64,000 nucleotides of DNA from Rhodothermaeota bacterium MED-G19 (lineage in GTDB: Bacteria > Bacteroidota > Bacteroidia > Cytophagales > MED-G16): contig NTKI01000001.1 in the NCBI GenBank assembly GCA_002457315.1, positions 62,001 through 126,000 on the forward strand. Reading direction: 5' to 3'. Numbering within the stretch: position 1 is the stretch's first letter; each line of letters begins with the position of its first letter. The notes beneath the pieces were generated by a model, which searched no databases, was not told the origin of the DNA, and worked only from the letters and a program-made list of their open reading frames with translations. The position numbers and the translations under genes are program-made. This document shows positions 1 through 64,000 of the stretch, in pieces.

Positions 1-316
1 ACAAACCATTATAATGGTTTGTGTTCTGTATTGCAAGAACATCTGGAGTGTCTTCTACAACACATAATATCTCTTTATTAGTGTAGGGGTTATTTGATTT
101 ACATGAGCATTTACCATCTTCACATATCACATGACATATGTCACAGTACTCAGTTTTGTTTTTAAGGTCAACAATAGCTTTTGAAATATTTTCGGAAAAA
201 TTTATATCTTTTTTTAAGAGGAAAAGACAAAGTCTTAGAGCGGTTTTTTTCCCAATGCCAGGAAGTCTAGATATTTCATTTACTGCAGTTTCAATAATTT
301 TAGTTGGAAGTTTCAT
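1..316 (-). CDS. recR: Recombination mediator RecR (N-terminal part, cut by the window edge)
   Basis: RecR works with RecF/RecO to load RecA at single-strand gaps. The reverse strand reads from an ATG at 316 into a helix-hairpin-helix (LPGIGKKTALRL, about residues 18-29), then a cysteine cluster, then the start of a Toprim domain (VVEDTPDVLAI). About 105 residues are visible and the rest lies before base 1. The zinc cluster reads C-x2-C-x8-C-x-C; the family norm, as I recall it, ends C-x2-C, so one residue appears missing between the last two cysteines. A 22-bp palindrome lies in the coding region at 1-22. The symporter gene starts divergently at 410. A TAnnTTTG match on the reverse strand at 367-374 could be its -7 element, but the -33 spacing is poor. 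Confidence 0.93.
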   Translation of the reverse strand, partial: MKLPTKIIETAVNEISRLPGIGKKTALRLCLFLLKKDINFSENISKAIVDLKNKTEYCDICHVICEDGKCSCKSNNPYTNKEILCVVEDTPDVLAIQNTNHYNGL

Positions 317-409
317 TTAAAAATATCTTTCTTTTGAAATTAAAATTGATTTAGAGTTAACTTTATCAAAAATATACCCTAACATAATTGTTTTTTTTCA
401 AAAATAAAT

Positions 410-1858
410 ATGAATGCTAACATTATACTTCTGATTTTTATAATATATTTTTTAGTTCTTCTTTTCATCTCAAGACTAACAACAAAAAAATCAAGTTTTA
501 ATGATTTTTTTAATGCTAATAGATCTTCACCATGGTACTTGGTAGCATTTGGGATGATAGGGACTTCACTTTCAGGAGTTACGTTTATTTCTGTTCCTGG
601 TGAGGTTGGTAATACTAATTTTAATTATTTTCAAGTTGTTTTAGGATATCTTTTGGGTTACTATGTGATAGCAAAAGTACTACTGCCTTTATATTATAAA
701 CTCAATCTTGTTTCAATATACACTTATCTTGATAAGAGGTTTGGTTATTATAGTTATAAATCAGGCGCTTTCTTCTTTTTATTATCTAGAACCATAGGAG
801 CTTCATTTCGATTATTTCTGGTTGCTGGGGTACTTCAAATAGCAGTATTTAACCAGTTAGGAATGCCTTTTTATTTTTCTGTTTTTATAACTATTCTCTT
901 AATATGGGTTTATACATTTAAAGGGGGAATAAAGACTATTGTCTGGACAGATGCTCTTCAGACATTTTTTATGCTTTCGGCAGTCATAATTACCATCTTC
1001 ATTATTCTTGATAAAATGGATATCTCTTTATTTGAATCTATCGTCTTGATAAAAAATAGTTCATATTCAAATATTTTTTATTTTGACTGGAAATCTAGCA
1101 ATGATTTTTTTAAGCAGTTTTTTTCAGGAGCATTTATTGCTATAGTAATGACTGGGCTTGACCAAGATATGATGCAAAAAAACTTAACCTGTAAAAATTT
1201 AGGAGACGCTCAAAAGAACATATTTTGGTTTTGTGTGATTTTAGTTATAGCTAATTTATTATTTCTTTCACTTGGAGCTTTACTCTATATCTATTCTGAG
1301 TCATTAAATATCCCCATACCACAGAGATCGGATGATTTATATCCAATATTAGCTTTAAATAATTTGGGTGGATTGACATCTATTATATTTTTATTAGGAA
1401 TAATAGCTGCAGCATATTCAAGTGCAGATTCAGCTTTAACCTCATTAACTACTTCTTTCTGTATTGATTTCTTGAATATAGATAATAGCTCAAATAAGAA
1501 GAAAACTAGATTTTTTGTACATATTGGTTTCTCTGTTATACTGTTTTTAGTTATACTGATATTCAAAGAAATTAATGATGAAAGTGTGATTAATTCAATA
1601 TTTAAGGCAGCGGGATACACTTATGGTCCCTTATTAGGCCTTTTCTCTTTCGGTATTTTTACAAAATATAATGTAAGAGATAGGTTTGTTTTACCAATAT
1701 GTATATTATCACCTGCGTTTAGTTACATTATTAATATATATTCTGAACAATTATTATTTGGGTATAAGTTTGGTTTTGAGATACTCCTACTTAATGGTTT
1801 GATTACTTTTCTGGGACTTTTCCTTATTAGGAAAAAACAGTTACAGTCTACTATTTAG
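410..1858 (+). CDS. Sodium:solute symporter (SSF/SSS family)
   Basis: This is a 482-residue integral inner-membrane protein with about 13 hydrophobic segments, the usual size and shape of the SSF family (relatives of PutP, PanF and SGLT). Family-like stretches include GGIKTIVWTDALQTFF near residues 168-183, the Q/D/M-rich DQDMMQKNLTCKNLGDAQ near 250 and the AAAYSSADSALTSL helix near 330, which carries the small and hydroxyl residues typical of the sodium site. The substrate cannot be told from sequence; sialic acid, sugar, amino acid and nucleoside are all possible. The ATG at 410 opens directly into the first membrane helix. Its 3' end overlaps the convergent gene at 1841 by 18 bp. No obvious partner gene indicates the solute. 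Confidence 0.9.
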   Translation: MNANIILLIFIIYFLVLLFISRLTTKKSSFNDFFNANRSSPWYLVAFGMIGTSLSGVTFISVPGEVGNTNFNYFQVVLGYLLGYYVIAKVLLPLYYKLNLVSIYTYLDKRFGYYSYKSGAFFFLLSRTIGASFRLFLVAGVLQIAVFNQLGMPFYFSVFITILLIWVYTFKGGIKTIVWTDALQTFFMLSAVIITIFIILDKMDISLFESIVLIKNSSYSNIFYFDWKSSNDFFKQFFSGAFIAIVMTGLDQDMMQKNLTCKNLGDAQKNIFWFCVILVIANLLFLSLGALLYIYSESLNIPIPQRSDDLYPILALNNLGGLTSIIFLLGIIAAAYSSADSALTSLTTSFCIDFLNIDNSSNKKKTRFFVHIGFSVILFLVILIFKEINDESVINSIFKAAGYTYGPLLGLFSFGIFTKYNVRDRFVLPICILSPAFSYIINIYSEQLLFGYKFGFEILLLNGLITFLGLFLIRKKQLQSTI

Positions 1859-3061
1859 GAAGTTATTAAATGCTGATCCAAAAGTGTAGCCTATAGCTAT
1901 TCTAAATTCTGATCTAAAATCAGTTGCAATTTCTTGTTGCTCTAATAATAGATCTTCAATAGAGGCATTTCCTTTAGGTAAACTTAATTGGTCTCTTATT
2001 ATCTCTATCTCTCCTCCGAATCTTATAGCAAGACCTTCAAATACTCTTATTGAAAACCAGCTATCTAAACTAAAACTATTTTTTGAAGGGTCCTGAAGAA
2101 ATGATTTACCTCTTAAATTAGTATATATTTCTCCCCATGGCTGTCTAAATCTAGTCTCAAATGCAAGTTGATGTAGATAAACATTCTCCTCAAACTTATT
2201 GTATATGGTTTCTTCTATATAATTTCTGTATCCATATCCAATTCTGTAATTAATGACCATTTCTCTTCTAACAAACTCATCATATGGAAAAAAACTATAC
2301 TCAATAGCAGGCATAATATAATATCTATAATCAATATTTTGATATGTGTCACCACTAGCACCAGCGTTAAAACCAGCTGACCATTTGTTGTTTATGCTCC
2401 ATACGCTCTTTGCTCCAAATGATTTTCTATTACTTTTACTTATGAATATATTATCTTGATTTTCATATTTATTATTTGATCTTTCAAAGTCAATATCAAA
2501 TTGCAATTTTATTTTATCTGTTACCTTATCTGCTTCTAGCTCTATTCTAACGTTAGACTCTTTCCTACTAGTCTCATTTTCAAAATTTACTTCTCCAGCA
2601 CTTTGAAAGACCCAGTTTTTCCACTTATCTGAACTAGAGTTATTTGAGTTTTCATTATTTACAACAGTGTCAACAGAGATAGATATTTTTTCAGCTAAAT
2701 CTGTTTCAATTAAATAATATAAAAGTCCTAGTTCAATCTTTTTTTTAAGAGATACTCTGACTTCATCTCTTGTCATCTTGGGATTAGTATCTAATGACAA
2801 AGAAATTTTCTTATCTGAAAATATATTTTTTCCAATAAAATCTAATGAGTACCTATTTCCATTATTTGCATTTCGATTTCTATATATAAATAATTGAATA
2901 TCAGCAAGCCCTTGATCTCTCACATGATTAACATAATTAATTTCATTTTTTAAAAAGCTATTATCACATCTATCACACTTAATAAATAAATTATTTAGAT
3001 CCTCTTGACTATATAGGCTATTAGATATTAATAAAACAAGGTAAGTAAGTATTTTTTTCAT
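1841..3061 (-). CDS. Conserved exported protein of unknown function, probable outer-membrane barrel
   Basis: The 406-residue protein begins with a Sec signal peptide (MKKILTYLVLLISNSLYSQ). A short N-terminal module follows with CDRCD and NYVNHVRDQGLADIQLF (about residues 33-60). I recall similar FVNYVRDR-type modules in many uncharacterised proteins of Bacteroidota and Acidobacteriota, but no function is known to me. The second half is rich in alternating aromatic and polar stretches, with repeated short strand-like segments ending in IAIGYTFGSAFNNFLNSRL, which suggests an outer-membrane beta-barrel of a dozen or more strands. It lies 1 bp downstream of the ATL gene and may be co-transcribed with it and tRNA-Ser. 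Its stop overlaps the symporter gene tail to tail. The function call is left open. Confidence 0.75.
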   Translation of the reverse strand: MKKILTYLVLLISNSLYSQEDLNNLFIKCDRCDNSFLKNEINYVNHVRDQGLADIQLFIYRNRNANNGNRYSLDFIGKNIFSDKKISLSLDTNPKMTRDEVRVSLKKKIELGLLYYLIETDLAEKISISVDTVVNNENSNNSSSDKWKNWVFQSAGEVNFENETSRKESNVRIELEADKVTDKIKLQFDIDFERSNNKYENQDNIFISKSNRKSFGAKSVWSINNKWSAGFNAGASGDTYQNIDYRYYIMPAIEYSFFPYDEFVRREMVINYRIGYGYRNYIEETIYNKFEENVYLHQLAFETRFRQPWGEIYTNLRGKSFLQDPSKNSFSLDSWFSIRVFEGLAIRFGGEIEIIRDQLSLPKGNASIEDLLLEQQEIATDFRSEFRIAIGYTFGSAFNNFLNSRL

Positions 3062-3062
3062 C

Positions 3063-3392
3063 TTATAGTTCTAGCTCTTTAATTGGTTCCCAAAATAACT
3101 TTTTAAAATTTTTAATCCTATCATCTTTAACTTTAATGCCTTCTTCATTTAAAAGTTTTTCCATTGTATTATTATTTTCAAAGTGGTGTTTTCCTGTTAG
3201 AAGTCCACTTCTATTTACTACTCTATGAGCAGGAATTGATTTGTCAAAGTGAGAATTGTTCATAGCCCACCCAACAACTCTAGCACTTTTTGCAGTTCCT
3301 AAATATTTTGCTATTGCCCCATATGATGTAACCCTTCCTCTTGGTATAAGCTTAACTACTTGGTATATATCTTTAAAGAAATCTGAGTTCAC
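3063..3392 (-). CDS. Alkyltransferase-like (ATL) MGMT-family DNA-binding protein
   Basis: The protein has 109 residues and matches the C-terminal DNA-binding domain of O6-alkylguanine transferases. It has RGRVTSYGAIAKYLG (wing/helix region), SARVVGWAMNN (the arginine-finger region) and IPAHRVVNRSGLLTGKHHF. The active-site PCHR motif is replaced by PAHR, so the methyl-acceptor cysteine is absent. Proteins of this kind (ATL) bind O6-alkylguanine and hand it to nucleotide excision repair instead of removing the alkyl group. The open frame runs upstream through the tRNA-Ser gene, so a long start is excluded. The first usable start after the tRNA is GTG at 3392, giving MNSDFFKDIYQVV, which fits the family length of about 110. 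It sits directly behind tRNA-Ser and probably shares its promoter. Confidence 0.88.
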   Translation of the reverse strand: MNSDFFKDIYQVVKLIPRGRVTSYGAIAKYLGTAKSARVVGWAMNNSHFDKSIPAHRVVNRSGLLTGKHHFENNNTMEKLLNEEGIKVKDDRIKNFKKLFWEPIKELEL

Positions 3393-3414
3393 TATGGGTA
3401 ATGTTGAATAAAAG

Positions 3415-3499
3415 CAGAGGAGGAGGGATTCGAACCCCCGGTACCTTGCGGTACAACGGTTTTCAAGACCGCCGCATTCGACCACTCTGCCACTCCTCT
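3415..3499 (-). tRNA. tRNA-Ser (anticodon UGA)
   Basis: The reverse strand folds into an 85-nt type II tRNA. The 7-bp acceptor is AGAGGAG/CTCCTCT, the anticodon loop CTTGAAA gives UGA, there is a long variable arm containing GTACC/GGTAC, and the T-loop is TTCGAAT. The discriminator base is G, as expected for serine. The CCA tail is not encoded. It has its own consensus promoter at 3516-3545, and the ATL gene starts about 20 bp after it. Confidence 0.96.
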
Positions 3500-3515
3500 G
3501 TAATAATCTTGGCGA

Positions 3516-3545
3516 CAAAAATATATTAATTAGGACATTTGCCAA
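3516..3545 (-). promoter_or_regulatory. Bacteroidota-type promoter of tRNA-Ser
   Basis: On the reverse strand TTG (3545-3543) is followed after exactly 19 bp by TATTTTTG (3523-3516), a full match to the Bacteroidota -33/-7 consensus TTG-N19-TAnnTTTG. Transcription would start near 3511, about 12 bp before the tRNA 5' end. It lies in the short gap after the YihY-like gene. Confidence 0.7.
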
Positions 3546-3554
3546 AAATACCCT

Positions 3555-4478
3555 CTAATTAAATTTTGATTTTAATTTTTTAATTGCAATATCTATACTT
3601 GTATTCCACTCAAACCCAATTAATATAATAGAGGATATTACATAAACCCAGCCCATATATGCAATTAATATTCCTATAGATCCATACAATTTATTATATG
3701 TAGGGAAATTATTTATGTAGTATGAAAAAGCTAATGATATTGCAACACAACCGATTGCGGAAATAATCGATCCGGATGAAATAAATGTCCATTTATTATG
3801 AGTCACAGGTGCAAAATAGAATATAGAGGTAATTAGTAAATAGAATGAGGTAAATAAGGAGAGCAGTTTATAAGAATTTATTGTGTAGTATTCTGCATCC
3901 TCAAATAAATTATATTCTAAAATTATATTAATTATAAAATCTCCAAGTGTAGATAGGACTATAGCTATAATAGTTACTATAAAAAAAACAAAAGTTAAGA
4001 GCATTGCTATAAGTCTTGTCTCATAAAAGCTCCTGTTTTCTCTGATTCTATGACAGCTATTAAATGTTTTAATTAATGTATTAAATCCATTAGAAGAAAG
4101 AAATATAGATGAGATTACCCCAATAGATAAAAGCCCTCCTCTTTTAGTTTCAACTAAATCAAGGATAGTGTTTTTAGTTATACTAAACATATCTGAAGGC
4201 ATAATGTTTTGAAGAAAAATTAATATTTTTTCAGAGTCAATTTCTGGAACCCAAGCATTAATATATGGTAATAAGGTGAAGAGAAATATAATTAAGGGGA
4301 ACGATGCTATAGTAAAGCTAAAGGCTACTGCAAGAGATCTCTCAAATATTTCATCTTCAATCAGTTTATTTTTAAATATTTTAAATACACTGTAGTATGA
4401 TATGGTTTTTCCAACCAAGTATATTCTCTTGAAAAGAACTCTCATAAAAATGGATATATATTTAAAAAGTCCCTTCAT
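3555..4478 (-). CDS. YihY/BrkB-family inner-membrane protein
   Basis: This 307-residue membrane protein has about six hydrophobic segments and the organisation of the YihY/BrkB family (once called ribonuclease BN): an amphipathic N-terminus, LAVAFSFTIASFPLIIFLF near 50-68, and the C-terminal GSIGILIAYMGWVYVISSIILIGFEWN. In this family the last segment is the most conserved part. The molecular function is not established; a transport or envelope role is usually assumed. Its start overlaps the stop of the thioesterase gene by 4 bp (ATGA), so it is the last gene of an mltG-thioesterase-yihY operon. No odd features were seen. Confidence 0.88.
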   Translation of the reverse strand: MKGLFKYISIFMRVLFKRIYLVGKTISYYSVFKIFKNKLIEDEIFERSLAVAFSFTIASFPLIIFLFTLLPYINAWVPEIDSEKILIFLQNIMPSDMFSITKNTILDLVETKRGGLLSIGVISSIFLSSNGFNTLIKTFNSCHRIRENRSFYETRLIAMLLTFVFFIVTIIAIVLSTLGDFIINIILEYNLFEDAEYYTINSYKLLSLFTSFYLLITSIFYFAPVTHNKWTFISSGSIISAIGCVAISLAFSYYINNFPTYNKLYGSIGILIAYMGWVYVISSIILIGFEWNTSIDIAIKKLKSKFN

Positions 4479-4882
4479 TTAAAATTACTTTTAATTATAT
4501 CTAATAATTCAATGGGAATCCTAACTGCTTTTTTCTTATTTAAATCAATAAATGTAAGAGCAGTTTTTCCGGTATTTGCTAATTCTCCTTTAGAGTTATA
4601 GATTTTATATGTGAATTTTATTTTAGATAAGGGCAACTCTTCAATTGAAGTAATAATTTTGATTTTTTCATCATATTTTATTGGCATGAGGTATTTACTT
4701 TCCATCTCAATTACAGGCATACCTATACCTCTATCTTCTAGTTTTTTATATGAAAATCCTAGGCTTCTAAATAACTCTACCCTAGCTATTTCATAATAAC
4801 TCGCATATCTGCCATAATAAACATATCCCATCTGATCAGTATCAGAATATCTTACTCTTATATTTAAATCACCTTTTAACAT
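4475..4882 (-). CDS. Acyl-CoA thioesterase, YbgC/4HBT hot-dog family
   Basis: A single hot-dog fold of 135 residues, the normal size for the YbgC/FadM group. The N-terminal signature VRYSDTDQMGYVYYGRYAS (about residues 10-28) carries the catalytic aspartate, followed by YYEIARVELFRSLGF. The enzyme would hydrolyse acyl-CoA thioesters in the cytoplasm; chain length cannot be predicted. It is translationally coupled on both sides: its ATG shares one base with the mltG stop and its stop overlaps the yihY-like start. In Bacteroidota such a thioesterase next to mltG is, from memory, a common neighbourhood. I read no substitution at the active site. Confidence 0.9.
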   Translation of the reverse strand: MLKGDLNIRVRYSDTDQMGYVYYGRYASYYEIARVELFRSLGFSYKKLEDRGIGMPVIEMESKYLMPIKYDEKIKIITSIEELPLSKIKFTYKIYNSKGELANTGKTALTFIDLNKKKAVRIPIELLDIIKSNFK

Positions 4883-5910
4883 TATCTAAAAATATTTCTT
4901 TCATTTAAAGCTCTTTGAAATTTTTTTGCATTTTTATTGTGTTGAGTTAATGAGATTGCAAATTCATGATAACCTGAGAAATCAGCTTTAGCACAAAAAA
5001 ATATAAATCTATGTTTTTCATAATTAAGTACAGCATCTATATATTTTTTTGGAACTAATCTTATTGGCCCAGGTGGAAGCCCTTTGTATTTATATGTGTT
5101 ATATGGAGAGTTAATCTTTTTGTGTTTATTTAATACCCTTCTAATGGTGTAGTCATTAGCAGCAAACACAAGTGTTGGATCTGCCTGAAGTAACATATTT
5201 CTGTTTAGTCTATTTATATAAACGCCAGCAATTCTATCTGCTTCATCAATCATCCTAGTCTCTGAAGCTACAATAGAAGCTAAGACAATAACTTCCTTTT
5301 GATTTAATTTTAATTTTTCAAGTTTTTTCTTTCTTTGATCATTCCAAAATCTCCTATACTCTTTTTCCATTTTATTAATAAATTCTTTTGGAGAAGTATC
5401 CCAATAAACTTCATACGTATCGGGCAGAAATATGCTAATTATATCGTTTTTATTAAAATTACCATAAGTTTTCATGTTTTGATATAGATAATTCAATAAA
5501 TCATCTTCAGACATTTTTAATTTTTTCGTTATTTTTTCAGCTAGGTCATCCATTTTCCTAGCGTATGAAAATGTTATGTTAATAGGAGTTTGACTTCCTG
5601 ATCTTAACATTGTAATCATGTCGTAATTAGACATGTTAGTCTTAACCTTGTAGGCTCCTTCTTTAATATTTTCTTGGTAATCCATTAGTTTGCTTAATAC
5701 GCTAAATGATAAAATGTCATTAATGATAGTGTCTCTTTCTAATGACTTTATTAGCTCATTAAATTCAGTTTGTTCATTGATGATAATAAATTTTTCATCA
5801 CTATTAATTAAAAAATTTGGTGAGTAAAGCATCTGGTAAATATATACGCTACAAGTGGTCAAGACTGTAGAGAAAATTATTAGAGGAATTAATATTTTTT
5901 TCTTACTCAT
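4882..5910 (-). CDS. mltG: Endolytic murein transglycosylase MltG (YceG-like)
   Basis: MltG cleaves nascent peptidoglycan strands and sets glycan length at the inner membrane. The 342-residue protein has one N-terminal membrane anchor (about residues 5-25), a LysM-like region including KEGAYKVKTNMSNYDMITML (about 81-100), and the catalytic YceG domain with VLASIVASETRMIDEADRIA (about 209-228), where the glutamate of SET is the expected general acid. ADPTLVFA and SPYNTYKYKGLPPGPIRLV are further family signatures. It heads the mltG-thioesterase-yihY operon and is divergent from the WbqC-like gene, with only 27 bp between starts. A TAnnTTTG match on the reverse strand at 5932-5925 probably belongs to its promoter. 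Confidence 0.93.
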   Translation of the reverse strand: MSKKKILIPLIIFSTVLTTCSVYIYQMLYSPNFLINSDEKFIIINEQTEFNELIKSLERDTIINDILSFSVLSKLMDYQENIKEGAYKVKTNMSNYDMITMLRSGSQTPINITFSYARKMDDLAEKITKKLKMSEDDLLNYLYQNMKTYGNFNKNDIISIFLPDTYEVYWDTSPKEFINKMEKEYRRFWNDQRKKKLEKLKLNQKEVIVLASIVASETRMIDEADRIAGVYINRLNRNMLLQADPTLVFAANDYTIRRVLNKHKKINSPYNTYKYKGLPPGPIRLVPKKYIDAVLNYEKHRFIFFCAKADFSGYHEFAISLTQHNKNAKKFQRALNERNIFR

Positions 5911-5924
5911 ATTATATTTACTTA

Positions 5925-5958
5925 CAAAGTTAATAATATGATTTTAGTTGAACCACAA
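5925..5958 (-). promoter_or_regulatory. Possible mltG promoter (good -7, loose -33)
   Basis: The reverse strand carries TAACTTTG at 5932-5925, a full TAnnTTTG match about 15 bp before the mltG start. The nearest TTG (5958-5956) is 23 bp upstream instead of 19 and lies inside the WbqC-like coding region. The match is suggestive, not decisive, and implies a very short leader. Confidence 0.35.
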
Positions 5959-6543
5959 TATTTGCCATCAGTAAATTATTTTAACAATATAGGTAAAGGT
6001 GAAATACTAGTTGATATTAACTCAGATTATGCTAATCAGTATGAGTTTAATCAGACAAGAATATCAAATGATGTGAAATCATTTGATATTAAGGTGCCAA
6101 TAATAAATGATAAAACAAACTGTAAATTGAAGGACCTAAAAATTGATAATACTAAAAATTGGATAAATAGCCACACTCAATCAATTCAGTCATCATATGG
6201 TAAATACCCTTATTTTTTGTTTTATAATGATGAAATAATTAATGTGCTTAAAAGAAGACATAATTACCTTATTGATCTAAATTATGACTTATTGACACAT
6301 TTACTTAAAATTTTAAATTATGATAATAAAATTAGAATTATCGAAGATGATAATAGTAAAATCATTGATTTAAGATCAAAAAAGATTGAATTTTCAAATG
6401 GACAAGCTAACGATATTAATAAAATTAGAGATGATTTTTTTCTTGGCAAGAATTTTGATTATAGATACAGTGTGATAGACTTATTATTTCTTAGAGGTCC
6501 AGAATCGGGCTTCCTTATTAGAAATTTTAAAAAAAATATTTAA
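5938..6543 (+). CDS. WbqC-like family protein
   Basis: A 201-residue cytoplasmic protein that resembles the WbqC family, named after an O-antigen locus protein and often found singly in Bacteroidota. Recognisable parts are the N-terminal EPQYLPSVNYF (canonical YLPNIxYF-type start), IKVPIINDK near 50, and KNWINSHTQSIQSSYGKYP near 76-94, which matches the family's NW...H...IQ..YGK.P pattern. No catalytic mechanism is established. A role in glycan or cell-envelope synthesis is inferred from the family name and the mltG neighbour. It opens at the ATG at 5938 and is followed 46 bp later by clpC. Its coding sequence is strongly AT-rich. Confidence 0.8.
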   Translation: MILVEPQYLPSVNYFNNIGKGEILVDINSDYANQYEFNQTRISNDVKSFDIKVPIINDKTNCKLKDLKIDNTKNWINSHTQSIQSSYGKYPYFLFYNDEIINVLKRRHNYLIDLNYDLLTHLLKILNYDNKIRIIEDDNSKIIDLRSKKIEFSNGQANDINKIRDDFFLGKNFDYRYSVIDLLFLRGPESGFLIRNFKKNI

Positions 6544-6589
6544 TAGTTTTTTTTATCAAAATGAGTTATCCTTACGTTATTAAATTGTT

Positions 6590-9118
6590 ATGGAAGCAAA
6601 ATTTTCAAATAGAGTAAAAGAAGTAATCTCATTGAGCAGGGAGGAAGCACTGCGACTTGGGCATGATTACATAGGAACTGAACACTTACTGCTCGGTGTT
6701 ATTAGAGAAGGTGAAGGAATTGCCATAAGCCTACTAAAAAAACTAGGTATAAGTTTAGAAGATCTTCGAGCATCTGTTGAGCATAATACTAAAAACACAA
6801 GTACATCTAACCTTAAGAATGTAACCAATATTCCATTGACAAGACAAACTGAAAAAGTTCTTAAAATAACATATTTAGAAGCAAAAATTTTTAAAAGCAA
6901 ACTTATTGGAACAGAGCATTTATTGCTAAGTATTTTAAGAGATGAGGATAATATAGCTACTCAAATATTAGATAAATTTGATGTTACATATGATGTTGTA
7001 AAAGAACTTCTTGAGTACCAAACAAGTAATCCGGAGGCTACTACTTCTTCTGAACCCATGGAAGATGATGAATTATCTAGCATTAAGGGTTCTCCAGCAC
7101 CAAAATCACCAAAATCAAAAGAAAAATCTAAGACTCCTATTCTAGATAATTTTGGAAAAGATCTAACAAAATTAGCCGAAAAAAATAAATTAGATTCAGT
7201 AATCGGAAGAGAAAAAGAGATAGAGAGAGTCGCACAAATACTTACTAGAAGAAAAAAAAATAATCCTATTTTAATTGGTGAGCCAGGTGTTGGAAAAACA
7301 GCAATAGCTGAAGCTTTAGCTTTAAGAATTACCCAAAAAAAAGTATCTAGAATTCTTCATAATAAAAGAGTTGTCACTTTAGATTTAGCATCTTTAGTTG
7401 CTGGAACTAAATATAGAGGTCAATTTGAGGAAAGGATGAAAGCAGTAATGACTGAGATTGAGAAATCAGATAATATTATTTTATTTATTGATGAGCTTCA
7501 TACTATTGTAGGTGCCGGAGGAGCTTCTGGCTCTCTAGATGCTTCTAACATGTTTAAGCCAGCTCTAGCTCGAGGTGAACTGCAATGTATTGGAGCTACT
7601 ACCTTGGATGAATATAGACAGTATGTTGAAAAAGACGGAGCTTTAGCAAGAAGATTTCAAGTAGTTGTAATTGATCCGACTACACCAGATGAAACTCAAA
7701 ATATTTTAGAAAATATCAAAGATAAATACGAAAGCCATCATAATGTGATTTACTCGCCTGAAGCGATTGAGGCCTGTGTAAAATTATCCGATAGATATAT
7801 AAGCGATAGATTTTTACCTGATAAGGCTATCGATTTAATGGATGAAGCAGGTTCTAGAGTTCATATGCATAATCTAGATGTTCCTGATGTAATTGTTGAA
7901 ATAGAGGAGAAAATAGATAAAATTAAAAGTCAAAAAAATCAAGTTGTTCAAAATCAAAAATATGAAGAAGCTGCTCAACTTAGAGATACGGAGAAAAAGC
8001 TTCTCTCAGAGTTAGACATTCAGAAAAAAAAGTGGGTAGAAGATTCTAAGAAAAAAAGGCATAAAGTAGGTGAAAAAAATATTTCCGAAGTAATCTCAAT
8101 GGTTACTGGAATCCCTTTAGAAAGGATAGAGCAAAATGAGAGTAGCCGTCTACTAGGAATGCCAAAAAAATTATCCAAGAAAGTTGTTGGACAAGATAAT
8201 GCAATCGATAAACTTGTCAGAGCTATTAAAAGAACAAGAGTTGGTCTAAAAGATCCAAAAAAGCCAATAGGTTCATTTATATTCTTAGGACCAACTGGAG
8301 TTGGAAAAACAGAGTTAGCTAAAGTATTAGCTAACTACTTATTTGATAAGGATGATTCGCTTATTAGGGTTGACATGTCTGAGTACATGGAAAAGTTTTC
8401 TATATCAAGACTAGTTGGTGCGCCTCCAGGATATGTGGGGTATGAAGAAGGAGGTCAGTTGAGTGAAAAAGTAAGAAGAAAACCTTACAGTGTAATATTA
8501 CTAGATGAAATTGAAAAGGCTCATCCAGATGTATTTAATATTTTATTACAAATTTTAGATGAAGGATTTTTAACTGATGGTCTTGGACATAGAGTTGATT
8601 TTAGAAATACTATCTTAATTATGACATCAAATATTGGAGCGAGAGACGTTCAAGATTTTGGTGCTGGGATTGGATTTGAAACAAAATCAAGAACAGATAA
8701 TATTAATGAAAATTTAAATTCAACTATAGATAAGGCTCTTCAAAGAACATTTAATCCTGAATTTGTCAATAGGCTTGATGACATTATAATTTTCAACTCT
8801 CTAACCAAAGAAGATTTATATAAAATAATTGATATTAATCTTAAAAAACTTTATAGCAAAGCTGACGAGATTGGTTACTCAATTGACCTAACTCATAAGG
8901 CAAAGGATTTTATTATTGAGAAAGGTTATAATCCTAAATATGGAGCGAGACCTTTAGAAAGAGCTATACAGAAACATATTGAGGATGTTCTTGCAGAAGA
9001 AATTCTTTCTGGAAATGTTAAAAAAGGTGATTTAGTTTTAGCTGATTTTGACAAAAAAAATAATGTGATAAAAATCACAAAGCTTGACCCCAAGAAGAAC
9101 AAACAAAAGTCTAAGTAA
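6590..9118 (+). CDS. clpC: ATP-dependent Clp protease ATP-binding subunit ClpC
   Basis: AAA+ unfoldase of 842 residues that feeds substrates to ClpP. The domains in order are two N-terminal Clp repeats (about 1-145, with [20 protein letters not shown] and a second GTEHLLL), AAA1 with [14 protein letters not shown] (about 229) and the Walker [10 protein letters not shown], a UVR/middle region ([18 protein letters not shown], near 460), and AAA2 with [12 protein letters not shown] (about 567). A GAGIGF loop after the sensor region is a likely ClpP-docking tripeptide. The middle region and the absence of a long coiled-coil domain separate it from ClpB. The last 8 bp overlap the convergent fabG. 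No clear consensus promoter was found in the 46 bp upstream. Confidence 0.97.
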
Positions 9119-9857
9119 CTAGACCTCCATCTACTTTTATTATTTGACCGGTAATATAGCTTCCTTTATCTGATGCTAAATAAACACAGAGATTAGCAAC
9201 ATCATCAACATTTCCAGCTCTTTTTAAAGGTATCGATTCAATCCAACTATCTAAAAGTTTTCCGTCACCTTTACTTGTCATGTCTGTTTCAATAAATCCT
9301 GGAGCAATCGCATTACATCTTATATTTCTAGATCCTAATTCAAGAGCAATTGATTTTGTAAAGCCATTAATCCCAGCTTTCGATGCAGAATAATTTGATT
9401 GCCCTGCATTTCCTTTAATGCCTACTATAGAACTTATATTAATAATAACACCTTTTTTTTTCTTCATAAATTCTCTAATTGCACACTTTGTTAAGTTAAA
9501 GCATGAGTTAAGATTGATATCAATTACTTTTTTCCAAGACTCCTCATCCATTCTTAATATTAGATTATCTCTAGTTATTCCCGCATTATTAATTAATATG
9601 TCATAGCTATCAAAATCATCCAGTATATTCTCAATAAGCTTGCTGCTTTGATTAAAATCTGAAGCATCTGATTTATATTTTTTAATTTTTACATTATATT
9701 TTTCAGATAATTTTTCTATTTCTATTGCGGACTCCTCACTACTTAGATACGTAAAAGCAACATTACATCCTGATTTAGCTAATTTTTCAACAATTCCTTT
9801 TCCAATACCCTTTGAGCCTCCAGTGACTATTGCTGTCTTATTTTTAAGATCTTTCAT
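9111..9857 (-). CDS. fabG: 3-oxoacyl-[acyl-carrier-protein] reductase FabG
   Basis: NADPH-dependent ketoacyl-ACP reductase of type II fatty-acid synthesis, 248 residues, a classical short-chain dehydrogenase. It has the TGGSKGIGKG cofactor loop (about 13-22), NNAGITRDNLI (about 90), the catalytic serine in NISSIVG and the YSASK catalytic Tyr/Lys pair (about 156-160), and ends [15 protein letters not shown] as FabG proteins do. The LMRM-type segment after TRDNLI (LRMDEESW) supports FabG over other SDRs. It stands alone on the reverse strand between clpC, which it overlaps tail to tail by 8 bp, and lpdA, from which it diverges across 116 bp. No other fatty-acid gene is adjacent. Confidence 0.93.
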   Translation of the reverse strand: MKDLKNKTAIVTGGSKGIGKGIVEKLAKSGCNVAFTYLSSEESAIEIEKLSEKYNVKIKKYKSDASDFNQSSKLIENILDDFDSYDILINNAGITRDNLILRMDEESWKKVIDINLNSCFNLTKCAIREFMKKKKGVIINISSIVGIKGNAGQSNYSASKAGINGFTKSIALELGSRNIRCNAIAPGFIETDMTSKGDGKLLDSWIESIPLKRAGNVDDVANLCVYLASDKGSYITGQIIKVDGGLVT

Positions 9858-9949
9858 TTTAGTTTATTAAATGACTTTAAAATTATATAATCTTTGTTAT
9901 AAAGTTCAAGATATAATTATCAATAGTTTTATTATAATAATTTAGAATA

Positions 9950-9957
9950 TAAATTTG
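9950..9957 (+). promoter_or_regulatory. Putative -7 element of the lpdA promoter
   Basis: TAAATTTG fits the Bacteroidota -7 consensus TAnnTTTG and lies 16 bp before the lpdA ATG. At the expected 19-bp distance upstream the sequence is TTT (9928-9930) instead of TTG, so only the -7 half is fully supported. Confidence 0.42.
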
Positions 9958-9973
9958 TCAAAAAAATAAAAAT

Positions 9974-11362
9974 ATGTCTTATAATTTAATAGTAGTAGGG
10001 TCAGGTCCAGGAGGCTACGTTGCGGCAATTAGAGCATCTCAGTTAGGTATGAAAGTTGCTGTTGTAGAAAAAGAATCTTTGGGTGGAATTTGTCTAAACT
10101 GGGGTTGCATCCCAACTAAAGCATTATTAAAAAGTGCTCAGGTTTTTGACTATGTAAGTCATTCTACTGATTACGGAATAAATATTAAGGGCTCTAGTGT
10201 CGATTTTGACTCAATTATTAATAGAAGTAGAGGAGTTGCTGATGGCATGAGTAAAGGTGTTAATTTTCTAATGAAAAAAAATAAAATTGATATTTTGTCA
10301 GGTTTTGGTAAAATAATCGATAAAAATACTGTGGAAGTTACCGATGAAAAAGGTAAAAAGCAGAATCACAAAGGTGATAACATTATTATCGCAACTGGAG
10401 GTAGATCAAGAGAATTGCCAAACATTAAAATTGATGGAGAAAAAGTTATAGAGTATAGAAAGGCAATGACTCTTAAAAAGCAGCCAAAATCTTTAGTTGT
10501 TATAGGTTCTGGTGCAATTGGATCTGAGTTCGCATATTTTTATAATAGTATTGGGACTAAAGTAACAGTAATTGAATACTTACCTAATATTTTGCCTCTA
10601 GAAGATGTAGATGTATCTAAACAACTTGAGAAGTCATTCAAGAAGTCTGGAATTGATATAATGACAAATACTGAAGTAAAAGATGTAAAAACAAATTCAA
10701 AAGGATGCAAAGTTATTTTCTCAAAAAATAACAAAGAAGAAATGATGGATTGTGATGTTGTACTTTCAGCTGTTGGTGTTGAAACTAATATTGAAAATAT
10801 AGGTCTTGAGGAATTAGGAATAATTACTGAAAAGGGTAAAATTAATGTAGATGATTACTATAAAACAAACATAGATGGAATCTATGCAATAGGTGATGTT
10901 GTAAAAGGTCCTGCTTTAGCTCACGTTGCATCAGCAGAAGGTATTATTTGTGTTGAAAAAATTGCAGGTAAGAATCCAGGTGTTTTAAATTATGACAATA
11001 TACCTTCATGTACATATTGTAGTCCTGAAGTAGCGTCTGTTGGTTATACAGAAAAACAGGCAAAAGATCTCGGTTATGAAATAAATGTTGGCAAATTCCC
11101 TTTTTCAGCTTCAGGAAAGGCTAATGCTTCTGGTCACTCTGATGGTTTTGTCAAGGTTATATTTGATAAGAAATACGGGGAGTGGTTAGGTTGTCATATG
11201 GTTGGATATAATGTCACTGAGATGATTGCTGAAGTCGTAGCTGCAAGAAAGCTAGAGACAACTGCTCATGAAATTATTAAATCGGTCCATCCTCATCCTA
11301 CAATGTCTGAAGCAATTATGGAAGCTGCAGCAGCAGCATATGATGAGGTAATACACTTATAA
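9974..11362 (+). CDS. lpdA: Dihydrolipoyl dehydrogenase (E3)
   Basis: This FAD enzyme of 462 residues reoxidises lipoamide in the pyruvate, 2-oxoglutarate and branched-chain dehydrogenase complexes and the glycine cleavage system. Visible are the FAD-binding [17 protein letters not shown] (residues 8-24), the redox disulfide in [16 protein letters not shown] (about 37-52), the NAD-binding [10 protein letters not shown] (about 177), and the C-terminal catalytic [10 protein letters not shown] (about 440). All expected catalytic residues are present. No E1 or E2 gene lies nearby, so it probably serves several complexes. It overlaps convergent sucD by 6 bp at TTATAA, where both genes use TAA on opposite strands. 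Confidence 0.97.
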
Positions 11363-12226
11363 TAAATCTTTTAATTTAGATCCGATATTTGCTGGAGATT
11401 CAGCAACAGTTAGACCGCACTCTCTCATTATTTTCATCTTAGCTTCTGCTGTGTCATCTTTTCCACCAATGATTGCTCCAGCGTGACCCATTCTTTTCCC
11501 TTTTGGTGCAGTTTGTCCAGCTATAAACCCAACAACTGGTTTCTTGTTGCCATTTTCTCTTATCCATTTTGATGCCTCTGCTTCGTAGTTTCCTCCTATT
11601 TCTCCTATCATCACTATACCTTCAGTCTCATCATCTTGCATAAATAATTTAATTGCATCTAATGTAGAAGTCCCGACTATTGGATCTCCACCAATACCTA
11701 TTGCGGTAGATATTCCATAACCAGCCTTTACCACTTGGTCAGCTGCCTCATATGTTAGAGTTCCTGATTTAGAGATTATACCGATATTCCCTTTTTTAAA
11801 TACAAAACCAGGCATGATTCCCACTTTTGCCTCATCAGGTGTTATTATACCTGGGCAATTAGGTCCAATTAATGTGCTTTTTTTATCTTTTATATATGAT
11901 TTAACTTTAATCATATCTTTTACTGGAATACCTTCAGTGATTGCAACAATTACTTCAATTTCTGAATCTATAGATTCTAGAATTGCATCAGCTGCAAATG
12001 CTGGAGGTACAAAAATTATTGATACGTTAGCTCTAGTCTCTTTCTTTGCATCATACACGGTGTTAAATACTGGTCTTTCAAGATGATAGGTCCCTCCTTT
12101 TCCTGGAGTTACTCCTCCCACAACATTTGTACCGTATTCTAACATTTGAGAAGCATGAAAAGTTCCCTCTGATCCAGTAAATCCTTGTACAATAATTTTT
12201 GAATTACTATTTACTAAAACGCTCAT
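11357..12226 (-). CDS. sucD: Succinyl-CoA synthetase (ADP-forming) alpha subunit
   Basis: SucD and SucC interconvert succinyl-CoA and succinate in the TCA cycle. The 289-residue protein has the CoA-binding Rossmann start ([19 protein letters not shown], about 11-29), [11 protein letters not shown] (about 120), and [10 protein letters not shown] (about 246-255), where the histidine is the phosphorylated residue. Length and ends match the family. The beta subunit gene sucC is not in the window, so the subunits are encoded apart. The start lies next to the kdsC stop with no gap, so sucD is the last gene of a four-gene reverse-strand run after the epimerase/CBS, DAHP synthase and kdsC genes. Confidence 0.96.
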
Positions 12227-12706
12227 TTAATTATTTTGGCTCAAATATAGGTCACTAAATTCCCTAACACAACCATATCCACCTTTTGTGTTTAGAATAA
12301 TTGAAACCTTGTTTTTTACTGGAAGAGATGAGTCACTTGGGCAAGCACTAAATCCAACAATATCTATAATACTCATATCATTTATATCATCACCAATAAA
12401 AGCAACTTCATCTAATGTTATATTTTCATCTTTTATCCAAGAGAGTAGTATTTCATCTTTAGCTTCATTTCCAACATAGCAGTGTTTTATCCCTAAGTAG
12501 GATGCTCTTGATTTTATTCCATCACCTCTTTCTGAATGGCTTATTATTCCCACCATAATATTTTTTTTTATTAATTCTAGGATTCCGACTCCATCTTTAG
12601 CATTAAATCTTTTTGATTCTATACCATTTTCATCAACGTAGATTCCATTGTCAGTCAAAGTACCGTCAACATCAAGAATTAACATTTTAATTTTAGGGAT
12701 TTTCAT
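12227..12706 (-). CDS. kdsC: KdsC-type HAD phosphatase (KDO 8-phosphate phosphatase)
   Basis: A 159-residue HAD-superfamily phosphatase of the cap-less KdsC type. Motif I is LDVDGTLTDNGIYVDENG (about 10-27), with the nucleophile and acid/base aspartates; GIISHSERGDGIKSRA covers motif II/III and VAFIGDDINDMSII (about 108) is motif IV. KdsC removes phosphate from 3-deoxy-D-manno-octulosonate 8-phosphate for LPS core synthesis, and this size and motif spacing are typical. Its start overlaps the DAHP synthase stop by 4 bp. That unusual partner leaves open that the substrate is a related 3-deoxy-ketoacid phosphate, but KDO8P is the default reading. kdsA, kdsB and kdsD are not in the window. Confidence 0.87.
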   Translation of the reverse strand: MKIPKIKMLILDVDGTLTDNGIYVDENGIESKRFNAKDGVGILELIKKNIMVGIISHSERGDGIKSRASYLGIKHCYVGNEAKDEILLSWIKDENITLDEVAFIGDDINDMSIIDIVGFSACPSDSSLPVKNKVSIILNTKGGYGCVREFSDLYLSQNN

Positions 12707-13701
12707 ATTAGATTTTTTTTGACAGATTTACAAATTGGAATTAAACTAGAGAACATATTTTCAAATTCTTCAAAATTTAATTGTTGAGACGCGTCTGACA
12801 TAGCTAGTTTTGGGTTTGGGTGACTTTCAATTAAAAGTCCATCAATTCCCATTGCTACACATGCTCTTGTAAGGTCAGGTACTCCATAGCTGTATCCCAT
12901 AGCATGACTTGTGTCTAGAATTATAGGTAAGTTAGTGTATTCTTTAAGATAAGAGACACCACATAAATCAAGTGTAAATCTTGTCTTGGTTTCAAATGTT
13001 CTTATACCTCTTTCACAAAGTATTACATTTTGGTTACCCTCTGACATAATAAATTCGGCAGCTTGGACAAATTCTTGTAGGTTTGATCCGAATCCTCTTT
13101 TTAAAAGAACAGGTTTATCTTGTTTTCCTGTTTCTCTTAAAATTCCGTGGTCATACATAGCTTTTGCTCCTATTTGGATTATATCAGTGTATTTTATTAC
13201 ATCATCCACATGGGATGAATCCTTTACTTCAGAAATGATATTAAAACCATACTCATCTCTTATATCTGATAACATTTTTAATCCTTTTAGGCCAAGACCT
13301 TGGAACGAATATGGAGAAGTTCTTGGTTTAAAGCATCCGGCTCTTAAAGTTGTAAGTCCTAATTTCTTTAATAAACCAGCGCATTTGGTGATTTGTTCTC
13401 TGCTCTCTATTGAGCATGGGCCAGTTATCATCAGTGTATTATCTGAGTCACCTCCAATTTCAACATTATTTATTTTTACATTTCTAGTATGTTTCTTATA
13501 CTGTCTACTTGCAAGTTGTATATCAGACTCTAGAGTAAAACTCTTATCTACATATTTATTATATGATTTGGGGTAATCATTTTTTTTAGATGAAGTTATT
13601 ATTATCTTATCTTTTTCATTGAAGATTAATTTACCTTGTACCTTCTCAGAAAACTTATAGGCATCATTTTTATTTATTTCTTTGTTTAGATGAATTATCA
13701 T
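12703..13701 (-). CDS. aroF: 3-deoxy-7-phosphoheptulonate (DAHP) synthase, type I-beta
   Basis: First enzyme of the shikimate pathway, condensing PEP with erythrose 4-phosphate. The 332 residues comprise a ferredoxin-like N-terminal domain (about 1-65), the kind that gives feedback control in Thermotoga-type DAHP synthases, and a catalytic barrel. Barrel motifs are ITGPCSIES (metal cysteine), GCFKPRTSPYSFQGLG, LLKRGF, ILCERGIRTFE and DTSHAMG. The KPRTS motif marks DAHP synthase; KDO8P synthase has KANRSS at this place, so the kdsC neighbour does not make it kdsA. No chorismate mutase domain is visible. It overlaps the epimerase/CBS gene upstream and kdsC downstream by 4 bp each, implying co-translation of three genes that handle sugar phosphates. 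Confidence 0.92.
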   Translation of the reverse strand: MIIHLNKEINKNDAYKFSEKVQGKLIFNEKDKIIITSSKKNDYPKSYNKYVDKSFTLESDIQLASRQYKKHTRNVKINNVEIGGDSDNTLMITGPCSIESREQITKCAGLLKKLGLTTLRAGCFKPRTSPYSFQGLGLKGLKMLSDIRDEYGFNIISEVKDSSHVDDVIKYTDIIQIGAKAMYDHGILRETGKQDKPVLLKRGFGSNLQEFVQAAEFIMSEGNQNVILCERGIRTFETKTRFTLDLCGVSYLKEYTNLPIILDTSHAMGYSYGVPDLTRACVAMGIDGLLIESHPNPKLAMSDASQQLNFEEFENMFSSLIPICKSVKKNLI

Positions 13702-14708
13702 GATTCGCTTCGAATTAAATTAAAAAATGTTACAGAGCCAACTAACTCTTTGTTATTTATAACTGGCACAAAAGATATAAGAAAATCATGGCTTTGAGTA
13801 ATCTTTAGCATTTTATTAATTGAATCATTTTTATTGATAACAATAGGATCTGAGTTCTTTATATCTTTTACTTTCAAGTTTTTAAAATTATCTAAACTTT
13901 TAATTAAACTTTTTCTGACATCTGCCATACTTACAATTCCTGTGAAATCATTATTTTCATTTTCAACAAATACACAACCAAAATCATATAATTCAATTTT
14001 TTCTAATGCTTTATCTATTCTTTCATTTTCTTTTATGATTGGGAGCTCTTTTCTTAATAACATAAAATCACTTACAGGCATTTTTGAAGATGATACTGAA
14101 GATTTTAACTCAAGTAATGATTTTGCAATATTCCCGTTTACTAAGTATGATCCTGAGACAACTGATTTAACTCCATGAATTCTTAAAATAAGGGAAATCT
14201 CGTCATTTACTCCACCGTCTATATGAATTTTTTTTGATGGATATTTCTTTTTAAAGTCTCTAATTTTTTTAAAATTAATTTTATTGAATGTCCCTCCACT
14301 TTCACCTGGAGTTGTAGTCATAAGTAGGATAAAGTCACAAGAACTCTTATACTCTTCAAATTTTTCAATAGAAGTACCTGAAGTAATTGCAAGTCCAAAA
14401 GATGTGTCTTTGCTCTTATGGAAAATGATATTCTCTTTAATATTTTCTACTTGATATGTTACATATTCAATTTTATTTCTCTTAATGAAATTATTGTATT
14501 TGTTGGGTTTTTCTGAAATAATATGAAGATCTATAGGTGTATTGCTAATTTTTCTAATTTCAATTATATCCTTTTCAACTTTTTCTATTTCAGTTTTTTG
14601 ATCATTAAAGTCAACATGAAACATATCGATTTTAACTGAATCTAATTCTTTTATCAAATCCTCAAGGGATCTGTTTTTATTTGAATAAATTGAAGCTGAA
14701 ATTTTCAT
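13698..14708 (-). CDS. Ribulose-phosphate 3-epimerase-like barrel fused to two CBS domains
   Basis: The 336-residue protein joins two modules. Residues 1-205 are a divergent ribulose-phosphate 3-epimerase barrel: ASIYSN (canonical PSILSA), FHVDFND (HVDVMDG), IDLHI (DVHLM), LLMTTTPGESGGTF (VMTVNPGFGGQxF), IHIDGGVN and SVVSGSYLV. The His/Asp metal ligands of each motif are kept. The usual GHFVPN loop after the second motif is replaced by a charged stretch. Residues 215-336 are two CBS domains (VSDFMLLRKELPIIKENERI and VKDIKNSDPIVINKNDSI), which normally bind adenine nucleotides and regulate the partner enzyme. It is the first gene of the operon with DAHP synthase, kdsC and sucD. The substrate may be ribulose 5-phosphate or a related sugar phosphate. 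I know of no described enzyme with this architecture. Confidence 0.78.
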   Translation of the reverse strand: MKISASIYSNKNRSLEDLIKELDSVKIDMFHVDFNDQKTEIEKVEKDIIEIRKISNTPIDLHIISEKPNKYNNFIKRNKIEYVTYQVENIKENIIFHKSKDTSFGLAITSGTSIEKFEEYKSSCDFILLMTTTPGESGGTFNKINFKKIRDFKKKYPSKKIHIDGGVNDEISLILRIHGVKSVVSGSYLVNGNIAKSLLELKSSVSSSKMPVSDFMLLRKELPIIKENERIDKALEKIELYDFGCVFVENENNDFTGIVSMADVRKSLIKSLDNFKNLKVKDIKNSDPIVINKNDSINKMLKITQSHDFLISFVPVINNKELVGSVTFFNLIRSES

Positions 14709-14716
14709 TTTATCCT

Positions 14717-14724
14717 CAAATATA
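14717..14724 (-). promoter_or_regulatory. Putative -7 element for the epimerase/CBS operon
   Basis: The reverse strand reads TATATTTG, a full TAnnTTTG match 9 bp before the start codon. At the 19-bp position upstream it has TAG where TTG is expected. If used, the transcript would have almost no leader. It lies within the same 72 bp as the forward phoD-like promoter. Confidence 0.38.
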
Positions 14725-14739
14725 ATTTAGTTATTGTCA

Positions 14740-14768
14740 TTGACTAAAACATTAATAATCTAATTTTG
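14740..14768 (+). promoter_or_regulatory. Promoter of the PhoD-like gene
   Basis: TTG at 14740-14742 is followed after 18 bp by TAATTTTG at 14761-14768, close to the Bacteroidota consensus TTG-N19-TAnnTTTG. The ATG at 14781 follows 12 bp later, which argues against the in-frame TTG at 14766 as the start, because that codon lies inside the -7 element. Confidence 0.58.
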
Positions 14769-14780
14769 TATATTAAAATT

Positions 14781-16346
14781 ATGAATATGATAAAGTGTAT
14801 TGCTTTTTATTTAAAAATATTTTTTTTATGTCTTTTTATTTTCGACTGTTCACAGCTAAAAAAACCTTTTTTAGAAGAAGTAGATAATTTAAGAATTGAT
14901 TCATTAGCTCCATTTTATCATGGTGTTGCATCTGGAGATCCTCTTGAAAATAAAGTAATTATATGGACAAGAGTTACTCCAAAAAATTATGAAAAAAAAA
15001 TAACTGTAAGCTGGCAGATTTCAGAGTTTTCTGACTTTAGAAATATCCATAAAAATGGCCAATTTATAACTGATTCGAATAGAGATTATACTGTAAAGGT
15101 AGATGTAGATGATCTGAAACCTGGGACGACATATTATTATCAATTTGAATCATATGGAAAAAAATCTATCATTGGTAAAACCAAGACAATAAATAGTTCT
15201 TCTGATAGTCTGAGATTTGCCATTGTAAGCTGTAGTGATTACCAAAGAGGATTTTTTAATTCTTATTCCTCACTTGCTGAAGAAGAAAATATTGATGCAG
15301 TTGTTCACCTTGGAGACTATATTTATGAGTACAAATCAAGAGATTATAGTAATGGCATTTTTGATAGGTTACATCTACCTGATAAAGAGATTGTAACATT
15401 AAGTGACTACAGAACTAGACATTCACAATATAAACTAGATATAGATTTAATAGATGCTCATAAAAATCATCCTTTTATTTTAATTTGGGATGACCATGAA
15501 ACATCAAATAACACATATAAAAGTGGCGCGGAAAATCATCAAGAATTAGAAGAGGGTGATTTTGATGAAAGAATTTCTTATGCACTAAAGGCATATTATG
15601 AATGGCAACCTATAAGAGAATCTTCTAAACCTTACAGAAATTTTACTTTTGGAGAAGTTGCCGACCTTATTATTTTAGAAGAGAGATTAGAGGGTAGGAC
15701 TAAGCAAGCTATAAGCCTTGAGGATACTTCCCTTTTTGAACCTAATAGGTCTATGCTAGGAAGTACTCAACTGGATTGGTTTTTGAAGAGATTATCTGAC
15801 TCTAAGAGTCAATGGAAAATAATAGGAAATCAAGTTATATTTTCATATTTAAATTATGGAAGGCCTGACTTTAATATTAACCTAGATTCATGGGATGGGT
15901 ATCCAGTTGAAAGACAGAAGATTGCTGATCATATTAACTCAAATAAGATTAAAGATATTGTCTTTGTTACAGGAGATACTCACCAATCTTGGGCATTTGA
16001 GGTTAATCATATTCCTTTGGATTCTAATACACCAATTCAACCTTATGCAATAGAATTTGGAACTCCAAGTATAAATTCTGGTAATTCAGATGAGAGGTTC
16101 TCAAATGTTCCAATCCAAAAACTAATTGATCATGAAAATTATATTACTGATCCTACAATAAACCCACATTTAAAATATACAAACACTAGAGACCACGGTT
16201 ATATGCTTCTAGATGTTAATAAAGAGAAAGTTGTTGCTACTTGGAAATATGTGAAGACACTTTTTAGACGTGATAAGTCCATTAAAGAAATTAGACAAAT
16301 AGAGAGTGTAACAAAAAGTAATAAGTTGAATTTAATTAATAATTAG
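14781..16346 (+). CDS. PhoD-family alkaline phosphatase, probable lipoprotein
   Basis: A 521-residue metallophosphatase of the PhoD type, which hydrolyses phosphate mono- and diesters outside the cell. An N-terminal hydrophobic segment ends in IFDCSQ, a lipobox-like cysteine near residue 23, so it is probably an envelope lipoprotein exported by Sec; no twin-arginine motif is seen, unlike Bacillus PhoD. The N-terminal fibronectin-like domain reads HGVASGDPLENKVIIWTRV (about 45-63). The catalytic part has AIVSCSDYQRGFFN, VVHLGDYIYEY, LIWDDHETSNN and FVTGDTHQSW, carrying the Asp/His/Asn metal ligands. The ATG at 14781 is chosen over an upstream TTG for promoter reasons. A phosphate-starvation response was not tested for; no pho box was recognised. 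Confidence 0.88.
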   Translation: MNMIKCIAFYLKIFFLCLFIFDCSQLKKPFLEEVDNLRIDSLAPFYHGVASGDPLENKVIIWTRVTPKNYEKKITVSWQISEFSDFRNIHKNGQFITDSNRDYTVKVDVDDLKPGTTYYYQFESYGKKSIIGKTKTINSSSDSLRFAIVSCSDYQRGFFNSYSSLAEEENIDAVVHLGDYIYEYKSRDYSNGIFDRLHLPDKEIVTLSDYRTRHSQYKLDIDLIDAHKNHPFILIWDDHETSNNTYKSGAENHQELEEGDFDERISYALKAYYEWQPIRESSKPYRNFTFGEVADLIILEERLEGRTKQAISLEDTSLFEPNRSMLGSTQLDWFLKRLSDSKSQWKIIGNQVIFSYLNYGRPDFNINLDSWDGYPVERQKIADHINSNKIKDIVFVTGDTHQSWAFEVNHIPLDSNTPIQPYAIEFGTPSINSGNSDERFSNVPIQKLIDHENYITDPTINPHLKYTNTRDHGYMLLDVNKEKVVATWKYVKTLFRRDKSIKEIRQIESVTKSNKLNLINN

Positions 16347-16353
16347 ATAGGTT

Positions 16354-17202
16354 TTGGTTAGTTTATTATATCATGTGTTTTCAAAATTACCAATTAGGGT
16401 ATTATATTTTTTTTCAGACCTCATTAATAATAGTATAATATCTTTTTATAGAAATAAAATTGTAGAAAAAAATTTAATTAATTCTTTTCCTGAATACGAT
16501 TCAAAAAAGATAAAAAAAATAAAAAAAGGTTTCTATAAAAACTTTTGTGATCTAGTATTTGAGACTATAAAATCAATTTCAATTAAAGAAAGTGAGTTAA
16601 AGAAGAGAGTAAAATTTAATAATTTACATCTAATAAATGATCACGTTAATAAAGATGAGAGAGTTGTAGTTTTGACATCACACCAATGTAATTGGGAATG
16701 GTTACTTCTTGCTGCTGAGCTTAAATTAGATACGAATCTTCATGTGATTTACAAAAAATTAAAAAATAGAAATTTTGATAAGTTGATGTATGAATCAAGA
16801 TCTCGTTTTGGTTCTATTTTAATGGAGTCTAGTGAAGTAATAATGTATCTCAGAAACCATTTGAAAAAAGTAAAAGTTCTGGCTGTTGTAGCTGACCAAT
16901 CTCCAAAGATAAAAAGTAGAAAAATTTGGGCTCAAATGTTAAACCAAAAAACTGCTTTTCTAGAATCTATAGAATTCATTCCTAAGTTTACTGAAAGTTA
17001 TGTTTACTACGCATCCATGAAAAAAACTTCTAGAGGAAATTATGAAGTAAATTTTAAGAAAATTGCACAACCAAAAAACTTTAAAACACATCAAATTTTA
17101 GAAAAGTATATTGGATGTATGGAATCACAAATATATGAAAATCCAAGTGAGTGGTTGTGGTCACACAGGAGATGGAAATTAACTCCTGAAAATAGTCAAT
17201 AA
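16354..17202 (+). CDS. LpxL/HtrB-type lipid A acyltransferase family protein
   Basis: This 282-residue membrane-associated acyltransferase probably adds a secondary acyl chain to lipid A, or acylates a related lysophospholipid. It has an N-terminal hydrophobic region (PIRVLYFFSDLINNSIISF), ENLRNSFPE-like VEKNLINSFPEYDSKKI, the catalytic HX4E motif in HQCNWEW (about residue 110), AVVADQSPK (about 180) and a C-terminal NPSEWLWSHRRWK, which is typical of the family. No ATG lies at the expected place; TTG at 16354 gives the right N-terminus and is 7 bp after the PhoD-like stop, so the two may be co-transcribed. A later GTG at 16375 would shorten the first helix. Confidence 0.88.
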   Translation: MVSLLYHVFSKLPIRVLYFFSDLINNSIISFYRNKIVEKNLINSFPEYDSKKIKKIKKGFYKNFCDLVFETIKSISIKESELKKRVKFNNLHLINDHVNKDERVVVLTSHQCNWEWLLLAAELKLDTNLHVIYKKLKNRNFDKLMYESRSRFGSILMESSEVIMYLRNHLKKVKVLAVVADQSPKIKSRKIWAQMLNQKTAFLESIEFIPKFTESYVYYASMKKTSRGNYEVNFKKIAQPKNFKTHQILEKYIGCMESQIYENPSEWLWSHRRWKLTPENSQ

Positions 17203-17219
17203 ATTAATTTTTATTTGGC

Positions 17220-17227
17220 TAATTTTG
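17220..17227 (+). promoter_or_regulatory. Putative -7 element before lepA
   Basis: TAATTTTG matches TAnnTTTG and ends 11 bp before the lepA ATG. No TTG is present 19 bp upstream, so only half of the promoter is supported. It could separate the lepA-folD-queE-porE run from the acyltransferase gene. Confidence 0.33.
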
Positions 17228-17238
17228 AAGCGTAAAAT

Positions 17239-19029
17239 ATGGATAAAATTAGAAATTTTTGCATAATTGCTCATATAGATCATGGGAAGAGTACACTTGC
17301 TGATAGATTACTAGAATTTACTCAAACTGTAGACTCTAGAGACATGACAAATCAGCTCCTTGACAATATGGATCTTGAAAGAGAAAGAGGTATAACGATT
17401 AAATCTCATGCAATTCAGATGAATCATCAAATAAATAATATTTCTTATACACTTAATTTAATTGATACACCTGGCCATGTAGACTTTTCATATGAAGTTT
17501 CTCGATCCATTGCTTCATGCGAGGGTGCTTTATTAATTGTTGACGCATCACAAGGGATACAAGCTCAAACAATTTCTAATCTTTATTTAGCTTTAGAGCA
17601 AGGTTTAGAAATAATTCCAATTTTAAATAAAATTGATTTGCCTGGGGCTATGATAGAGGAAGTGTCAGATCAAGTGATTGAATTAATTGGCTGTGATAAG
17701 GAAGACATATTACATGTTAGCGCTAAAGATGGTGTTGGAATAGAAAATCTTATAAATGAAATAATTAAGAAGATACCTTCTCCAGAAGGTGATAATAGTA
17801 AGGAATTACAAGCAATGATTTTTGATTCTGTTTATAATTCTTTTAGAGGTATTGAGGTGTTATTTAGAGTTTTTAATGGTAAAATAAGTAAAGGTGATAA
17901 GGTAAAATTTATTAATACTGGAAAAGAATATGATGTAGATGAAATTGGCATACTTAAACTTGAAAAAGAATCTAAAAATGAAATATTATCTGGTAACGTA
18001 GGATATTTAATTTCTGGTATTAAAAATGCTAAGGAGGTAAAGGTTGGTGATACGATTACACATTCTAAAAATAATGCCATTGAAGCGATAAAAGGATTTG
18101 AAGATGTTAAGCCCATGGTTTTTGCTGGCATTTATCCTGTTGATAGTTCTGACTATGAGGAATTAAGAAATTCTCTTGAGAAATTACAGTTAAATGATGC
18201 GTCTCTAGTTTGGGAGCCTGAAACTTCTGCAGCTTTAGGTTTTGGATTTAGGTGTGGTTTTTTAGGTATGCTTCATATGGATATAATTCAAGAAAGATTA
18301 GAGAGAGAGTTTAATATGTCTGTTATAACTACTGTCCCATCTGTTGAATTTAAATGCTATAAAACTAGTGGGGATATTATAAATATATATGCTCCATCAG
18401 AAATGCCTGAGCCAAATGAAATAAACAAGATAGAGGAGCCCGTCATATCTGCTCAAATTATCACAAAATCTAACTATATAGGTGGTATAATTAAATTATG
18501 TATTGATAGGCGAGGAGCATTAAAAAATCAAGTTTATTTATCAAAAGATAGAGTTGAATTATCTTTTACCTTACCACTTTCAGAGATAGTCTTTGATTTC
18601 TATGATAAATTAAAGTCAATTTCTAGAGGATACGCTTCTCTAGACTATGAATTATCAGGTTTCTTAGAATCTAAAATGTCAAAATTAGATATTATGTTAA
18701 ATGGTGATAAGGTTGATGCTCTTTCAGCTATTGTTCATCGTGATAAAGCATATTTATGGGGAAAAAAGTTATGTGAAAAGTTAAAAGAATTATTGCCAAG
18801 GCAGATGTTTGAGATTGCGATTCAAGCTTCTATAGGAAATAAGATAATTGCGAGGGAGACAGTAAGAGCTTTAAGAAAAAATGTTACGGCTAAATGTTAT
18901 GGTGGTGATATTACTAGGAAAAGAAAGTTATTAGAAAAACAGAAGAAAGGTAAAAAGAGAATGAGACAAGTTGGTAATGTTGAAATTCCCCAAAACGCAT
19001 TTTTAGCAGTATTGAAAATAGATGAGTAA
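17239..19029 (+). CDS. lepA: Elongation factor 4 (LepA)
   Basis: Ribosome-bound translational GTPase that acts on stalled or mis-translocated ribosomes and in 30S assembly. The 596 residues match the normal length. G1 is [16 protein letters not shown] (residues 10-25), G2/G3 are [12 protein letters not shown] and [16 protein letters not shown]4 is NKIDLPGA, and the LepA-specific C-terminal domain includes [20 protein letters not shown] and [19 protein letters not shown]. Switch and catalytic residues are intact. Its stop overlaps the folD start by 8 bp, and a chain of overlaps joins lepA, folD, queE and the OmpA-like gene. Confidence 0.97.
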
Positions 19030-19897
19030 AATAATAGACGGAATTAAGATCTCTAAGGAAATAAAAGCTGAGATAAGAAAAAAAATATCGATAGCTACTA
19101 AAAAGGGTTTTAGGTCGCCATCTCTTAAGATAGTTCTGGTTGGTGGTCATGGTCCAAGTAAAATTTATGTTAATGCAAAACTTAAGGCGTGTGAGAGTGT
19201 TGGGATAGATGCTGAGTTAATAAGTTTAAGCGATAACATTTTACAAGAAGAATTGACTGAATTAATTAAAAAACTTAATAAAGACAATGATGTTGATGGT
19301 TTTATAGTGCAATTACCTCTTCCTGAAAATATTAGTATTCAAAAAGTTATTGAGAATATTGATTCTTCAAAAGATGTAGATGGTTTTACAAATGATAATA
19401 TTGGCAGTATAACTTCAAAAAACAAGAAGTTATTACCAGCTACAGGTCTTGGTGTTATGACCTTAATTAAAAGATACTCTATTGATGTTGAATCTAAAAA
19501 ATGTGTAGTAATTGGTTCAAGTAGAAATGTTGGTGGTGCAATAGCTCAGATGCTTGTGCAGAGAGAGGATGTTACTGTCACTGTGTGTAATAGTAAGACT
19601 AAAGATTTAAAGTCAATTACTATTGACGCAGACTTAATTATTTCAGCAGTAGGTATCCCAAACTTGGTAACAGAAGATATGGTTAAAGATGGAGTCTCAA
19701 TCATTGATGTAGGTATATCAAGAGTTAAAGATTCTTCAAAAAGATCAGGCTTTAAAATAGTAGGAGATGTTGATTTTGATAGTATATATAAGAAAGCAAA
19801 TTTGATTACTCCTGTTCCTGGTGGAGTTGGGCCAATGACCATTGTTTCCCTTCTTCAGAACACCTTAAAAGTATATTGTGAAAAGTTTAAAATCTAA
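19022..19897 (+). CDS. folD: FolD: methylenetetrahydrofolate dehydrogenase/cyclohydrolase
   Basis: Bifunctional enzyme of one-carbon metabolism that interconverts 5,10-methylene-, methenyl- and 10-formyl-tetrahydrofolate. The 291 residues show the catalytic-lysine stretch [18 protein letters not shown] (canonical YVxxKxKAC, about 43-60), [13 protein letters not shown] (about 94), [12 protein letters not shown], the NADP site [17 protein letters not shown] (about 162-178) and [18 protein letters not shown] at the C-terminus. Everything expected is present. It overlaps lepA by 8 bp and queE by 20 bp, so it is likely translated from the same mRNA. Confidence 0.97.
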
Positions 19898-20495
19898 TTA
19901 TATACTCCCAGTTATGGAATCCTTTTACAGTATACAGGGTGAAGGTTTTCACTCAGGTAAACCCGCGTATTTCATCAGATTATCAGGATGTGACGTGAAT
20001 TGTCACTGGTGTGATGTCAAAGAATCATGGAAGATATCAAAAGATCAATATATGCATATAGATGATATAGTTAAAAAGGTGTCTAAATCGTGTGCGGACA
20101 TAGTGGTTATTACTGGCGGAGAGCCTCTAATGCATGACTTGACTATTTTAACTAAAACACTAAAAGATAATGATAAAAAGGTTCATATTGAGACTTCTGG
20201 CACTCATTCTCTTAAAGGAGATTATGATTGGATATGCTTTTCTCCAAAAAAGTTTAAGGAACCTTTAGAAGATTTTTTTTCTATTTCAGACGAGTTAAAA
20301 GTAATTATTTATAATCGATCAGATTTCAAATGGGCAGAAGAACTTTCTAAGAAGGTTAGCCAAAAAACTGAACTGATAATGCAGCCGGAATGGTCAAAAG
20401 AAGAATTAATTAGTCCTTTAATTTTAGATTACATTAAATCAAACCCAAAATGGAGGATTTCTGTTCAGACTCATAAGTATCTTAATGTTCAATAA
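19878..20495 (+). CDS. queE: 7-carboxy-7-deazaguanine synthase QueE
   Basis: Radical-SAM enzyme of queuosine and 7-deazaguanine biosynthesis that converts 6-carboxytetrahydropterin to 7-carboxy-7-deazaguanine. The 205-residue protein has VMESFYSIQGEGFHSGK (about 12-28) and the QueE-type cluster motif CDVNCHWC (C-x3-C-x2-C, about 38-45), followed by VITGGEPLMHD, and ends in a radical-SAM tail with IMQPEW and WRISVQTHKYLNV. The start taken is GTG at 19878, inside folD, because homologues carry residues before VMESFY; the ATG at 19914 is the alternative and would remove the overlap. The other queuosine genes (queC, queD, queF) are not in the window. Confidence 0.93.
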   Translation: MKSLKSNYILPVMESFYSIQGEGFHSGKPAYFIRLSGCDVNCHWCDVKESWKISKDQYMHIDDIVKKVSKSCADIVVITGGEPLMHDLTILTKTLKDNDKKVHIETSGTHSLKGDYDWICFSPKKFKEPLEDFFSISDELKVIIYNRSDFKWAEELSKKVSQKTELIMQPEWSKEELISPLILDYIKSNPKWRISVQTHKYLNVQ

Positions 20496-22290
20496 TATAT
20501 TTTTAAAATTCTTTCTTTTATTTTTTCTTAATACTAATCTTATATATTCCCAGAAGTTAAAAAAATATGAGAAGTTTTATGATGAAGGCAATAAAATGTT
20601 GGGGATTGGGGAATTTAGTAAGGCTATTGATTTTTTTAATAAATCATTAAAGTTAAATTCCGGATATTGTCCCTCATTATATAAAATAGGGTTATCGTAT
20701 AAAAAGATTCAGAATTTTAAAAAATTCGAAGAGTATTTTAATAAATATTTAGACACAGAATGTTCTAAATATTTTGATGAAGTGTGTTTTAATCTGTCAG
20801 AGTATAATTTTTTGAAGGGGAATCTAACTAAATCACGTGACTTACTTAAAAGTATATCAGATACACTGAGATTTATTGACTATTCTAGAATTATGGATAA
20901 TTTACAATTTAACTTTTTATCGAATATTTATCCGGTAATAGAATTTTCAGCGAGAGATACCCTTAATTATTTCCATTATCAGTACTCGCCATTTTATGAT
21001 AATAGATCAAATACAATATATTTTACTGTAAGGAAGGGAGATAGGCTATTTGACGATGAGAATATTTATACGGTAAAGTATCAGAACAATAAAGTTTCAA
21101 ATGTGTTGCCTTTTGAATTTTTAAATTCGGAAAATAATGAAGGGACTGTTTCTCTTTCAAAAGATGGAGAGTTTTTAGTTTTCACTTATTGTGTAATGGA
21201 TTTCAAGAAGAACTCATGTGATATCTATTACTCAAAAAGCATTAACGGTAGTTGGTCAACTCCTCAAAAATTTAATGATAAAATCAATTCGCAGTTCTGG
21301 GACTCTCAGCCTTTCATGTATGATGACATGCTGTTCTTCGTATCTAATAGACCAGGTGGTGTGGGAGGAAGAGATATATACTATAGTAATAAATTAGATA
21401 ATGAGGAGTGGGGTCAGGCTAAAAATCTCCGTAATATTAATTCACCAAATGAAGACATATCTCCATATATGTATGATAATATTTTATATTTCGCTTCGAA
21501 TGGATCTGATTCATATGGTGGATACGACATATTTTATAATTTGGATATACTCGATGATAAATCAAGGCCGAATAATGTTGGTCCTTCTGTCAACTCTTAT
21601 TTAGACGAGACATCTATTTCAATTCATGATAATACTTTTCTATTAACTCAAGAAGATAAATTAAATCAGTTTAATAAAAGTCAAATATTTATTGGTTCTG
21701 CAAAACTTAATCATCAAGAAGCAAAGGATATCTCATTTATAACTATTGATACTTCTGACATGAAAGTTATTAATAGTGAATTATATATTGTTGATGATAC
21801 AACTAAAACTCCAATCATTCATGATGAAAATTATATTGAGTCAAAATATAATAATTCTATGGTATTAGTTGAGTCATTAGGTTACTTCCCAAAAGTGATA
21901 GAAATTAAAAATGATTCTAACATTATATACATGCAGAAGATTGAAGAAAAATTTATTCTTGAAAAAATTTATTTTGACTTTGATAGTTATAGGTTAAACA
22001 AAGACTCAAAAAAATATTTAGATATTATATATATATGGCTAAGGGACAACAAACATCTGAACATTGAAATATCTGGTCATACTGATAAAATAGGATCTGA
22101 TGATTATAATAATTTGTTGTCTAAAAATAGAGCTAAATCTGTCTATGATTATTTGGTAAACAAAGGTGATAATTTAAATAATTTGTCATTCAGGGGTTAT
22201 GGAAGTTCACAGCCTATTGAAAGAAATTATGAAGGCGATAAGAACAGAAGAATTGAGTTTAACATTATTGATAAAATAAATATTCAATAA
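20485..22290 (+). CDS. PorE-like envelope protein: TPR, PD40 propeller and OmpA domain
   Basis: The 601-residue exported protein starts with a signal peptide (residues 1-22, ending LIYSQ) and shows TPR-like helices (FYDEGNKMLGIGEFSKAIDFF, about 29-100). A beta-propeller of PD40/WD40-like repeats follows (FVSNRPGGVGGRDIYYSNK and FASNGSDSYGGYDIFYN, about 150-390), then a short degenerate beta-sandwich, and a C-terminal OmpA peptidoglycan-binding domain (ISGHTDKIGSDDYNNLLSKN, about 532-551, Asp and Arg ligands kept). That order matches PorE, a T9SS component that anchors the machinery to peptidoglycan; several paralogues of this type exist in Bacteroidota, so PorE is likely but not certain. No lipobox cysteine is seen. 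Two T9SS cargo proteins are encoded in the window. It overlaps queE by 11 bp. Confidence 0.82.
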   Translation: MFNNIFLKFFLLFFLNTNLIYSQKLKKYEKFYDEGNKMLGIGEFSKAIDFFNKSLKLNSGYCPSLYKIGLSYKKIQNFKKFEEYFNKYLDTECSKYFDEVCFNLSEYNFLKGNLTKSRDLLKSISDTLRFIDYSRIMDNLQFNFLSNIYPVIEFSARDTLNYFHYQYSPFYDNRSNTIYFTVRKGDRLFDDENIYTVKYQNNKVSNVLPFEFLNSENNEGTVSLSKDGEFLVFTYCVMDFKKNSCDIYYSKSINGSWSTPQKFNDKINSQFWDSQPFMYDDMLFFVSNRPGGVGGRDIYYSNKLDNEEWGQAKNLRNINSPNEDISPYMYDNILYFASNGSDSYGGYDIFYNLDILDDKSRPNNVGPSVNSYLDETSISIHDNTFLLTQEDKLNQFNKSQIFIGSAKLNHQEAKDISFITIDTSDMKVINSELYIVDDTTKTPIIHDENYIESKYNNSMVLVESLGYFPKVIEIKNDSNIIYMQKIEEKFILEKIYFDFDSYRLNKDSKKYLDIIYIWLRDNKHLNIEISGHTDKIGSDDYNNLLSKNRAKSVYDYLVNKGDNLNNLSFRGYGSSQPIERNYEGDKNRRIEFNIIDKINIQ

Positions 22291-22556
22291 TTTCAGGCTA
22301 AATCTATGTTAATTGACAGTTAAATAATTCATAAAAAAAACGAGAAATGTCATTGATTTCTCTCTAATAATTGTTAAAATAGCTATCGGGTTTTTTGTTA
22401 AAAAACCTTAAAATATTAGTTTCCTTGCTCTAAATGAAGATTTTGGGTAGGGAGGCGTGACTGTGTTTTAGGCTTTTTTCTCCTTTTTTGGTGAAAAATG
22501 TTCAAAATCACGGGATATTATTGTTAAACAACTATTAATTAAATTAAAATTAAACT
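22291..22556 (+). other. Intergenic region before susC with two hairpins
   Basis: This 266-bp stretch is the longest non-coding region in the window. It holds a 7-bp stem GAGAAAT/ATTTCTC (22342-22362), an 8-bp stem GGTTTTTT/AAAAAACC with a 3-nt loop (22389-22407), and a comparatively G-rich part at 22441-22480 with possible 5-bp pairing CGTGA/TCACG to 22512-22518. The second hairpin may terminate the OmpA-gene transcript. No full TTG-N19-TAnnTTTG promoter was found; the closest -7 is AGATTTTG near 22438. The last 40 bp are AT-rich up to the ATG, as usual for strongly translated Bacteroidota genes. It may contain a structured 5' leader for susC. Confidence 0.5.
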
Positions 22557-25500
22557 ATGTTTAGATTTATACTAGTTAGTTTCTTGTTCTTGGCTTCAAA
22601 TGTTTGGGCTCAAGACAGAACTATCTCGGGTACGGTATCATCTGATGAAGACGGAAGTGGTCTTCCTGGTGTTAACGTTATCCTTCAAGGTACAACTGTT
22701 GGTACTACTACAGATGTCAACGGTTCCTATTCACTAGATGTTCCTAGTGACGGAAGTACCTTAGTATTTTCATTTATTGGTTTAGCGTCGCAAGAAATTG
22801 CAATTGGCTCTAGATCAGTGGTGGATGTAGTTATGAGCTCTGATGTTGAAGAACTTCAAGAGGTTGTTGTAACTGCATTGGGTATCACCAAAGAAAAAGC
22901 TGCATTAGGATATGCGGTGACTTCTGTTGGTGGTGAACAGCTTGAAGCTAGACCCGAAGCAGACATAGCTAGGTTGTTGAGAGGTAAAGTTCCTGGTGTT
23001 GATATCACATCGCAAAGTGGTGTCACTGGAACTGGAACTAATATTATTATTAGGGGATATACCTCAATTTCAGGTTCTAATCAGCCTTTATTCGTTTTAG
23101 ATGGTGTGCCAATTGATGCATCAACTTATAGGGATAGAGGTTTTACTGGTGGTGGTGCTACTGCTTCTAGTAGATTCTTAGATCTTGATCCAAACAACGT
23201 AGCGGAAATTAGTGTGCTTAAGGGACTTGCTGCAACCGTACTTTATGGTGAAGCTGGTAGAAATGGTGTGATCCTTATTACAACAAAGACTGGCCAAATT
23301 GGTGGGTCTAATGCTAATAAAGGATTAGAAGTAACATTTAGTCAATCATATTTTGTGAATCAGGTAGCTAGTGTACCAGATGATCAAGATCAGTATGGTA
23401 ACGGATGGCAAAATAGAGCCGCAGCTGCATTTAGTAACTGGGGAGCTCCATTTGACCAACCTAACAGAAACGGTTTGACTGATGGTACTATTAAGCACCC
23501 TTATGACAGAGCCATATGGAATGGTGTATTCCCTCAGTACGTAGGTGCTAGATGGAAATACCAGGCATATGACAATTTACAGAATTTCTTTGTCGACGGT
23601 TCTCAACAAAATACTTCTATTGGTGTCAACGCTCAAGTTGGTTCATCATCAATAAAAGCTAATTATGGTTGGACTAAAGACAACGGATATGTTCCATTCA
23701 ACGATTATAGAAAACATAATTTCTCGTTAGGGGCTAATACTCAGCTTGCAAACGGTTTAAAAATTAATGCTTCATTCAATTATATTGAATCACAAAGTAA
23801 TAAGCCACCTGTAAACCCGAGTAGAAACTCAAACGCTACCAATGTATCATTATTTGGTAATGTTATGTATACTCCTAGAAGTTGGAACTTATTTGGAATG
23901 GAATATGAAAGACCAGATACTCATGGTAGTGTTTATTATAGAGGTAATAACGGGATGCAACATCCTTTATGGACTCTACATAACACTAAGGATAGAGATG
24001 ATGTTAACAGATTTATCGGTAACATCACTTTAAGTTATGAGATAGCTGACTTTTTAAATCTGACGTATAGACTAGGTCTTGATAGAACTAATATGCTAAA
24101 CAACTACATGATTAATAAGAATGGAGTTCAAGGCTATGCTGTTCTTGGCCATTATGCTACGTCCAATAGAAATAATATAAATTATGATCAAGTTGTAAAC
24201 TTAAACGGATCAGTAGAATTATCTGAAGATCTTGATTTTGATTTCTTAGTAGGTGGAAACTTACAGTCTAGAAATTATGAATTATCTCAGATAACTAGTT
24301 CTGATATGTTTATATATAACTTCTTCGATCATCAAAACTTTACAGTGACTAATGCAAATACTTACGTATTAAGAGAAAATACTTATGGTGCATATGCTAA
24401 CCTTACTCTTGGTTATAGAGACTGGGGATTCTTATCAGCATCTGCTAGAAATGACTGGACTTCTACTTTAGAAGAAGCAAACAGATCATTCCTATACCCA
24501 TCTGTATCAGTATCTATTTTACCTTTAGAAGCATTGTCTATTAGCAATCAAAACCTTAACTTCTTGAAAGTTAGATTTGGTTTCGGAACGTCTGCAGGTT
24601 ATCCTCCTCCATATTCTACGAGAGGATCACTTAATACATATACTAAGATTTTCCAAACTTCAGGTGGTGCGTTGTTAAATTCAAATGCTGTAAGTAATTT
24701 CTTTGCTAACCCTGATTTAACTCCTGAGATTCATAAGGAGCTTGAGTTCGGTATTGAAGGTAAATTCTTTCAAAATAAAGTTGGTTTAGACTTGTCGTTA
24801 TTTACTAAAGATTCAGAAGATCTTATTATAGACTTAGATCTTGATGCATCTACTGGTTATACATCATCAACTGTTAACTCAGCATCTATCAATAACAAAG
24901 GGATAGAAGCTATCGTTTCAGTAATTCCTGTTCAGTCGAGAGACTTTACTTGGGAAATAGCTGGACAGTTCTCAATATTGAGAAGTGAGGTACTATCTAT
25001 TGCTGATGGAGTTGATAAAATTTATGTTGGTGGATATACTGGTAGAGGTAATATCGCTATCCCAGGACTACCTTATGGTATAATGGAAGGTGATGTAATC
25101 AAGAGAGACTATGGTAGCCTTGACGGAACTGATCATTTACAGGTTAACTGGGATGATAGATTAAACTATACTCCTATTGTTAACTCAAATGGTGGATATC
25201 AGCAACTTGGTTATGGTGTAATTGGTGATCCAAACCCTGACTATGTTTATGGTGTTACTAATACGTTAACGTATAAGTGGGTAACAGCTAGAGTTCAGTT
25301 CGATTCTTCTGTAGGTGGAGATGTATTCTCTACTACTAGTTCTACTCTACTTGGTAGAGGTATCCTTGAGGAAACAGGTTTTGATAGGTTTGTTCCAATC
25401 GTTACAAAAGGTCTGACAAATGACGGATCTCCTAACGTTAAGCAAACTACTGCAAACGCTCACTACTGGCCAAATACTGGTGTATTCTATGATGAAAACT

Positions 25501-25769
25501 CAATGTATGATGCTTCTGTAATGAGAATAAGAGAGGTTTCTCTTTCTTTAGTTGCGCCTAAGTCGTTCCTTAGTGGAACTCCTTTTGGAAGTGCTAGTTT
25601 AACTATGTCTGCTCAGAACATCTGGCATTATGCATGGAACTTCCCTGCAGGATCAAATTTTGACCCTGAGGTTATAAGTTACGGTGCTGGTTCTAATGCT
25701 AGAGGATGGGATGAGATGACTGGTCCTACTGCTAAGAAGTGGGGAGCTACTTTAAGTTTAACTTTCTAA
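22557..25769 (+). CDS. SusC/RagA-family TonB-linked outer-membrane transporter
   Basis: TonB-dependent receptor of 1070 residues that imports large nutrients together with its SusD lid. After the signal peptide (residues 1-18, ending VWAQ) come a carboxypeptidase-like domain (ISGTVSSDEDGSGLPGVNVI, about 22-100), the SusC linker motif EELQEVVVTALGI (about 98-110), the plug with RLLRGKVPGVDITSQSGVTG and NQPLFVLDGVPID, and a long barrel ending in the aromatic ...WGATLSLTF. No N-terminal STN signalling domain is present, so it probably does not act through an anti-sigma factor. Codon choice differs visibly from most neighbours, with many AAC, TAC, GAC and TTC codons, which suggests high expression. 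susD follows after 19 bp. The substrate is unknown. Confidence 0.95.
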   Translation: MFRFILVSFLFLASNVWAQDRTISGTVSSDEDGSGLPGVNVILQGTTVGTTTDVNGSYSLDVPSDGSTLVFSFIGLASQEIAIGSRSVVDVVMSSDVEELQEVVVTALGITKEKAALGYAVTSVGGEQLEARPEADIARLLRGKVPGVDITSQSGVTGTGTNIIIRGYTSISGSNQPLFVLDGVPIDASTYRDRGFTGGGATASSRFLDLDPNNVAEISVLKGLAATVLYGEAGRNGVILITTKTGQIGGSNANKGLEVTFSQSYFVNQVASVPDDQDQYGNGWQNRAAAAFSNWGAPFDQPNRNGLTDGTIKHPYDRAIWNGVFPQYVGARWKYQAYDNLQNFFVDGSQQNTSIGVNAQVGSSSIKANYGWTKDNGYVPFNDYRKHNFSLGANTQLANGLKINASFNYIESQSNKPPVNPSRNSNATNVSLFGNVMYTPRSWNLFGMEYERPDTHGSVYYRGNNGMQHPLWTLHNTKDRDDVNRFIGNITLSYEIADFLNLTYRLGLDRTNMLNNYMINKNGVQGYAVLGHYATSNRNNINYDQVVNLNGSVELSEDLDFDFLVGGNLQSRNYELSQITSSDMFIYNFFDHQNFTVTNANTYVLRENTYGAYANLTLGYRDWGFLSASARNDWTSTLEEANRSFLYPSVSVSILPLEALSISNQNLNFLKVRFGFGTSAGYPPPYSTRGSLNTYTKIFQTSGGALLNSNAVSNFFANPDLTPEIHKELEFGIEGKFFQNKVGLDLSLFTKDSEDLIIDLDLDASTGYTSSTVNSASINNKGIEAIVSVIPVQSRDFTWEIAGQFSILRSEVLSIADGVDKIYVGGYTGRGNIAIPGLPYGIMEGDVIKRDYGSLDGTDHLQVNWDDRLNYTPIVNSNGGYQQLGYGVIGDPNPDYVYGVTNTLTYKWVTARVQFDSSVGGDVFSTTSSTLLGRGILEETGFDRFVPIVTKGLTNDGSPNVKQTTANAHYWPNTGVFYDENSMYDASVMRIREVSLSLVAPKSFLSGTPFGSASLTMSAQNIWHYAWNFPAGSNFDPEVISYGAGSNARGWDEMTGPTAKKWGATLSLTF

Positions 25770-25788
25770 TTTTTAAATTTTATATATA

Positions 25789-27516
25789 ATGAAAAAATTA
25801 AACAAATTATACTTGATTGTTGCCTTCATGTTTGTTGGCTACTCGTGTGAAATAACTGAATTAGATCAGTTAAATAACCCGAATGCTGTGACTGTTGAGA
25901 ATGCAGGTCTTGATTTATACTGGAATGCTGTTCAGACAAGTTTTGCTGGATGGTGGTACGGAAATCAAACTCCAATGCTCCAAGTAGCTAGAGTTGCGTG
26001 TATGACGTGGGGTGAAACCTATGACAACGCTTATCTATCTTCAAGTTTTAATGGATCTTGGAATACTGTTTATTCTGGACTTGTTCCTGACATCGACGCG
26101 ATGATTGAATCTGGTACTGCTGCTGAATCTTGGATTCACGTAGGTGCTGGTAAAATCTTAAAAGGATATGCTCTTCAAATGCTTGTTGACAAGCACGGTG
26201 CTATTCCTTATAGTGAAGCATGGCAAGGAACTGCTAATCTTAGTCCTGTAGTTGATGATGCAGAATCTGTATACACAGCTGTAGAGGGATTATATGACGA
26301 AGCAATTGCAGATCTTGGTAAAACTGCCATTGGTGCTCCAACTGTGGACATCTACTATGGTGGTGATAAAGCAAAGTGGATAACTTTAGCAAATACTCTT
26401 AAGTTTAGAGCTGCTCTAAACAGAGGTGATGCTGGTAAAATTGCTGCTGCTTTAGCTGCTGGTGTAATAGACGATAAATCTGAAGATTGGGTGTTTAAAT
26501 ACGGAAGTAATAGACAAAACCCAGACTCTAGACACCCATGGTATGGTGGATCGTATGAATCATTTTCTGGTCCATATCAATCTAACTACTACATGTGGGA
26601 GTTAATGGAAGAAAAGGGTATTCCTGATCCAAGACTTAGATACTATTACAAAAGACAAGATTTGAATATTGTAGGTGAAGATTTATTTACAATTGATTGT
26701 GTGATACCTGATACTAGACCAGTATGGTATGATACTCCTTACACAAATGCATATGGTGTTACAGTAACATGGCCTTTCTGTGCAGGAAGTAGTACAACAA
26801 CTATTGATGCTGCTAATGCGAAAGGTTACTGGGGAAGAGACCACGGTAATAACGATGGTACTCCTCCAGATGGTCAGAAAAGAACACACAGAGGGATTTA
26901 TCCAGCTGCTGGTGCTTATGATGACGGTGATGCTGCAACTAACACATTTGGTAGTGGGATTTCTCATACTCAACATGGTGGTGTTGATGGAGGCGGAGGA
27001 GACGGACACGCTCCGATCCTTATGTCTGCTAACGTATACTTCATGAGAGCTGAAGCTGCTCTTGATGGTTTATCTGGTGAAAATGCTAGAGATATGTTAG
27101 AAACAGCGTTAACAACTTCTATTGGTTCTGTAATGAGTTACTCTGCAGGATGGGGTGAAGTTGGTGACTTCAATGGTGACGGAATTGGTGCAATTCCTGA
27201 ACAAAGAAGTATTGACGCTTATGTCAATTATGTATTGAGTGCGTATGATGCCGCATCTGATAATGAAGCAAAGATGAATATCATTGTTAAAGAGCATAGG
27301 CTCGCTTCATTCTCTAACGGTGTCGAATTGTACAATGCTATGAGAAGAACTGGTCATCCAACTGAGATGCAGGGTCCTATGAAGACTCCTGATGCTGGTA
27401 CTTTTCCAAGGTTGTTCCCGTATCCATCAGATTTCTCTAACTTGAACAAAAACGCTCCTGTTAGAACAGATCTTGGTGAGAAAGTTTTCTGGGATAGAGC
27501 TGGTGCATTAAACTAA
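25789..27516 (+). CDS. SusD/RagB-family nutrient-binding lipoprotein
   Basis: Surface lipoprotein of 575 residues that caps the SusC barrel. The lipobox region is FVGYSCEITELDQLNNPN, with the acylated cysteine near residue 20. Helical TPR-like scaffold parts include WIHVGAGKILKGYALQMLVD (about 115-134), KAKWITLANTLKFRAALN and ILMSANVYFMRAEAALDG. The repeated small-residue motif and the GDFNGDGIGA loop (an EF-hand-like calcium loop) near 450 are notable. The overall pattern resembles the SusD-like_2 subgroup, an inference I could not check. The codon style is as well adapted as in susC. The next gene begins 18 bp downstream, so susC, susD and the third lipoprotein form a unit closed by the terminator at 28501. 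Confidence 0.92.
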   Translation: MKKLNKLYLIVAFMFVGYSCEITELDQLNNPNAVTVENAGLDLYWNAVQTSFAGWWYGNQTPMLQVARVACMTWGETYDNAYLSSSFNGSWNTVYSGLVPDIDAMIESGTAAESWIHVGAGKILKGYALQMLVDKHGAIPYSEAWQGTANLSPVVDDAESVYTAVEGLYDEAIADLGKTAIGAPTVDIYYGGDKAKWITLANTLKFRAALNRGDAGKIAAALAAGVIDDKSEDWVFKYGSNRQNPDSRHPWYGGSYESFSGPYQSNYYMWELMEEKGIPDPRLRYYYKRQDLNIVGEDLFTIDCVIPDTRPVWYDTPYTNAYGVTVTWPFCAGSSTTTIDAANAKGYWGRDHGNNDGTPPDGQKRTHRGIYPAAGAYDDGDAATNTFGSGISHTQHGGVDGGGGDGHAPILMSANVYFMRAEAALDGLSGENARDMLETALTTSIGSVMSYSAGWGEVGDFNGDGIGAIPEQRSIDAYVNYVLSAYDAASDNEAKMNIIVKEHRLASFSNGVELYNAMRRTGHPTEMQGPMKTPDAGTFPRLFPYPSDFSNLNKNAPVRTDLGEKVFWDRAGALN

Positions 27517-27534
27517 TTTTAAATTAAAACAATT

Positions 27535-28467
27535 ATGAAAAATTTAAAAAAGTTATTCGTAGCATTCATAGCAATGACAACTGCTATATCATGTGGTGAT
27601 CCTGTTTTACCGGTTGAACTTTTTCCAGAAATGCAATATGGTGCATACGCTAGAAAGATGTCACAGACTGGTAAATTCAATTACTTCGATGTAGCTGGTT
27701 CTTCAATTGACATGCATGTAGAATATTATGATGAAGCTCAGGGTGGAAATATCACTGAGTTTGATATTGATGTAGAATATGTGGACGTTATCGGTGGTGG
27801 CGCTAATAGTGTTGCCAGAACTCAATTCAGAACTATATCTTCGTCAGAATTCGTAAAGAATGCTGATGGATACCTTAGTAATGACATCAGTTTAACTTTT
27901 TCTGCTACTATGGCAGCAGTAGGGAAAGATATTACTGGTATTGATGGCGGTAACTACTTCAGATTTTGGTTTACTATAACTAAGTCTGATGGTACTACTT
28001 ACGATTATAACAATACAGGACCAAACTTACAGTCTTCTAATGCATTTGGTGCATTATATAGACTTAACGTTTCTGTCGTGTGTCCTTCTGACCTTGAGTC
28101 AAGTTGGGACGCAGTAAGTGTTGGACAAGGTGGATGGGGTTGTACTGCAACTTCAAACTACTCTGGTTCTTGGGTTAAATCTGGTGGTGACAACTTATAT
28201 ATAGAGCCTGCTGGTCAGTTTGACTGGGGAATCTATTTAGCTTGTTACGGAGCCGGTTCAACTAATCCAGGTGGAACACTTAAAGTACAAGATGCTTGTG
28301 GTATTTTATCACCAGTAGGTGCTTCTAGATGGTCAGAAGTTTATACATTTCATGATGTTAGCTCAACAGGTAATGCGCTAACTATTGATTGGACTAATGA
28401 CTATGGTGAAGGTGCCGTTTCTGTACTTACCAGAAATGATGGACAGAATTGGCCTGACTTGAACTAA
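27535..28467 (+). CDS. Putative surface lipoprotein of the SusCD locus (function unknown)
   Basis: The 310-residue protein has a lipoprotein signal peptide ending AMTTAISCGDPVLP, with the acylated cysteine near residue 20. I recognise no domain. The first half looks like beta-sandwich sequence (YGAYARKMSQTGKFNYFDV, about 38-56). The second half holds four further cysteines (VVCPSDLES, GWGCTATS, YLACYGAG, QDACGIL), enough for two disulfides and suggesting a compact secreted domain. Proteins in this third position of SusCD operons are usually surface ligand-binding lipoproteins (SusE/SGBP-like), so that role is inferred from place, signal and codon use, not from sequence similarity. It is 18 bp after susD and is followed by a strong terminator. 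Confidence 0.8.
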   Translation: MKNLKKLFVAFIAMTTAISCGDPVLPVELFPEMQYGAYARKMSQTGKFNYFDVAGSSIDMHVEYYDEAQGGNITEFDIDVEYVDVIGGGANSVARTQFRTISSSEFVKNADGYLSNDISLTFSATMAAVGKDITGIDGGNYFRFWFTITKSDGTTYDYNNTGPNLQSSNAFGALYRLNVSVVCPSDLESSWDAVSVGQGGWGCTATSNYSGSWVKSGGDNLYIEPAGQFDWGIYLACYGAGSTNPGGTLKVQDACGILSPVGASRWSEVYTFHDVSSTGNALTIDWTNDYGEGAVSVLTRNDGQNWPDLN

Positions 28468-28500
28468 CTAGGTACTACATATATTTACATATATGATTTA

Positions 28501-28535
28501 AAAGGGTAACGGCGTAAGTCGTTACCTTTTTTTTT
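28501..28535 (+). terminator. Strong rho-independent terminator after the SusCD-lipoprotein unit
   Basis: A 7-bp GC-containing stem GGTAACG (28505-28511) / CGTTACC (28520-28526) with an 8-nt loop is flanked by AAAG and followed by nine T residues (28527-28535). Extra A-T pairing extends the stem. The next ATG is only 17 bp beyond the T-run. Confidence 0.9.
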
Positions 28536-28551
28536 GTTTATTTTTAGAGTG

Positions 28552-31500
28552 ATGAAAAAATATCTTATTTTTTTTATTTTACTCGCTACTAAATACCCAT
28601 TATTCTCACAACTATATTTCAATGAGATATCTTCATCTCTTGATTTCAATCATTCATATCTTCAAGGAGTTTCAGGTGCTGGTGTAAGTTTTGTTGACTT
28701 TGATCTAGACGGGTTAGATGATATAACAATACCGACGAATGGAAATACTTCCATACTTTTTTTAAAAAATAATGGAGACAAATTATATCCTTTGTCTTTT
28801 GGCATTGACTTTCCTTATCAAATAAAGCAAGTACTTTGGATTGATTTTGATAATGATTTTGATAAAGACTTGTATGTTTCTTCATTTAGTGGTAAAAATA
28901 AACTTTATGAGAACAATGGATTTCTTAATTTTATTGATATAACGTCTTCTGTTAATTTACCAGATTCTGTTTCAAACTCTTTTGGTTCCTCATGGTCTGA
29001 TATTAATAATGATGGATACCTAGATTTATTGCAGACATACAGGTCAGGAGATAGTATAAATAATACTGTAAGTTTATACTTAAACCATGAAGGAAAATCT
29101 TTTATTGATATAACTAACATTTCATCTATTTCAGAGATTAACAAGTTACCTTTCTGTGCTACTTTTATAGATATAGATAATAATAATGTCCAAGATCTTT
29201 ACATTGCTAATGATAAGTCTTCTGGGAACTCCCTTTACTACAATAATTTAGATTCTACTTTTTCAAATATAAGTACTCAGTCTAATACTGGTGTTAAGAT
29301 GGATGCTATGTCAGTGACGGTAGGAGACTTTAATAATGATTCTTTTTTTGATATCTATTCTACAAATTTAGAAGAAGGAAATAAGTTATTTGTAAATAAT
29401 CAAGATCTTACTTTTACAGAACGTGCTGATGAAAAAGGAGTCCCTTTTAATGCTGAGGGATGGGGAGCTCAGTTTGAAGATTTTGATTTAGATGGGTATG
29501 AGGACCTTTATGTAAGTGGGTCTCTTGTTGGGTCTAATGTGAATTCTAGTGCGTATTATTCAAATATTTTTGGAAAATATTTTGAGAAAAATATTTCAGT
29601 AGGCTTAGATTCTGATACTGTATCTAGTTATGGGAATGCAGTAGGAGACATAAATAATGATGGTTATCCTGATATTCTAGTATTAAACATGGAGCCTTTT
29701 AATTCCTTCCTTTTTAAAAATATTTACTCTGGAACTAATAACTGGCTAAAAGTTAATTTAGTTGGTTTCAACTCAAATAGTGATGCGTATGGATCAAGGG
29801 TAGTTATTTATGTTGAAGATAAAACTATAACACGCGGTAAATTTTCTACAGAGGGTTACCTTTCACAGAACTCTAATACTTTATTTATTGGTCTTGGCAA
29901 CAGCCAAACAGTTGATAGTTTAAAAGTGTATTGGCCATCTGGAGAGATTGATGCTTTTTATCAAATAGAAGGAAATAGATTGATCACTATAAACGAGGGC
30001 TCTACTTCTTTAATTCCAAAGATATATTCAGTTAGTGATTCTTTTTGTGATGGAAGTCTGTTATCCTTAGAGACTGGTTACTATCATAGATACCAATGGT
30101 CTACAGGAGATACAACTCAAAATATAAGTATTAGTCAAGGTGGAAATTATTTTGTTAATGTTTATGATGAATACGGTGCTATGTTCTCTTCTGATACTAT
30201 AATAATTGAAAAAACATCTCCCCCAGATTTTGATGTTATTGTCAAAAATATTACGAACCAGCACACTAGCTCAATTCAGATAAATAACATCAACTTAGAT
30301 AATGATTATTATTTATCATTAGACGGAGGAACATACTTTAAAAATAAATTTATATTTTCTAATATAAGTTCAGGTACACACTCAATCACTGTAAGAGATG
30401 AAAAAGGATGTCACTTAACTAAAACATTTGAGATTAAAAATCTACTTAAAAATTCAGGAAACAGTGACTTTACTAGTCAGTCTATTGCGAGAAAATGGAT
30501 GGAAGTGTTATTACAAGCAATTAGGGATGATTTAGCAAGACCACCTATTCATGCTAGAAACTTGTTTCACCTTTCTTCAGTAATGTATGATGCATTTGTT
30601 ATCAAGGAAAAATTAATTAATAATAAAAATATAACTCCTTTTTTACTCGATAAAACTATTAATGAAACTAACTATCCTTTTGAATACCCTACATATGTTC
30701 ATGATGATGAATATATAGAAAAAATCATTTCTTATGCTTCATATAATTTCATAAGACACAGATTTAAAAAATCAGTTGGTATAATTGATACTTATAAAAG
30801 AGTAGACTCACTCATGATAACATTAGATTATGATATCAATTATGATAAGTTAGATTATTTGTCAGGTGACCCAAGATCTATAGGGAATTATTTAAATAAA
30901 ATATATTCAGATTATGGATTTCTTGATAATTCAAATGAGGTAAATGATTACTCGAGTAACTATTATTCACCGCTTAATCCGCCACTTGATTTAGATACTT
31001 ATGGTAACCCTGACATTATAGATCCTAATAGATGGCAACCACTAAAGATTTCAAATTTTATTGATCAGTCAGGAAACTTAATTGAGGGGATTCCTGAATT
31101 TATTTCCCCAGAATGGGGAAACGTGACACCTTTTGCTCTCAAAGAAGAAGACTTAGTTATTAAGTTGAGAGATGATAATATCTATAAAATTTATCATGAT
31201 CCTGGGCCACCGCCTCTTCTTGACACCTTAAATCAAGGTAAATTAGATTCCTTATTTAAAAATTCATTTTCTATGGTGTCAGTTTGGGGGGCTCATCTTG
31301 ATAGGTCTGACGGGGTTCTTTTAGATATATCTCCTAATTCGATTGGAAACTTAACTTCTTACCCTAATGATTTTTTAGACTACCATAATCTATATAATTA
31401 TTTTGATGGTGGAGATATAGGTCTTGGACATGAGATAAATCCCTTTAATAACCAGAAATACACAGAACAAATTGTGCCAAGGGGTGATTACACAAGAGTT

Positions 31501-32622
31501 CTTGCTGAATTCTGGGCTGATGGACCTGATTCCGAGACACCTCCTGGACATTGGTTTGTAATATTAAATGAAGTAAATGATGATGATGATCTAATAAGAA
31601 AATTTAAGGGAACAGGACAAGAGTTAGATAGACTTGATTGGGATATAAAATCTTATTTTTTAATGGGTGGAGCTATGCATGATGCTGCAATTTCTGCGTG
31701 GGGATCAAAAGGATATTATGATTATGCTAGGCCAATTTCTGTTATCAGATATTTATCTGAAAATGGGCAGTCTACTTATAAAGATTCAACAAATTACAGC
31801 CCAAATGGGTTCCCTTTAATTGATGGATATATAGAAATGGTTTCAATCAATGACCCTCTAGTTGGAGATAATAATAAGAATTTAGGAAAAGTTAAATTAT
31901 TCACTTGGAAAGGATTTAATGAAGCTGATTCTACTGATGTCGAGAAAGGAGTTGGGTGGATACTTGCAGAAAATTGGTGGCCATATCAAAGACCAAGTTT
32001 TGTTACTCCTCCATTTGCAGGATATATTTCAGGGCATTCAACATACTCTAGTGCAGCTGCAACAATATTAGAAAAATTAACTGGAAATGAATTCTTTCCA
32101 GGTGGAATTGGAGAATTTATCATCCCTAAAAATAATTTTCTTGTCTTTGAGAAAGGACCCTCTGTTGATATGAAATTACAGTGGGCAACATACAGAGATG
32201 CTGCTGATCAATGTTCTCTTTCTCGTATTTGGGGAGGAATTCATCCTTATATCGATGATATCCCTGGCAGAATAATGGGTAAGAATATAGGTGAAGACGC
32301 TTTTGCAAAGGGGCAACTTTTATTTGAAGAGAAAAGTATTGTAGCAGGAAATGAATTTATAGATAATATAGTATCTGTGTACCCTAATCCCTTACCTCCA
32401 AATAGAAATTTAATTGTACTAAACGAAACTTCTAAAAATATTGATAGAATAGAATTCTTTAATTTATCAGGTGAAATTATTTTTTCTAAGAATATTAATG
32501 ATAACCATAAAAAAATTATATTAAAACTTAATAATTTAGCTGTTGGTATTCATTTACTTTTGATCCATTTTGAAGATGGCTCAGCAAGATCTACTAAAAT
32601 TATTTTAAATGATGATTTCTAA
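28552..32622 (+). CDS. FG-GAP/ASPIC propeller fused to a vanadium haloperoxidase-type domain, T9SS cargo
   Basis: A secreted giant of 1356 residues. A signal peptide (ending PLFSQ, about 1-20) precedes FG-GAP/VCBS propeller repeats with calcium loops such as DFDLDGLDD, DINNDGYLD, DFNNDSFFD and DINNDGYPD (about 25-390). An ASPIC/UnbV segment (DSLKVYWPSGEIDAF, near 460) and an Ig-like region (YQWSTGDTTQNISISQGGNY, near 520) follow. The C-terminal half is a vanadium-dependent haloperoxidase/PAP2 domain with the complete vanadate site: K1053-x6-R1060-P, S1160-G-H1162, and S1224-R1225-x5-H1231-x3-D1235. It ends with a T9SS type A sorting domain (VSVYPNPLPPNRNLIVLN and the last 75 residues). Family members oxidise halides with H2O2 or act as phosphatases; which applies is unknown. 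The ATG at 28552 is chosen because the upstream in-frame TTG at 28534 lies inside the terminator. It overlaps the next gene by 14 bp. Confidence 0.9.
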   Translation: MKKYLIFFILLATKYPLFSQLYFNEISSSLDFNHSYLQGVSGAGVSFVDFDLDGLDDITIPTNGNTSILFLKNNGDKLYPLSFGIDFPYQIKQVLWIDFDNDFDKDLYVSSFSGKNKLYENNGFLNFIDITSSVNLPDSVSNSFGSSWSDINNDGYLDLLQTYRSGDSINNTVSLYLNHEGKSFIDITNISSISEINKLPFCATFIDIDNNNVQDLYIANDKSSGNSLYYNNLDSTFSNISTQSNTGVKMDAMSVTVGDFNNDSFFDIYSTNLEEGNKLFVNNQDLTFTERADEKGVPFNAEGWGAQFEDFDLDGYEDLYVSGSLVGSNVNSSAYYSNIFGKYFEKNISVGLDSDTVSSYGNAVGDINNDGYPDILVLNMEPFNSFLFKNIYSGTNNWLKVNLVGFNSNSDAYGSRVVIYVEDKTITRGKFSTEGYLSQNSNTLFIGLGNSQTVDSLKVYWPSGEIDAFYQIEGNRLITINEGSTSLIPKIYSVSDSFCDGSLLSLETGYYHRYQWSTGDTTQNISISQGGNYFVNVYDEYGAMFSSDTIIIEKTSPPDFDVIVKNITNQHTSSIQINNINLDNDYYLSLDGGTYFKNKFIFSNISSGTHSITVRDEKGCHLTKTFEIKNLLKNSGNSDFTSQSIARKWMEVLLQAIRDDLARPPIHARNLFHLSSVMYDAFVIKEKLINNKNITPFLLDKTINETNYPFEYPTYVHDDEYIEKIISYASYNFIRHRFKKSVGIIDTYKRVDSLMITLDYDINYDKLDYLSGDPRSIGNYLNKIYSDYGFLDNSNEVNDYSSNYYSPLNPPLDLDTYGNPDIIDPNRWQPLKISNFIDQSGNLIEGIPEFISPEWGNVTPFALKEEDLVIKLRDDNIYKIYHDPGPPPLLDTLNQGKLDSLFKNSFSMVSVWGAHLDRSDGVLLDISPNSIGNLTSYPNDFLDYHNLYNYFDGGDIGLGHEINPFNNQKYTEQIVPRGDYTRVLAEFWADGPDSETPPGHWFVILNEVNDDDDLIRKFKGTGQELDRLDWDIKSYFLMGGAMHDAAISAWGSKGYYDYARPISVIRYLSENGQSTYKDSTNYSPNGFPLIDGYIEMVSINDPLVGDNNKNLGKVKLFTWKGFNEADSTDVEKGVGWILAENWWPYQRPSFVTPPFAGYISGHSTYSSAAATILEKLTGNEFFPGGIGEFIIPKNNFLVFEKGPSVDMKLQWATYRDAADQCSLSRIWGGIHPYIDDIPGRIMGKNIGEDAFAKGQLLFEEKSIVAGNEFIDNIVSVYPNPLPPNRNLIVLNETSKNIDRIEFFNLSGEIIFSKNINDNHKKIILKLNNLAVGIHLLLIHFEDGSARSTKIILNDDF

Positions 32623-33922
32623 AAACTATTCATTTCTTATTTTATTTCTAGTAATATCTTGCTCTAAAAAAAATAATTTCAGTCAGGTCTCAGTTGATTT
32701 ACCAGGTTACAATCATTCAAAATATCATGTGAACTTTAAAACAGATTTTAATACATCAACAAACATCTCATATTGGTTAGATCAAAATGAGGTTATTTCC
32801 TCTTTGACTTATCAGGGAGATTCTTTTGATATAGTATTACCTTATCTAAAACCATCATCCAATTATTTGTTTAAAATAAATGAATTTTCAAAATCAGAAA
32901 ATATTAATTCTTCTATTTTATATTCATTTAAGACAAGAAGTCTACCAAATGTTTTTCCTTCTTTTGATTTAGTAAAAGACTCTTCATTTTCTTTTGATGG
33001 TTTTCTTTTGTTTAGAACTCAAGAAGATCCTGGTATTCAGTTTATGATGGATGATGATGGCGAAATTGTATGGTATAGTATTAGTGATTCAGTCTTATCT
33101 AGACCATTTAATATAGGATTAAAAAACACTTATATTTCCTTATCAAAGAGAAATATTATTAATGAAGTAAGCTTTGAAGGTGACACATTATTTTCAAAAA
33201 TTTCTAACTCACATAGTTTTCACCATGATATTTTAAAATTTAGTGAAAACAAAAAATCATATTTTGTTGGCCTTACATATGAATACTATAATTATTATAA
33301 AAATGGAATTGATTCCTTAATGGGTGATGGGATTGTTGTATATGATGAAAATGGCGAGAAAATATGGAGATGGAATATTTTTGATCATATAGAACCGGAT
33401 AGAGAACAATATTTAATCCGTGATGATTGGAGTCATGGAAATGGAATTGATATAGATTCTGATGGGAATTATCTTATTTCATTTAGAAATTTTGATCAAA
33501 TTTGGAAAATTAATTCTATTAGTGGAGATGTAATGTGGAGACTAGGAAAAGGAGGTGATTTTAATTTAGATAATAAAGATGTTTTCTATCAACAACATGC
33601 AATACATAAGGTTAACAAAAGTCAATATATGCTCTTTGATAATGGGTCGTCAGAATATAGGAAGTCATCACGAGCTCTTGTTTTCTCTTTAGATGAGATA
33701 AATAAAAAATTTAATCATGAAAAGAGTGTGTTCCTGCCAGATAACTTATTTACTTTCAAGCAGGGTAGTGTTTACTTAATTGATGATGAAAATTATCTTT
33801 TTTCAAGTTCAGTAAATAATAAAACAATAATATCTGATAGTTCAGGAAAAATTTTATGGAATTTATCAAGTGATCATTCATTTTATAGAGTATATTATAT
33901 TGACAATAAAAAGTTATTGTAA
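32609..33922 (+). CDS. Arylsulfotransferase (ASST)-like lipoprotein
   Basis: The 437-residue protein has a lipoprotein signal (LILFLVISCSKKN, cysteine near residue 19). The N-terminal beta-sandwich ends around residue 110 (SILYSFKTRSLPN). A propeller of the arylsulfate sulfotransferase family follows: FMMDDDGEIVWYSI, SHSFHHDILKF, DWSHGNGIDIDSDGNYLIS (about 273-291), IWKINSISGDVMWRLGKGG, QHAIHKVNKSQYMLFDNGSS (about 331-350) and SRALVFSLDE. These His- and Arg-bearing motifs correspond to the regions that hold the catalytic histidines of ASST, which moves sulfate between phenols without PAPS. A non-enzymatic propeller of the same fold is possible. It overlaps the haloperoxidase gene by 14 bp, which implies joint translation. 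Confidence 0.82.
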   Translation: MMISKNYSFLILFLVISCSKKNNFSQVSVDLPGYNHSKYHVNFKTDFNTSTNISYWLDQNEVISSLTYQGDSFDIVLPYLKPSSNYLFKINEFSKSENINSSILYSFKTRSLPNVFPSFDLVKDSSFSFDGFLLFRTQEDPGIQFMMDDDGEIVWYSISDSVLSRPFNIGLKNTYISLSKRNIINEVSFEGDTLFSKISNSHSFHHDILKFSENKKSYFVGLTYEYYNYYKNGIDSLMGDGIVVYDENGEKIWRWNIFDHIEPDREQYLIRDDWSHGNGIDIDSDGNYLISFRNFDQIWKINSISGDVMWRLGKGGDFNLDNKDVFYQQHAIHKVNKSQYMLFDNGSSEYRKSSRALVFSLDEINKKFNHEKSVFLPDNLFTFKQGSVYLIDDENYLFSSSVNNKTIISDSSGKILWNLSSDHSFYRVYYIDNKKLL

Positions 33923-33963
33923 ATTTAATTCAACGTATTGTTTAGAGCTTCAAAAAGATTTTG

Positions 33964-35130
33964 ATGAGTTATTTTAAATTATTCTTTACTTTTTTAAAAA
34001 CAGGGACAATATCTTTCGGTGGTTATATGATGTTGATAGCTATGATTCAACATGAGTTCTCTGTCAGAAAAAAAATTTTAAGCAAAAAAAAAATATTAGA
34101 TGCAATTACAATGGCAAGTTTTCTGCCTGGCCCAATGGCTATAAATGTTGCGTCTTATATTGGGTTTCTAATTAGAGGATGGAAAGGAGCTGTTATATCA
34201 TTTATTGGAGTTTTACTTCCTTCATTTATTATAATGGTGATATTTTCACATCTATATCTAAACTCTAGAAATATTCCTGGTTTCTCATCATTCTTTGATG
34301 GAGTAATGCCTGTTGTTGCAGCAGTTATTTTTTCTGTTGGATTTGGGTTTTATAAAGACTCAAAAGACAAAATATTTTCACTTCTACTTGTAATCTTAAG
34401 TTTTGCTCTGACCTCATTAATAAAAGGCTATATTTCAATCATTTTGCCATTGCTGATATGCGGTGGTCTTAACTTACTTTATAATGGAGATAAAATAAAA
34501 AAAATTACTAACACCAAGAAAGCATTTATAAGGATAAAGGGAATTGTTATTGCTTCATTAATTATGATTCTACTATTTGTTTTTTTGAATAATGCACCTA
34601 TTAATTCCCTTAATTTTAATCTTTCAAAAGTTTTTGCTAATATCTCTCTCACATTATTTGGGGGAGGATATGTGTTTATACCCTATCTCGATAAAATTAT
34701 TGTTGAACAAATTGGATGGCTTACAAAAAGAGAATTTATTGACTCTATCGCTATGGGTCAAATAACTCCAGGTCCTATTTTAATAACAGCAACTTTTATC
34801 GGATATAAGATTAATGGAATAACAGGAGCTTTTATTTCAACACTTTCTATATTCTTGCCCTCTTCTGTTGTAATTATTTTTTTTTCTAGGGTGTATTACT
34901 TCGTGAAAAAAAATAATACTGTGAAACTCATTATTAAAGGGTTTAAAATTGGTATAATAGGATTAATATATTATTCTGGTTATATAATTATGTTTAAACA
35001 ATTAGAATCTTTTAATGTTTTAAGTATTTCTATATGTATATTTTCTTTTATTATTTTAAATAAAACTAAAATCCACCCATTGTTTTTAATTTTAACTTTT
35101 GGACTCTTAGGATACTTTTTAGAAATATAA
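33964..35130 (+). CDS. CHR-family (ChrA-like) oxyanion transporter
   Basis: An inner-membrane protein of 388 residues with two homologous CHR halves. The N-terminal half has TGTISFGGYMMLIAMIQHEF (about 15-34) and ASFLPGPMAINVASYIGF; the C-terminal half has LTLFGGGYVFIPYLDKIIVE and MGQITPGPILITATFIGY. The FGGG and PGP motifs of both halves are conserved. Known members export chromate or are linked to sulfate transport, so the substrate is probably a tetrahedral oxyanion; this cannot be read from sequence. The ATG at 33964 is preferred over the adjoining TTG. It starts 41 bp after the ASST-like gene and ends 3 bp before the sulfotransferase gene, so the genes probably share one transcript. Confidence 0.9.
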   Translation: MSYFKLFFTFLKTGTISFGGYMMLIAMIQHEFSVRKKILSKKKILDAITMASFLPGPMAINVASYIGFLIRGWKGAVISFIGVLLPSFIIMVIFSHLYLNSRNIPGFSSFFDGVMPVVAAVIFSVGFGFYKDSKDKIFSLLLVILSFALTSLIKGYISIILPLLICGGLNLLYNGDKIKKITNTKKAFIRIKGIVIASLIMILLFVFLNNAPINSLNFNLSKVFANISLTLFGGGYVFIPYLDKIIVEQIGWLTKREFIDSIAMGQITPGPILITATFIGYKINGITGAFISTLSIFLPSSVVIIFFSRVYYFVKKNNTVKLIIKGFKIGIIGLIYYSGYIIMFKQLESFNVLSISICIFSFIILNKTKIHPLFLILTFGLLGYFLEI

Positions 35131-35133
35131 TCA

Positions 35134-36114
35134 ATGAAATTTTTTCAAATAATTGGAACTCAAAGATCTGGATCTAATTTGTTTAGATTGATGCTAAATG
35201 AGTTTGAAAATGTTTTTGCTCCTCATCCTCCCCATTTACTTAATACATTTTATCCTTTGATAGATAAATACAATAATCTAGATAATAGGAAAAACACACA
35301 AAGATTGATTGATGATATGTTGAGATGGATCAAAAATAATCCAATTAAATGGAGCGATTTACCAACTCCTGAAAGAATCTTAAGCTCTATTGAGAACAGG
35401 AACCTTTTTGAAATATTTAGGGCAATATATACATATAATAATCCCACTTTTTGGTGCTGTAAAAGTCTCCAAAACTTTAAGTTCTATAATATCAAAGAAT
35501 TTCAAAATTTGAATCCTATTTATATATATATATATAGAGACGGGAGAGATGTTGCTTCTTCTTTTAAAAAAGCTCCAATTGGTGATAAGCACATATATTT
35601 TCTTGCAAAAAAATGGTATTCTGATCAGGTTATTTGTGATAATATTAAAAAAAACACACCTATTGAAAATTTTTTTTCTGTGAAATATGAGGACTTACTT
35701 GAAGATCCAGCTATGGTTCTAAATAATCTTTGTATAAAGTATGATATTAAGTATAATAAAGATTTTTTAAACTTTTATTTATCTAATGAATCCAAGAAAG
35801 CTTCAGACTCTGGTGGATTATGGGAGAATTTATCAAAGCCGTTAATTAGGAATAATAAAGAAAAGTTCAAAAAAGAATTGAAAGAAAAGGAACTGTTAAT
35901 TTTTGAGTCAATCAATAACAATATTCTAACTAAACTAGGTTATGATCTCGAAAATAATATTTCAAAATTAGACATCTCATTTACTCCTAATCAATTAAAT
36001 AATTTTAAAGATCTAAATGAGGAACTTAAATCACTTATAATGTCTAATAATAATTTAGCTGAGATAGAATTGAGGGAGAAACAAAGAAATGAACTTTTAA
36101 AATCTATAGGTTAG
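35134..36114 (+). CDS. PAPS-dependent-type sulfotransferase
   Basis: A 326-residue cytoplasmic protein of the sulfotransferase superfamily. The 5'-phosphosulfate loop is IIGTQRSGSNLFRLML (about 6-21) and the 3'-phosphate site is IYRDGRDVASSFKKAP (about 133-148), followed by AKKWYSDQV and FFSVKYEDLLEDPAMVLNNL, all typical of the family. It would move sulfate from PAPS to a hydroxyl acceptor, which is unknown; no carbohydrate or lipid sulfation partner is obvious besides the ASST-like gene upstream. The C-terminal 90 residues are lysine-rich and helical without a recognised domain. It is the last gene of the four-gene run and overlaps convergent lpxH by 4 bp (TTAG). Confidence 0.88.
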   Translation: MKFFQIIGTQRSGSNLFRLMLNEFENVFAPHPPHLLNTFYPLIDKYNNLDNRKNTQRLIDDMLRWIKNNPIKWSDLPTPERILSSIENRNLFEIFRAIYTYNNPTFWCCKSLQNFKFYNIKEFQNLNPIYIYIYRDGRDVASSFKKAPIGDKHIYFLAKKWYSDQVICDNIKKNTPIENFFSVKYEDLLEDPAMVLNNLCIKYDIKYNKDFLNFYLSNESKKASDSGGLWENLSKPLIRNNKEKFKKELKEKELLIFESINNNILTKLGYDLENNISKLDISFTPNQLNNFKDLNEELKSLIMSNNNLAEIELREKQRNELLKSIG

Positions 36115-36866
36115 CTCGACTTCAGTTCAAAATTTTTTCCATCAGATTCAAGGTAAGGAGAACCTGTCATCCACTCTCCACAATTAAAATAATAACAACC
36201 TTCAGATAGTTTTTTCTTAGTTCTGACATGACTATGACCAAAAACAAAGACATCAATGTTATTTTCTTTTCTATATTCTATGCAATAATCTATAATTCTT
36301 TTATCATTTTTTTTTGCGTTTTCTGAAATATTCATCATTTTTTTTGAACCTGAGAGAAATTTTCCGAGAGGTATTCCAATGTCAGGGTGAATCCATCTGA
36401 ATAAAAATTGACAGATTTTATTTTTAAAAATTAACTTTAGAAATTTAAAGCCTAAATCACCTTTCCCTATTCCATCACCATGGCCTACAAGAATGTTTTT
36501 TTTATTTAAAAGAAATTTTTGAGGTTTATTGTACACTTTTATTCCAAGTTCTTGAAAGTAGTTCAGAACCCACATATCACGATTACCTAAAAAATAATGG
36601 AAATTAACTCCTTGATCTATTAATCTAGAAATAGTAGAAAGAAATCTTAAATTCTCTTTAGGGATGACATTTCTATATTCAAACCAAAAATCAAAAACAT
36701 CTCCCATCAGAAAAACTTCTTGAGCGTCTTTACTAATATTATTTAACCAGGAAATTATTTTTTTTTCTCTATTAGATGATGATTCTTTATTAGGTCTTCC
36801 TAGATGAAAGTCACCAGCAAAATATGCTTTATTCTTCTTCTTTAATTGAAGGTTGATCAGTTTCAT
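36111..36866 (-). CDS. lpxH: UDP-2,3-diacylglucosamine diphosphatase (LpxH type)
   Basis: Calcineurin-like phosphoesterase of about 251 residues that forms lipid X in lipid A synthesis. The metal-binding motifs run in order: [13 protein letters not shown] (D-x-H), [12 protein letters not shown] (GDxFDxW), [10 protein letters not shown] (GNRD), [12 protein letters not shown] (GHGD) and [11 protein letters not shown] (GHSH). This is the Bacteroidota form of LpxH. The open frame extends to 36890 inside ftsH; I prefer the ATG at 36866, giving [20 protein letters not shown]. Even this overlaps the end of ftsH by 38 bp, which is unusually long for this window, so the start is uncertain. It is the third gene of the rsfS-ftsH-lpxH operon. 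Confidence 0.9.
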
Positions 36867-38823
36867 TTCCTTTAATATCATTATTATCAACTTCTTTCTC
36901 TATTTCTAAAGTACTTTTAAATGGTCTTTTACCAATGAGTTCCTCAAGATCATTTTGAAATAAGATTTCTTTTTCAAGAAGTTTTTTTGCTATTTTCTCT
37001 AACTGCTCTTTCTTCTCTAATAGTAAATTCTTTGTTCTTTCGTATGCGTTGTCAACAATTCTTTTGACTTCAGAATCAATCTTTTCAGCTGTAGAATCAG
37101 AATATGGTTTAGTAAAATTATAGTCAGACTGTTTAGAATCAAAAAATGAAATGTTACCTATATTTTTATTCATTCCATAAACGGAAACAATACTGTATGC
37201 CAATTTAGTTATTCTTTCCAAGTCACTTAATGCTCCAGTGGATATCTTACCAAAAACTATTTCTTCAGCTGCCCTTCCTCCTAGTGCCATACACATATCG
37301 TCTAATAACTGGTCGGTTTGATAGAGATATTGTTCTTTAGGAAGGTATTGAGCATAACCAAGAGCAGCTATTCCTCTTGGTACAATACTAACTTTCACTA
37401 ATGGGTCAGCGTGTTCTAGATACCAACCTGCTACAGCATGGCCAGCCTCATGGTATGCAACTATTTTCTTTTCTTCTGGTGATATAATTTTATTTTTCTT
37501 TTCTAGGCCACCAATAACTCTATCAATTGCGTCTTGAAAATCTGACATTTCTATAGATGTTTTATCCTTTCTTGCAGCAATTAATGCAGATTCATTACAT
37601 ACATTTGCAATTTCTGCTCCAGCGAATCCCGGAGTCTGAGCTGCTAAATTCTTAACATTTACATCAGTATTTAATTTTAAAGGTCTCACATGAACTTTAA
37701 AAATTTCTTCTCTTCCCTTGAGGTCAGGTTTATCTATTGAAATTTGTCTGTCAAATCTTCCAGGTCTAAGTAATGCGGAATCTAAAACATCTGGCCTATT
37801 TGTCGCAGCTAAAATAATAACTCCAGAGTCAGTTGAAAATCCATCCATCTCAACTAATAATGAGTTAAGTGTATTTTCTCTTTCGTCATTTGAACCTGGC
37901 ATTTGGCCTCTTCCTCTGCTTCTACCTATTGCATCAATTTCATCAATAAACACAATACAAGGAGCTTTTTCTTTTGCTTTTTTAAATAAGTCTCTTACTC
38001 TAGCAGCACCAACACCAACAAACATTTCAACAAAATCAGATCCAGATAAGGAATAAAAAGGAACATGTGCTTCACCTGCAACGGCTTTAGCTAATAGTGT
38101 TTTTCCAGTGCCTGGTGATCCAACAAGTATAGCTCCCTTAGGAATTTTCCCACCTAATTTTGTAAATTTTTTAGGATTTTTTAAGAATTCTACTATTTCT
38201 TTAACTTCTTCCTTAGCCTCGTCTAATCCTGCTACATCTTTAAAAGATAATTTTATTTTACTTTCTTTATCAAATAACGAAGCTTTTGACTTACTAATAT
38301 TAAAAATTTGACCTCCTGGGCCTCCTCCTGTAGACATCCTTCTTAGTAAGAACCAAAAACCAATTAGAATTAATATTGTAAAACCCCAAGTCTGTAAAAA
38401 AGAATATATGTCTGTTCTTTTTTCGGTTAAATATTCTATTTCATATGTATTTTCTTTTCCAAGTGAACTAATTAGGTCATCATATCTTTTTTCAAAAGAT
38501 TCTATTGATGAAACTTCAAGCCTATAATGAGGGCCATATGTATTATTAAGTAAACTAGAAGACTCTAACTCATCTTTATAAGCTGAATTAAGTAGAGCTT
38601 CTTCTTTTAATGATATTTCAATTATTTCTTGATTTTTTATTACTACTATTTTTGATATATCATGGCTCCTAATCATTTTTTGGAATCGATTATAATCGAT
38701 AGTGATAGGATTTGTGGAAAAAAAACTAAAAGAAAGATAGATGAATATAGAAATTAAAAATACAACCCATATCTGGTTATTGAAGTTGTTATTAATTAGT
38801 TTATTATTAGAATTTTTTTTCAT
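36829..38823 (-). CDS. ftsH: ATP-dependent zinc metalloprotease FtsH
   Basis: Membrane-bound AAA+ protease of 664 residues that degrades misfolded and short-lived membrane and regulatory proteins. Two N-terminal membrane segments (about 17-36 and 145-162) flank a periplasmic domain. The AAA core has [15 protein letters not shown] (Walker A, about 230), the pore loop [21 protein letters not shown] (Walker B) and [19 protein letters not shown]. The protease has [16 protein letters not shown] (zinc site, about 457) and [10 protein letters not shown]. It overlaps rsfS by 4 bp upstream and lpxH downstream, so LPS synthesis (lpxH) and the protease that in other bacteria controls LPS synthesis share an mRNA. 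The C-terminal tail is short and acidic. Confidence 0.98.
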
Positions 38824-39194
38824 TTTTTTGATTTAAAATCTTTAATTATTCCATCTCCCCATAATGTTTCTAAGTTATATAAATTTCTTTTCTCCTCATC
38901 AAATACATGAGCAACAACATTTACAAAATCAATTAGCACCCATTCACTATTAACTTTACCTTCTTTTTTCCAAGGTCTCTCTTTGTATTTTTTATAAACA
39001 TCAGCTTCAATTCCATCTGCAATTGAATCAACATGTGTGTTAGAGTTACCCGTAGCTAAAACGAAATAATCAGTAACTGAGTTTTTAATTTTTTTTAAAT
39101 CAATTATTCTTATATCCTCTGCCTTTTTGTTTTCCATACAATCGGCGATGTAAGAGCTAAGTCTACTTGAATTTATATTTTGATTTAATTTCAA
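38820..39194 (-). CDS. rsfS: Ribosomal silencing factor RsfS
   Basis: Small cytoplasmic protein of 124 residues that binds uL14 on the 50S subunit and blocks subunit joining in starved cells. Family signatures visible are [17 protein letters not shown] (about 17-33), [20 protein letters not shown] (about 38-57) and the C-terminal [20 protein letters not shown] followed by YNLETLWGD. Length is normal. It is the first gene of the reverse-strand rsfS-ftsH-lpxH operon and diverges from birA across only 28 bp, in which I saw no full consensus promoter for either gene. Confidence 0.95.
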
Positions 39195-39222
39195 TATATA
39201 TTGCTAAATATTATATAATTAT

Positions 39223-39966
39223 ATGAGCAAAAAACCTGCCAAAAATCTATTTGAAGACAAAACTAATGTTTATGTGACAGAATGTCTCTCAACAAATGAT
39301 TTTTTAATACAATTATTATTAAAAAATAAGATAAAAGAAGGCTCAATGGTTCGTGCTGATTTTCAAACAAAAGGTAAGGGCCAAAGAAACAATTCATGGG
39401 AATCTAAAAGAGGGAAAAATCTTCTTTTCTCTTTTGTTCTATTTCCTGAAATAAAATTATCTGATCAATTTTTACTTCATATCATAACTTCATTATCAAT
39501 TTATAATGTTTTAAAAAAAATTGGTCTTAGTAATATCAAAATAAAATGGCCAAATGATATATATATCAACAAGAAAAAAATATGTGGTATTCTAATCGAG
39601 AGTCAGATTTTTAAAAAGAAAATAAAAAGGTCAGTTATAGGAGTTGGTATTAATATTAATCAAAATCATTTTGGGGATATAAATGCCACTTCAGTTTTTA
39701 AAGAAGTGAATAAAAAAATGGATAGGAGTAAGATTTTAAGTTTATTTAAATCAAGCTTCAATAAGGAATATTTTGAAATAAATACTGCAAAAAAAATATC
39801 GTATAAGGAAAAATTATATGGTTATAATGAACTCCTAAACTATAAATCTTTAAATAAAAGATTTTTAGGTAAAATTGTTGATGTAAAAGATGATGGCAAG
39901 ATTTCGCTTATGGTTAATGATAAAATTAAAGATTTTGAGTTTGGTAGTATTGAGTTATTAATATAA
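39223..39966 (+). CDS. birA: Biotin--[acetyl-CoA-carboxylase] ligase (short, no HTH domain)
   Basis: Attaches biotin to the carboxyl carrier protein of acetyl-CoA carboxylase. The 247 residues contain only the catalytic ligase and a short C-terminal domain; the DNA-binding winged helix of E. coli BirA is absent, so it should not repress biotin genes. Motifs are TECLSTNDFL (substrate loop, about 19-28), KGKGQRNNSWES at the place of the GRGRxGR..S biotin loop (a less usual version), NLLFSFVLFP, and KWPNDIYINKKKICGILIE (about 109-127), with the catalytic lysine region. Gmk follows 37 bp downstream in the same direction. Confidence 0.92.
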   Translation: MSKKPAKNLFEDKTNVYVTECLSTNDFLIQLLLKNKIKEGSMVRADFQTKGKGQRNNSWESKRGKNLLFSFVLFPEIKLSDQFLLHIITSLSIYNVLKKIGLSNIKIKWPNDIYINKKKICGILIESQIFKKKIKRSVIGVGININQNHFGDINATSVFKEVNKKMDRSKILSLFKSSFNKEYFEINTAKKISYKEKLYGYNELLNYKSLNKRFLGKIVDVKDDGKISLMVNDKIKDFEFGSIELLI

Positions 39967-40003
39967 TTATTTCAAATTATACTAAAAGAAACTAATTTTA
40001 AGT

Positions 40004-40567
40004 ATGTCAAAATATATAATACTTTCTGCACCATCTGGATCTGGGAAATCTACACTTGCCTCTTATCTGATTGAAAATATAAAATCTTTATCATTTTCTG
40101 TGTCTTCTACAACTCGAAAAATTAGAAAAAATGAAATTCATGGTATTAATTATTATTTTATCTCAAAAGATAAATTTAATAATCATATAAAAAATGGTGA
40201 CTTTATTGAATGGGAACAAGTTTATAGTGATGACTTTAAGGGAACACTAAAAAATGAAATAAAAAGGTTGTTAGATAATGATAAAAATATAGTATTTGAT
40301 GTTGATGTAGTAGGTGGGTTAAATTTAAAAGAATATTTTGGAAGAGATTCTTTGTCAATTTTTATAGATGTTCCGAGTTCAAAAGATTTAAAGTCAAGAC
40401 TTAATAAAAGGGGGACAGACTCAGAAAATAAAATTAAAGAAAGGCTTGAAAAAGCAAAAGTAGAAATATCTCAAAAAGATAGATTTGATGTAATTATTAT
40501 GAATAGCGATATTAAAAAGGCGTGTAAAGATATTTTAGATGTAGTTATCAAATTTATATCCGCATGA
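40004..40567 (+). CDS. gmk: Guanylate kinase
   Basis: Phosphorylates GMP to GDP with ATP; an essential nucleotide-pool enzyme. The 187-residue protein begins SKYIILSAPSGSGKSTLASY (P-loop at about 9-17), then SVSSTTRKIRKNEIHGINYYF (GMP-binding region, about 35-55), FIEWEQVYSDDFKGT, and the Walker-B-like VFDVDVVGGLNLK. The lid region reads LKSRLNKRGTDSENKIKERL. All expected residues are seen. Its last 4 bp overlap the start of nadD, so the two are probably translated together. Confidence 0.97.
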   Translation: MSKYIILSAPSGSGKSTLASYLIENIKSLSFSVSSTTRKIRKNEIHGINYYFISKDKFNNHIKNGDFIEWEQVYSDDFKGTLKNEIKRLLDNDKNIVFDVDVVGGLNLKEYFGRDSLSIFIDVPSSKDLKSRLNKRGTDSENKIKERLEKAKVEISQKDRFDVIIMNSDIKKACKDILDVVIKFISA

Positions 40568-41112
40568 AAATTGGTTTATTTTTTGGATCTTTTAACCCGA
40601 TACACAATGGTCATATAGGCATTGCAAGAGAGGTTTTAAAACAATCAGATATTGATCATATTTGGATGGTCCTATCACCAAAAAGTCCAGATAAGGAAGA
40701 AGTGTTAAGTAAAGAAGATAGAAATGAGCTAATGAAATCAGCTTTAATATCTGAAAAAGAAATCACTGTCTCAACTATTGAGTTTGATATGAAAACACCT
40801 AATTACACGTATCAAACTTTAATTAAAATATCTAAGAGTTATCCCGATGATAAATTTATAATTATAATGGGTGAGGATAATTATAAAAATTTAAGTAAAT
40901 GGAAAGAAAGTAATTATATATTAGATAACTATGAAATTTTAGTGTACCCTAGAAAATCTAAATCAAAAAATAAAAATTATTTTTCAGGAAGATTATTTAA
41001 TATTTCATCATCTATGGTAAGAGAAAAAATTGCTAGAAAAGAAGATATATCTTGTCTAGTGCCAATAAATGTTATGAAAGAAATTTCAAAAAAAAATTAT
41101 TACTCTAAATAG
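40564..41112 (+). CDS. nadD: Nicotinate-nucleotide adenylyltransferase
   Basis: Adenylylates nicotinate mononucleotide in NAD synthesis. The 182-residue protein has the nucleotidyltransferase GLFFGSFNPIHNGHIGIA (GxFxPxHxGH, residues 4-21), the substrate loop IWMVLSPKSPDK, IIMGEDNYKNLSKW (about 100-113) and NISSSMVREKI in the position of the ISSTxIR motif (about 149-159). It is coupled to gmk by a 4-bp overlap and runs tail to tail into frr with 8 shared bases. Length is normal for the family. Confidence 0.95.
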   Translation: MKIGLFFGSFNPIHNGHIGIAREVLKQSDIDHIWMVLSPKSPDKEEVLSKEDRNELMKSALISEKEITVSTIEFDMKTPNYTYQTLIKISKSYPDDKFIIIMGEDNYKNLSKWKESNYILDNYEILVYPRKSKSKNKNYFSGRLFNISSSMVREKIARKEDISCLVPINVMKEISKKNYYSK

Positions 41113-41665
41113 TAGTTATCTCTACCTCTTTGGACTTTATAATATCATCTATTTTATTGATTTTAACATCGGTTATTTTCTGAATGTCATTTTCTCCGTT
41201 GCTAATTGCATCTTCTGAGACGCCTTCATTGGATAATTTTTTTACAAGTTCATTAGATTCTTTTCTGACTGACCTTATGCTTATCTTGCCTTTCTCACCT
41301 TCACTTTTTATTTGTTTAACTAGAACTAATCTTCTCTCTTCTGTCAGAGGTGGTATATTAATTATAACATTCTCTCCATCATTTTGTGGGTTCAGACCCA
41401 AATCACTATTGACAATTGATTTTTCAATGTCTTGAATTATTGTTTTTTCCCAGGGCTTAATAAAAAGAGTCCTGCTATCTGGCGTTGTTATTGAAGCAAC
41501 TTGTAGAAGAGGCGTTGGCACACCATAGTACTCTACCATAATTCCATCAAGCATACTTGGTGTAGCTTTTCCAGCTCTAATTTTTTTTAATTCTGTAATT
41601 AAAAATTGAATGGATTTATCCATCCTCTCTTTGGTGTCTTCTAAAATTAAATCTATTTCTTCCAT
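41105..41665 (-). CDS. frr: Ribosome recycling factor
   Basis: Splits post-termination ribosomes with EF-G. The 186-residue protein shows the family pattern: RAGKATPSMLDGIMVEYYG (about 31-49), TPLLQVASITTPDSRTL (about 51-67), KPWEK, NDGENVIINIPPLTEERR (about 97-114) and the helical C-terminus EDAISNGENDIQKITD. Length matches. It lies 4 bp after pyrH on the reverse strand, the common pyrH-frr pairing, and overlaps nadD by 8 bp at the 3' ends. Confidence 0.97.
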   Translation of the reverse strand: MEEIDLILEDTKERMDKSIQFLITELKKIRAGKATPSMLDGIMVEYYGVPTPLLQVASITTPDSRTLFIKPWEKTIIQDIEKSIVNSDLGLNPQNDGENVIINIPPLTEERRLVLVKQIKSEGEKGKISIRSVRKESNELVKKLSNEGVSEDAISNGENDIQKITDVKINKIDDIIKSKEVEITTI

Positions 41666-41669
41666 TATT

Positions 41670-42374
41670 TTAATAAATTAAAGTCCCAATGTTTTTTCCT
41701 TCTACCAACTTAATCAAGTTTCCTGGTTTATTCATATCAAATACTATAATAGGTAAATTATTTTCTTTACATAAAGTAAATGCAGTCATGTCCATAATTT
41801 TAAGATTTCTTTCGTAAGCTTCATCAAATGATATTTCATTAAATTTTACAGCGTCTTTAACCTTTTCAGGATCAGAGTCATATACTCCATCAACCCTAGT
41901 TCCTTTAAGTACGATGTTGGCTTCAATTTCTACAGCTCTAAGGCTAGCAGTAGAATCAGTGGTAAAATAAGGTTTGCCTAGTCCAGCTCCAAAAATTACG
42001 ATTCTTCCTTTTTCTAAATGTCTTATAGCTCTTCTCCTTATAAATGGTTCGCACACTTGATCTATATTAAAACCTGACATTAGTCTGGTATCACATTCTA
42101 ACTTTTCTAGGTGACTTTGTAATGCCATACTATTCATTAATGTGGCAAGCATTCCCATATAATCTCCCTGAACTCTATTAATTCCAGATTTTTCTGATTC
42201 AATGCCTCTGTAAATATTTCCTCCTCCTATTACTATGGCAATTTCAATTCCTTTATCATGAATATTTTTAATTTGTTGGGAGTATTTTTCTAAAAGAGAA
42301 GAGTCAATACCATAATTTTTCTCACCCATCAACGCCTCGCCGCTTAACTTTAAGAGTATTCTTTTGTATTTCAT
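41670..42374 (-). CDS. pyrH: Uridylate kinase (UMP kinase)
   Basis: Phosphorylates UMP to UDP; a bacterial hexameric kinase of the amino-acid-kinase fold. The 234 residues show RILLKLSGEALMGEKNYGID (about 5-24), AIVIGGGNIYRG (about 47-58), DYMGMLATLMNSMALQ (about 71-86) and the C-terminal MDMTAFTLCKENNLPIIVF. It is normal length and followed by frr after 4 bp. It diverges from the tRNA-Tyr/Gly/Thr-tuf region across a 164-bp gap holding the tRNA promoter. I did not find a full consensus promoter for pyrH itself. Confidence 0.97.
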   Translation of the reverse strand: MKYKRILLKLSGEALMGEKNYGIDSSLLEKYSQQIKNIHDKGIEIAIVIGGGNIYRGIESEKSGINRVQGDYMGMLATLMNSMALQSHLEKLECDTRLMSGFNIDQVCEPFIRRRAIRHLEKGRIVIFGAGLGKPYFTTDSTASLRAVEIEANIVLKGTRVDGVYDSDPEKVKDAVKFNEISFDEAYERNLKIMDMTAFTLCKENNLPIIVFDMNKPGNLIKLVEGKNIGTLIY

Positions 42375-42463
42375 TTTGTTAATTATAAATGTAAATATTA
42401 AATAATGAATTTTTATCTACTTCAATAAGTAATTTTTTAAAAATTTAATTTGTATTCAAAAAT

Positions 42464-42493
42464 TTGTAATAAATAAAAAAGAATATAATTTTG
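42464..42493 (+). promoter_or_regulatory. Promoter of the tRNA-Tyr/Gly/Thr cluster
   Basis: TTG (42464-42466) and TAATTTTG (42486-42493) are separated by exactly 19 bp, a perfect TTG-N19-TAnnTTTG promoter. Transcription would start near 42498, leaving a leader of about 40 nt before tRNA-Tyr. Confidence 0.75.
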
Positions 42494-42538
42494 CTGACCT
42501 TTGAGCTTAATAGGCAAAATATTGTAAATTTTAAGTAT

Positions 42539-42621
42539 GGGGGGATACCAAAGCGGCCAACTGGGGCAGACTGTAAATCTGTTGACTTATGTCTTCGCAG
42601 GTTCGAATCCTGCTCCCCCCA
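42539..42621 (+). tRNA. tRNA-Tyr (anticodon GUA)
   Basis: An 83-nt type II tRNA with acceptor stem GGGGGGA/TCCCCCC, anticodon loop CTGTAAA (GUA), long variable arm, T-loop TTCGAAT and discriminator A. No encoded CCA. First of three tRNAs upstream of tuf. Confidence 0.96.
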
Positions 42622-42639
42622 CTTTTTTACAATAAATAA

Positions 42640-42712
42640 GCGGGCGTAGCTCAGTTGGTAGAGCGACAGCCTTCCAAGCTGTAGGTCGAGGGTTCGAATC
42701 TCTTCGCCCGCT
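42640..42712 (+). tRNA. tRNA-Gly (anticodon UCC)
   Basis: A 73-nt tRNA with acceptor GCGGGCG/CGCCCGC, D-arm AGCTCAGTTGGTAGAGC, anticodon loop CTTCCAA (UCC), T-loop TTCGAAT and discriminator U. It begins 18 bp after tRNA-Tyr. CCA is not encoded. Confidence 0.96.
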
Positions 42713-42717
42713 CTTAT

Positions 42718-42789
<72 letters not shown>

Positions 42790-42807
42790 CGAAAAAAATG
42801 TTAAAAA

Positions 42808-42837
42808 TTGTATTATTATATAAATAAGTTAAATTTG
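42808..42837 (+). promoter_or_regulatory. tuf promoter
   Basis: TTG (42808-42810), 19 bp, then TAAATTTG (42830-42837): a perfect Bacteroidota consensus promoter between tRNA-Thr and tuf. The transcript would start near 42842, leaving a leader of only about a dozen nucleotides. It allows tuf to be transcribed apart from the tRNAs. Confidence 0.8.
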
Positions 42838-42854
42838 AGTTAAATTTTAAAATT

Positions 42855-44042
42855 ATGGCAAAAGAATCCTTTGATAGATCGAAACCCCATGTAAATATTG
42901 GGACAGTAGGTCACGTTGATCATGGTAAAACAACTCTTACAGCTGCTATTACTAAAGTCCTTGCGGATAAAGGTTTAGCAGAGAAGAGAGATTTTGAACA
43001 AATTGATAATGCTCCTGAAGAAAAAGAAAGGGGTATTACTATTAATACTGCGCATGTTGAATATCAAACTGATAATAGACATTACGCTCATGTTGATTGT
43101 CCTGGTCACGCAGATTATGTAAAAAATATGGTTACAGGTGCAGCACAGATGGATGGAGGAATCCTAGTTGTGGCTGGAACTGATGGACCAATGCCTCAGA
43201 CAAGAGAGCATATCCTTTTAGCTAGACAGGTAGGAGTTCCTGCTTTAGTTGTATTCATTAATAAGGTAGACCTTGTTGATGATGCTGAACTTTTGGAGTT
43301 AGTTGAAATGGAAATAAGAGAACTTTTAAGTTTCTATAAATTCCCTGGTGATGATATTCCTATAGTTCAAGGTTCTGCATTGGGAGCACTTAACGGTGAA
43401 GCTAAATGGGTTGAAAAAATCATGGAACTAATGGATCAAGTTGATTCTTATATTCCTGAGCCTATTAGAGAGACTGATAAAGATTTTTTGATGCCTGTTG
43501 AAGATGTATTTTCTATTACTGGTAGAGGTACTGTAGCAACAGGAAGAATTGAAAGAGGTATAGTAAATACTAGTGATGCTGTTGATATTATTGGTATGGG
43601 TGCTGAAGATTTAAAATCAACTATAACTGGAGTAGAAATGTTTAGAAAGATTTTAGATAAAGGTCAGGCTGGTGATAATGCGGGTCTTCTTCTTAGAGGT
43701 ATCGAGAAAACAGATATCAAAAGAGGAATGATTATATGTAAACCAGGTTCTGTAACACCTCATGCTCATTTTAAGGCTGAAGTTTATGTGTTATCTAAAG
43801 AAGAGGGTGGAAGACATACGCCTTTCTTTAATAAGTATAGACCTCAATTCTATATGAGAACAACTGATGTTACTGGTGAAATTATGTTACCAGATAAGGT
43901 TGAGATGGTAATGCCTGGAGATAACTTAACTATCGAAGTTAAATTGATTAATAAAGTTGCTCTTGAGCAAGGACTAAGATTTGCTATTAGAGAGGGTGGA
44001 AGAACAGTTGGAGCAGGTCAGGTAACAGAAATTTTAGACTAA
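42855..44042 (+). CDS. tuf: Elongation factor Tu
   Basis: GTPase of 395 residues that delivers aminoacyl-tRNA to the ribosome. G1 [15 protein letters not shown] (residues 19-33), switch [16 protein letters not shown]3 [12 protein letters not shown] (about 81-92), G4 NKVDLVDD and G5 GSALGAL are all intact, followed by the domain 2 [13 protein letters not shown] and domain 3 end [15 protein letters not shown]. No resistance-type substitution was noticed. The codon choice looks optimised. It is preceded by its own promoter and by three tRNA genes and followed by a terminator hairpin and tRNA-Trp. Only one tuf copy is in the window. Confidence 0.98.
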
Positions 44043-44085
44043 AATTTTATAAAACTTTTTTTAACTAATTATTTAACTTATTTAT

Positions 44086-44116
44086 TTGTTAAATAATAAC
44101 AATTATTCTAAATTTG
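44086..44116 (+). promoter_or_regulatory. Promoter of tRNA-Trp/secE-nusG, overlapping the tuf terminator
   Basis: TTG (44086-44088) and TAAATTTG (44109-44116) are 20 bp apart, one more than the optimum. The final G of the -7 element is the first base of the hairpin at 44116-44132, so transcripts starting near 44121 would carry only part of that hairpin. Confidence 0.6.
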
Positions 44117-44137
44117 CAGGCCGTTGGCCTGCATTTT
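44116..44137 (+). terminator. Hairpin terminator after tuf
   Basis: A perfect 7-bp stem GCAGGCC/GGCCTGC with loop GTT is followed by ATTTTAG. The GC-rich stem in AT-rich surroundings points to termination or attenuation of tuf transcripts. The T-run is short (four), so read-through into secE is plausible. Confidence 0.7.
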
Positions 44138-44142
44138 AGTAT

Positions 44143-44215
44143 ACGGGTGTAGCTCAATTGGTAGAGTAGCGGTCTCCAAAACCGTTGGTTGGGTGTTCGA
44201 GTCACTCCACCCGTG
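44143..44215 (+). tRNA. tRNA-Trp (anticodon CCA)
   Basis: A 73-nt tRNA with acceptor ACGGGTG/CACCCGT, anticodon loop CTCCAAA (CCA), T-loop TTCGAGT and discriminator G, as expected for tryptophan. It sits between tuf and secE, a frequent arrangement. CCA tail not encoded. Confidence 0.96.
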
Positions 44216-44239
44216 CTTGGCCGTTTTAATTTTTTTGGT

Positions 44240-44431
44240 ATGAATAAATTAATTGTTTTAATCTCTGAATCTTATCAAGAAATGGTAAATAAAGTTACCT
44301 GGCCATCGATTAACAGTCTACAAAGCAGTTCTGTTTTGGTGTTAGTTGCATCCTTAATATTTGCCCTTTTCATCGGTATTATTGATTTAGGATTTGAAAA
44401 CGTTATGTCTCTTTTTTACGAGAATTTTTAA
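44240..44431 (+). CDS. secE: Preprotein translocase subunit SecE
   Basis: A 63-residue single-span SecE, the short bacterial form. SESYQEMVNKVTWPSINSLQSS (about 8-29, split here only for reading: SYQEMVNKVTWPS is the conserved amphipathic helix) is followed by one membrane segment VLVLVASLIFALFIGIIDL. The frame is open upstream into tRNA-Trp; the ATG at 44240, 24 bp after the tRNA, is the only sensible start. SecE clamps SecY in the inner-membrane translocon. nusG follows after 17 bp, the universal pairing. Confidence 0.95.
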   Translation: MNKLIVLISESYQEMVNKVTWPSINSLQSSSVLVLVASLIFALFIGIIDLGFENVMSLFYENF

Positions 44432-44448
44432 AATATAAAAATATATAG

Positions 44449-45000
44449 ATGAGTTTAAATTGGTATGTATTGAGGGCTATAAGTGGAAAAGAAAACAAAA
44501 TAAAAACTTATTTAGAGAAGGAGATAACAAGAAATGACCTAGAAAAATTTATTCCTGAGGTAATGATACCATATGAAAAAGTATATGTGATGCGAGGCGG
44601 AAAGAAAAAAATTAAAGAAAAAAATTATTTCCCCGGATATGTATTGGTGTCTGCAGATTTCTCTCACGGAGAAGTACAACATGTCATTAAAAATGTTCCC
44701 GGTGTAATAGGTTTTCTTGGTTCGGGTTCTGGTTCTTCAAGAGTTCCAATTCCATTAAGAGAAGCAGAAATAAATAGAATATTTGGAAAATTTGATGAGA
44801 CTAATAGTGAAGACGAAACTATGATGACACCATTTGTAGTTGGTGAGGATGTGAAGGTTATGGACGGTCCTTTTAGTGGATTTACTGGATCAATTTCTCA
44901 AGTTTTTGAAGATAGAAAAAAAGTGAATGTTACAGTTAAAATTTTTGGTAGAAATACACCTGTAGAACTTAATTATTATCAGGTTGAAAAATCAAGTTAA
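44449..45000 (+). CDS. nusG: Transcription termination/antitermination factor NusG
   Basis: A 183-residue two-domain protein. The NGN domain starts [20 protein letters not shown] (residues 4-23) and includes [13 protein letters not shown] (about 63-75) and [11 protein letters not shown]; the KOW domain has [19 protein letters not shown] (about 130-148). NusG binds RNA polymerase and couples it to Rho or the ribosome. The spacer around residue 100 is of ordinary length, without the extra domain found in some lineages. It is 5 bp upstream of rplK. Confidence 0.97.
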
Positions 45001-45005
45001 ATAAT

Positions 45006-45452
45006 ATGGCAAAACAAATAGACGGATATTTAAAATTACAAGTGAGAGGTGGTCAGGCTAATCCTGCTCCTCCTGTTGGTCCTGCCCTGGGTAGTAAGGG
45101 TGTAAATATTATGGAGTTTTGTAATCAGTTCAATGCAAGAACAGATGATAGAAAGGGACAGGTATTGCCAGTTGTAATAACTATATATAAAGATAAATCT
45201 TTTGATTTCGTAATTAAAACACCGCCTGCTGCTGTATTAATTTTGCAGGCTGCCAATAAAAAGAAAGGTTCTGATCAACCAAATTTGAATAAGGTCGCAT
45301 CGATTTCTTGGGATCAAGTAAAGGACATTGCTGAAACAAAAATGAAAGATTTAAATGCTTTTAAAATTGGTTCTGCTATGAAAATGGTAGCTGGCACAGC
45401 TAGAAGCATGGGAGTTAGAGTAAAGGGAACATTTCCAGAAAATTTAAATTAA
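45006..45452 (+). CDS. rplK: 50S ribosomal protein L11 (uL11)
   Basis: A 148-residue protein of the GTPase-associated centre. It begins [20 protein letters not shown] (residues 3-22) with [20 protein letters not shown] (about 24-43), the proline-rich N-terminal domain contacted by stringent factor and class I release factors. The C-terminal RNA-binding domain ends [17 protein letters not shown]. The stop is directly followed by the rplA ATG, so translation is coupled. Confidence 0.98.
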
Positions 45453-46148
45453 ATGGGTAGACTAACAAAAAATAAAAAAGAGGTACAAGGCAAGTATGAT
45501 GTGGAAAAACATTACACTGTGGAAGAAGCATCTAAAATTGTGAAAGACATATCAACAACAAAATTTGATGCATCAATCGATCTAGACATAAGGCTTGGAG
45601 TTGATCCAAAAAAAGCTGATCAAATGGTAAGAGGGAATGTTACTCTTCCTCATGGAACTGGAAAAACAATTAAAGTTTTAGCATTGTGTTCCCCAGATAA
45701 AGAAGAAGAGGCAAAAAAAGCAGGTGCAGATCATGTAGGTCTTGATAAATACATAAAAAAAATTGGTGAAGGATGGACAGATATTGATGTAATAATAACT
45801 ATGCCAGCCCTAATGGCAAAACTTGGTAAACTAGGTAAAGTGTTAGGACCAAGGGGATTAATGCCTAATCCAAAATCAGGTACAGTTACTAATGATATTG
45901 GGAAAGCTATTCAAGATGTTAAAAAAGGAAAAATTGATTTTAAAGTTGACAAGGCTGGTATAATTCATGCTTCAGTTGCAAAAGTATCATTCGAGCCAAA
46001 GAAGATTCAAGAAAATACTATGGAGTTGTTAAATACTGTAATGAAATTAAAACCTTCTTCATCGAAGGGTATTTATTTTAAAAGTGTTAATCTTTCTAGC
46101 ACAATGAGTACTTCTATTAAGATTGATAGTTCTATGTTAATGAGTTAA
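45453..46148 (+). CDS. rplA: 50S ribosomal protein L1 (uL1)
   Basis: A 231-residue protein of the L1 stalk and, in many bacteria, the translational repressor of its own operon. Signatures are [20 protein letters not shown] (about 39-58), [13 protein letters not shown] (about 60-72) and [20 protein letters not shown] (about 126-145). It abuts rplK with no gap and ends 1 bp before rplJ. An L1-binding leader was not searched for. Confidence 0.98.
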
Positions 46149-46149
46149 A

Positions 46150-46680
46150 ATGAGAAAAGAAAATAAAGTAGAGTTAGTTAAAGATTTAACAGAAAAGTTC
46201 AAAGAAAATAATATTTTCTATTTACTTGATGCTTCAGGGTTAACTGTAGACCAGGTAAATTCTTTTAGAGAAAAATGCTTCAAGCAAGATGTTGAATATA
46301 AGGTTGTTAAAAATACTTTTATAAAAAAAGCTCTTGAAAATCAAGAAGAAGATTATTCTGAAATAATAGATGGTGACACATTAAAAGGATTCTCTGGTTT
46401 ATTATTTGCTAATCAAACTCCTAGCGGACCAGCTAAGGTTTTAAAAGATTTTAGAAAATCTCTAGATTCTGATCATCCTACATTAAAGGCTGCTTCAATT
46501 GAATCTGATATTTTCTTAGGAGATAAAAATTTAGATTCGTTATCTAAGTTGAAAGGAAAAGAAGAAATTATTGGAGATATAGTATTGCTACTTCAGTCTC
46601 CAGCTAAAAATATTATTTCATTACTTAAAAGTTCTGAAAATAAAATTTCAGGCGTTGTTAAGGCACTTGAGAATAAATAA
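46150..46680 (+). CDS. rplJ: 50S ribosomal protein L10 (uL10)
   Basis: A 176-residue stalk base protein that anchors the L7/L12 dimers. NKVELVKDLTEKFKENNIFY (about 5-24), the SxREKC-like SFREKCFKQDVEYKVVKNTF (about 38-57) and the C-terminal stalk helix IISLLKSSENKISGVVKALE are visible. It is somewhat divergent but of normal length and in its fixed place between rplA and rplL. The 31-bp gap to rplL shows no hairpin by eye. Confidence 0.95.
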   Translation: MRKENKVELVKDLTEKFKENNIFYLLDASGLTVDQVNSFREKCFKQDVEYKVVKNTFIKKALENQEEDYSEIIDGDTLKGFSGLLFANQTPSGPAKVLKDFRKSLDSDHPTLKAASIESDIFLGDKNLDSLSKLKGKEEIIGDIVLLLQSPAKNIISLLKSSENKISGVVKALENK

Positions 46681-46711
46681 GAATAGTGTATAAACTTTAA
46701 ATTAAATTAAA

Positions 46712-47095
46712 ATGGCAGATATTAAGAAGATAGCTAAAGATCTTGTTAACCTTTCGGTTAAAGATGTAAGTGAATTAGCTAATATATTAAAAGACGAATA
46801 TGGTATTGAACCAGCAGCAGCAGCAACTGTAGTAGCAGGTGCAGCAGCAGGAGGTGCAGCAGACGCTGGAGTAGCTGAAGAAAAATCAAGTTTTGATATT
46901 ATGTTAAAATCAGCTGGAGCATCGAAGTTAGCTGTAGTTAAATTAGTAAAAGAAATTACTGGACTTGGACTAAAAGACGCTAAAGATATGGTTGATGGAG
47001 CTCCAAAAGCAATTAAGGAAGGTGTTCCAAAAGATGAAGCTGAGTCAGCTAAAAAACAGCTAGAAGAAGCTGGAGCTGAGGTTGAATTAAGCTAA
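46712..47095 (+). CDS. rplL: 50S ribosomal protein L7/L12 (bL12)
   Basis: A 127-residue acidic stalk protein. The N-terminal dimerisation part [20 protein letters not shown] (about 13-32) is joined by an alanine/glycine-rich hinge ([19 protein letters not shown]) to the C-terminal domain [20 protein letters not shown] (about 61-80) and [20 protein letters not shown], which recruits translational GTPases. It is strongly codon-optimised. A hairpin separates it from rpoB. Confidence 0.98.
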
Positions 47096-47116
47096 TTATC
47101 ATTTAATACTTTTTAT

Positions 47117-47140
47117 TCCCACACAAAAAAGTGTGTGGGA
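47117..47140 (+). terminator. Attenuator-like hairpin between rplL and rpoB
   Basis: An 8-bp stem TCCCACAC (47117-47124) / GTGTGGGA (47133-47140) encloses the loop AAAAAAGT. No long T-run follows, so partial termination or RNA processing fits better than full termination, in line with the known stoichiometry break between ribosomal-protein and polymerase genes in this operon in E. coli. Confidence 0.6.
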
Positions 47141-47166
47141 TATTTATAACTTAAAAATATAATCAA

Positions 47167-50100
47167 TTGAAAATATCATCTAATAGAATAGACTTTTCTA
47201 AATTAAAAAATACAGTCGACTACCCAGACTTTCTGGATGTACAATTACAATCATACAAAGACTTTTTTCAACTTGAGACTCCTCCTGAGAAAAGAGACAA
47301 TGAAGGCCTTTTTAAGGTTTTTAAGGAAAATTTCCCAATATCTGACTCTAGAGAAAATTTTATCTTGGAATTTATTGACTATACTGTTGATCCACCTAAA
47401 TATTCAGTTGGAGAATGTATAGATAGAGGTCTTACATATTCTCTCCCATTAAAAGCTAAGTTAAGATTGATCTGTAATGATGAAGATAATGATGATTTTG
47501 AAACAATCGAACAAGAAGTATTTTTAGGTAATATTCCTTATATGACTAATAAAGGATCTTTTGTAATAAATGGTGCAGAAAGAGTCATTGTATCTCAGTT
47601 ACATAGATCTCCTGGTGTATTTTTTGCTCAAAGTAAACACACAAATGGTACGCCGTTATACTCTGCAAGAATTATTCCATTTAGAGGTTCTTGGATTGAG
47701 TTTGCTACGGATGTGAATAATGTGATGTATGCATATATAGATAGAAAAAAGAAGTTTCCAATAACTACTCTACTTAGAGCTATTGGATTTGGTTCCGATA
47801 AAGATATTTTAGATATATTTAAATTATCTGAAGAAGTTGAAGCTAAAAAAACCACTCTAAAAAAAGCCTTAGGAAGAAAGCTTGCTGCAAGGGTTCTAAA
47901 GACTTGGGTTGAGGATTTTGTTGATGAGGACACAGGAGAAGTGATTTCAGTTGATAGAAATGAATTAATCTTAGATAGAGATCACATCCTTGAAGAAGAA
48001 GATATTGATATAATAATTGAATCAGAAGCTCCTTATGTTACCATACATAGAGAAGATATTAATGTAGGTGAATTTGCAATTATTTATAATACATTAAAAA
48101 AAGATGTCTCAAACTCTGAAAAAGAAGCTTTAGAGGAAATATATAGACAGCTTAGAAATACTGAAGCTCCTGATGAACAAACTGCTAGAGATATTATTCA
48201 AAATTTATTCTTTAGTGATAAGAGATATGATTTAGGTGAAGTTGGTAGATATAGAATTAATAAAAAGTTAAATATTGATACTGATTATAATGTAAGAGTC
48301 CTAACTAACGAAGACATTATATTAATTGTTAAATATCTCATAACATTAATAAATGCAAAGACAGTTGTTGATGATATAGATCATTTAAGTAACAGAAGAG
48401 TTAGAACGGTAGGTGAACAGCTTTATTCTCAGTTTGGTGTTGGATTAGCTAGAATGTCTAGAACAATAAAAGAGAGAATGAATGTAAGGGATAATGAAGA
48501 TTTTAAACCTGTTGATTTAATTAATGCTAGAACTTTAACTTCTGTAATTAATTCATTTTTTGGAACTAATCAGTTATCTCAATTCATGGATCAAACAAAT
48601 CCATTAGCTGAAATTACTCATAAAAGAAGAATGTCAGCTCTTGGGCCTGGTGGTTTATCTAGAGAAAGAGCTGGTTTTGAAGTCCGAGATGTGCATTACA
48701 CTCACTACGGAAGGTTGTGCACAATTGAAACTCCAGAAGGTCCAAATATTGGTCTTATTTCATCATTATGTGTTCATGCTAAGGTGAATAATATGGGATT
48801 CATTGAAACTCCTTATAGGGAAGTCTCTAATGGAAAAGTTAATATGACTGGTAAAATAAGTTATTTAACTGCTGAAGAAGAAGATCAATCTTACATTGCT
48901 CAGGCTAATGTACCATTAAAAACAAATGGTGAGTTTGTCGAAAATACTGTTAAGGCTAGATATGAGGGAGATTTTCCTTTGGCAAAAAACAAGGAATTAA
49001 AGTATATGGATGTAGCTCCTAATCAAATTGTTTCAGTTGCTGCTTCGCTAATTCCTTTTCTTGAACACGATGATGCCAACAGAGCATTAATGGGTTCCAA
49101 TATGATGAGACAGGCAGTACCACTAATGAGACCAGATTCTCCGATTGTAGGAACTGGAATGGAGTACAGAGTAGCTAAAGATTCTAGATCTACAATAGTC
49201 GCAGAAGGTAAGGGAACGGTTTCTTATGTTGATTCTAACAAGATAGAAATAAAATATGATTTAGATGCTAATGAAAAATTAATTTCTTTTGATGAGAATT
49301 CTAAAACATATGATCTTATAAAATTTAGGAGAACCAACCAAGACACCTGTGTTAATTTAATTCCAACTGTTAAATCAGGAGAAAAAGTTAAAAAAGGTCA
49401 AGTTATATGTGAAGGCTTCGCAACTCAAGACGGAGAGCTTGCTTTAGGTAGAAATTTAAAAGTTGCTTTTATGCCATGGAAAGGGTATAACTTTGAAGAT
49501 GCAATTGTAATATCTGAAAAAGTTGTAAAAGAAGACGTTTTCACATCTCTACATATTGAAGAATTTAAACTTGAGGTAAGAGATACAAAAAGAGGTGAAG
49601 AAGAGTTTACTAATGAAATTCCAAATGTTAGTGATGAGTCAATTAAAGATTTAGATGAGAATGGAGTTATTAGGGTTGGAGCTAAAGTTAAAGAGGGGGA
49701 TATTTTAATTGGTAAAATAACTCCGAAGGGTGAAACTGATCCAACACCAGAAGAAAGACTTTTAAGAGCAATCTTTGGAGATAAAGCTGGTGATGTTAAA
49801 GATGCTTCATTAAAAGCGCCGCCTTCTTTAAATGGAGTTGTGGTTGACACTAAACTTTTTACTAGACAGAAGAAAGATAAAGAATCTAAGAAATTAGCAA
49901 AGAAACAAATTGAGTTATTAAAAGCTGATTATGGAAAGTCACTTGTAGAACTTAAAGAGAAGTTAATCTTTAAATTTGATAAGTTGTTAAAAAACAAAAA
50001 GTGTAATGGGATAAGTCATAAGTATGGAGATCAACTTGTAAAGGCAGGTGTTAAGTTTAGTAGAAAAATGATAGAGGATAAGTTATTTCCAAAGAAGAAT

Positions 50101-51033
50101 ATATATTATGATATAAACAGCTTAAATGTTCCTGAAGAATCTAGTCTTATTCAGGATGTTGTTCTAGAGGATTGGACTGATGATAAAAAAACAAATGATT
50201 CGGTGTCTAGGGCTGTAAAAAATTATGTTATAAAAAGAAATGATTTAGCTTCAGGTTATAAGAAAGAAAAATTTTCACTAGAAGTTGGTGATGAGTTAGC
50301 GCCTGGCATAGTACAGATGGCCAAAGTATATGTTGCTAAGAAAAGAAAATTAAAAGTTGGTGATAAAATGGCAGGGAGGCATGGTAACAAAGGAGTTGTT
50401 GCTAGAATTGTAAAAGAAGAGGACATGCCGTTCCTAGAAGATGGTTCAACTGTTGATATAGTTCTTAATCCATTAGGTGTTCCATCTAGAATGAATATAG
50501 GTCAGCTTTATGAGACTGCACTAGGTTGGGCTGGATTAAAACTCAACAAAAAGTATAGAACCCCAATATTTGATGGAGCTACTGCTGATGAGGTAAGTAA
50601 AGAGATTGACAAAGCAGGACTTCCTTCTTTTGGGCGAACTCATCTATATGATGGTTCTACCGGAAAAAGATTTGACCAACAAGTTACTGTTGGTGTAATA
50701 TATATGCTTAAGTTAGGTCATTTGATTGATGACAAAATGCATTCAAGATCTATTGGGCCTTATTCTTTAATTACACAACAACCTCTTGGAGGTAAAGCTC
50801 AATTTGGTGGGCAACGTTTTGGAGAAATGGAAGTTTGGGCTTTAGAGGCATTTGGTGCTTCTCATGTACTCCAAGAAATATTAACTATTAAATCTGATGA
50901 TATAGTAGGTAGAGCAAGAGCTTATGAAGCTATTGTTAAAGGTGAAAATATGCAGACCCCAGGTATTCCTGAATCATTTAATGTATTGGTTCATGAACTA
51001 AGAGGTTTGGCATTAGAAATTACAATGAAATAA
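47167..51033 (+). CDS. rpoB: DNA-directed RNA polymerase beta subunit
   Basis: The 1288-residue catalytic subunit begins with a TTG codon, giving [20 protein letters not shown], in agreement with the usual Bacteroidota N-terminus (RIDFSKIK...DYPDFL). The rifampicin region reads [20 protein letters not shown] and [14 protein letters not shown], with the key Asp, His and Ser present, so it looks rifampicin-sensitive. C-terminal signatures include [20 protein letters not shown]. The Bacteroidota insertion region lies around residues 910-990. It sits behind an attenuator-like hairpin and 19 bp before rpoC. Confidence 0.98.
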
Positions 51034-51052
51034 AAATTTTAATAAACAGTTT

Positions 51053-54000
51053 ATGATATCTAACAAAATCAATAAATCAACTAACTTCTCAAAAATCATA
51101 GTAAGTTTAGCTTCTCCGGAATCTATACTTGAAAGTTCTTTTGGTGAAGTAACAGCTCCTGAAACTATTAATTATAGGACTTTTAAACCAGAAATGGGTG
51201 GTCTCTTTTGTGAGAGAACTTTTGGACCTGTAAAAGATTGGGAATGTCATTGTGGAAAATACAAGAGAATAAGGTATAAAGGTATTATATGTGATAGGTG
51301 TGGTGTTGAAGTAACAGAGAAGAAAGTTAGAAGAGAGAGAATGGGTCACATCGAGCTAGTTGTGCCTGTTGCTCATATCTGGTATTTTAGAACTTTACCT
51401 AATAAGATTGGATACATGCTAGGAGTTCCTGCTAAGAAACTTAATCAAGTTGTTTATTATGAGAGATATGTTGTTATAAATCCTGGTGTAAAAGAAGAAG
51501 ATGGGTGTCAGAAGATGGATTTATTAACTGAAGAAGAGTATTTAAATATTGTAGATTCGCTTCCGAAAGATAATTATTTATTACCTAATGATGATCCTAA
51601 TAAATTCATCGCAAAGATGGGTGCAGAAGCTATAGCTGAACTTTTATCTCAAATAGATCTTGACTCTTTATCTGTTGATCTTAGGTATAAAGCTGCAAAT
51701 GAGACATCTCAACAAAGGAAAGCAGAAGCTCTTAAAAGGCTTAGGGTAATTGAGTCTTTCAGAGATTCTAGAGAGAATATAGATAATAAGCCTGAGTGGA
51801 TGATTGTGAAGATGATTCCAGTTATTCCACCTGAGTTAAGGCCACTTGTACCATTAGATGGAGGTAGATTTGCTACATCAGATCTTAATGATTTATATAG
51901 AAGAGTAATAATAAGAAACAATAGACTTAAAAGGTTACTTGAAATAAGAGCTCCTGAGGTTATACTTAGAAATGAGAAAAGAATGCTCCAAGAAGCTGTA
52001 GATTCTTTATTTGATAATTCAAGGAGGATTAATGCAGTCAGATCAGATGGTAATAGATCCTTAAAGTCTTTAACTGATATGCTTAAAGGAAAGCAGGGTA
52101 GGTTTAGACAAAATCTTTTAGGTAAAAGAGTTGATTATTCTGGAAGGTCTGTAATTGTTGTTGGACCAAAACTCAAAATGCATGAATGTGGTCTTCCAAA
52201 AGATATGGCCGCAGAATTGTTTAAACCCTTTATAATAAGAAAGCTTATCGAGAGGGGTATCGTTAAGACGGTTAAGTCTGCAAAAAAACTTGTTGACAAA
52301 AAAGAGCCAGTAATTTGGGATATTTTAGAAAACGTTTTAGTAGGTCATCCTGTCTTGCTAAATAGAGCTCCTACTCTTCATAGATTAGGAATTCAAGCCT
52401 TTCAACCAAAATTAATTGAAGGTAAAGCTATAGAGCTACATCCCCTAGCTTGTACTGCTTTCAATGCTGACTTTGATGGTGACCAGATGGCTGTTCATGT
52501 TCCTTTAGGTCATGAGGCAATTATTGAAGCTTCTCTTTTGATGCTAGGATCTAACAATATACTTAATCCTGCTAATGGTGCTCCAATTACTGTTCCATCT
52601 CAGGATATGGTATTAGGTTTATATTACGTGTCTAAAGGAAGAAAATCAACTAAAGACCACCCTCTTAAAGGTGAAGGTCTTATTTTTTCTGGTTCAAGGG
52701 AGGTTATTATTGCTTTTAATGAAGATAAATTAGATAAAAACGCATACATTAAGATTAGAACTGATGTGAGATCAGCAGATGGAACTTTAGAGAATAAAGT
52801 GATTGAAACTGTTGCTGGAAGAGTTTTATTTAATAATTTGATTCCTAAGGAAGTAGGATATATTGATGAACTACTTACAAAAAAGAAATTACAACAGATA
52901 ATTTCAACAGTATATAAGATATGTGGAATATCTAGAACAGCTAATTTCCTTGATAATATCAAAGAGCTTGGTTTCAAAATGGCATATGAAGGTGGTTTGT
53001 CTATGGGATTAGGAGATATTCAAATTCCTGATGCTAAACAATCTTTAGTATCTTCAGCTAAGAAAGAAGTCAAATCTGTATGGGATAATTATTACATGGG
53101 ACTCATAACAGATAATGAAAGATATAATCAGGTTATTGATATATGGACTAGATCAAATACTAGACTTACTTCAACACTGATGAATCAACTTGAGAATAAT
53201 GATGAAGGTTTTAATCCAATTTACATGATGATGGATTCAGGAGCAAGAGGATCAAGGGAACAGATAAGACAGTTAGGTGGTATGAGAGGATTGATGGCTA
53301 AGCCACAGAAAAATTTATCAGGATCTGTTGGAGAAATTATTGAAAATCCAATTCTTTCAAATTTCAAAGAAGGTCTTGATGTAATTGAGTATTTTATTTC
53401 AACACACGGTGCAAGAAAAGGACTAGCCGATACTGCTCTTAAGACTGCTGATGCAGGTTATTTGACTAGAAGATTGGTTGATGTAGCTCAGGATGTCATT
53501 ATCAATGAGAGAGATTGTGGCACATTAAGAGGTGTTACAGTAAGTGCATTAAAAGATAATGAAGATATAGTAGAACCATTATCAGAAAGAATACTTGGAA
53601 GGGTTAGTGTACATGATGTATACGATCCAATTTCTAATGATCTTATTATCGAATCTGGAGAAGAAATAGATGAGATTATAGCTCAAACTATTGACCAGAC
53701 TAGTATCGAAGAAATAGAAATAAGATCAGTACTTACTTGTGAGACAACAAGGGGTGCTTGTGCTAAATGTTATGGTAGAAATTTAGCTAATGGTCAGATG
53801 GTAAATACTGGAGAAGCTGTAGGAGTAATTGCTGCTCAGTCAATTGGTGAGCCTGGAACACAGCTTACATTGAGGACATTCCACGTAGGTGGAACGGCAT
53901 CTAATATAGCTATAGATGCAAATGTTAAAGCTAAGTTTGATGGTAAAATTGTTTTTGATGGTATTAGATCTGTATCTACAAAGGATGGTGAAGGAAACAA

Positions 54001-55387
54001 AGCAGAGGTAGTAATGGCTAGAAGTGGCGAGCTTAGGTTAGTTAATGATAAAGGTATAACGCTTATTTCTAATAATGTTCCTTATGGGTCATACTTAAAG
54101 GTAAAGGACGGTCAGAAAGTAACTAAAGGAGACATTCTATGTAATTGGGATCCTTATAATGCTGTTATTTTATCTGAACTTAAGGGTAAAATTGATTTTG
54201 AATCAATTGAAGAAGGTATTACTTTCAAAGAAGAATTTGATGAGCAAACTGGACACAAAGAGAAGGTTATTGTAGAGTGTAGAGATAAGACTAAAAACCC
54301 TGCAATAGTTGTTAAATCTAAGGATGGGGAAAAAGCATATAATATTCCTGTAGGAGCTCACCTTTCAGTTGAAAAGGGAAGTTCTGTAAATCCTGGAACT
54401 ATTTTATCAAAAATACCAAGAATTATTGGGCAGTCTAGAGATATTACGGGAGGTCTTCCTAGAGTAACCGAGTTATTTGAAGCAAGAAATCCATCAAATC
54501 CTGCTGTTGTTAGTGAAATTGATGGAGTTGTATCTTATGGAGGAATAAAGAGAGGGAATAGAGAAATCTTTATTGAGTCTAAAGATGGTACTAAGAAAAA
54601 ATATTTAGTTTCATTATCAAAACATATTTTAGTTCAAGATAATGACTATGTTAAAGCAGGTTCTCCATTATCTGATGGAGCAATAACACCTGCTGATATT
54701 TTATCAATTAAAGGACCAACTGAAGTTCAGGATTATTTAGTTAATGAAATTCAAGAAGTTTATAGATTACAAGGTGTTAAAATTAATGATAAACACATAG
54801 AAGTCATTGTTAGACAAATGATGCAAAAAGTAATTATCATTGATCCAGGAGATACTAGCTTCTTACAAGATGAAAAAGTTGATAAACTTGTATTTAATAA
54901 TGTAAATGATGATATTTTTGAAAAAAAGGTTGTAATTAATCCTGGTGATTCTTCAGCATTTAAAGAGAGTCAAATAATTTCATCTAGAGAATTGAGAGAC
55001 GAAAATTCTTCTCTGAGAAGAAAGGATAAGAAAATAGTTGAAGTCAGAAATGCAGATGCAGCAGTTTCTAGACCTTCTCTGCAAGGAATTACTAGAGCAT
55101 CTTTAGGTACGGAAAGCTTTATATCTGCTGCCTCTTTCCAAGAAACTACAAAAGTTTTAAGTGAAGCTTCTATCAGAGGTAAAGTTGATGATTTAAGAGG
55201 ACTTAAAGAAAATGTAATTGTGGGTCATTTAATACCTGCAGGTACAGGATTAAAAGAGTATAGTGATATGATTGTAGGTTCTGAGAGGGAGTATGATGCA
55301 CTAATGACAAAATCTAAAGAAGATGTTGTGATTGATGAATCTGTAAATGCTGATTTGCTTGAAGAAAATAAACAGGATAAAAAATGA
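51053..55387 (+). CDS. rpoC: DNA-directed RNA polymerase beta' subunit
   Basis: The 1444-residue catalytic subunit. The N-terminal zinc site is [20 protein letters not shown] (about 65-84), [18 protein letters not shown] is near 357-374, and the active-site [12 protein letters not shown] lies near residue 470 with its three aspartates. A second zinc cluster ([13 protein letters not shown], near 900) and the trigger-loop region ([18 protein letters not shown]) follow. The C-terminus ends in an acidic/lysine tail. The stop overlaps the DUF3467 start by 4 bp. Everything is as expected for the phylum. Confidence 0.98.
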
Positions 55388-55689
55388 ATCAAAAACAAAA
55401 TCAGATAAATATCGAGTTGTCAGATGAAATATCTAAAGGGAAATATGCAAATTTAGCTATGATAGCTCATTCAAGTAGTGAGTTTGTTATTGATTTTATT
55501 CAGCTTATGCCTGGGGTACCAAAGGCTAAAGTAAATTCTAGAATTATTATTACCCCTGAGCATGCAAAAAAATTTTCTATTGCTTTAAATGATAATATTT
55601 CAAAGTATGAGCAAAAATATGATGAAATTAAGGATTTTAACGAATTACCTAAATTTCCATTAGATATTAACAGTCAACCAAACAAATAA
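55384..55689 (+). CDS. DUF3467 domain protein
   Basis: A 101-residue protein of the DUF3467 family. The first half reads [20 protein letters not shown] (about 8-27), then [20 protein letters not shown] (about 28-47) and [20 protein letters not shown] (about 52-71). The family is small, cytoplasmic and without an assigned function. In Bacteroidota it is found directly after rpoC, as here, with a 4-bp ATGA overlap, so translation is coupled to rpoC; a link to RNA polymerase or ribosome biology is an inference from that fixed position. Confidence 0.88.
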
Positions 55690-55718
55690 TTTATATAGTT
55701 AGAAAGACATAAAAAATT

Positions 55719-55748
55719 TTGTTTAAGACGTATGAATTTCTATTTTTG
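55719..55748 (+). promoter_or_regulatory. rpsL operon promoter
   Basis: TTG (55719-55721), exactly 19 bp, TATTTTTG (55741-55748): a perfect consensus promoter 20 bp before the rpsL ATG. It gives the str operon its own start independent of rpoBC. Confidence 0.75.
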
Positions 55749-55768
55749 CGTCGCATTTAAATAATATT

Positions 55769-56149
55769 ATGCCAACGATACAACAATTAGTAAGAAAAGG
55801 AAGAAAGAAGCTTAAGTCTAAATCAAAGTCTCCTGCTTTAGACTCATGTCCTCAAAAAAGGGGGGTATGTACAAGAGTGTATACAACTACGCCTAAGAAG
55901 CCAAACTCAGCTATGAGAAAAGTTGCAAGAGTTAGATTATCTCATGGTAAAGAAGTTAATGCTTACATTCCAGGGGAGGGTCACAACTTGCAGGAACACT
56001 CTATAGTATTAATAAGAGGTGGTAGAGTGAAAGATTTACCAGGTGTAAGATATCATGTTATAAGAGGTACATTGGATACTGGAGGTGTTGATGATAGAAC
56101 TCAGAGAAGATCTAAGTATGGTGCTAAAAGACCAAAAGCAAAGAAATAG
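55769..56149 (+). CDS. rpsL: 30S ribosomal protein S12 (uS12)
   Basis: A 126-residue decoding-centre protein. [14 protein letters not shown] starts the protein; [20 protein letters not shown] (about 27-46) holds the streptomycin-site lysine, and [20 protein letters not shown] (about 83-102) the second. Both are wild type, so no ribosomal streptomycin resistance is predicted. Codons are optimised. rpsG follows after 3 bp. Confidence 0.98.
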
Positions 56150-56152
56150 TAA

Positions 56153-56620
56153 ATGAGAAAATCTAAACCTAAGAAAAGATATTTTTTACCTGATCCTATA
56201 TATAAGGATACCTTAGTTACCCAGTTTGTTAATAATTTAATGCATGACGGAAAAAAGAGTGTTTCTTATGCAATTTTTTATGATTCACTAAAGATAGTTG
56301 AGGATAAAACTAAGGAAAAAGGCCTCGAATTATGGAAAAAAGCTCTCAATAATGTTATGCCTTCAGTCGAGGTTAAAAGTAGGAGAGTTGGAGGTGCTAA
56401 CTTCCAAGTACCTATTGAAGTAAGGCCAAATAGAAAAATAACTTTAAGTCAAAAATGGTTAATTCAGTATGCTAGAAGTAGAAATGAAAAGTCTATGGTA
56501 GAAAGGCTTGCCAATGAAATTATTGCAGCATCTAAAGGCGAAGGCGGTGCTGTTAAAAAGAAAGATGACACTCATAGAATGGCTGAGGCAAATAAGGCAT
56601 TCTCTCATTTTAGGTTTTAA
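56153..56620 (+). CDS. rpsG: 30S ribosomal protein S7 (uS7)
   Basis: A 155-residue primary 16S-binding protein. [19 protein letters not shown] begins it; [20 protein letters not shown] (about 26-45), [20 protein letters not shown] (about 75-94) and the C-terminal [18 protein letters not shown] are family hallmarks. Length is normal. It lies between rpsL (3 bp) and fusA (9 bp). Confidence 0.98.
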
Positions 56621-56629
56621 TTTTATATA

Positions 56630-58768
56630 ATGGCAGGAATTAAAGATTTAAATTATCTTAGAAACATCGGAATCATGGCTCACATTGATGCCGGTAAAAC
56701 TACTACGACAGAAAGAATATTATATTACACAGGTTTAAGTCATAAAATTGGTGAAGTTCATGATGGTGCAGCAACTATGGACTGGATGGAGCAAGAACAA
56801 GAAAGAGGAATTACAATTACTTCAGCTGCAACTACTACATATTGGAAGTATCCTACAAAACAAGGAAAGCTTATAGATAACACAAGTGACTTTAGAGTAA
56901 ATATTATAGATACTCCTGGTCACGTTGACTTTACTGTTGAGGTAGAAAGATCACTTAGAGTTCTTGATGGTGCAGTTGCATTATTTTGTGCTGTTTCAGG
57001 TGTTGAGCCTCAGTCTGAAACTGTATGGAGACAAGCTGATAAGTATAAAGTACCTAGAATTTGTTTTGTTAATAAAATGGATAGAGCTGGTGCTGATTTT
57101 TTAAATGTTGTTAAAGAGATTAAGGAAAAGTTAAATGCAAAACCAGTTCCTCTTCAAATTCCAATTGGCGCTGAAGAAGGTTTTAAAGGTGTTGTTGACT
57201 TAATTACTAACGAAGCAATTGTGTGGAATGAGGATGATATGGGCATGACATATAATGTAGTTGATATACCAGATAATCTTAAAAACACAGTTGATGAGTG
57301 GAGACAAAATTTAGTTGAAAATGTTGCTGAATATGATGACAATTTACTTGAAAAGTTTTTTGAAGATCCTAATTCCATAACTAAGGAAGAAATGATGGCT
57401 GCGATTAGGAAAGCTGTGATTGATATGTCTTTCTCTCCAGTCATGTGTGGTTCTGCTTTTAAAAACAAAGGTGTTCAGGCTTTGCTAGATGCTGTATGTT
57501 CATACCTACCTTCACCTCTAGATTTACCACCAGTATCAGGTACAAACCCAGACAATGAAGAAGAGACATCTAGAAAACCAAGTAATGATGAGCCATTTGC
57601 TGCTCTTGCTTTTAAAATTGCAACGGACCCATTTGTAGGAAGACTATGCTTCTTTAGAGTATACTCTGGTAAACTTGATGCTGGATCTTATATTTTTAAT
57701 AATAGAAACGGTAAAAAGGAAAGAATTTCTAGGCTTATGCAGATGCATTCAAATAAGCAAAACCCTATTGATGCAGTTAATGCGGGGGATATTTGTGCTG
57801 GTGTTGGGTTTAAAGATATTAAAACTGGAGATACTCTCTCTGATGAAAAATCTAAAATTGTCTTAGAGTCAATGTCTTTCCCTGATCCTGTAATTGGATA
57901 CGCCATAGAACCTAAACAACAAGCTGATGTTGATAAATTAGGAATGGCAGTTAGTAAGCTAGTTGAAGAAGACCCTACATTAAGAGTTAATACTGATGAG
58001 GAAACTGGTCAAACTGTTCTTAGAGGAATGGGAGAGCTCCATTTAGAGATTATTATTGAAAGACTTAAAAGAGAGTTTAAGGTTGAAATAAATCAAGGTG
58101 CTCCTCAGGTTGCTTACAAAGAATCTATATTATCATCTACTAAACACCAGGAGGTTTATAAAAAACAATCGGGAGGTAGAGGTAAGTTTGCTGATATCGT
58201 ATTTGAGATAGGACCTAGAGATGAGGATGCCGAGGGTGATGGTCTTCAATTTGTAAATCAAATTACTGGAGGTAAAATTCCAAGAGAATTTATTCCTGCT
58301 GTTGAAAAAGGTTTTAAAAATGCAATGAATAATGGTCCTCTAGCTGGTTTCCCTGTGCAGTCTCTAAAGGTAAGGTTATATGATGGATCTTTTCATGATG
58401 TTGATTCTGACTCACTTTCTTTTGAGCTTGCTGCAGGTATAGCATTTAAACAGGCTGCTAAAAAAGCTGATCCTGTTTTAATGGAGCCTATTATGTCTGT
58501 TGAAGTAACTACTCCGGATGAGTATACTGGTGGTGTAACTGGAGATCTTAATAAAAGAAGAGGGATAATGAAAGGTATGGATATGAAGGGTAATTCTCAG
58601 ATTATTAAGGCTGATGTCCCGCTTTCTGCTCTATTTGGGTATGTGACTGATCTTAGAACATTAAGTTCTGGGAGAGCGTCTGCTTCTTTGACTTTTTCTC
58701 ATTATAGTAGTGTTCCAAAAAATATTGCTGAAGAAATAATAAAAAAAAATAACGGAGAAATAAATTAA
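56630..58768 (+). CDS. fusA: Elongation factor G
   Basis: Translocase GTPase of 712 residues. G1 [20 protein letters not shown] (residues 14-33), switch [16 protein letters not shown]3 [19 protein letters not shown] (about 89-107) and G4 [12 protein letters not shown] are intact. Domain IV has [20 protein letters not shown] (about 509-528), and the end has [20 protein letters not shown]. No fusidic-acid-resistance change was noticed. It stands in the conserved rpsL-rpsG-fusA-rpsJ order. Confidence 0.98.
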
Positions 58769-58774
58769 TACAAA

Positions 58775-59080
58775 ATGTCACAAAAAATCAGAATTAAATT
58801 AAAATCATTTGACTATAATCTTGTAGACAAAAGTTCTGAGAAGATTGTTAAGGCAGTTAAGACGACAGGAGCTATAGTTAGTGGTCCAATACCTTTACCA
58901 ACAAGAAAAGAAATTTTTACTGTTCTGAGGTCTCCTCATGTCAATAAGACGTCTAGAGAACAATTTAAACTCTGTACTTACAAAAGATTATTGGATATTT
59001 ATTCTAATAGCAGTCAGACAGTTGATGCTTTAATGAAACTTGAATTGCCAAGTGGAGTAGATGTTGAAATAAAAGTTTAA
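58775..59080 (+). CDS. rpsJ: 30S ribosomal protein S10 (uS10)
   Basis: A 101-residue protein of the 30S head and NusB partner in antitermination. It begins [20 protein letters not shown] (residues 2-21), then [15 protein letters not shown]-type [20 protein letters not shown] (about 32-51) and [20 protein letters not shown] (about 53-72). In nearly all bacteria with this order it is followed directly by rplC. Here the next gene is the secreted glycosidase at 59124 and rplC comes only 3.3 kb later. Confidence 0.98.
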
Positions 59081-59123
59081 TATTTTAAATTTTGAATTTT
59101 ATGGTCTGTGCTATTACTTCGTA

Positions 59124-62100
59124 ATGCCGATGATTAAATTTTATAAACTTCTTGTAGTTCTTCTATTATTTTCAAACTACTCATTCTCTCAAAACTTTCT
59201 TAATACATCTGGAAAATCTATAATAAATGAGAAAGGTGACACTATAATTTTAAGAGGTATGGGGTTAGGAGGATGGATGGTCCAGGAAGGGTATATGATG
59301 GCTCCAGGCGGATTTTCTTCTACCCAATATCAAATAAAAGATAAAATCAGAGAGTTAATTGGTGATGAAGAAACTCAAAAATTTTATAATAATTGGTTAA
59401 AGAATCATGTTACTAAAACTGATATAGACTCGATGAAATCTTGGGGTTTTAATTTGGTGAGAGCACCAATACATTATAACCTATTTACTGTACCCATAGA
59501 GGAAGAACCTTTCCCAGGTTCTTATACAGAGTTAGATGTAGGCTTTAAGCTTTTAGACTCTTTGCTTAGCTGGTGTAAAGAAAATGAAATTTATCTTATG
59601 ATTGATCTCCATGCAGCTCCAGGAGGTCAAGGGTACAATGCAGATATTTCAGATTATGATCCAACAAAACCTTCTCTTTGGGAGAGTGAATTAAATCAAA
59701 ATAAGACTGTTGAACTATGGAAAAGATTATCACAGAGATATAAAAATGAGCAATGGGTAGCTGGATATGATTTAATTAATGAACCAAACTGGGAAATTCC
59801 TGGTGGAGTACTACTAAAAAACTTATATGTTCAATTAACTAACGTAATTAGAGCTGAAGGAGATAACCATATCTTGTTTATAGAAGGTAACTGGTTTGCA
59901 AATGATTTTACTGGTTTGACACCTCCATGGGATGATAATCTTGTTTATAGTCCCCATAAATATTGGAGTCCAGTAGATCAAGGGTATTTAGATTGGATGT
60001 TACCACTTAGAGATACATTGAATGTTCCTCTTTTTATAGGAGAAACAGGTGAAAACTCAAATTTTTGGTACAGGGATGCTGTAAAAGTTTTTGAGGAAAA
60101 TGGAATTGGTTGGGCTTGGTGGCCTCTAAAGAGAATTGGTGCAATTCAACCGCCACTATCTATAAATTATAATGACAAATATAAAATGCTAGTTGACTAT
60201 TGGAATGGAGGAAATATAATTCCGTCAAAAGAAGATGCTATTGCTGGTCTAAATCAACTTACTGAAGATATTAAAATTGAAAATTGTTTTTATCATAAAG
60301 ATATTATTGATGCTATGTTTAGGCAGCCTTTTTCAAATTTGACAGTGCCTTATGCAAATAATTTAATCCCAGGTAAAATTTATGCTTCAGATTTTGATAT
60401 GGGCATCATGGGAGAAGCATATTATGATGCTGGTGCAGAAGCAAATTATGGTGGCAATTTCTCTGCTTGGAATAATGGGTGGTCATTAAGGAATGATAAT
60501 GTCGATATTCAAGAAAGTAAAGATTCTGAATCAAATGGTTATAATGTTGGCTGGATAGAAAAAGATGAATGGATGAAATATTCTTTTCAATTAGATGAAA
60601 CTGGGGTATATAATGTTAATGTGAGAGTTGCCACTGAAGATGATGATGGCAGTTTTTATTTTAAATTAAATGGTCAGCAGTTTTCTAAAATGATTGATGT
60701 ACCTAAGACAGATTCTTGGGAGAATTGGGTAGATATAAAACTAGACTCTTTAGTTATAGATGAAGGAGATGAAAGTTTAGTGTTTCATGTTAATAGAGGT
60801 ACATTTAATTTAGGTTTTTATGAATTTATTAAGGTGTCTAATATTTCAGAAATAGAAACAGGTTATGTCTCTGCTAATACCTATAACCAAAATTCAATTA
60901 ACATAAATTTTAATAAAAATATTAAAAACTTTATTTCAGTTGGTCAATTAGGCTTTAAAGTTTTTATTAATGATCAAGAAGTAGAAGTAATAGATGTTTT
61001 AAATTCTACTTCTCCAAGGTCAATAATCTTGAACCTAGCTGTTGAAATTAAACCAGGTGATGTGATTACGATCTCTTACTCAGGCAATTCCATTAAATCA
61101 ACAGACGAAAATTTACTAGAAATATTTTCGGATGAAATTGTGAAAAATACTATATCCTATATTCATAATGTCCCAGGTAAAATTGAAGCTGAACATTATT
61201 TTTTCCAAAAAGGAATGGAATTGGAGAATGCATCAGACGAGGGTGATGGAAAAAATATTGCAAGTTTGGATAACGGAGACTATGCTGATTATTACATTAA
61301 AGTTAATTCTTCGGGCACTTATAATGTTACATATAGATCTGCTGCTGATCCAAATTGGTCGTCTGGGGGACAACTGGAACTAAGTTTATTAGACCCTGAG
61401 ACAGGAAACTATAATTCTATTCAAAATATGATTTTACCAACAACAAGTGGGTGGCAAATTTGGGAAAGCACAAGTAAACCATTAACTCTTTCTGAAGGAA
61501 ATCACCAACTTAGGTTAAAGATTATAGAGGGTCCTTTTAATTTAAATTGGTTTGCTTTTGATGATTCAGTATCAATTGGGATACCTATTCCTGGATATAT
61601 TCAGGCTGAAGATTATATATTCCAGTCTGGCACATCATTAGAAATGACAGAAGATGAGGGGGGTGGTCAGAATATTGGTTATTTAGATTCAGCAGATTAT
61701 GTTGATTATGTTGTAGATGTTTCAAAAACTGGTCTTTATGACTTAAGTTATAGAGTTGCTTCTGATGGGAGTGAGGACTATGCAAATGGTGGTACCATTG
61801 AATTACAACTTCTAATTGATTCTGCTAACTATGAAGTTTTACATACTATATCTTTCCCTTCTACTAATGGCTGGCAGGATTGGGTTACTTTTAATGACTT
61901 CCCTAAGATACATCTGGAGTCTGGTAACAGAAAACTTAGATTTTTCTTTAAAAAAACACCTTTTAATTTAAATTGGATCTTATTTGAAGAGTTTGAAGGT
62001 ACGGTATTAGGTCTGGAAAAAAATGATATAAGATTAAAAATATATCCTAACCCAACTTCTGAAAAAATCACTGTTGAATCAGACTTTATAACTAATGATA

Positions 62101-62279
62101 TTATTACTTATAAGTTAGTAGATTCTAATGGTAGAGTTTTTGCTAAAAGGAGTAAATTATATACATCAAAAATCTATGAAGAAATACTTGTAAATGGTAT
62201 AAATAAAGGACTCTTTTTTTTAGTTATTTACGAAGGAGACAACTTACTAGAAATCAGGAAAATTATTAAGTCTAATTAG
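59124..62279 (+). CDS. Secreted GH5-family glycosidase with CBM6-like modules and T9SS sorting domain
   Basis: The 1051-residue secreted enzyme begins with a signal peptide (ending NYSFSQ, about 1-22). The GH5 barrel (about 25-360) shows GMGLGGWMVQEGYM, MIDLHAAPGGQGYN, the acid/base E220 in GYDLINEPNW and the nucleophile E307 in FIGETGENSN. This resembles GH5 exo-1,3-glucanases and cellulases; the substrate is probably a beta-glucan, not proven. Then come a CBM6-like module (about 410-575), a SwmB/Ig-like segment (about 580-680) and two further CBM6-like modules, with paired IEAEHYFFQKG and IQAEDYIFQSG starts and FNLNWFAF/FNLNWILF ends. A T9SS type A domain (LKIYPNPTSEKITV) closes it. It lies between rpsJ and rplC. 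A weak promoter-like AAATTTTG (59087-59094) with TTG at 59064 may drive it. ATG 59130 is an alternative start. Confidence 0.92.
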   Translation: MPMIKFYKLLVVLLLFSNYSFSQNFLNTSGKSIINEKGDTIILRGMGLGGWMVQEGYMMAPGGFSSTQYQIKDKIRELIGDEETQKFYNNWLKNHVTKTDIDSMKSWGFNLVRAPIHYNLFTVPIEEEPFPGSYTELDVGFKLLDSLLSWCKENEIYLMIDLHAAPGGQGYNADISDYDPTKPSLWESELNQNKTVELWKRLSQRYKNEQWVAGYDLINEPNWEIPGGVLLKNLYVQLTNVIRAEGDNHILFIEGNWFANDFTGLTPPWDDNLVYSPHKYWSPVDQGYLDWMLPLRDTLNVPLFIGETGENSNFWYRDAVKVFEENGIGWAWWPLKRIGAIQPPLSINYNDKYKMLVDYWNGGNIIPSKEDAIAGLNQLTEDIKIENCFYHKDIIDAMFRQPFSNLTVPYANNLIPGKIYASDFDMGIMGEAYYDAGAEANYGGNFSAWNNGWSLRNDNVDIQESKDSESNGYNVGWIEKDEWMKYSFQLDETGVYNVNVRVATEDDDGSFYFKLNGQQFSKMIDVPKTDSWENWVDIKLDSLVIDEGDESLVFHVNRGTFNLGFYEFIKVSNISEIETGYVSANTYNQNSININFNKNIKNFISVGQLGFKVFINDQEVEVIDVLNSTSPRSIILNLAVEIKPGDVITISYSGNSIKSTDENLLEIFSDEIVKNTISYIHNVPGKIEAEHYFFQKGMELENASDEGDGKNIASLDNGDYADYYIKVNSSGTYNVTYRSAADPNWSSGGQLELSLLDPETGNYNSIQNMILPTTSGWQIWESTSKPLTLSEGNHQLRLKIIEGPFNLNWFAFDDSVSIGIPIPGYIQAEDYIFQSGTSLEMTEDEGGGQNIGYLDSADYVDYVVDVSKTGLYDLSYRVASDGSEDYANGGTIELQLLIDSANYEVLHTISFPSTNGWQDWVTFNDFPKIHLESGNRKLRFFFKKTPFNLNWILFEEFEGTVLGLEKNDIRLKIYPNPTSEKITVESDFITNDIITYKLVDSNGRVFAKRSKLYTSKIYEEILVNGINKGLFFLVIYEGDNLLEIRKIIKSN

Positions 62280-62325
62280 TAGAATTATTTGTCCATTTTT
62301 TATTAAAAAATAACTTTTCTATTAT

Positions 62326-62355
62326 TTGACAGGATATCTTAAATTGTTATCTTTG
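62326..62355 (+). promoter_or_regulatory. Promoter of the rplC-rplD-rplW-rplB operon
   Basis: TTG (62326-62328), exactly 19 bp, TATCTTTG (62348-62355): a perfect consensus promoter placed after the GH5 gene and 30 bp before the rplC ATG. It allows the S10-type operon to be transcribed although the glycosidase gene separates it from rpsJ. Confidence 0.76.
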
Positions 62356-62385
62356 CACACATTTTAGGTAAAGAATATATACAAA

Positions 62386-63018
62386 ATGTCAGGAATTATA
62401 GGAAAAAAATTAGGTATGACAAACGTTTTTGACGTTAGGGGTAGAAGTGTGGGATGTACTGTAATTGAAGCAGGGCCTTGTTTTGTTACTCAAATCAAAG
62501 ATAGAGACAAGGATGGGTATAGGGCAATTCAGTTATCTTATGATGATTTAAAGTCTAGTAAGGTTAATAAGTCTACTAAAGGACATTTTGCGGTTTCTAA
62601 TGTAGAACCTAAAAAGAAGATAGTTGAGTTTAGAAATTTTAGGAAAGAGTTTGATAGTAAGGTCAAATTGGGTATGGAAGTAAAACTTGCGGATGTTTTT
62701 AACGAAAATGAGTTTCTTGATGTCACCTCAATTTCTAAAGGAAAAGGATTTCAAGGTGTAGTGAAAAGACATAATTTCTCAGGTGTTGGTCAAAATACAC
62801 ATGGTCAACATAACAGGAATAGAGCTCCTGGTTCGATTGGTGCAGGTTCAACACCTTCTAGAGTTTTTAAAGGAATGAGGATGGCTGGTAGAACAGGTGG
62901 TGATAAAGTAACAATGCAAAACCTTAGGATTTTAAAGATTGATAAAAATGAAAATTTAATTTACGTTGGCGGATCTGTTCCTGGATCTAAGAACTCATAT
63001 GTAGTTTTATCAAATTAA
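62386..63018 (+). CDS. rplC: 50S ribosomal protein L3 (uL3)
   Basis: A 210-residue primary 23S-binding protein. MSGIIGKKLGMTNVFDVRGR (residues 1-20) starts it; SISKGKGFQGVVKRHNFSG (about 119-137) and SRVFKGMRMAGRTGGDKVTM (about 157-176) are the conserved extended loop and core. It follows its own promoter and precedes rplD by 7 bp. Confidence 0.98.
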   Translation: MSGIIGKKLGMTNVFDVRGRSVGCTVIEAGPCFVTQIKDRDKDGYRAIQLSYDDLKSSKVNKSTKGHFAVSNVEPKKKIVEFRNFRKEFDSKVKLGMEVKLADVFNENEFLDVTSISKGKGFQGVVKRHNFSGVGQNTHGQHNRNRAPGSIGAGSTPSRVFKGMRMAGRTGGDKVTMQNLRILKIDKNENLIYVGGSVPGSKNSYVVLSN

Positions 63019-63025
63019 TAAACTA

Positions 63026-63652
63026 ATGAAAATAGATATAAATAAAATTTCAGGGAAAACAAGTGGAAAAAAGATTACTTTATCTGATAAAATTTTCTCT
63101 ATTGAACCAAATGATCATGCCATATATCTTGATGTAAAAAGTTATTTAGCTAATCAGAGACAAGGTAATAGTAAGGTAAAAGGTAGGTCTGAAATTGTAG
63201 GTTCTACAAGGAAAATTAAGAAGCAAAAGGGGACAGGTACTGCAAGAGCTGGGAGTATAAAATCTCCATTATTCAAAGGTGGAGGTCAAATCTTTGGACC
63301 ACAACCTAGAGAATATAAAAATAAAATAAACAGAAAAGTAAAAGATTTAGCTAGAAAGTCTGCTCTTTCTCATAAGATAAAAGATAAGTCAGTTGTTATC
63401 TTGGAAAATTTTGATTTAAAATCCCCAAAGACAAAAGATTACGTTAGTATTCTTTCAAACTTTTCAATTGAAAATAAAAAATCATTACTCTTAACTTCTG
63501 AAAGTAATAAAAATATTGTGTTATCCACTAATAATTTGAAAAATGCAATTGTTAAAAAAGTTGATGATATCAACACTTATGATATAGTCAATGCTGATAG
63601 TGTATTATTTGTAGAGGATTCTATTAAAAAATTAAATGAAATTTTAAAGTAA
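63026..63652 (+). CDS. rplD: 50S ribosomal protein L4 (uL4)
   Basis: A 208-residue exit-tunnel protein. AIYLDVKSYLANQRQGNSKV (about 31-50) and KKQKGTGTARAGSIKSPLFK (about 67-86) with GGGQIFGPQPREYKNKINRK form the conserved tunnel loop, where macrolide-resistance changes occur in other bacteria; nothing unusual was seen. The C-terminal half is more divergent. It lies 7 bp after rplC and 1 bp before rplW. Confidence 0.97.
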   Translation: MKIDINKISGKTSGKKITLSDKIFSIEPNDHAIYLDVKSYLANQRQGNSKVKGRSEIVGSTRKIKKQKGTGTARAGSIKSPLFKGGGQIFGPQPREYKNKINRKVKDLARKSALSHKIKDKSVVILENFDLKSPKTKDYVSILSNFSIENKKSLLLTSESNKNIVLSTNNLKNAIVKKVDDINTYDIVNADSVLFVEDSIKKLNEILK

Positions 63653-63653
63653 A

Positions 63654-63941
63654 ATGGCAATACTCATAAAACCAATTCTTACTGAAAAGGCTACCTCATC
63701 TAATGATAAGGGGAAGTTTTCCTTTATTGTTGACACAAAGGCTAATAAGGTTCAGGTAAAAAAAGCTGTCGAAAAAACTTATGATGTTAATGTTGTCAGT
63801 GTTAATACTATAAATGTCTTGGGTAAATCAACATCTAAGTTTACAAAGACAGGTATAGTTAGCGGAAGAAAACCGTCATATAAAAAAGCTATTGTTCAAT
63901 TAAAAGAAGGTGAGTTCATTGATTTCTACTCACAAATTTAA
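63654..63941 (+). CDS. rplW: 50S ribosomal protein L23 (uL23)
   Basis: A 95-residue protein at the tunnel exit and a docking site for trigger factor and SRP. LIKPILTEKATSSNDKGKFS (about 4-23), FIVDTKANKVQVKKAVEKTY (about 24-43) and the C-terminal YKKAIVQLKEGEFIDFY are family-typical. Length is normal. rplB follows after 10 bp. Confidence 0.97.
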   Translation: MAILIKPILTEKATSSNDKGKFSFIVDTKANKVQVKKAVEKTYDVNVVSVNTINVLGKSTSKFTKTGIVSGRKPSYKKAIVQLKEGEFIDFYSQI

Positions 63942-63951
63942 ATTTTAAGAG

Positions 63952-64000
63952 ATGTCAAAAAAAATTAAACCAGTTACTCCAGGTCTTAGATTTAGAATTG
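63952..64000 (+). CDS. rplB: 50S ribosomal protein L2 (uL2), 5' end only
   Basis: The last 49 bp encode the L2 N-terminus, SKKIKPVTPGLRFRI (canonical KxKPxTPGxRFxV), starting at the ATG at 63952. Its place after rplW is the standard S10-operon order. The rest lies beyond the window. Confidence 0.92.
   Translation, partial: MSKKIKPVTPGLRFRI

Follow-up and report, generated by a model that had tools for sequence, protein, structure and literature searches.

Marine vanadium haloperoxidases (vHPOs) may give rise to organohalogens and reactive halogen, and the residues with which they hold vanadate form a ligand set common to vHPOs and acid phosphatases. The characterised enzymes nearest to the domain described here show only 13-17% identity to it in fold alignments. 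NapH1 (3w36), XhnO11 (9l8x) and NapH3 (8cxl) share its two-bundle fold throughout (TM-score by target 0.70-0.75), as well as its K-x6-RP and SR-x5-H motifs, but at 15-17% identity, and they are about 100-150 residues shorter and have neither a propeller nor a type IX secretion (T9SS) tail. The vanadium iodoperoxidase of Zobellia galactanivorans (4cit, 4usz), also from the marine Bacteroidota, has the same fold and the motifs W-x2-K-x6-RP, F-x4-SGH and SR-x5-H but belongs to a separate, shorter class of about 450 aa, while the Curvularia inaequalis chloroperoxidase (1vnc, 1vni) shares the fold, the ligand set and the Pfam domain VCPO_2nd at 13-14% identity. Mouse CRTAC1 (9etn) and bacterial CRTAC1-like or ASPIC proteins are built from an FG-GAP propeller followed by an ASPIC domain. 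Within the coverage of a full-text literature search, from which subscription journals are mostly absent, no paper named haloperoxidase together with CRTAC1, or vanadium haloperoxidase together with FG-GAP.

Here we describe a gene of Rhodothermaeota bacterium MED-G19 that joins these two kinds of protein in one polypeptide. It lies in the window, by which we mean the whole stretch of 64,000 nucleotides that was analysed, where the frame 28552-32622 runs on the forward strand without an internal stop and encodes the single chain of 1356 aa that the first-pass annotation had proposed. A TTG at 28534 provides a longer alternative start, but it is with the ATG at 28552 that a signal-like sequence begins. 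The features of the gene are:

28552..32622, + strand: fusion protein of 1356 aa, propeller-ASPIC-linker-vHPO-T9SS tail (translation, Pfam, NCBIfam)
28552..28611, + strand: N-terminus resembling a Sec signal peptide, MKKYLIFFILLATKYPLFSQ (by eye from the sequence)
28615..29736, + strand: FG-GAP propeller with seven calcium-loop motifs (Pfam, model, fold search, motif count)
29785..29985, + strand: ASPIC/UnbV domain, residues 412-478 (Pfam UnbV_ASPIC, 1.6e-15)
30007..30468, + strand: Ig/PKD-like linker, residues about 486-639, of low model confidence (model, PKD_6 in homologues)
30469..32337, + strand: vanadium-haloperoxidase domain, residues about 640-1262 (profiles, model, fold search)
31708..31734, + strand: vanadate-ligand motif K1053-x6-R1060-P1061 (translation, 74-homologue alignment)
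32029..32037, + strand: motif S1160-G1161-H1162 (translation, 74-homologue alignment)
32221..32256, + strand: motif S1224-R1225-x5-H1231-x3-D1235 (translation, 74-homologue alignment)
32377..32607, + strand: type A T9SS C-terminal sorting domain, residues 1276-1352 (Pfam, NCBIfam)

The domain assignment of the first-pass annotation, its full ligand set and its view of the protein as T9SS cargo all hold up. Five stretches of the N-terminal part match FG-GAP_3 (1.5e-25), and the seven calcium-loop motifs, at residues 49, 98, 150, 207, 259, 310 and 366, follow each other at 49-57 residues, a spacing that fits a seven-bladed propeller. In the N-terminal model the propeller and the ASPIC domain are good, with most of their ten-residue blocks scoring above 80, whereas the linker is poor. 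Among solved structures this model comes closest to mouse CRTAC1 (E 8e-27 over 511 columns), and the arrangement of an FG-GAP propeller leading directly into UnbV_ASPIC is that of CRTAC1-like proteins, with the difference that mouse CRTAC1 has no enzyme attached. An Ig-like part had been proposed for the 150 residues that follow; this linker has no Pfam match in the window protein itself, although PKD_6 is matched in 23 of 34 homologous N-terminal parts.

The C-terminal domain of about 620 residues, modelled as residues 633-1271 from 74 sequences, gave a confident structure (pLDDT 89.9, pTM 0.92) with the two helical bundles of the vHPO fold. A Foldseek search of the PDB returned 21 matches at E<=0.001, every one of them a vHPO or vHPO homologue; the top matches were NapH1 (1.3e-16), XhnO11, NapH3 and the Zobellia iodoperoxidase and Curvularia chloroperoxidase that had been suggested for superposition, and the Ascophyllum and Acaryochloris enzymes were also found. 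The vanadate ligand residues K, R, SGH, R and H are all present at the positions first proposed and, apart from one X, are invariant in the 74 homologues. In the vHPO profile alignments, NapH1, NapH3 and XhnO11 line up at K-x6-RP and SR-x5-H, and the Zobellia enzyme lines up at all three motifs; from these alignments and the fold match it is very likely that the ligand residues share one predicted pocket. VCPO_2nd is matched in 74 of 74 homologues (in the fusion protein at 3.2e-6, barely above its cut-off) and DUF6851 in 73. The protein lies outside the Zobellia-type iodoperoxidase subfamily, aligning with 4cit only locally (6e-5).

Two further remarks on the motifs fared less well. The isoleucine before SGH had been singled out as a departure from PSGH; it is not unusual, since this position is V, I or L in all 74 homologues and T in the Zobellia iodoperoxidase. 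The spacers between the motifs are indeed long (107 residues from K to S, 65 from S to R), but length alone does not divide haloperoxidases from phosphatases, and it is the fold match that separates them. We also considered reading halide specificity from the Trp at position -3 relative to the Lys and the Phe at -5 relative to the Ser, and rejected this because both are kept in the Zobellia iodoperoxidase and so are not a sign of chloride oxidation.

A vHPO-type active site is well supported, and an active enzyme is likely. Halide oxidation is likely too, by analogy with the family. NapH3, however, is one of the vHPO homologues, and the reaction described for it is an alpha-hydroxyketone rearrangement, so that an intact ligand set alone is no proof of halide oxidation. 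The fusion protein might accordingly be an enzyme of vHPO fold that no longer oxidises halides, either NapH3-like or a vanadate-inhibitable phosphatase, with its substrate held by the propeller. We consider this unlikely. In its favour, the best fold matches include NapH3 and NapH1, the ligand set is shared with acid phosphatases, 3bb0 (a phosphate intermediate trapped in apochloroperoxidase) is among the matches, and PAP2 is weakly matched in 15 of the 74 homologues. Against this, the whole domain matches vHPOs whereas single-bundle acid phosphatases align over only about 110 columns at E>=0.2, the window protein itself has no PAP2 match in Pfam, and the ligand residues are invariant across phyla.

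The T9SS export signal is well supported. The tail matches Por_Secre_tail (1.7e-5, Pfam) and TIGR04183 (29.4 bits against a cut-off of 23, NCBIfam), and SprA was found in the same genome, which bears out the sorting domain first noticed in the sequence. We therefore favour, as the probable explanation, a vanadate-dependent enzyme of haloperoxidase type that is exported by the T9SS to the cell surface or released, with the propeller holding a surface or substrate. The C-terminal two-bundle domain would bind vanadate through K1053, R1060, S1160, G1161, R1225 and H1231, with H1162 as acid-base, and would use H2O2 to convert halide to a hypohalous-acid-type oxidant. The CRTAC1-like propeller, stabilised by calcium, and the ASPIC domain would anchor the enzyme on the surface or on the organic substrate being oxidised or halogenated; the fold of the propeller and its repeated pairing with vHPOs point to such a task. 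The level of the Zobellia iodoperoxidase gene vIPO3 is higher with Ascophyllum nodosum than with alginate (PMC9296495), a finding which, though made outside the class described here, fits a vHPO role of marine Bacteroidota at algal surfaces.

The genes next to the fusion are:

22557..25769, + strand: SusC/RagA outer-membrane transporter, same locus (TIGR04056, 5.8e-155)
25789..27516, + strand: SusD-like lipoprotein, same locus (PF12771, 3.9e-37)
27535..28467, + strand: 310-aa lipoprotein-like protein with no confident family, its position kept in relatives (Pfam, relatives' loci)
32609..33922, + strand: arylsulfotransferase-like lipoprotein whose start overlaps the fusion stop by 14 bases (Pfam)

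The adjoining SusC/SusD pair could import the products. The SusC cluster is present in 12 loci, and since SusC is recognised in some loci only, such uptake may not be general. Further downstream lie a chromate-transporter-family gene and a sulfotransferase-family gene. The downstream order is kept in four related loci (L037, L038, L039 and L042), and the upstream genes are kept in L037, partly in L038, and in L041. The overlap of the arylsulfotransferase-like gene with the fusion stop, together with its position after the fusion in four relatives, raises the question of whether the locus handles phenolic or aryl-sulfate compounds, the vHPO halogenating or coupling phenols and the neighbour moving sulfate. 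This appears improbable: the neighbour occurs in five loci, all within the window protein's own taxonomic family, and among the locus gene clusters no fusion of another group has it alongside. The sulfotransferase activity of this neighbour, moreover, is read from family membership; its best solved relative is 9kf4, a structure named sulfotransferase.

A survey of 59 relatives found the fusion in a further three members of the genus and in one other genome of the same family (G013), while two (G029, G045) have a vHPO domain without a propeller. The matches in G013, on three contigs (L040, L041, L042), were first taken as one broken gene, but the propeller scores fit two fusion genes, one apparently divided between contigs. 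When 84,980 species genomes were scanned for the vHPO domain, at least 574 relatives of it came up, and the best 80 loci were kept (L052-L131). Of the 82 long-class vHPO genes in these loci, 49 are fused to a propeller, 29 have no propeller within 1.5 kb (including L073, cut by a contig end and left out of later tree tests) and four are classed as split pairs, proportions that describe the best-scoring loci and are not prevalences. In three of the split pairs (L075, L076, L092) the two genes lie on the same strand at most 81 bp apart; in the fourth (L127) the propeller is 1 kb off on the opposite strand. The vHPO domain, fused or not, is held by 40 of 395 genomes drawn from the class. The proposed domain-architecture search has thus found the same fusion in other genomes, in both Bacteroidota and Gammaproteobacteria; these carriers rule out a peculiarity of one genome, and the union of propeller and vHPO appears common in marine bacteria.

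In the vHPO tree the fused genes form two groups, one of Bacteroidota and one of Gammaproteobacteria. Enforcing a single fused clade gave an AU p of 0.052 on the quick tree, which has 88 rows. On the careful tree, whose 59 rows were picked after the first tree was seen, a single clade was rejected at p 0.0006; the counts cannot distinguish gain from loss. The linkers of the two groups differ in sequence and in length (79-102 aa in one, 119-156 aa in the other). Because one fused clade is rejected and the linkers differ, the fusion probably arose twice, two separate events being the simplest reading. The Gammaproteobacteria fusions stop 3-16 residues past the vHPO domain and have no T9SS tail. 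Within the trees, the window group is placed beside L105/L108 by the vHPO domain, a grouping that the propeller tree rejects (p 0.0003); we do not claim a propeller swap between them, since a vHPO tree constrained to keep the window group together with Snuella L053 is not rejected either.

The genome has a second vHPO locus (L011:2822-19150, contig C25), with a SusC gene, a protein of 519 aa in the place of SusD, three CRTAC1-like proteins each about 1094 aa long, a 188-aa protein and a vHPO of 450 aa (P0002) that aligns end to end with the Zobellia iodoperoxidase 4cit (E 2.8e-157). All four ASPIC matches of the genome fall within its two vHPO loci. Among short-class vHPO genes (29 relatives), 14 of 27 have an ASPIC match about 1.5-1.9 kb away, as a raw count. 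Four genus members without ASPIC (G002, G003, G004, G008) likewise lack a vHPO match; in G011, which also lacks one, two ASPIC genes lie at a contig edge. From the adjacent unfused pairs and the placing of all four ASPIC genes, propeller and vHPO are, on genomic grounds, recurrent partners.

We put forward tentatively, at a little under even chances, that CRTAC1-like propellers serve in general as partner subunits of bacterial surface vHPOs, bringing substrate to the enzyme or placing it, across two distant vHPO classes and joined in one polypeptide at least twice. If so, bacterial CRTAC1-like proteins gain a biochemical context, and, were the propeller a dedicated partner, a large number of surface proteins that are now unassigned would gain a testable role. 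The enzyme can do without the propeller, since many homologues have none in the gene or nearby (32 stand-alone vHPO ORFs, two of them cut by contig ends), which would suit a propeller that is a passive adhesion or display module, paired for localisation only, with the vHPO acting on any nearby organic matter or just removing H2O2. This seems to us somewhat unlikely, as the probable double joining of the same propeller type, and its encoding beside a second, distant vHPO class, argue for a more specific role.

Other layouts were seen among the wider loci. Tamlana nanhaiensis has two full fusion genes in tandem with an 11-base overlap (L095:7078-15157), and L081:5566-10848 encodes a 1760-aa fusion whose propeller match extends over about 960 residues, perhaps two propellers. 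In a 1162-aa vHPO (L069:7663-11151) the N-terminal partner is a different one, about 447 residues long and matched by neither propeller query, and the vHPO genes at L100:4438-12132, L111:2380-5343 and L125:1906-5022 bear C-terminal extensions of 340-660 residues.

Follow-up and report, generated by a model that had tools for sequence, protein, structure and literature searches.

The window, i.e., the whole stretch of 64,000 nucleotides that was analyzed, originates from the draft genome (1.3 Mb in 25 contigs) of Rhodothermaeota bacterium MED-G19. Its ORF list showed the gene order rpoB-rpoC-(small gene)-rpsL-rpsG-fusA-rpsJ, a GH5 ORF, and rplC-rplD-rplW all on the forward (+) strand, as are the spacers and motifs between them. 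The genes fusA, rpsJ, and rplC (L3) were identified by NCBIfam, and rpoB, rpoC, rpsL, rpsG, rplD, and rplW by reading of the sequence; the names of rpsL and rpsG agreed across genomes (tblastn). A str-type unit, rpsL-rpsG-fusA-rpsJ (55769–59080; ORFs, NCBIfam, tblastn), was preceded by a Bacteroidota-type promoter match 5′ of rpsL (upstream of 55769) and ended with rpsJ (58775–59080; ORF, NCBIfam). The spacer that followed (59081–59123) contained a promoter-like element, TTG-N19/20-TTA[C/T]TTCG, found to be conserved by spacer comparison in the genus. The GH5 ORF (59124–62279) encoded 1,051 aa, although alignment with its orthologues suggests that translation may start at the second ATG (59130). 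Of the GH5-rplC spacer (62280–62385), the right-hand ~90 nt, directly 5′ of rplC, aligned between the genus and a site lacking the gene in G013, a genome of a sister genus, and a Bacteroidota-type promoter motif, TTG-N19-TATCTTTG, was present at 62326–62355. The gene rplC (62386–63018; ORF, NCBIfam L3) opened rplC-rplD-rplW (62386–63941; ORFs, NCBIfam L3, tblastn), with which the S10-type unit begins in this lineage. ORFs, Pfam, and NCBIfam agreed with the proposal of an earlier, sequence-only reading that rpsJ and rplC are separated by a gene for a secreted GH5-CBM6 protein, read in the same direction. Its observation that the edges were free of repeats and mobile-element remains also stood, as the repeat search found no pair bracketing both edges of the insert. 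With neither flanking repeats nor transposase remains at the locus, the gene did not qualify as mobile-element cargo. The insert held no second gene, the ORF list showing only an 80-aa antisense ORF, and an Rfam scan returned tRNAs only.

Analysis of the GH5 protein by Pfam, NCBIfam, and an alignment of nine orthologues showed a catalytic domain, followed by three carbohydrate-binding modules (one CBM35/CBM6-like and two CBM6) and, at the C-terminus, a T9SS type A sorting tail. The Cellulase/GH5 domain (PF00150) covered residues 86–335 (E 8.7e-30; 104.6 bits, cut-off 23.5), which placed the protein in GH5. The CBM6 and CBM35-type modules were recognized by Pfam/NCBIfam, the two C-terminal CBM6 modules being 41% identical to each other. 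The C-terminal sorting domain was detected both as Por_Secre_tail (PF18962, residues 973–1048; 30.5 bits, cut-off 27) and as a T9SS type A tail (TIGR04183; 27.8 bits, cut-off 23), and a hydrophobic N-terminal start was visible by eye in the orthologue alignment. The protein is predicted to be secreted as T9SS type A cargo. Residues E220 (INEPN) and E307 (GETGE), which we take to be the two catalytic glutamates of GH5, were invariant in 9/9 orthologues and in 19/19 rows of a wider alignment. PMC5812240 describes two catalytic glutamates in CbGH5, an enzyme of the same family. The fold model of the catalytic domain had a mean pLDDT of 84.6. The nearest PDB match of this domain by sequence was the GH5_22 exo-β-xylosidase of Geobacillus (PDB 9ku5, 9kua; 3e-36), which also provided the nearest fold (TM 0.82 on query, 20–21% identity in the fold alignment), followed by other GH5 enzymes including endo- and exo-glucanases (TM ~0.5–0.6). 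In contrast to this top match of the catalytic domain, the window GH5 carries fused CBMs and a T9SS tail.

Homologues of the gene were common in other Bacteroidota, with 73 of the best 80 loci (of 233 relatives) lying outside the genus. None of these 73 had ribosomal protein neighbors in the fetched flanks; matches near them included GH16 (37), SusC (33), SusD (30), and GH3 (18), many of the stretches stopping at contig ends. A marine homologue (L121), which has one CBM6 fewer than the window GH5, had an adjoining GH30, confirmed by Pfam. According to PMC6794258, CBM6-containing GH5_46 together with GH16 forms a presumed laminarin locus, the third variant, of marine Bacteroidota. The window GH5 resembles such loci in its CBM6 and in its homologues often lying near GH16, SusC/D, GH3, or GH30, but it differs from them in standing alone between rpsJ and rplC. 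The neighborhoods of the homologues make β-glucan the likely substrate, which would be a β-1,3-glucan such as laminarin. The initial label "β-glucan-type" is likely on that ground; the substrate may nevertheless be another one, because the nearest PDB match is a GH5_22 exo-β-xylosidase. A characterized GH5_46 enzyme is a cellulase-xylanase according to PMC5812240.

Membership in a polysaccharide utilization locus was not apparent, since no susC/susD pair adjoined GH5 and ribosomal protein genes flanked it on both sides in the genus. The SusD matches of the source genome were located on contigs other than that of GH5. On one of its contigs (C25), a GH16 gene (L197 18191–19363) had a transporter-like ORF as its neighbor, and ~13 kb further along there was a SusC/SusD-type pair (L198 12821–17307); the genes that usually accompany a GH5 of this kind thus stand elsewhere in this genome. 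In a quick tree of GH5, the copies of the genus clustered with those of marine Saprospirales/Flavobacteriales (SH-aLRT 97) and apart from other Cytophagales copies; those of Marivirga, Marinoscillum MSM7, and Cyclobacteriaceae formed a separate clade (99). The stem branch of the genus was long (0.48) and the program issued a long-branch warning, which leaves the donor side uncertain. Most likely, the gene was acquired horizontally from another marine Bacteroidota, out of a β-glucan utilization locus.

In a genus sample of 12 genomes (the source genome and 11 others), GH5 was present in nine, the other eight copies being 62–86% identical to that of the window, and rpsJ in ten. The two genomes without rpsJ (G003 and G009; 54% and 77% complete) also lacked GH5 and rplC. 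GH5 was located directly downstream of rpsJ in 9/9 genomes with the gene, and upstream of rplC in all eight in which both were assembled, with an rpsJ-rplC distance of 3,303–3,312 nt; in the ninth (G006), the contig end falls inside the GH5 gene. Although the source genome is a draft of 25 contigs, an artefact of assembly (a chimera) or of binning is ruled out for practical purposes as the source of the junctions, since the same rpsJ-GH5-rplC joints recur in assemblies of other species, with GH5 at 62–86% identity and within contigs of up to 352 kb. The arrangement was general in its clade at the level of the genus (all nine genomes with the gene) and not at that of the family.

Comparison of rpsJ-rplC spacing in relatives showed the insertion repeated across the genus and empty sites, without GH5, in the congener G008 (101 nt) and in G012 (120 nt) and G013 (189 nt), which belong to two sister genera. 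No GH5 match at 1e-20 was found elsewhere in these three genomes. A tree of eight concatenated proteins placed G008 within the genus as sister of G004, G005, G006, and G011 (UFBoot 100 for the five including G008; 88 for the four without it), and its main splits recurred in the GH5 tree. Since G008 with its empty site lies inside the genus tree, it has probably lost GH5, and the simplest history by parsimony is a single gain followed by this one loss. The choice between a loss in G008 and two parallel gains was decided only by parsimony and the shared upstream element. No GH16 match was found in G008, the genome of which is 87% complete.

The codons of GH5 had been described as less adapted than those of its neighbors, a description that did not hold: with the ribosomal protein and EF-G genes of the window as reference, the CAI of GH5 (0.671) fell between those of rpsJ (0.650) and rplC (0.680), compared to 0.716 for fusA and 0.706 for rpoC. 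At rank 28 of 50 ORFs, the gene was rejected as a codon outlier. Its dN/dS was 0.07–0.11 (five pairs) vs. 0.013–0.042 for neighbor genes, and the protein is kept by purifying selection.

The motif TTG-N19-TATCTTTG preceded rplC in 8/8 genus genomes with GH5 and rplC, and in 3/3 empty sites. A generic sigma-70 scan gave no excess (23 found vs. 19.3 expected), and Bacteroidota-type motifs were therefore used instead. The box TAnnTTTG corresponds to the sigma-A −7 box of flavobacteria according to PMC9723704. The gene rplC was present in 54 genomes; 30 of these loci were tested, and in 25 TTG-17..22-TAnnTTTG was found within 250 nt upstream of rplC, against 0.69 expected from shuffles, which here and in the tests for rpsL and the rpsJ-GH5 spacer preserved base composition only, related genomes not being independent. 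These included 11/11 loci of the family and 14/19 outside it, also in genomes with rpsJ elsewhere. Upstream of rpsJ the motif was found in 0/30, a weak control given the 100 nt searched, mostly fusA coding, vs. 250 nt for rplC. A promoter-like sequence of Bacteroidota type does exist at 62326–62355, as had been proposed from the letters of the window; that it restores transcription after the insertion was not supported, as the motif was already present in G008, G012, and G013 and in 25/30 rplC loci, split genomes included. The presence of the motif in all three empty sites means that this putative promoter is ancestral, i.e., older than the insertion. The promoter motifs are presumably active in transcription.

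The view that the rpsJ-rplC joint is nearly inviolable failed in this order. Outside the family, 43 of 44 Cytophagales genomes had both rpsJ and rplC. The two were apart in 24 of the 43 (8 on one contig and 16 split between contigs, which is by itself no proof of distance), separated by 144–380 nt in 17, and by a Wzy_C gene in two; among the sampled genomes of the order, 101 nt was the shortest spacing of a joined pair. In the class outside the order, 76 of 77 genomes had both genes, of which 71 had them joined, with a median of 32 nt including the stop codon, and five did not. The contrast of 24/43 with 5/76 is descriptive, both sets being samples of related genomes. The two Wzy_C (O-antigen ligase-type) genes occurred in G057 and G042 (L101 7697–8998, L102 7882–9156), and G025, a third member of that genus, had a 380-nt spacer instead. 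In G113, of the same class but another order, an opposite-strand ORF lay between rpsJ and rplC (L205 1453–3018), with a T9SS-like C-terminal tail by reading. Compared to the standard bacterial S10 operon, which starts with rpsJ-rplC, the genes and their direction are the same, but in this order a separate promoter motif precedes rplC, the str unit ends with rpsJ, and more than half of the genomes sampled outside the family have the two genes apart. A literature search returned no paper joining a ribosomal protein operon and a glycoside hydrolase in Bacteroidetes, and nothing on the rpsJ-rplC joint.

In the spacer between rpsJ and GH5, the promoter-like element of the window reads TTACTTCG, at ~59114–59121. 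TTA[CT]TTCG occurred in 9/9 congeneric spacers (~0.08 expected from shuffles, the rows being related), and a TTG, placed by eye ~19–20 nt before it, was kept in all nine amid otherwise changing sequence. The box departs from the usual sigma-A −7 box, to which it is a poor fit. Assignment to an ECF-type (CGT) or SM5-type box, as given in PMC9723704, was dropped, CGT being restricted to the subclade of the source genome. Words resembling TTA[CT]TTCG also occurred at the G012 and G013 sites that lack GH5. A search between rpsJ and rplC found no intrinsic terminator, so that transcripts of the str unit may read through into GH5.

We propose that in Cytophagales the rpsJ-rplC spacer would be a boundary between transcription units, since rpsJ would end the str unit (rpsL-rpsG-fusA-rpsJ) and rplC would open a unit with its own promoter. 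In the ancestor of the genus, a single gene for a T9SS-exported GH5-CBM6 protein, donated by another marine Bacteroidota in which it would have been part of a β-glucan utilization locus, would have become fixed after the rpsJ stop and ahead of the rplC promoter that was already there, and would afterwards have been inherited vertically under purifying selection with one loss (G008). Its expression would draw on a mix of str-unit read-through and the conserved promoter-like element of its own. We hold this account, of one horizontally acquired glycosidase fixed between transcription units and kept by purifying selection, with possible read-through, to be likely as a whole. The insertion was probably tolerated owing to the promoter that the genes downstream of it already possessed, and the suggestion of a tolerated insertion is to that extent supported.

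Such a unit boundary may simply be a harmless place to settle, where GH5 came to lie by chance and is driven by its own promoter; this is, on balance, a plausible explanation, consistent with that candidate promoter and with a joint repeatedly broken or filled (apart in 24/43 genomes, Wzy_C in G042 and G057, an opposite-strand ORF in G113). Purifying selection and the fixed position across the genus nevertheless argue for selection on the gene, even if not on its location. Alternatively, the position could be maintained by selection for a coupling in which the str promoter makes production of the secreted glycosidase follow growth and ribosome synthesis. The rpsJ-GH5 spacers are short, the genes run in the same direction without an intrinsic terminator, and the position is retained in 9/9 genomes with the gene, in a genus of small genomes (1.0–1.6 Mb) in which only a few GH16 and SusD genes were detected. 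The conserved promoter-like element in all nine spacers, however, would make expression partly independent, the flanking gene order is common to the genus anyway, and the apparent loss in G008 suggests that GH5 is dispensable, so that we consider such selected coupling rather unlikely. A full shift of GH5 from substrate control to ribosome-synthesis control, with read-through output tracking growth rate and the coupling selected genus-wide, appears doubtful.

Under the preferred account of a glycosidase fixed between transcription units, the str/S10 region of one particular lineage has captured a carbohydrate enzyme, an event for which the empty sites and the probable secondary loss provide natural controls, within an order-wide loosening of a joint that stays tight in the rest of the class. 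Given this loosened joint, the insertion is less surprising, and its remaining interest lies in whether expression of GH5 follows that of the ribosomal genes. If it does, the genus would clearly exemplify a foraging enzyme whose production is tied to growth and not to its substrate.
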